Origin: an uncultured Lachnospiraceae bacterium
GTDB taxonomy: Bacteria > Bacillota > Clostridia > Lachnospirales > Lachnospiraceae
Direction: 5' to 3'
Assembly: GCA_934376945.1 (NCBI GenBank)
Contig: CAKRPI010000038.1
Coordinates: 1 to 19,207 of the forward strand
Length of the DNA stretch: 19,207 nucleotides
Every line of letters starts with the position of its first letter. Position 1 is the first letter of the stretch. Below, in pieces: positions 1-19,207 of this stretch. Made by a program: the position numbers and the translations under genes. The notes under the pieces were generated by a model. The model was given only the letters and a program-made list of their open reading frames with translations, searched no databases and was not told the origin of the DNA.

Positions 1-43
1 GCTGCTTACACTCCGTGCATGCCAATGTGATTCTAACGCGCAC
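1..43 (-). CDS. rpmG: 50S ribosomal protein L33, 5' part only
   Basis: The minus strand starting at GTG 43 reads MRVRITLACTECKQ, the typical beginning of bacterial ribosomal protein L33 with the first CxxC zinc-ribbon cysteines; only 14 codons lie in the window and the gene continues off the left edge. L33 is a small component of the large ribosomal subunit. The start is not certain: an in-frame GTG at 52 (adding MEV before VRVRI) has a better spaced AGGAG at 59-63, while the GTG at 43 has only a GAGGTGG close by; family convention favours 43. A TAG at 62-64 closes the frame upstream. In Firmicutes rpmG is usually followed by secE and nusG, so those genes are expected further left (inference). 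The sequence match is short but distinctive. Confidence 0.85.
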   Translation of the reverse strand, partial: MRVRITLACTECKQ

Positions 44-76
44 AACTTCCACCTCGCTCTCCTATTTAATGTACGC

Positions 77-99
77 CGACAGCAACGCTGTCGTTTTTT
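77..99. promoter_or_regulatory. Perfect hairpin in the rpmG leader
   Basis: CGACAGC (77-83) and GCTGTCG (87-93) form a 7-bp stem with a three-base loop. On the plus strand six Ts follow (94-99), as in an intrinsic terminator, but no plus-strand gene is visible to its left. On the minus strand the hairpin lies in the rpmG leader, about 13 bases before the AGGAG. It could end antisense transcription or take part in leader control of L33; the sequence alone does not decide. Confidence 0.5.
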
Positions 100-142
100 G
101 TTTTAGGCACAAAAAAAAAGCCTGCTTCCATAACGCCTGTTT

Positions 143-172
143 ACTATATCACAGGGATATATGGGAAGTCAA
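143..172 (-). promoter_or_regulatory. Promoter of rpmG
   Basis: On the minus strand a -35 box TTGACT (172-167) is followed after 18 bases by TATAGT (148-143), preceded by TG at the extended -10 position (TGATATAGT). Transcription would start near 136 and give a leader of about 90 bases before the L33 start. Confidence 0.7.
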
Positions 173-277
173 GCTTTTTCTTACTGTAAATCACCATGTG
201 CAGGACAAACCGCAGCCGCCCCGGACTGCAAAAATGCAGGTGTACCGAAGACATTCCGGCTGGCATCCGCGCCGCAA

Positions 278-760
278 TTACAGAAAATGAATTTCATACT
301 CCGGTGCCATTCCCTCTTCAAGCTCCATCGTAATATAGCTCGGACGCCGCCCTTCCTGTCTCGGGAAGGAAAGACTGCCCGGATTGAGCACTGTCAGCTC
401 CGAATCACTTTGATCCACAAACGGCTTATGGGTATGGCCGAACATCGCGATCGTGCAATGATTCGCCTTCGCCTCTTCTGCCAGATCACGAGTCCCTACC
501 GACACATAATAATAATGCCCATGTGTAATCAGAATCCGCTGCCCGCAAATTTCTATGATCTGCGTCTTCGGAAGATTCGAAAAGAAATCACAATTGCCTG
601 CAACCATATGAATCGGACAGGTTACAAGATTCCGGATCGCATGTTCTCCTTTTTCCGAATCACCAAGATGAATCAGATGATCCGGCATTCCGTCCTCACG
701 AAGAATTTTTTCCAGATTTTCTTCATGGCTGTGTGTATCACTTACAATCAGAACTTTCAT
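278..760 (-). CDS. YfcE/YsnB-like metallophosphoesterase
   Basis: A 160-residue cytoplasmic calcineurin-like phosphoesterase of the small YfcE/MJ0936 type. Metal ligands are visible in the expected order: D8 and H10 in SDTH, D34 in HLGD, N56 in GNCD, H80 in THGH, and H109/H111 in GHTH, followed by the conserved LNPGS. The family hydrolyses phosphodiester or phosphomonoester bonds with bound manganese or a similar metal; the natural substrate is not known. Its ATG overlaps the rdgB stop in an ATGA, so the two are translationally coupled. The same pairing is found in B. subtilis (ysnA-ysnB), which suggests a shared role in nucleotide housekeeping. It is the last gene of the operon; I see no convincing terminator between it and the rpmG promoter. 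A paralogue opens the same operon at 4040-4597, about 25 residues longer. Confidence 0.9.
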   Translation of the reverse strand: MKVLIVSDTHSHEENLEKILREDGMPDHLIHLGDSEKGEHAIRNLVTCPIHMVAGNCDFFSNLPKTQIIEICGQRILITHGHYYYVSVGTRDLAEEAKANHCTIAMFGHTHKPFVDQSDSELTVLNPGSLSFPRQEGRRPSYITMELEEGMAPEYEIHFL

Positions 761-1383
761 ATACTCTCTCCCCCGGCCTTCTGTTTCTTCAGACAGCCTG
801 CAAGCTGTTTTTTCATTTCTCGAAGTGCTTTTCCGCGATGGCTCAGTTCGTTTTTCTTTTCTGCGGAAATTTCAGCAGAAGTACATCCCTGCTCCGGCAG
901 ATAAAAAATCGGATCATATCCGAATCCATTTTCGCCGCGGCTCTCATACGCAATGATTCCTTCCATCGTTCCACGGCTGGTCAGAATCCTCCCATCCGGA
1001 AAGACGCATGCAATCGCACACACAAAACGAGCGGTTCGTTTTTCCCGCGGCACACCCTCCAGCCGATCGATCAGATTCTGATTTTTAATATCATAAGAAG
1101 TGTCCTCTCCCATGTATCTTGCCGAATAGATACCCGGCTCTCCTCCAAGCGCGTCAATTTCAAGGCCAGAATCGTCTGCCATTGTAACTTCCCCTGTTTT
1201 TTCCATAATCGCTTTCGCCTTAATAATTGCATTTTCCTCAAAGGTTGTCCCATTTTCTTCAATATCTGCCGAGACGCCCGCTTCTTTCATCGATACAACC
1301 GGGAGATCAAGATCACCGAGGATCATTCGGATTTCTCTCATTTTTCCCTCATTTCCAGTTGCAAATATCATTCGTTTTTCCAC
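757..1383 (-). CDS. rdgB: XTP/dITP diphosphatase (HAM1/RdgB)
   Basis: A 208-residue non-canonical purine NTP pyrophosphatase. It hydrolyses ITP, dITP and XTP to the monophosphate and pyrophosphate, keeping deaminated purines out of DNA and RNA. Family signatures are all present: the N-terminal TGNEGK loop (residues 9-14), TFEENA, DDSGLE with the catalytic aspartates (70-75), GIYSARY, FGYDP (154-158) and the C-terminal SHRGKAL. I chose the GTG at 1383 because GAGGAG (1391-1396) is seven bases before it and the length then fits the usual ~200 residues; the frame is open to an ATG at 1431, which would add a basic 16-residue tail not seen in the family. It follows the C1 peptidase gene by 66 bases and overlaps the next phosphoesterase gene by four bases. 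Confidence 0.93.
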   Translation of the reverse strand: MEKRMIFATGNEGKMREIRMILGDLDLPVVSMKEAGVSADIEENGTTFEENAIIKAKAIMEKTGEVTMADDSGLEIDALGGEPGIYSARYMGEDTSYDIKNQNLIDRLEGVPREKRTARFVCAIACVFPDGRILTSRGTMEGIIAYESRGENGFGYDPIFYLPEQGCTSAEISAEKKNELSHRGKALREMKKQLAGCLKKQKAGGESI

Positions 1384-1449
1384 AGTTTTTCTCCTCTTTC
1401 CAACCGCTGCCTTCTTAACATCCCTGCGCACAAATCGTAAAATGAACGC

Positions 1450-2892
1450 TCAATCTGTTCTGTCCGTATACGCTTTCAGGCAGACGTTGCTGCCGTATCT
1501 TTTCTCCGTGTGTTCCCAGCTTATCCCGTCATGACTGATAAACCCATATTTTCCTTCCGTTGTAACATTTTGCGTATCGCTGCCTGTTTTATATTCCACC
1601 GCCACCGGATTTTTTACCTCCGGCACTTTGACGTGTACCAGGACTGCAAAATATTCTCCTTCATCCAGCAAAACTGCTTCCGGCAGTTCCACAGTATAAA
1701 ATCCTGCCCACTGGAATGTACCGCTTTTTAAAAGGCTGCGTTTTGAAAAATCTGCCGTATCTGCAGGCGACTGCACAAGATACAATTCATATGAAGTATT
1801 CTCTCCGACTGCGTAAAAGCCTGCCGCCAAAAGCTGTTCTTTCCCATCTGCACAGTATACATTTGCAAACCAGCATTCCCCGTCATCATACCCCTGTCTT
1901 CCCTGCCAGCCACAATCATCCGTCTGATAAATCACATCATAATTATCCGCCGGTTCAATTTTTGTATATGCCATTGCCGTTCCGGCAATATTTGCATCTG
2001 CATATGAAACATAAAAAATTCCCTGATCGCCGAATTCTTCTCCCCAGCTGTTCTGACAGATAAATGCGCCGTCCATATCCGGTATTTCAGAAAATGAAAA
2101 TCTGGAGAAACTGTCATCCCAGCCAAGAATCAGAATCTCATGATTCTGCGTTTCTTTCTTCGAATCATAATAAGCCGAGGTCACTTCATTATAATATCCT
2201 GCCTCCGGCAAAACGGTCTCACGGCTCATATATAAAGATGTCTGCACTGCTCCGTATTTCTGCACTGCCGCTTTGATCTCCTGCCTGTCAGCCCCATCCA
2301 GAAGCTGAATTTCCTGCACATGCACTGCGGGTAACAGCCCATCCGGCGACTCCCCGTCACCATAAGGATCCTCCGCTTCCGTCACAGGTCCCTGCCAGCC
2401 GCTTAAATACGCCATCGTCATCCTTGCATCTCCGCCTGCATTGACCGGCACCGTGAATGCATTGTGCAGCGCCAGATGATCTGCCGAAAAAACAATCCGT
2501 TCCTTCGGCAGCAGCGCACTTTCCAACGCGGATGTCGCCGCCAGTGCCCAGCAGGTTCCATAGCTTCCCTGGCTTTTTACGGTCGGTTTCCGGTCATACC
2601 AAACGGAGCTGTACCTAGTCGGAAGCATTTCCGGAAAAACCGGTAATTTCAGCTCCGGAAAAGTCTGCCCAACCCCTGCCAAAGACGCAGCATCCGGCAA
2701 GCCGGGCAATGCCAGATCCAAAAAATCCTGCTCCGACTCTGATGCAAAAACCACATCTGACACGGCCGCCCATGAGCAAACAGCTGCAGTATTCATACTG
2801 TATACGATTCCGATCACAGCTGCCGCACACCAGCTGACACCTGGCCATCTCTTTTTATTTTCCGCGTTTTTCAACCACATTCCCCGCTTCAC
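1450..2892 (-). CDS. Secreted papain-like (C1) peptidase with lectin-like domain
   Basis: About 480 residues. A basic N-terminus and hydrophobic stretch (about 21-45) act as an export signal. The papain fold covers about 95-300 with its full catalytic set: Q108 in KSQGSYGTCWA, nucleophile C114, H251 in NHEILILGWDD and N281 in QNSWGEEFGDQGIFYVSY. The roughly 180 residues after it resemble the lectin-like domain that often follows C1 domains in Clostridia (fold inferred). No cell-wall anchor or obvious lipobox is seen, so the enzyme is probably released or loosely attached. There is no recognisable inhibitory propeptide, only about 45 residues between signal and catalytic domain. The start is uncertain: this GTG or an in-frame ATG at 2880, neither with a good ribosome binding site. 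It overlaps the preceding methyltransferase gene by 26-38 bases, which suggests coupled translation. Substrate unknown. Confidence 0.85.
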   Translation of the reverse strand: MKRGMWLKNAENKKRWPGVSWCAAAVIGIVYSMNTAAVCSWAAVSDVVFASESEQDFLDLALPGLPDAASLAGVGQTFPELKLPVFPEMLPTRYSSVWYDRKPTVKSQGSYGTCWALAATSALESALLPKERIVFSADHLALHNAFTVPVNAGGDARMTMAYLSGWQGPVTEAEDPYGDGESPDGLLPAVHVQEIQLLDGADRQEIKAAVQKYGAVQTSLYMSRETVLPEAGYYNEVTSAYYDSKKETQNHEILILGWDDSFSRFSFSEIPDMDGAFICQNSWGEEFGDQGIFYVSYADANIAGTAMAYTKIEPADNYDVIYQTDDCGWQGRQGYDDGECWFANVYCADGKEQLLAAGFYAVGENTSYELYLVQSPADTADFSKRSLLKSGTFQWAGFYTVELPEAVLLDEGEYFAVLVHVKVPEVKNPVAVEYKTGSDTQNVTTEGKYGFISHDGISWEHTEKRYGSNVCLKAYTDRTD

Positions 2893-4033
2893 GTCTTGGC
2901 GGCCGCGGTCCGATAAACTGATAATAATATGTTTTTATCATACCGTTATAAATTTTTCGGTTCTTATCCGCTTTGCGACCGATATATTTTTCTGCATCTT
3001 CATAGGAAGTAATCACATACTCCGACCAGCTGTCCAGCCTTGAAAATGCATAACCGATCTCGGTATACAGCGCCGGAAGATTCGCCCGATCCTCGATTCG
3101 TTCCCCGTATGGCGGATTCGTGATCACAAATCCATACTTCTTCGGGTGACTCAGCTCACTGACGCTGCGTTTCTGAAAATGGATCAGATGATCAACACCT
3201 GCCAGCCTTGCATTTTCTCTCGCTGCTTTTATCACTTCTCCGTCTATGTCATACCCCTGGATATCCGTCTCGATCTTGTCATCAATCAGATCCTGTGCTT
3301 CCTCCACCGCATGATACCAGTGTTTGCGCGGCACAAGATTTTTCCAGTTTTCAGCAAGAAAGCTGCGGTTCATGCCAGGTGCAATATTGGCCGCCATCAT
3401 TGCCGCTTCAATCGGAAAAGTACCACTGCCGCAAAACGGGTCGACCAGAATCCGATCTGCCTTCCATGGCGTCAGCATAATCAGTGCCGAAGCCAAAGTC
3501 TCCGAAATCGGAGCCTTGGCTGTCAGCTTACGATAGCCACGTTTATGCAGCGACTCACCCGTCGTATCCAGCCCGATCACCGCCTCATCCTTCATCATAA
3601 AAATCCGGATCGGATAGCTTGCCCCATCTTCTTTAAACCACTCAATTCCATAAATACCCTTCAGCCGTTCCACAATTGCTTTTTTTACAATTGACTGAAT
3701 ATCCGACGGACTGAACAGTTTACTTTTTACGGATGTTGCCTTCGTTACCCAGAATTTTGCATCAACCGGCAGATATGCTTCCCACGGCAACGCCTTCACA
3801 CGATCAAACAGCTCTTCAAATGTCGTTGCATGCACCGCGCCAACCTTCAACAGAATCCGCTCCGCACTGCGCAGAAAAATATTCGCTACCGCAATCGCTT
3901 CTGCATCTCCCAGAAACGTCACCCTGCCATCCTCTACGCTGCTGATCTCATATCCAAGATCCAGAATTTCTCTTTTCAGCACCGCCTCCAGTCCGAAATG
4001 GCACGGCGCCATCAGTTCATATAATTCTCTCAT
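2855..4033 (-). CDS. THUMP-domain 23S rRNA (guanine-N2) methyltransferase, RlmL/YpsC type
   Basis: A 392-residue cytoplasmic SAM-dependent RNA methyltransferase. The N-terminal part (about 45-155) matches a THUMP RNA-binding domain. A linker with LHKRGYR (162-168) leads to a Rossmann methyltransferase domain with the SAM motif DPFCGSGTFPIEAA (198-211) and the catalytic NPPYGER (306-312), typical of base-amino N2-guanine methylation. The family includes B. subtilis YpsC and the N-terminal half of E. coli RlmL, which modifies 23S rRNA; the exact target guanosine here is inferred. The start has GAGGAG nine bases upstream and lies six bases after the yfcE stop, in the same operon. The C-terminal tail is Arg/Pro rich (GPRPPRREAG) and its coding sequence overlaps the next gene. 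Confidence 0.92.
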   Translation of the reverse strand: MRELYELMAPCHFGLEAVLKREILDLGYEISSVEDGRVTFLGDAEAIAVANIFLRSAERILLKVGAVHATTFEELFDRVKALPWEAYLPVDAKFWVTKATSVKSKLFSPSDIQSIVKKAIVERLKGIYGIEWFKEDGASYPIRIFMMKDEAVIGLDTTGESLHKRGYRKLTAKAPISETLASALIMLTPWKADRILVDPFCGSGTFPIEAAMMAANIAPGMNRSFLAENWKNLVPRKHWYHAVEEAQDLIDDKIETDIQGYDIDGEVIKAARENARLAGVDHLIHFQKRSVSELSHPKKYGFVITNPPYGERIEDRANLPALYTEIGYAFSRLDSWSEYVITSYEDAEKYIGRKADKNRKIYNGMIKTYYYQFIGPRPPRREAGNVVEKRGK

Positions 4034-4039
4034 GCACTA

Positions 4040-4597
4040 CTACTCCTCATTTGAATGAAGCTTTGTTTCCTTTACGACCGTACCGTCAAATGTGAGAATC
4101 CGGAACACGCCATCCTCCAGCACTGCATAAGTCGGCGGATTTCCCTCCTTCGGAATAGAGACAGAACCTGGATTTAAAATCAGAATTCCATCCTTGCGTT
4201 CTGCCCGCAGGACATGTGTATGACCATGTAAAAGAACATCTCCTTTTTTTAACGGAGGAAGATTCTTTTCATTATAAACATGGCCATGCGTTGCATAAAT
4301 TGCACAGGTACCATCAAACAGAAGCATATAGTCGGCAAGCACCGGAAATTCCAGTACCATCTGATCCACCTCTGCCTCACAGTTTCCGCGCACCGCATAA
4401 ATTTCATCTTTGTGCTCATTTAGCATTTTGATCACTTCCTTTGGAGCATACTCCTTTGGCAGATCATTGCGCGGCCCATGATACAGAATATCTCCAAGCA
4501 GTACCATTCTCTGCGCATTTTCTTTTTCATACGCCTCAAGCAGCTTTCTGCAATAAAACGCAGAACCGTGTATATCAGATGCTATTAACAGCTTCAT
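4040..4597 (-). CDS. yfcE: YfcE-family phosphodiesterase
   Basis: A 185-residue metallophosphoesterase, nearly the length of E. coli YfcE (184). Metal-binding motifs: SDIHGS (D8, H10), LLGDILYHGPRN (D36, with the PRN typical of YfcE), RGNCE (N72), THGH (H104) and HGHTH (H126, H128), then LNPGS. YfcE hydrolyses phosphodiesters such as bis-p-nitrophenyl phosphate in vitro with manganese; its cellular substrate is unsettled. I chose the ATG at 4597 because AGGAGG lies six bases upstream; an ATG seven codons earlier would include that ribosome binding site. It is the first gene of the operon, followed after six bases by the rRNA methyltransferase. Confidence 0.9.
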   Translation of the reverse strand: MKLLIASDIHGSAFYCRKLLEAYEKENAQRMVLLGDILYHGPRNDLPKEYAPKEVIKMLNEHKDEIYAVRGNCEAEVDQMVLEFPVLADYMLLFDGTCAIYATHGHVYNEKNLPPLKKGDVLLHGHTHVLRAERKDGILILNPGSVSIPKEGNPPTYAVLEDGVFRILTFDGTVVKETKLHSNEE

Positions 4598-4668
4598 CCT
4601 TTTCCTCCTTTTATTCAAATGAACTTCTTTTTTCCCTTTTCGTTTTTTCGAAAATTGGTTTATTCTTT

Positions 4669-4697
4669 ATCTTAATGCCCGTCTGCTGTGCTGTCAA
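4669..4697 (-). promoter_or_regulatory. Promoter of the yfcE-methyltransferase-peptidase-rdgB operon
   Basis: TTGACA (4697-4692), a 17-base spacer and TAAGAT (4674-4669) on the minus strand. The start point would be near 4662, giving a 65-base, A-rich leader before the yfcE start at 4597. Confidence 0.65.
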
Positions 4698-4886
4698 TCC
4701 CTATCTGTATGTCACAGTGAAACTTCCCTGCTCTCTCTTTTCCTTCCTGCTATCCAACATGCAATCCTTGTAAACCGAATCTCCTCATTCCATTTTCACC
4801 GCCGCAGAATCATAAAAATCCCGCCCTATAAGGAGCTCTTTCGCAGGAAACCTCCTCCGCATAAGACTTCACAGGCAGCAAATTAC

Positions 4887-5207
4887 TTATCTGCGTTCTT
4901 GCGGCCAACGCCCCGTCACAATATTTATGCCCCGGTACGCTCGATAACCGCCCACCACGCTCTTTACCTGATAGCCTTTGTAAGCCAGCCTGCGCGCCGC
5001 TTCCAGACTAAGTCCTCCCCGATCACAGTACAAAATCAGCAATCGATCCTTCCCCGGACGCAGCAGTCCTAATTCCTGCGGCAGCACATGCAATGCCCCT
5101 TCGATATGCCCGGCTTCATATTCTTCCGCTATCCTCAAATCTACGATCAGCGCATGTGGATCACGGACATACTGATCTATCTCCTTTGCAGGAATCGTCT
5201 CCAGCAT
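4887..5207 (-). CDS. Rhodanese-like domain protein
   Basis: A 106-residue single-domain rhodanese, probably cytoplasmic. IVDLRIAEEYEAGHIEGALHV is the conserved first motif, and the active-site loop is CDRGGLS with cysteine 61 as the sulfur-accepting residue, followed by ARRLAYKGY and VVGGYRAY, the usual end of the fold. Such proteins carry persulfide sulfur for thiosulfate, tRNA-thiolation or detoxification reactions; the specific role cannot be read from the sequence. The ATG at 5207 has GAGGAGG nine bases upstream; ATGs at 5216 and 5231 are possible but poorly placed. No partner gene is adjacent: the small protein gene lies 219 bases upstream and the yfcE operon promoter lies 190 bases downstream. 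Confidence 0.88.
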   Translation of the reverse strand: MLETIPAKEIDQYVRDPHALIVDLRIAEEYEAGHIEGALHVLPQELGLLRPGKDRLLILYCDRGGLSLEAARRLAYKGYQVKSVVGGYRAYRGINIVTGRWPQERR

Positions 5208-5336
5208 GATCGCCATCCTCCTCTGCCGCATACCTTTACTGTATCATATGTTCATCCGTGAAAATTGCTCCCGTCGTTTTCCCGCCTCCAATATAATAAC
5301 AATCGTACGTTCAGATCCTTTTTCGTGCCAAACGAA

Positions 5337-5366
5337 GCGGGCCGGAATTTTCCTTTTCCGCCCCGC
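5337..5366 (-). terminator. Possible terminator after the small disordered protein gene
   Basis: GCGGG (5337-5341) pairs with CCCGC (5362-5366), and GGAA with TTCC inside, interrupted by a 2x2 mismatch. On the minus strand it is followed only by TTCGTTT, so termination would be weak. Confidence 0.3.
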
Positions 5367-5426
5367 CTGCATTCGTCCGCAAAACAAACCTTCTCAGTCC
5401 ACGTTCATAACTGAATAGCCGCCTGA

Positions 5427-5618
5427 CTATTCGTCTCGTTCACTTCTGTATGAATTATGGCAGTCATGCGTATTTTCGGACTGTTCATTTCTCGCATTTT
5501 TCATTTTTGTATTTTCCGCATTTTTCGATACAGTTCTGTTTTCGTACTGCATTCCGGAAACATCTTCTCTCTTTGACTTTACACCTGATGTCTTTGAAGT
5601 AGTCGTATTTTTTGCCAT
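5427..5618 (-). CDS. Small hydrophilic, probably disordered protein
   Basis: A 63-residue protein made almost entirely of polar and charged residues (Asn, Lys, Ser, Thr, Arg, Glu), with a single cysteine near the end and no hydrophobic core, signal peptide or membrane segment. The ATG at 5618 (MAKNTTTSKTSG) has AGGAGG eight bases upstream, which makes this a convincing gene despite its size; an ATG six codons earlier would include the binding site. I do not recognise a named family. Similar short Asn/Lys/Ser/Thr-rich proteins starting MAKN are common in spore-forming Clostridia, and a possible sporulation promoter lies upstream, so a spore-related role is conceivable but unproven. Confidence 0.6.
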   Translation of the reverse strand: MAKNTTTSKTSGVKSKREDVSGMQYENRTVSKNAENTKMKNARNEQSENTHDCHNSYRSERDE

Positions 5619-5707
5619 TTTTACAGCCTCCTGCATATTATTGCGCCGCCACTTTGGCAGTCCTGCAGATGCCGGAAATCCTGCATTTCAACGGCTTCTG
5701 CATTCTC

Positions 5708-5736
5708 TAGTATGCCGATAAAATTGTAAAATATGT
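5708..5736 (-). promoter_or_regulatory. Possible forespore (sigma-F/G type) promoter
   Basis: On the minus strand ACATA (5736-5732), a 17-base spacer and CATACTA (5714-5708) approximate the forespore sigma pattern (GMATR, 17-18 bases, CATWHTA): full match at -10, four of five at -35. It lies about 80 bases before the small disordered protein and no sigma-A promoter is evident there. Short motifs like this occur by chance. Confidence 0.35.
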
Positions 5737-5737
5737 A

Positions 5738-5766
5738 TTGCAATTTTCTGGAAACTGTATTATAAT
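5738..5766 (+). promoter_or_regulatory. Plus-strand sigma-A promoter for the small RNA candidate
   Basis: TTGCAA (5738-5743), a 17-base spacer and perfect TATAAT (5761-5766). The start point would be near 5773. No open reading frame with a ribosome binding site follows on the plus strand before the terminator at 6025-6061. Confidence 0.65.
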
Positions 5767-5802
5767 TTGTTTTGTAAAAAAACTTACCCTTCAAAACATT
5801 TT

Positions 5803-5832
5803 TTTACAAACCCCTTATTAATTATTTATACT
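5803..5832 (+). promoter_or_regulatory. Second possible plus-strand promoter
   Basis: TTTACA (5803-5808), 18 bases and TATACT (5827-5832), which would start transcription near 5839, just before the GC-rich hairpin. It overlaps the 3' arm of the AT-rich hairpin of 5771-5810, so one of the two promoters may be the real one. Confidence 0.4.
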
Positions 5833-6021
5833 CCCCTCGAAGCGGTCGGCAGCTCCCCTGTCGGCCGTTTCATTTTGCAGTCAACTGACCACTTACCGGA
5901 CGCCACCAAAAAAGTTCCTTGCAGAACTAAGATTCTTCTCGAGTAAGGCAGCACAGGTATCGCACTTGGCTGGATGCGCTGTATCCCAAGACAGCTTAGA
6001 ACACTTCCTTTACTTTTACAG

Positions 6022-6061
6022 AAAAAGACAGCCGTTTCACACTTCTGGCTGTCTTTTTTTT
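6022..6061. terminator. Bidirectional terminator: small RNA (+) and galactoside operon (-)
   Basis: AAGACAGCC (6025-6033) pairs with GGCTGTCTT (6047-6055). Eight Ts follow on the plus strand and five on the minus strand, so it can end both the plus-strand RNA and the operon whose last stop codon is at 6071. Confidence 0.8.
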
Positions 6062-6070
6062 GCCCTGTTC

Positions 6071-8656
6071 TTATTTCACTCCACTTTTATACCGTTTCAT
6101 TGTGATGCGCTCCACCTTTGCATCCTTTCCAATGGCCTGACACCATATTTTCACCGGAGCGTCCTGCAGCCACTCGCCAAGTACCAGCGCCGTATCAACC
6201 GTACCGCCGCCGACCATCGGCGTGTCCTTCTCCGAAAAATAAATTCTTCCCATCACATGATCTCCCGAAAAAACGGTAAGCTTCACATTTTTTCCGATAA
6301 AAAACAGTTTCAGATCCTCACCAGGCGCTGCCTCTGCTTTTACTTCCAGCATTTTATTTTCGCCCTCTGAAAGCAACAATGGAAGGCGTGCTCCTGCCTT
6401 CTCCTCCTGCACCGGAAGAACTTCTCCATATAAACATTCCCGTACTTTCTTTCCTGCAAAAAGCGTAACGCTTCCCATCTCATCTGTATAATACCGTCTG
6501 TAAACGTACAGCGTAAGTTCCAGATCACCTTGTCCGGCCCAAGCGGACAGATCCACATACGGATCATCCTTTACTACGCTTGCAACCTTCTCGTTGTTGA
6601 CATACACCGTGACCATACACTCCGCCTTGCCAAAATGAAGAAACAGACCATCCTCGTCCTTTGGCGAACAGATCGTGCGGTTAATCAGCGTTATCAATGG
6701 CGATGCTGCGCGATTGTAACCATCTGCGTTCATAATAGCATTGTACGGTGAATGACGAAAATAGCAGGTTTGCTTTGCCATTTCATCCACCTCATATCCT
6801 CTCCAGTCATTTGTCAGATCCTCGGTGCGTGTAACCTGCAGAAGCGTTTCCATTCCCTTTAAAGATCCCATTCGAAGGCTTTTCACACGGATGTCATCAA
6901 AGTTTGCATGTCCCCATATTTCCGTCATGACGCGAAGCGATCCTGCCTCAAAAGCCCGCACTGCCGTGCTGCCATTTGCATAAAAAACTTCTGTTTTTTC
7001 ATCCTGACTTATCGTGACAATGTCCGCAAGACCAGACAATAGATAGCTCCCCTTTTTCGGAAGCTCTGTCTCATACCGGCCAATCCCGCGGTACTGGCCC
7101 AAATACTCCATCGGCGTAATCTTGCCCTGTTTCTTCTTTTCCGTCTCCAGCTCACAATTATAAATGGCAGTCCGCACACCGGATACCATCTCCTCCTGCT
7201 CTCCCGGCAGCACAGCAAGCGGCGGCAAAAACGGCAGACCATGCTCCGCAACGTAATCATAACGACCAAAACAAAACATCAGGCGGCCCTTCTGCACTCT
7301 GCGTCCATTCTCCGGCTCTCCGATACAGATCGTATCGCTCACCCCGTTTTCCTCTACTGCAAGAACCGCATTGCCATTTCCGTAAAGCCATACAACCGTG
7401 CGGCCATCCTCTTCCAGAACAGAAGCCAGCTCATAATTCGAAAAGCGGATCTTTACCGACTCCGTAATCTCCACATTCACAGGCAGCAGCTTCGTCTCAC
7501 AGCAATCCATGCAGATTTCATACGTCTCATCACCAAGCAAAAGTCCAACTGTCTGCTTTTCTCCGAGATTTGATACATCCAGCAGACTGCCCCGGTCAGT
7601 CTTCAGCTCCGGCACAACTTCATTGACACGTACTCCCGAAATCACAGCACTGCTTTTCTCCGGTTTTCCGGCTCCGAGCGCCGGACCAAATGTATGCAGC
7701 AAACCCGCAAACAATCTTGCCTTTAATATTGCCTCATCATAATTTCCGGCAGAACCGATCATAGACTTAAAATCATAATCCGTTGCCATGATTGCTACCG
7801 GCGCATCCTTTGGCCCCCAATTCGTAATTCCGGTATAAAAATCCATCGTTGTTCCTGACGTCTGATTGTATGGACCAAGCAGCTTTGCTCCGCAGGCAAG
7901 AAGCCGTTTCAGAAAATCATACTCTCTGTTTGTCTCCGTAATCATAAAAGGCATTCTGCGAAGCGCCGCCGCTTCATTTAAATGCAGGGCTCTCTGCTCC
8001 AACCCTTTAAAATCGCCCGACGAATAAACATTAAACGCAGAATAAAGTCCTTCCGTCAATCCTCCGCTTTTGACGATATCATCCTGTCCACAGCAGTAAA
8101 ATAAGGGAATCTCCATCCCGAAAGACTCCGCCATCTTTTTAAGTTTTTCCATATACGTAACCGGGCTTTTGCAGTTATAAAAGTCCAGCTCATTCTCAAT
8201 CTGCATACAGATAATACTTCCCTGTTTTGTGATCTGATACCGATCAAGAATCGGCAGAATATGAGAATACCAGGTATACATTGCATCCAAAAAAGCCGGA
8301 TCATCCTGCCTTACCGGAATTCCCTCCGCATAAAGCCAGGCCGGAATCGCACCTCCATCCCATTCTGAGCAGATATATGGTCCCGGTCTTGCAACCACAA
8401 ACAGTTCATTTTCTTTTGCAAGCCTCAGAAAACGTTCCACATCGCGGTTCTTCTCAAAATTCCATTCTCCCGGTGCCATCTCATGGTAATTCCACGGAAA
8501 ATAAACATCAATCGCATTATAGCCCGCTGCCTTTAAAAGTTTCATCCTCTGCTCCCAGCGTTCCTGAGGAATCCGAAAATAAAATAAGGAAGATGCCAGA
8601 ATCACCCGACAGCTCCCATCGATCCAGATTCCATTTTCATTCAATTCAATCTTCAT
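6071..8656 (-). CDS. Beta-galactosidase, glycoside hydrolase family 35
   Basis: An 861-residue enzyme of the GH35 type. The N-terminal TIM barrel (about 10-330) shows family landmarks: AAGYNAIDVYFPWNYHE, FVVARPGPYICSEWDGGAIPAWL, the acid/base glutamate E156 in MQIENE and the likely nucleophile E241 in MITETNREYDF. The following ~500 residues form the beta-rich accessory domains usual for large GH35 enzymes. There is no signal peptide, so it should act in the cytoplasm on galactosides brought in by the neighbouring transporter, releasing terminal beta-galactose; the exact linkage is not deducible. I chose the ATG at 8656 with GGGAGAGG just upstream over the ATG at 8671. It is the last gene of the operon, separated from the binding-protein gene by a stretch with two strong hairpins and ended by the terminator at 6022-6061. 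Confidence 0.92.
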   Translation of the reverse strand: MKIELNENGIWIDGSCRVILASSLFYFRIPQERWEQRMKLLKAAGYNAIDVYFPWNYHEMAPGEWNFEKNRDVERFLRLAKENELFVVARPGPYICSEWDGGAIPAWLYAEGIPVRQDDPAFLDAMYTWYSHILPILDRYQITKQGSIICMQIENELDFYNCKSPVTYMEKLKKMAESFGMEIPLFYCCGQDDIVKSGGLTEGLYSAFNVYSSGDFKGLEQRALHLNEAAALRRMPFMITETNREYDFLKRLLACGAKLLGPYNQTSGTTMDFYTGITNWGPKDAPVAIMATDYDFKSMIGSAGNYDEAILKARLFAGLLHTFGPALGAGKPEKSSAVISGVRVNEVVPELKTDRGSLLDVSNLGEKQTVGLLLGDETYEICMDCCETKLLPVNVEITESVKIRFSNYELASVLEEDGRTVVWLYGNGNAVLAVEENGVSDTICIGEPENGRRVQKGRLMFCFGRYDYVAEHGLPFLPPLAVLPGEQEEMVSGVRTAIYNCELETEKKKQGKITPMEYLGQYRGIGRYETELPKKGSYLLSGLADIVTISQDEKTEVFYANGSTAVRAFEAGSLRVMTEIWGHANFDDIRVKSLRMGSLKGMETLLQVTRTEDLTNDWRGYEVDEMAKQTCYFRHSPYNAIMNADGYNRAASPLITLINRTICSPKDEDGLFLHFGKAECMVTVYVNNEKVASVVKDDPYVDLSAWAGQGDLELTLYVYRRYYTDEMGSVTLFAGKKVRECLYGEVLPVQEEKAGARLPLLLSEGENKMLEVKAEAAPGEDLKLFFIGKNVKLTVFSGDHVMGRIYFSEKDTPMVGGGTVDTALVLGEWLQDAPVKIWCQAIGKDAKVERITMKRYKSGVK

Positions 8657-8705
8657 ACGTACCTCTCCCATCTTTCACGTATCAATCCGTCTGCTTTCAC
8701 TGATT

Positions 8706-8783
8706 CAGGGGCGGTTTTATCCGCCCCTGCTATATTTCCCCCGCTCACCGCCTGTAGATGCAGGGCATCTCACATCTGCAGGC
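8706..8783. repeat. Two intercistronic hairpins between binding-protein and GH35 genes
   Basis: Hairpin one: CAGGGGCGG (8706-8714) with CCGCCCCTG (8721-8729), nine perfect pairs. Hairpin two: GCCTGTAGATG (8750-8760) with CATCTGCAGGC (8773-8783), eleven pairs with one GU. Neither has a T-run on the minus strand, so they are more likely mRNA-protecting or partly attenuating structures than full terminators. This would let the binding protein be made in excess over the downstream enzyme, as is known for other ABC sugar operons. Confidence 0.7.
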
Positions 8784-8826
8784 CTTTGTAAAATCCAGTT
8801 ATTAATTGATTGTACCTGATTTCACT

Positions 8827-10101
8827 TTACTGTGCAAGATTATCAAACGCTGTATCCAGCTCACTAAGCAGTGTATCCACATCAAAATCATCGCCCATGC
8901 ACGCATTCATCATCGTCTCAAACAGGACATCCTGATGTTCCGAATCCAGCCTCGTAAGTCCTGCCTCGCTGAAGGACTCTTCCGCCGGATAATTCATGAT
9001 CTCAGCCAGCGCCGGAAGCATATCATAATCTCCTGCTACGGACGGCATCTGATGTGCCTCCTCTGCATAAACCTTCATGGAATCCTGCGAATAAATCAGA
9101 TTGTAAAGATTCCGTGCCGCTTCCTTAGTAGCTTCATCGTCAAAATTATAAAGTACAAGCTGCTGTCCAGGCTCCTTGATCATCAGTGCTTCTTCCGGAT
9201 TTTCACTTACCGGCATCGGGAACACACCAATATTAATATCCGGATTATAGGACGTAATGCCATCTACTGCCCAGGAGCCATGTACGCACATCGCTGCTTC
9301 TTGGTTTGCCATCATTTGCTGCGCGGAATCCCATGAAGTACCAAACGCATCATCGCCCCAATACTCGTGCAGTGACCATGTAGTCTCCATCTGCGTCTTA
9401 AAGCTATCAGAATCTGCAAATTTCATGCTGCGATCCATCAGTTTTGCCCAGAAATCACCATCCCCATGCCAGCATACCTCATCATAAAGCGTTCTCGGAT
9501 AACAGCTGAACGCCCATGCCTCTGCAAACGGAGTCGCGAACGGAGTTATTCCGTTCTCTTTCAGCGTATCGCAGACCTGCTTTAATTCAGAAAGTGTTTT
9601 CGGCTCCTCTAGGTCATACTGTTTAAACAAATCCACATTATAGAATACACCATAGCCCGACAATTCAATTGGAATGCCAAGCTGTTTTCCATCTACAACA
9701 CCTTCTTTTAAAAGATCGGCATCCACATTGCTCAGACATTCAAAATCGCTTAAATCTGCCAGATAACCAGATTCGTTGTAGATTGCAAGATCAGCATTAC
9801 TTGCAAGGTCAAAAATTGCCGGTGCATCATCAGATGCAAGCTTTGTCTGCAGGATCGTCTTATGGTTGTCCGCATCTACCGTTTCAATATTCAGAACAAC
9901 GTTATCATACTTCGCTTCAAACTGTTCTTTTACACTCTGAAGCCATGCCTGTTTTCCAGCCTCCGCATAGTGGTTCAGCCAGGTCAGTGTGATCGTATCG
10001 CCGGAATCTCCCGCCGCCATTACCGCTGTATTCATTGACACTGCCATTACTGCCGTCATCATGACCGCCATTGTTCTTTTAGATCCGTTCCGTTTTTTCA
10101 T
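8827..10101 (-). CDS. Sugar ABC transporter substrate-binding protein
   Basis: A 424-residue family 1 extracellular solute-binding protein that captures a sugar or oligosaccharide and hands it to the two permeases encoded just upstream. Typical features are the ITLTWLNHY strand after the signal, LKENGITPFATPF, the MANQEAAMCVHGSW motif and the C-terminal aspartate-rich helix. The signal peptide (residues 1-29, ending AVMA) lacks any lipobox cysteine, unusual for a Gram-positive binding protein; it looks like an ordinary signal peptidase I substrate. I chose the ATG at 10101 because AAGGAGG precedes it closely and the signal peptide begins there; the frame is open to an ATG at 10206, but that would put 35 polar residues before the signal. 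The neighbouring glycosidases suggest a beta-galactoside ligand. Confidence 0.93.
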   Translation of the reverse strand: MKKRNGSKRTMAVMMTAVMAVSMNTAVMAAGDSGDTITLTWLNHYAEAGKQAWLQSVKEQFEAKYDNVVLNIETVDADNHKTILQTKLASDDAPAIFDLASNADLAIYNESGYLADLSDFECLSNVDADLLKEGVVDGKQLGIPIELSGYGVFYNVDLFKQYDLEEPKTLSELKQVCDTLKENGITPFATPFAEAWAFSCYPRTLYDEVCWHGDGDFWAKLMDRSMKFADSDSFKTQMETTWSLHEYWGDDAFGTSWDSAQQMMANQEAAMCVHGSWAVDGITSYNPDINIGVFPMPVSENPEEALMIKEPGQQLVLYNFDDEATKEAARNLYNLIYSQDSMKVYAEEAHQMPSVAGDYDMLPALAEIMNYPAEESFSEAGLTRLDSEHQDVLFETMMNACMGDDFDVDTLLSELDTAFDNLAQ

Positions 10102-10202
10102 GTTTCCTTCCTCCTTAACATTAAAAATAGTTTTTATCTTTTCTTCTCTGCCGTTTATCCAGTCAGGAACAATCTGCGCAGAGATATTTTCATTGCTTTC
10201 TT

Positions 10203-11042
10203 TCACGATTTCACCGCACCTACCGTAATCCCGTTTACAATGTACTTCTGCATAAACACGAAACAGAGTACTACCGGAATCATCGAAAGAATCGCTGCCG
10301 CGAAAGCCATTCCATAATCAGCCGTATACTGACCAAAAAAGTAAAACTGTTTGATGGTGATTGTCCGTACCGCTTCTTTCTGGAGCAGGATCACAGAAAT
10401 ATTAAAATCATTCCAAAGCCACATAACATGCAAAGATGCAACCGTTGCCGAAATTGGCTTCAGCAGCGGAAATGTAATCAGCCAGAAGCTTTTCCACTCA
10501 CTGCATCCATCCATATAAGCGGATTCCTCAATTTCTCTCGGAATAGATTTCACAAACCCGACATACAGAAATGACGAATAAGCAATACTTGTTCCCACCA
10601 GCATCAGCACCATTCCCGGCAGAAAATTCAGCATATGTAATGTCTTATAAATCTTGTAAACTGGAATCATCAGGATCTGAAACGGAATCATCAGTGATGC
10701 CAGATAAAGCTTATCCAATGCGCGAAATGCCCTCTTTTCTTTTGCATACCGAGCCACTGCATAGCCACTCATCGATGCACAAAGTACGATCAGTATCACC
10801 GAAGGGAACACAACAAGTGCTGTGTTTCTTAAGGAATGTACAAAATCGCTGCGGATCATTGCCTCACTGTAATTTTTCAGGTAAAGCGTTTCAGGAAATC
10901 CAATGACTGATTTTGCCAGATCCGGCTTGCTTTTAAAAGAGGTTAGAACCGCAAGGCCGATCGGTAGCACAAAAACTGCCATTGCCAGAAATACCAGCAT
11001 CAGATAGATAACTGTCCAACTGCTTATTTTTTGTTTTTTCAT
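10203..11042 (-). CDS. Carbohydrate ABC transporter permease, MalG type
   Basis: A 279-residue inner subunit with six predicted membrane helices; the first spans about 11-34. The EAA loop that contacts the ATPase is at about 172-195 (ESAYMDGCSEWKSFWLITFPLLKP), with the family features of MalG/LacG-type CUT1 permeases. It pairs with the MalF-type permease just upstream: its ATG overlaps that gene's stop by four bases (ATGA), so translation is coupled. The binding-protein start follows after 101 bases. No ATPase gene is present in the operon. Confidence 0.93.
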   Translation of the reverse strand: MKKQKISSWTVIYLMLVFLAMAVFVLPIGLAVLTSFKSKPDLAKSVIGFPETLYLKNYSEAMIRSDFVHSLRNTALVVFPSVILIVLCASMSGYAVARYAKEKRAFRALDKLYLASLMIPFQILMIPVYKIYKTLHMLNFLPGMVLMLVGTSIAYSSFLYVGFVKSIPREIEESAYMDGCSEWKSFWLITFPLLKPISATVASLHVMWLWNDFNISVILLQKEAVRTITIKQFYFFGQYTADYGMAFAAAILSMIPVVLCFVFMQKYIVNGITVGAVKS

Positions 11043-11890
11043 AGTTCAACCTCTCTTTTTCGGAAGAAAGAGGACACCAAAAGCCCCACTATGATCAGAA
11101 CGAGTGCAAACAGCAGCGATACTGCCTGACCATAGCCCGCCTTATAATATTTATACAAATTTTCAAATACATAGATCGACACAGTCCGTGAGGAACCGCC
11201 AGGGCCACCGGAGGTCGCTGACAATGTCGTAGCAAACTCTTTCAGCCACGAAGTCAATGTAAGCGTTACACACACGGAAAACGATGGCATCAGAAGCGGT
11301 AGTGTGATTTTGAAAAATCGCTGAATGCCGGAGGCACCGTCTACAGTTGCTGCTTCATACAGTTCCATTGGTATATTCTTCAACCCCGAAAGGTAAATCA
11401 GCATATTTGTGCCAGCTGTATTCCACACACCGATAATAACGATACCGAGAATGACATACTTTGAACTGCCGAGAATATTTTTCCATCCGAACATCTTTGG
11501 GAAAAATTCATGGTACAAAAACTTCCACAGAAATGCTGTCAGCACGGAGCTTAAACAGACCGGTATAAAAAACGCCACGCGCGCCACCGTATTAAGCTTC
11601 TGATATTTTCCGTTTACAAACATCGCCAACGCAAGAGGGATAACATTTCCAAAAATTGTACCAAGTACCGCGAATTTCAGTGTATTCAGAAACGGTCCAC
11701 GAACGCGAATGTCCTGAAAGATCATCTGGAAGTTTTTTAAGCCGATGAAATTGTACGTAAGCCCAACACCATCCCAATCTGTAAATGCAATATGAAATCC
11801 CATTCCAAACGGAATCAGCATTGCAAATGCAAAGAAACAAAACCCCGGCAGTACAAACAGATATTTGGAAATACTTTTTTTCTTTCTCAT
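11039..11890 (-). CDS. Carbohydrate ABC transporter permease, MalF type
   Basis: A 283-residue membrane permease of the MalF/LacF-like CUT1 group. It starts MRKKKSISKYLFVLPGFCFF with the usual first helix. The EAA loop is at about 179-199 (EAATVDGASGIQRFFKITLPL). The family forms a heterodimer with the MalG-type partner, forming the sugar channel. I chose the ATG at 11890, preceded by AAGAAGGG, because it falls 14 bases after the preceding glycosidase stop; the frame is open to 11953, which would add a basic tail overlapping that gene. Confidence 0.92.
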   Translation of the reverse strand: MRKKKSISKYLFVLPGFCFFAFAMLIPFGMGFHIAFTDWDGVGLTYNFIGLKNFQMIFQDIRVRGPFLNTLKFAVLGTIFGNVIPLALAMFVNGKYQKLNTVARVAFFIPVCLSSVLTAFLWKFLYHEFFPKMFGWKNILGSSKYVILGIVIIGVWNTAGTNMLIYLSGLKNIPMELYEAATVDGASGIQRFFKITLPLLMPSFSVCVTLTLTSWLKEFATTLSATSGGPGGSSRTVSIYVFENLYKYYKAGYGQAVSLLFALVLIIVGLLVSSFFRKREVEL

Positions 11891-11904
11891 ATGAGGCCCT
11901 TCTT

Positions 11905-13494
11905 TCACACATCCAGCAGTACGCGCACCACGCCGATGTCGCTTGATACCCATAGTCCCATATCACACTCGTCACCGGTTCGTTCCCTGTCTGCCATAAA
12001 AATGCCATTTTCATCAAAATGCCCTTCTTCCACACACAGATACGGTCCGTTGTTTGCATTCAGCCCTTTTGTTCCACGCAAAACAGAAGCCTGTTTTGTC
12101 GCATCCTGCTTTGGAAACAGTACCAGCTTAAACCCTTCTCCCGCCAGATAAAGCTCATGCTTTTCTGCCGTTATGATCAGACCTTTTCCCCGGTACTTTG
12201 TATACTTTTCATCTTCATGACAGTTATCGAGGTGAATATATGGCTCATCCGGTATCCGATTCAGAAAATACACCCTTCCATACATCGTACCAAAATCAAA
12301 AAACATCGAATCCGCATACTCCTGCTGAACAACACTATGAATCTTCCCGGTTCCCCGGTACCGTTCCAAGAGTGAACGTACAGAAGAAAGAATCTGGGTT
12401 GTACGCCGATATGTCTCACCAGCCAGGGTCAGCGTTCCGTCTTCCTTCTGCGTCGCATCAACTGCAAATACATGTATTCCGGTCAGTCCATACTGTTCGA
12501 TTGCCTCAAAAACATGCAGCGCATTGAGTGCATCCGCATGTGATTCCGGAATATACAATGGATTATCTTCCCGCGCATAGCTACGACACACCTCCAGATA
12601 CGTCTCCCGATCATCAAAATAAATATCCGGACAAATACAATCGATATCCGGTGCAAAACGTTTCCAGATACCAAGCACAAGACTGGTCGCTCCGCCACAT
12701 GGATAGTCAACACCCGGAATTCGGTTCTGCGTTTCCATCACCCATACATTGACGTAAAGCGGAATGTCAAAGCACTGTTTTCCTGCCTCCGCAACCTTTT
12801 CAACATACTTCGCAAAATAATAAGCAGAAAAAAATTCCTCCGCCTGGTTTCCGAAAAAATCGCGCCAATTTCCACTCCTTACTGCCCCGGCCTCCCGCCA
12901 GCTCTTTGTCACAGCCACGTCACTTTTTTCAAATACAAACTCTGAAAGTTCTCTCGGAATCTCTGTTTGGAACAGCAGCTCTGCCTTTTCCGAATAATCT
13001 CTTGGCGCTGCATGGATTCCAGGCTCATTTTCGACCTGAATCGCCAGCACACACTCCGTTTTATCATATTGCTTCACATGAGCCAAAAGTCTGGAAAACG
13101 CCTTTGCATCTGCCTCACAACTCTCTTTTGAAAACGGCGACAGTACCATCGATTCGTTTCCAAGTGCATCGATAATGCGTGGGAAATGCACACGATCTTT
13201 TTTCATCCAGAGAGGCACATAATGGGATGCCCCGTTTTTCCAGGTTCCGAACCATAAAAGCGCCAGCTTCAGACCGTTTTTTACAGCTCCGTCAATGATA
13301 TAATCTACCTGGCTGTAATCAAATCTGTTTTCCTCCGGCTCAAGTCTGCTCCAGTAGATTGGAAAGGCAGCCGTATTCATCTCATATCTTTTAATAATAG
13401 AGAATGCACGGTCAATAGATTCTTTGTCACGAGAGCTGCTGTTATTGACCTGGCCTCCGATCGTAAAAAAATTCAATCCTTCTTTTTGAAACAT
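11905..13494 (-). CDS. GH35-like glycosidase with DUF5597 domain (putative beta-galactosidase)
   Basis: A 529-residue clan-A glycosidase related to GH35/GH42. The start resembles the family pattern GGEL/GQVNNSSSRD followed by an extended TIM barrel: FPIYWSRLEPEE, LLWFGTWKNG, AIQVENEPG with acid/base E157, and LYIPESHA with the probable nucleophile E317. The C-terminal ~180 residues fit the DUF5597 beta-domain found in putative beta-galactosidases such as one from Caulobacter. No signal peptide is seen, so it acts in the cytoplasm. It is the first gene of the operon, 123 bases after the predicted transcription start, with an operator (13509-13522) only 15 bases before its ATG. The substrate is inferred from family and context; a different beta-glycoside is possible. 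Confidence 0.85.
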   Translation of the reverse strand: MFQKEGLNFFTIGGQVNNSSSRDKESIDRAFSIIKRYEMNTAAFPIYWSRLEPEENRFDYSQVDYIIDGAVKNGLKLALLWFGTWKNGASHYVPLWMKKDRVHFPRIIDALGNESMVLSPFSKESCEADAKAFSRLLAHVKQYDKTECVLAIQVENEPGIHAAPRDYSEKAELLFQTEIPRELSEFVFEKSDVAVTKSWREAGAVRSGNWRDFFGNQAEEFFSAYYFAKYVEKVAEAGKQCFDIPLYVNVWVMETQNRIPGVDYPCGGATSLVLGIWKRFAPDIDCICPDIYFDDRETYLEVCRSYAREDNPLYIPESHADALNALHVFEAIEQYGLTGIHVFAVDATQKEDGTLTLAGETYRRTTQILSSVRSLLERYRGTGKIHSVVQQEYADSMFFDFGTMYGRVYFLNRIPDEPYIHLDNCHEDEKYTKYRGKGLIITAEKHELYLAGEGFKLVLFPKQDATKQASVLRGTKGLNANNGPYLCVEEGHFDENGIFMADRERTGDECDMGLWVSSDIGVVRVLLDV

Positions 13495-13508
13495 AGCACC
13501 GCCTTTCT

Positions 13509-13522
13509 TGCAATCGTTTGCA
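13509..13522. promoter_or_regulatory. LacI/CcpA-type operator O1, next to the first operon gene
   Basis: The minus strand reads TGCAAACGATTGCA, an almost perfect palindrome with the central CG of LacI-family operators. With flanks it fits the CcpA cre consensus WTGNAANCGNWWNCAW at every position. It lies between the leader and the start codon of the first glycosidase, about 96 bp from O2. Confidence 0.75.
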
Positions 13523-13604
13523 TTTTGTTAATTACATTTTTCTAATATAATTAGGTATTTTATTTATTTTTTACGATACTTATTTAAATTTTCGCATTAT
13601 GTTT

Positions 13605-13618
13605 TGCAATCGTTTACA
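13605..13618. promoter_or_regulatory. LacI/CcpA-type operator O2 on the transcription start
   Basis: The minus strand reads TGTAAACGATTGCA, also matching the full cre consensus. It begins about six bases after the -10 box and therefore covers the expected start point (~13617), the classic position for repression. Confidence 0.8.
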
Positions 13619-13623
13619 TTAAA

Positions 13624-13652
13624 AGTATAAGCCTGTTTTTTAATTTTGTCAA
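13624..13652 (-). promoter_or_regulatory. Promoter of the beta-galactoside operon
   Basis: Perfect TTGACA (13652-13647), a 17-base spacer rich in A, and TATACT (13629-13624). A strong promoter with an operator at its start point is what is expected of a tightly repressed, inducible sugar operon. Confidence 0.8.
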
Positions 13653-13707
13653 TTAAATATTTTACAAGATCCCTGCCTATTTTTCTTTCTGTCACAATGT
13701 CCCCTTA

Positions 13708-13720
13708 TGTGAATTTCACA
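13708..13720. repeat. Palindrome upstream of the galactoside promoter
   Basis: TGTGAATTTCACA is a perfect inverted repeat around one central base, about 91-103 bases upstream of the predicted transcription start. It could be an activator or regulator site; no regulator is assigned. Confidence 0.4.
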
Positions 13721-13799
13721 CTTTAAAATTTCGCCAGCCAAAGAAACAACTATCTTCTCTAGAGCATGTTTGAAAAATACTTTCAATTTCCTGCAAAGC

Positions 13800-13855
13800 A
13801 AAAAAATCCCCTTCAGGCAGACCTGTTTATTTGCCTTGTCTGCCTAAGGGGATTT
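13800..13855 (-). terminator. Terminator of the lacI pair
   Basis: A long hairpin pairs 13804-13822 with 13838-13855 (18 pairs and one bulged C). On the minus strand it is followed by seven Ts (13806-13800). It isolates the regulator genes from the galactoside promoter. Confidence 0.85.
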
Positions 13856-13860
13856 ATAAA

Positions 13861-14147
13861 GCAATCATTCACAATCTATTTTTGCTGATTCTAAAATCGC
13901 AATGTAAACATTCGCAATCCACTTTCACTACTGTCAACGGAAGCTTTCTGTTCCCATTGATATAAGCATTCCATCCACCGCTTAATGCTCCGCGCACTTG
14001 AAACGAAGGAATTCTTATTCTGCGTTCAAGTCAAGCGCACATCAGGCTTGACACGCAATTTCGGTCATCGTTTTAGCCGACACATTCTTCTCATTTCCGA
14101 TATCCATCTGCAGCAAAACCATAGAATAATGCGATCAGGACGTTTTA
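13861..14147. other. Non-coding stretch between lacI stop and its terminator
   Basis: No convincing gene. The minus strand has a 51-codon open frame (about 14025-13872) with no ATG and no ribosome binding site. There is a small inverted repeat GTCAAGC/GCTTGAC at 14030-14052 and two degenerate operator-like elements (GCAATCATTCACAAT at 13861 and TGTAAACATTCGCAAT near 13903) that lack the central CG. It may be a decayed gene remnant or a long 3' untranslated region. Confidence 0.4.
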
Positions 14148-15167
14148 CTATAATACCCTCTCACAGGATCTGCGAACCGAAAACATCAGCGGAACATCAT
14201 AAATATCTTTTGTCTCTTTTTTTTCGATCATATCAATCATTGTCTCAACAATCATCGCCCCCAGTATCTCATAATCTGTGGATACCGATGTAAGCTCCGG
14301 TTCCAGCATTTCCGCGATATACGTGTTGTCAAATGAAACGACCGAAACATCTTTTCCACACCGGAGACCACTTTCATTCAATGCCTGCATTACACCCGTT
14401 GCGCACATATCCGTCACAGCAATAACCGCGGTAAATTGTTCTCCGCGCCTCAGAAGATTTTTTATTATAAAATAACCGTCTTCTTTTCCGTAGCCTCCCT
14501 CACAGATCATTTCGTGTAAAATCCCACGCTCCTGTAGTACCTCCAAATACGTTCGCCGTTTTTCGAGTGTAGACCAGACATCACTTCTCCCACCGACAAA
14601 TGCGATTCTGCGGTGTCCAAGGCCAATCAGATATTCCAAAAGCGTTCGCATGCTTCTGGAATTATCCACATAAATGCACCTGCACTCTGTATTTTTTACC
14701 GGTACCGACGTAATCACCGGTATTTTTTCCGCCGTAGATTTTATCTGGGTGTAAAGCTGAGGCGGTATCGTCCTGCGGTCAAGTGATCCGCCGATCTGAA
14801 TGATTCCGCAGGCATGCTGTGCCAGAAGATGCGTATAAAAATGTGTTTCCAATTTCAGATTGTTAAACGAATTACACAACGCCAGAACATACCCTCTCTT
14901 TAGAGCCATTCTTTCACAAACCGAAAAAATTCTTCCATAAAACGGAGTCCGGATATCCGGAATCAACATACCAATCATATTTCCAGTTGATGTTCCAAGA
15001 CTTCTGGCCAGATAATTTACCTGATATCCGAGTTCTTTCGCAACACCCTCTACTTTTTTTCTTGTTTCTTCTTTTACTGCCGAATGCCCATTTAATGCTC
15101 TCGAAACAGTGGCAACTGACAGCCCTGTCTTTTTTGCAATATCCACGATCGTTACATTCTTTTCCAT
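14148..15167 (-). CDS. LacI-family transcriptional regulator 1
   Basis: A 339-residue repressor. The helix-turn-helix (about 6-27, VTIVDIAKKTGLSVATVSRALNG written in family order) is followed by a hinge with LARSL (53-57), whose leucine intercalates at the central CG of operators, and a periplasmic-binding-protein-like effector domain with LIGLGHRRIAFVGG. The recognition helix VATVSRALNG is close to that of CcpA (MATVSRVVNG), so binding to the cre-like operators upstream of the galactoside operon is plausible. Effector unknown; a galactoside or a breakdown product is likely. Its GAGGCG binding site overlaps the stop of the preceding lacI gene, ten bases away, so the two are co-transcribed and coupled. 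Confidence 0.92.
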   Translation of the reverse strand: MEKNVTIVDIAKKTGLSVATVSRALNGHSAVKEETRKKVEGVAKELGYQVNYLARSLGTSTGNMIGMLIPDIRTPFYGRIFSVCERMALKRGYVLALCNSFNNLKLETHFYTHLLAQHACGIIQIGGSLDRRTIPPQLYTQIKSTAEKIPVITSVPVKNTECRCIYVDNSRSMRTLLEYLIGLGHRRIAFVGGRSDVWSTLEKRRTYLEVLQERGILHEMICEGGYGKEDGYFIIKNLLRRGEQFTAVIAVTDMCATGVMQALNESGLRCGKDVSVVSFDNTYIAEMLEPELTSVSTDYEILGAMIVETMIDMIEKKETKDIYDVPLMFSVRRSCERVL

Positions 15168-15177
15168 ATAAAACGCC

Positions 15178-16218
15178 TCAATTGTATGATTTCACAGAAT
15201 CTCTGATCACAAAAACAGATTCTATGATTTCCGTCTTTTTTACAAGATAATAATCCGGCTCATTAATGGCATCCAATGCCGTATATATAAGCCGCTGTGC
15301 AAATTTTTCATAATTACACCCGACGGTCGTAAGGTGCGGCGTCATACTTTCCGAAATAAATGAATTATCAAAACATACAATTGAAATATCCTCTGGAATA
15401 TTCAAATGCATTTCCTTAATTGCTCGTATTGCACCAATTGCAACAATCTCATTAACCGCAATCACAGCCGTCGGACGCTTCTTTTTGCGCAGAATGCAGC
15501 GCATCTCCTGATATGCGCGCTCCTTTTCATAGCCGCACGTATCAATTACGCTTTTTTCTTCTGGAATCCCATAACGACGCATCATAGCTGAAAACTCTTG
15601 TGCTTTATCCTCATAGGAACGCGCGTTCAATACTCCTCCAAGGAAAAGAAAGCTGTCATGTCCCAGTCCGATCAGATATTCGATCAGCGTCCGCATCGCC
15701 CGTCCTTCATCCGTAATCACATTGCAGACATTTTCGCATTCCATACGACCCATCGTAATAACCGGCATGCTTTTCGCAATCCGCCGCACACAGCTGTAAT
15801 ATTCTTCATCAATGCGCACCCAGTCAGATTCTCCACCCAACAAAATAACAGCTTCCATCTTCTGCTCAGCCAGGAGATTCAAAAATTTCATCTCAATCTC
15901 CGGTACATCGTGTGTCTCATAGGAAAAAACCGAATACCCATTCTTTTCAGCAATCTGATTGCACTCATACACAATCCGCGCAAAAAAAGGATTACACACA
16001 TCCGATACAATAATTCCAATACATTTTGTCCTCTGCTTCTTCAGAGATCTCGCAAATTCATCCGGAACATAATTGTATTTTTTAAGCAGGCCTTCAATCA
16101 GTTCCCGCTTTGCATGGGAAACCCCTGGCTTTTGGTTGTAAACTCTGGAAACCATTGAAGGCGAGACATTTGCTTCACGGGCAATATCATATATGGTTGT
16201 ATTACTTTTTTTTGTCAT
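15178..16218 (-). CDS. LacI-family transcriptional regulator 2
   Basis: A 346-residue paralogue of the neighbouring regulator. Helix-turn-helix: TIYDIAREANVSPSMVSRVYNQ (about 8-28); hinge FARSL (55-59) with the intercalating leucine; effector domain with MRTLIEYLIGLGH, shared with the other copy. The recognition helix (SPSMVSRVYNQ) differs from that of regulator 1, so it probably has a different operator. I chose the ATG at 16218, preceded by AAAGGAT and 52 bases from the predicted start point; the frame is open to 16371 but that part contains the promoter. A 10-bp palindrome ATAGCGCTAT overlaps its start codon and could allow self-regulation. Confidence 0.92.
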   Translation of the reverse strand: MTKKSNTTIYDIAREANVSPSMVSRVYNQKPGVSHAKRELIEGLLKKYNYVPDEFARSLKKQRTKCIGIIVSDVCNPFFARIVYECNQIAEKNGYSVFSYETHDVPEIEMKFLNLLAEQKMEAVILLGGESDWVRIDEEYYSCVRRIAKSMPVITMGRMECENVCNVITDEGRAMRTLIEYLIGLGHDSFLFLGGVLNARSYEDKAQEFSAMMRRYGIPEEKSVIDTCGYEKERAYQEMRCILRKKKRPTAVIAVNEIVAIGAIRAIKEMHLNIPEDISIVCFDNSFISESMTPHLTTVGCNYEKFAQRLIYTALDAINEPDYYLVKKTEIIESVFVIRDSVKSYN

Positions 16219-16226
16219 AGCGCTAT
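16217..16226. promoter_or_regulatory. Palindrome over the lacI-2 start codon
   Basis: ATAGCGCTAT is a perfect 10-bp inverted repeat covering the ATG of regulator 2. AGCGCT-centred operators are known in other LacI-family systems, so this may be an autoregulatory site. It is short and could be chance. Confidence 0.3.
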
Positions 16227-16276
16227 CCTTTGATCTAGTTGAGTCTACTGCCCGGACACGGCAGGCTTTTTCCTTA

Positions 16277-16305
16277 TTTTGCTGGATTTTTCCGGCAATG
16301 TCAAG
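16277..16305 (-). promoter_or_regulatory. Promoter of the lacI pair
   Basis: TTGACA (16305-16300), 17 bases, CAAAAT (16282-16277). Start near 16270. It supports the downstream ATG at 16218 as the true start of regulator 2. Confidence 0.6.
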
Positions 16306-16348
16306 TTTTGTCGTATCATTTTTCACTTTACACCAACCGTAATTTTCC

Positions 16349-16396
16349 GAAAAAAAGACAGCCCATCGCATTTTAACAATGGACTGTCTTTTTTAC
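16349..16396. terminator. Terminator after the LCP gene
   Basis: AAAAAGACAG plus CCAT (16352-16361, 16363-16366) pairs with ATGG plus CTGTCTTTTT (16379-16382, 16384-16393), with one mismatch. T-runs are present on both strands; on the minus strand it follows the LCP stop at 16424. Confidence 0.8.
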
Positions 16397-16423
16397 TTTT
16401 TATAGTGCCATCTTTATACTTCT

Positions 16424-17569
16424 TTAACCATAAATCTGTTCCTGCAGCTTTGCCAGTGTCTCATCCCAGTACGGCACTAGCATATCCTGCCCCTTGACAT
16501 AAATGACATCGTACATATTATCATACGGCACCCGGCTAGTTTCAAATTTATAATCCAGCATTTCCGGAACTTCTGTAATCATGCTCCAGATTTCCATCTC
16601 CGGTATATTCATCGTCACATGCTGAAGAATCGCCTGCATCTTCTCTGTCATCTGTGCAACACTCATCTGCTTTGCTTCTGCCATCAGCTGTGTCATCACA
16701 TAACGCTGGCGTTCCGTTCGCTCAAAGTCCGAATTTCCAACATAACGGTTTCTTGCAAATCCAACAGCCTGTACACCATCGCAATGGACCATGCCACCCT
16801 CTGACGGAATCATATGCTCAGAGCCATCGATGTCCATCAGATTACACATATCCATAATATAGCCATTCGCCACTTCCGCTTCATCTGCACTGATCTCCAA
16901 GTCTACACCACCGATAATATTGATGATATCGATCAGATCAAAGAAATCCACTGCCACATAACGGTCAACTTTAATACGGAATGTATCTGTAATCGTCTGG
17001 CAAAGCAGAGGGCCTGCTCCGTATGCATATGCCGCATTCAGTTTCGCATAGCCAACGCCATCAATATCCACATACGTATCTCGCATCAAGGAAACCATCG
17101 ATATTTTGTTTTTCGTTTTATCTATCGATACAAGGATCATACTGTCAGAGTTACCGTTCCAGGTCTTATCACGGCGATCCACTCCAACAAGAAGCAGATT
17201 ATAAATATCCTCATTCGACTTCGTCTCTACTTCCGATGTGCTCTTTTTCATCTTATCATGAATGCTTTCCAGTTCGTTCTCGTTTACCGCAACACCTGTA
17301 CGTTCTTCTGTACTGAGCGTCTCTTCAACGGCTTCTTCAGGAAGTGTCTCCACCGTCCTGACGTCCTCATCCGCAACATAATTCACATTACTATAAAGAT
17401 CATGACCAAACTTGTAAATCACTCCGCCACTGATCAGCACCACACCAAGTACAATGCAAAAACTGATCGCGAATACCTTTTTCATATTCATGCCCGGCTT
17501 TTTTCTGTTCCCGGAACCATTCCTTCCATCTCCCATAGAGCCGGAACGGTCATCTCTGTTTCTTGACAT
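16424..17569 (-). CDS. LCP-family (LytR-CpsA-Psr) cell-wall glycopolymer ligase
   Basis: A 381-residue membrane protein. A basic cytoplasmic tail (1-30) and one membrane helix (about 32-52) are followed by an acidic linker and the extracellular LCP domain (from about 120). Conserved residues include LLVGVDRRD (D131, R132), SDSMILVSID (D142), SLMRDTYVDI (R163), KLNAAYAYGG-like loop and FARNRYVGNSDFERTERQR (R273, R275, D281, R284, R287). The family transfers teichoic acid or other glycopolymers from undecaprenyl phosphate to peptidoglycan. I chose the ATG at 17569 with GGAGG upstream; the frame is open to 17671, but this contains the promoter. It is monocistronic, bounded by its own promoter and terminator. 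It contains few features beyond the core domain, so it may be one of several LCP paralogues. Confidence 0.93.
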   Translation of the reverse strand: MSRNRDDRSGSMGDGRNGSGNRKKPGMNMKKVFAISFCIVLGVVLISGGVIYKFGHDLYSNVNYVADEDVRTVETLPEEAVEETLSTEERTGVAVNENELESIHDKMKKSTSEVETKSNEDIYNLLLVGVDRRDKTWNGNSDSMILVSIDKTKNKISMVSLMRDTYVDIDGVGYAKLNAAYAYGAGPLLCQTITDTFRIKVDRYVAVDFFDLIDIINIIGGVDLEISADEAEVANGYIMDMCNLMDIDGSEHMIPSEGGMVHCDGVQAVGFARNRYVGNSDFERTERQRYVMTQLMAEAKQMSVAQMTEKMQAILQHVTMNIPEMEIWSMITEVPEMLDYKFETSRVPYDNMYDVIYVKGQDMLVPYWDETLAKLQEQIYG

Positions 17570-17641
17570 TTCAGAGTCCCTCCTGCGTTTAACACTTTTC
17601 TGTCTGGTAAAAGCAAATGCCTTTTTGATAAGATTCTTTTT

Positions 17642-17670
17642 CATTATTACAGTATCCCCGCAAAATGTCA
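17642..17670 (-). promoter_or_regulatory. Promoter of the LCP gene
   Basis: TTGACA (17670-17665) followed after 16-17 bases by TAATAA/AATAAT (17648-17642). Start near 17636; the 66-base leader precedes the ATG at 17569. Confidence 0.65.
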
Positions 17671-17809
17671 AATAAATTTTGCAGGAATTCTGTCACTGTT
17701 CCAAGAAAAAACATTGCATTTCTCTTTTTATCATATATACCTGATATCATTCCCTTTCGCCAGGCAATCTTGATATAGAGCACAAAGAATAATTTTCTTT
17801 TCTGCAAAT

Positions 17810-17840
17810 AAAAAGAGCTTTCTGTCAAACCAGAAAGCTC
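17810..17840 (-). terminator. Terminator of tRNA-Leu(CAG)
   Basis: GAGCTTTCTG (17815-17824) and CAGAAAGCTC (17831-17840) form a ten-pair stem with a six-base loop; on the minus strand five Ts follow. Confidence 0.85.
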
Positions 17841-17842
17841 CA

Positions 17843-17926
17843 TGCGGAGAATGGGACTTGAACCCACACGATGTTGCCACCACAGGCACCTGAAGCCTGC
17901 GCGTCTGCCTATTCCGCCATCTCCGC
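17843..17926 (-). tRNA. tRNA-Leu (anticodon CAG)
   Basis: 84 bases on the minus strand. The acceptor stem GCGGAGA pairs with TCTCCGC, followed by discriminator A; CCA is not encoded. The anticodon arm CAGGC-TTCAGGT-GCCTG gives anticodon CAG, which decodes CUG. A long variable arm and the GGGTTCAAGTCCC T-arm confirm a class II leucine tRNA. It is transcribed away from tRNA-Leu(UAA). Confidence 0.95.
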
Positions 17927-17963
17927 GTCTTTGTGAGTGCTGCACTCGCAACTCACAGTCGAT

Positions 17964-17992
17964 ATAATACCTTATCTTTTTCAAATTGTCAA
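17964..17992 (-). promoter_or_regulatory. Promoter of tRNA-Leu(CAG)
   Basis: TTGACA (17992-17987), 17 bases, TATTAT (17969-17964). The short leader before the tRNA contains an inverted repeat TGTGAGT/ACTCACA (17933-17958). Confidence 0.85.
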
Positions 17993-18059
17993 CACCTTTT
18001 TTGAATTTTTTTAAAAAAATATTTTCTTCGAATTTTTTTAACTTTTTTGAAATTTAGTG

Positions 18060-18088
18060 TTGACAATCTCAAAAACCGATGCTATAAT
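18060..18088 (+). promoter_or_regulatory. Promoter of tRNA-Leu(UAA)
   Basis: Perfect consensus on both boxes and spacing: TTGACA (18060-18065), 17 bases, TATAAT (18083-18088). The stretch upstream is almost pure A/T and could help polymerase binding as an UP-like element for both divergent promoters. Confidence 0.9.
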
Positions 18089-18101
18089 TCATCTTGTTCC
18101 T

Positions 18102-18186
18102 GCGGAAGTGTCGGAACTGGCAGACGAGCAAGACTAAGGATCTTGTGAGCATTGCGCTCGTGTGGGTTCAAGTCCCATCTTCCGCA
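18102..18186 (+). tRNA. tRNA-Leu (anticodon UAA)
   Basis: 85 bases. Acceptor GCGGAAG pairs with CTTCCGC, discriminator A, CCA not encoded. The anticodon arm CAAGA-CTAAGGA-TCTTG gives UAA, which decodes UUA/UUG. A long variable arm marks a leucine tRNA. Its 3' end abuts a converging integrase gene, so it is very likely the insertion site of an integrated element and remains complete after insertion. Confidence 0.95.
18161..18186. other. Likely attachment site (tRNA 3' end)
   Basis: The 3' end of tRNA-Leu(UAA), T-arm through discriminator base, is the place where tyrosine integrases of this type usually recombine. The integrase stop codon is 29 bases beyond. The second copy of the core (other attachment end) would lie outside the window, so the exact core cannot be defined here. 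Confidence 0.55.
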
Positions 18187-18195
18187 TAACTGATG

Positions 18196-18238
18196 AAACG
18201 TGGAAAGCTTGATTTTAGGCGAGTTTTCCACGTTTTTT
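18196..18238 (+). terminator. Terminator of tRNA-Leu(UAA), overlapping the integrase 3' end
   Basis: AAACGTGGAAA (18196-18206) pairs with TTTCCACGTTT (18225-18235), eleven pairs, followed by six Ts on the plus strand. The 3' arm lies inside the last codons of the integrase gene on the other strand. Confidence 0.75.
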
Positions 18239-19207
18239 CTTTTGCGAAAAACTGACCACTTTGGTATAACACGGTATAACACTTTCTTCTGATGGTTCAT
18301 TTTCCTTATCTGCGCTCAAGGCAGACAGAACTTTATTATAGGTTTGTTCATCTGTAAGTCTGTTGAAACAGTAATTATGGAGAGTGGTTCTTTCATCTGC
18401 GTGTCCTACGATCTTTCTGATCGCTTCCAGAGGCACACCGTTATCGTATAAAGTAGAAATATAAGTCTTGCGAAACTTATGAGCGGTCTTTACTTTCATT
18501 CCCAAACGTTCACATGCATCTATAATACGTCCCTCTATCGCACCATGCTTAATACGTTGTCCATCTGCGGACAGAAAAATAAAGTCCTCATCTTTTCTTC
18601 CGTTGATTCTATTCGCAGCTATGACTTCCTCTAAGATCGCTTGTGCAATCGGAACTAACGGAACATAACGATTACCTACCTCTGTCTTGGTGTGATCTAC
18701 AATAGCATATCCGACCATTCTGCTGTGTTCAGCATCGATGTCCTCAAATACACGTGTTTCCTGTCTCTGAATATGAATCTGATTTTCCTCAATGTCTGAT
18801 TCCCTGAGCGCCACCAGCTCACCAATACGTAGTCCGGTATAGAACATGAAGATGATTGCGAGTGGCGCTGTATATTCTGGTTTTTCTGCATACAGTCTCC
18901 ACATTTCCTCTTCCATCTTCTGCTGTTCTTCTATGGTATATACCTGAGTCTTGCTGTCGGCTTTCTGTACACTACGGAAAAGCTTGGTATTGATCTCAAC
19001 CTCATCAAACGGATTTTCTTTAATGTAACCTTTTTTCTTTGCGTACTTCACGCCTTGGCGTATTATGATAGTCGTATTATAGAATTGTTTTTTCGTCATA
19101 TTATATTTCTTGATGAGAGCATGAAGCCATTTTTCCAGATATACAGCATCCATTTTTCTGATATCCATATTAATAAAGCCTTGATCTACTTTATAATAAG
19201 TACGCCA
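18215..19207 (-). CDS. Tyrosine recombinase/integrase, 5' end outside the window
   Basis: The frame stays open from the stop at 18215 to the right edge (19207), so the first in-window ATG (19168) is probably internal and the gene continues to the right. Counted from that ATG: part of the SAM-like core-binding domain (to about 60), then the catalytic domain with R114 (TGLRIGEL), K161 (HTKTEVGNRYVPL), H230 and R233 (HKFRKT), H256 (VGHAD) and the nucleophile Y266 (HNYCF). All catalytic residues are intact, so the enzyme is likely functional. Such integrases insert phages and conjugative elements at tRNA 3' ends; it converges on tRNA-Leu(UAA). Its last residues (QKKKRGKLA) are encoded by the tRNA terminator sequence. 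Phage or integrative conjugative element cannot be told apart from this end. Confidence 0.92.
   Translation of the reverse strand, partial: WRTYYKVDQGFINMDIRKMDAVYLEKWLHALIKKYNMTKKQFYNTTIIIRQGVKYAKKKGYIKENPFDEVEINTKLFRSVQKADSKTQVYTIEEQQKMEEEMWRLYAEKPEYTAPLAIIFMFYTGLRIGELVALRESDIEENQIHIQRQETRVFEDIDAEHSRMVGYAIVDHTKTEVGNRYVPLVPIAQAILEEVIAANRINGRKDEDFIFLSADGQRIKHGAIEGRIIDACERLGMKVKTAHKFRKTYISTLYDNGVPLEAIRKIVGHADERTTLHNYCFNRLTDEQTYNKVLSALSADKENEPSEESVIPCYTKVVSFSQKKKRGKLA
18263..18282. repeat. Tandem 10-bp direct repeat near the integrase 3' end
   Basis: GGTATAACAC occurs twice without a gap, about 77 bases inside the element from the tRNA end and within the integrase coding sequence. Its position fits an arm-type binding site for the integrase or an excisionase. 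Confidence 0.5.

Follow-up and report, generated by a model that had tools for sequence, protein, structure and literature searches.

The plus strand of the window (the whole 19,207-nt stretch of uncultured Lachnospiraceae DNA analysed here) almost certainly carries a genuine small-RNA (sRNA) gene at positions 5773 to ~5877, a member of a well supported and apparently undescribed family (Table 1). The case is computational, and we infer both the transcription of the gene and its exact ends. The features of a trans-acting sRNA that we found are a promoter and a terminator of its own, predicted to be used as such, the absence of a conserved open reading frame and a conserved unpaired seed. The reading that we regard as the probable one is that of a standalone regulatory RNA with a housekeeping-type promoter and two hairpins, whose linker pairs in trans without Hfq. 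The sequence-only reading had proposed an unannotated structured small RNA at this place, which family-wide conservation, a covarying hairpin and the promoter support, whereas its boundaries, its shorter isoform and its assignment of the distal terminator do not stand. Full-text searches with the core sequence strings returned no papers, and neither this RNA nor any described conserved regulatory sRNA of Lachnospiraceae turned up in the literature searched, a scope that leaves out most subscription journals, bioRxiv and supplements. Lachnospiraceae are abundant human-gut bacteria, and an sRNA with a near-fixed 23-nt core, family synteny, several copies per genome in parts of the order and uptake by phages offers a handle on their post-transcriptional control.

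Table 1. Features of the window around the sRNA gene, and copies of the sRNA on phage contigs
Feature	Position	Strand	Basis or context
rlmL-type rRNA methyltransferase gene	2855..4033	-	below NCBIfam equivalog cut-off; bait for loci
yfcE phosphodiesterase gene	4040..4618	-	gene of the cluster with rhodanese and rlmL
Rhodanese-domain gene	4887..5231	-	member of the neighbouring gene cluster
Sigma-A-type promoter TTGCAA-17-TATAAT	5738..5766	+	fixed position in alignment
Conserved sRNA unit, ~105 nt	5773..5877	+	predicted start 7 nt after the -10 box; predicted end
5' hairpin, AT-only stem, CCCUUC in loop	5773..5808	+	window fold
Invariant single-stranded C-rich linker CCCCUUAUUAAUUAUUUAUACUCCCCUC (28 nt)	5811..5838	+	alignment, core scan, fold
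14-bp hairpin, CUCCC loop, probable terminator; tail ATTTT at 5872-5876	5839..5871	+	fold and covariation
Bidirectional terminator, probably of the GH35 operon; possible back-up for the sRNA	~6019..6061	.	sequence, fold, comparison with L001
GH35 glycosidase gene, converging on the sRNA gene	6071..8671	-	stop at 6071
Phage copy, L382			adjoins holin and endolysin genes
Phage copy, L383			adjoins portal and head genes
Phage copy, L385			near RusA resolvase gene; genes in common with L387 and with L388
Phage copy, L387			genes in common with L385; own match a weak HNH only; tRNA gene directly upstream
Phage copy, L388			close to genes for a DNA polymerase and a helicase; tRNA gene directly upstream

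The comparison set consisted of 80 loci retrieved with the nearby RlmL protein as bait, nearly all of them from Lachnospiraceae or related Clostridia by title. The TTGCAA-17-TATAAT promoter claimed earlier is present in the sequence, and the best-scoring boxes combined a spacer of 17 with a TTGC start in 37 of the 42 sequences compared, the window included. Promoter scores reached at least 9 of 12 in 86 of 105 unique elements, with a mean of 9.1; upstream sequences with shuffled bases still reach 8.4 on average, so the score by itself says little, and the main support for the promoter is its fixed position in the alignment. A dyad, AAAATTG...CAATTTT, at window positions 5720-5747 overlaps the -35 box; by eye its left half is lost in relatives, and it is probably due to chance.

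The helices described earlier are present in the sequence, among them an AT-only stem (5773-5782/5799-5808) and a GC-rich stem of 14 bp. The linker is unpaired in the minimum-energy fold of the 105-nt unit of the window (z -7.2). Across 105 unique elements compared with base-shuffled controls, z was below -2 in all 105, for the 5' segment as well as for the 3' hairpin; the core was on average 89% unpaired, and in 74% of the elements its unpaired share was 90% or more. To call the linker always open would be too strong, since part of it pairs in the predicted folds of three of the six relatives folded singly (L090, L132 and L151, of which the folded stretches of L132 and L151 contain bases upstream of the likely start). 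A MAFFT alignment of 40 sequences, made up of the window and 39 loci with L015 (cut by a contig end) and L021 (for which the script gave only a 5-bp stem) excluded, yielded in RNAalifold a 3' hairpin of 14 pairs with changes on both sides in 14/14. No consensus 5' hairpin was found by RNAalifold in this alignment, and all of its invariant columns fall within the linker. In a second alignment of 100 members (99 distinct, from 100 sources chosen for having matches), which was fitted to the covariance model and hence favours the structure, 98.6% of the cells of the 3' hairpin pair versus 70.2% in shuffles, 394 cells are compensatory, and the covariation score is 0.80 versus at most 0.14 for slid partners; sliding the structure removes almost all of the pairing and compensation. 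The 14-bp hairpin probably ends transcription of the sRNA.

The linker CCCCTTATTAATTATTTATACTCCCCTC (5811-5838) contains an exact 23-mer at 5814-5836, and its AU-rich middle is as invariant as its C-rich ends. The collection of 146 unique copies comprises 107 that the family searches yielded, a further 33 that came with the order search, 1 from a prophage and 5 from phages; random pairs of them share a mean identity of 97% over the 23-nt core versus 37% and 33% over the 30-nt 3' and 5' flanks, respectively, the flank values being computed ungapped and understating similarity where lengths differ. The exact 23-mer is found in 93/107 family, 31/33 order-added, 1/1 prophage and 3/5 phage copies, and the exact 19-mer in 103/107, 32/33, 1/1 and 5/5, respectively. 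When the 80 RlmL loci were scanned for the 28-nt sequence with up to 4 substitutions, the core was present in 41; some of the 39 core-negative loci are truncated contigs or divergent members, with partial or weaker copies in L014, L035, L043, L063 and L076, and a broader model scores L043, L063 and L067.

Two covariance models, R1 (E <= 0.001) and the broader R2, built from the 100-member alignment, served to map the distribution of the family. With R1, 143 of 299 sampled family genomes carry the sRNA, 138 of them with one match, as do 3/291 genomes sampled over the class; R2 found it in 44 of 295 genomes over the order, 13 of which were already in the family sample. A phylum search of 398 genomes with a 22-nt core pattern (up to 2 mismatches) returned two, the centre genome itself and G889 with 2 mismatches; the latter copy was rejected as chance level, given that the reversed control pattern also matches two genomes; its R2 score is 19.3 bits. 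Judged from sampled genome sets, and with stricter filters losing faint matches, the sRNA family seems restricted to Lachnospirales, to which Lachnospiraceae belong. Among the named carriers are Konateibacter massiliensis, Lachnotalea glycerini, Eubacterium ramulus and Mediterraneibacter massiliensis, and [Clostridium] symbiosum gave no sRNA match. Genomes that the order search brought in keep the same linker, while both hairpins are often unrelated, and G651, G706 and G763 carry three copies each. Spo0A was detected in 63 of the 78 genomes with the sRNA versus 41 of the 72 that are sRNA-negative (Fisher p 0.002), and of the 46 sampled genomes with no detectable Spo0A, 15 carry the sRNA; we do not claim a link to sporulation, as incomplete genomes or shared ancestry could explain the association and 15 sRNA-positive genomes lack a detectable Spo0A.

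The earlier failure to place the RNA in a known family was matched by the Rfam covariance models, which give nothing on the element at the gathering score, nor any family on it in the window and its relatives at permissive thresholds; elsewhere in the searched stretches they match tRNAs, a glycine riboswitch, Clostridiales-1 RNA, a T-box below the cut-off and, weakly, microRNAs. The top Rfam bit score on the region belongs to the CiaR-dependent csRNA of streptococci (RF02379), at 21.8 bits (E 1.7) with a gathering cut-off of 57. These RNAs have a hairpin-linker-terminator plan with an unpaired linker complementary to the Shine-Dalgarno (SD) sequence and the start codon (PMC3091779). The sRNA resembles them in its two hairpins, its SD-complementary unpaired linker and a second hairpin that is a probable terminator; its linker, however, has by eye neither CAU (anti-AUG) nor the csRNA nonamer, and hardly varies along its entire length among the genomes sampled. 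CsfG, a forespore sRNA of Bacillaceae, is described as having conserved CU-rich sequence in its loops and also in the segments that separate its helices (PMC3574147) and as being under sigma-F/G control (PMC9147052). The two RNAs share CU-rich conserved unpaired stretches, but the one described here has a housekeeping-type TTGCAA-17-TATAAT rather than a sigma-F/G promoter and occurs also in genomes with no detectable Spo0A; the Rfam scans, which need not include a CsfG model, gave no match on the region. The likeness to 6S RNA suggested earlier dissolves on inspection: both have C-rich unpaired bases, but the sRNA has no long closing stem, folding instead into two hairpins with an open linker, and no 6S RNA is among seven weak Rfam matches (E up to 5).

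On how the sRNA works, we lean slightly toward action through pairing of the linker with mRNAs; pairing with G-rich initiation regions is suggested because the plan resembles that of the streptococcal csRNAs. The housekeeping-type promoter would drive transcription, the two hairpins would hold the 28-nt linker open, with the second stopping transcription, and the C-rich segments CCCCUU and ACUCCCCUC of the linker, along with CCCUUC and CUCCC in the loops, would pair with SD-like G-rich sites in mRNAs. Such pairing would be independent of Hfq, whose profile (PF17209) matched 0/150 family genomes and was positive in 5/14 control genomes including B. subtilis, and would block translation of the target mRNAs. 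Termination at the 14-bp hairpin, the first of two candidate terminators, pairing in trans and the direction of regulation are likewise inferred.

No convincing mRNA target emerged from searches by complement, by seed plus ATG and by duplex energy. In 1.2 Mb of genome G014, with 1,073 initiation regions from our own rough gene calls and 40 linkers with a shuffled AU middle as controls, the linker reached -18 kcal/mol or lower with 26 initiation regions versus a control mean of 40.8, 38 of the 40 controls scoring at least as high. The mean duplex energy was -10.2 for initiation regions, -8.6 for gene interiors and -10.9 for the shuffled-AU controls; the advantage of initiation regions is therefore ordinary SD complementarity, because the controls pair better still. 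When 58 genomes were searched for the seed together with ATG, no gene recurred among the 30 loci inspected, and the complement of 20 core nucleotides (up to 3 mismatches, 60 genomes) found the sRNA itself, a sister RNA in seven genomes and scattered sites. Two candidate targets were rejected: an FtsW-like gene, which looked enriched (the best tenth includes 13 of its 30 orthologues) but whose complementary stretch is, by our own reading of the sequences, the 3' terminus of the preceding gene, with a G-run that varies between genomes, and an alpha/beta hydrolase, the best in G014 (-26.7), with only 7 of 30 loci (G014 included) in the best tenth.

The sister RNA (TTAAATACTTATCCTCCCC, L191-L197) retains a linker, UUAAAUACUUAUCCUCCCC, that is identical to the main linker at 16 of 19 positions and is followed by a hairpin, with a C-rich hairpin loop upstream. 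It is located at about position 1500 in each of these loci, and its linker also occurs in a viral contig (L386:68-86). In most of the seven loci its promoter approximates TGTATAA-N16-CATACTAT, which we take to be sigma-G/F-like. The pattern TTAANTANTTATNCTCCCC matched only the main and sister strings in 120 family genomes (50 genomes; reversed control 0), and the sister RNA, rarer than the main one, was present in five of the 120, all of which also have the main RNA. It has no Rfam match. In one genome a Clostridiales-1 RNA (RF01699, 112.7 bits) lies ~800 nt from the sister RNA, at L193:2331-2483 (+).

The invariance of the AU-rich middle exceeds the needs of SD mimicry, which makes protein binding a serious, if rather doubtful, alternative: the linker would be the site of a conserved RNA-binding protein, and the RNA would act by titrating or guiding this protein rather than through base pairs with mRNAs. 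The middle being as fixed as the C-rich ends, mRNA complementarity that is not enriched over shuffled-AU controls, flanks that differ widely in bacterial and phage copies alike and the retention of UUAAAUACUUAUCCUCCCC by the sister RNA all speak for such a site. Against it, Hfq, the sole protein candidate looked for, was not found, and an unpaired C-rich stretch with a CUCCCC end suits antisense pairing too.

Copies of the RNA also occur on phages. The 376-nt region had no match in phage or plasmid records, and the 32-nt core none in plasmid records; among phage records the core had 40 matches at E up to 5, none over 80% of the query, the best 20 of the 40 being partial (18-25 nt, E 0.9-3). 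In a viral-contig collection, four core patterns picked out 17 loci, and R1 scored at least 39 bits in six of them, five of which are phage contigs (Table 1). The other 11 were rejected, with less than 22 bits and weak folds behind the core (-1.7 to -9.5 kcal/mol), and L384 was rejected as a phage copy, being a host fragment with a rhodanese gene and a 74% DNA match to L027. Because L385 has genes in common with both L387 and L388, the five represent about three separate phage settings. ARAGORN assigns no regular anticodon to the tRNA upstream of the L387 copy, and L406 is likewise listed among the phage or prophage stretches with a core-bearing copy. L383 matches a stretch of genome G651 at 100% identity over 2,811 nt and is most likely a prophage there, judging from this sequence identity; G651 has two further sRNA copies, and with the one beside purH the L383 RNA shares 92% identity over 91 nt. 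The phage copies retain the core and a 3' hairpin, the hairpin sequences differ, and in L382 and L388 the 5' hairpin is little developed or absent.

We put forward tentatively that an RNA regulon independent of Hfq might span the order with the 23-nt core as its recognition element, hairpins being freely replaced by bacteria and phages, and that phage RNAs might plug into the host regulon or compete with it during infection or lysogeny. Selection would then act base by base on the core alone, and phages would carry core RNAs in the settings of lysis genes, of genes for head packaging and, among one set of related phages, downstream of a phage tRNA. The phage copies make mimicry of a host regulon a testable question.

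The position of the gene next to the rhodanese/yfcE/rlmL cluster raises the alternative of a cis-acting leader or attenuator of a neighbour such as this cluster, which we consider very unlikely. In a synteny recount with duplicates merged, 34 distinct elements were tied to the RlmL bait and 63 came from the model search alone. All 34 bait-tied elements lie 5' of the cluster (27 divergent, 7 in the same direction). The retrieved stretch includes a cluster gene for 56 of the 63 bait-free elements, these 56 being the only model-search elements independent of the bait that inform on synteny, and the other 7 have none in reach. A leader would fit the finding that 56/56 sit 5' of the cluster, but 47 of them point away from it and 9 in the same direction; the sRNA gene appears to flip in place yet stays upstream. 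Furthermore, phage copies exist, and 29 of the 40 order-search loci, which have mostly 2-kb flanks, are cut by contig ends in some cases and include several from one genome, show no rhodanese, yfcE or rlmL gene. In multi-copy genomes of the order, copies with hairpins of their own lie beside purH (L407, L410 and L413) or other genes (L405) rather than the rlmL cluster, the gene names at these four loci being read by eye from translations.

The standalone sRNA, as we prefer to read it, is shorter than first described. An extent of ~290 nt, to 6061, had been proposed, but the conserved unit ends at ~5877: blastn of window positions 5637-6115 (E <= 0.01) matched 46 of the 80 loci, and all matches end at or before 5880 with a single exception, a second match at 6071-6115 in L001. 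This closest relative, a Lachnospiraceae metagenome bin with an RlmL 95% identical, has the distal terminator ~30 nt past the sRNA hairpin and lacks the ~135-nt stretch of the window; positions 5878-6016 are not conserved, with no blastn match among the 80 loci. We think it very unlikely that the functional RNA instead spans ~289 nt and reaches 6061, a second promoter giving rise to a shorter form. The whole stretch does fold better than 200/200 shuffles, as the claim of structure throughout would have it, at z -4.7, yet the 105-nt unit alone reaches the far lower value given above. Since the U-tract of the first hairpin (AUUUU) is weak and the hairpin at 5839-5871 is unlisted by the terminator scan, read-through to 6061 is possible. 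The distal hairpin, taken earlier for a perfect terminator of the sRNA, has T-runs on both strands and lies just beyond the minus-strand GH35 stop (6071), and it is therefore better assigned to the convergent glycosidase operon, which, to judge from sequence, it probably terminates. The second promoter (5803-5832) has its -10 box within the invariant linker and its -35 box in a stem arm that is variable among relatives; we treat it as chance, because a start near 5839 would leave the terminator alone.

That the element encodes a conserved small peptide is least probable of all, for although two stop-free frames run through the linker and 37 of 107 unique elements have a start codon and an open frame through the core (22 in one frame only), these spread over all three frames, the other 70 have no start within 75 nt upstream with such a frame, and the invariant core shows no codon pattern, with lengths varying on both sides; the element is not evidently coding. 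Elsewhere in the window, positions 5427-5636 (-) encode a highly charged small protein of 69 aa with no Pfam or NCBIfam match, for which the closest relative has a similar frame (74%; L084, from the same genome as L001). Two tRNA genes, at 17843-17926 (-) and 18102-18186 (+), adjoin a phage-type integrase gene (18215-19168, -), and this region is a possible integration site.
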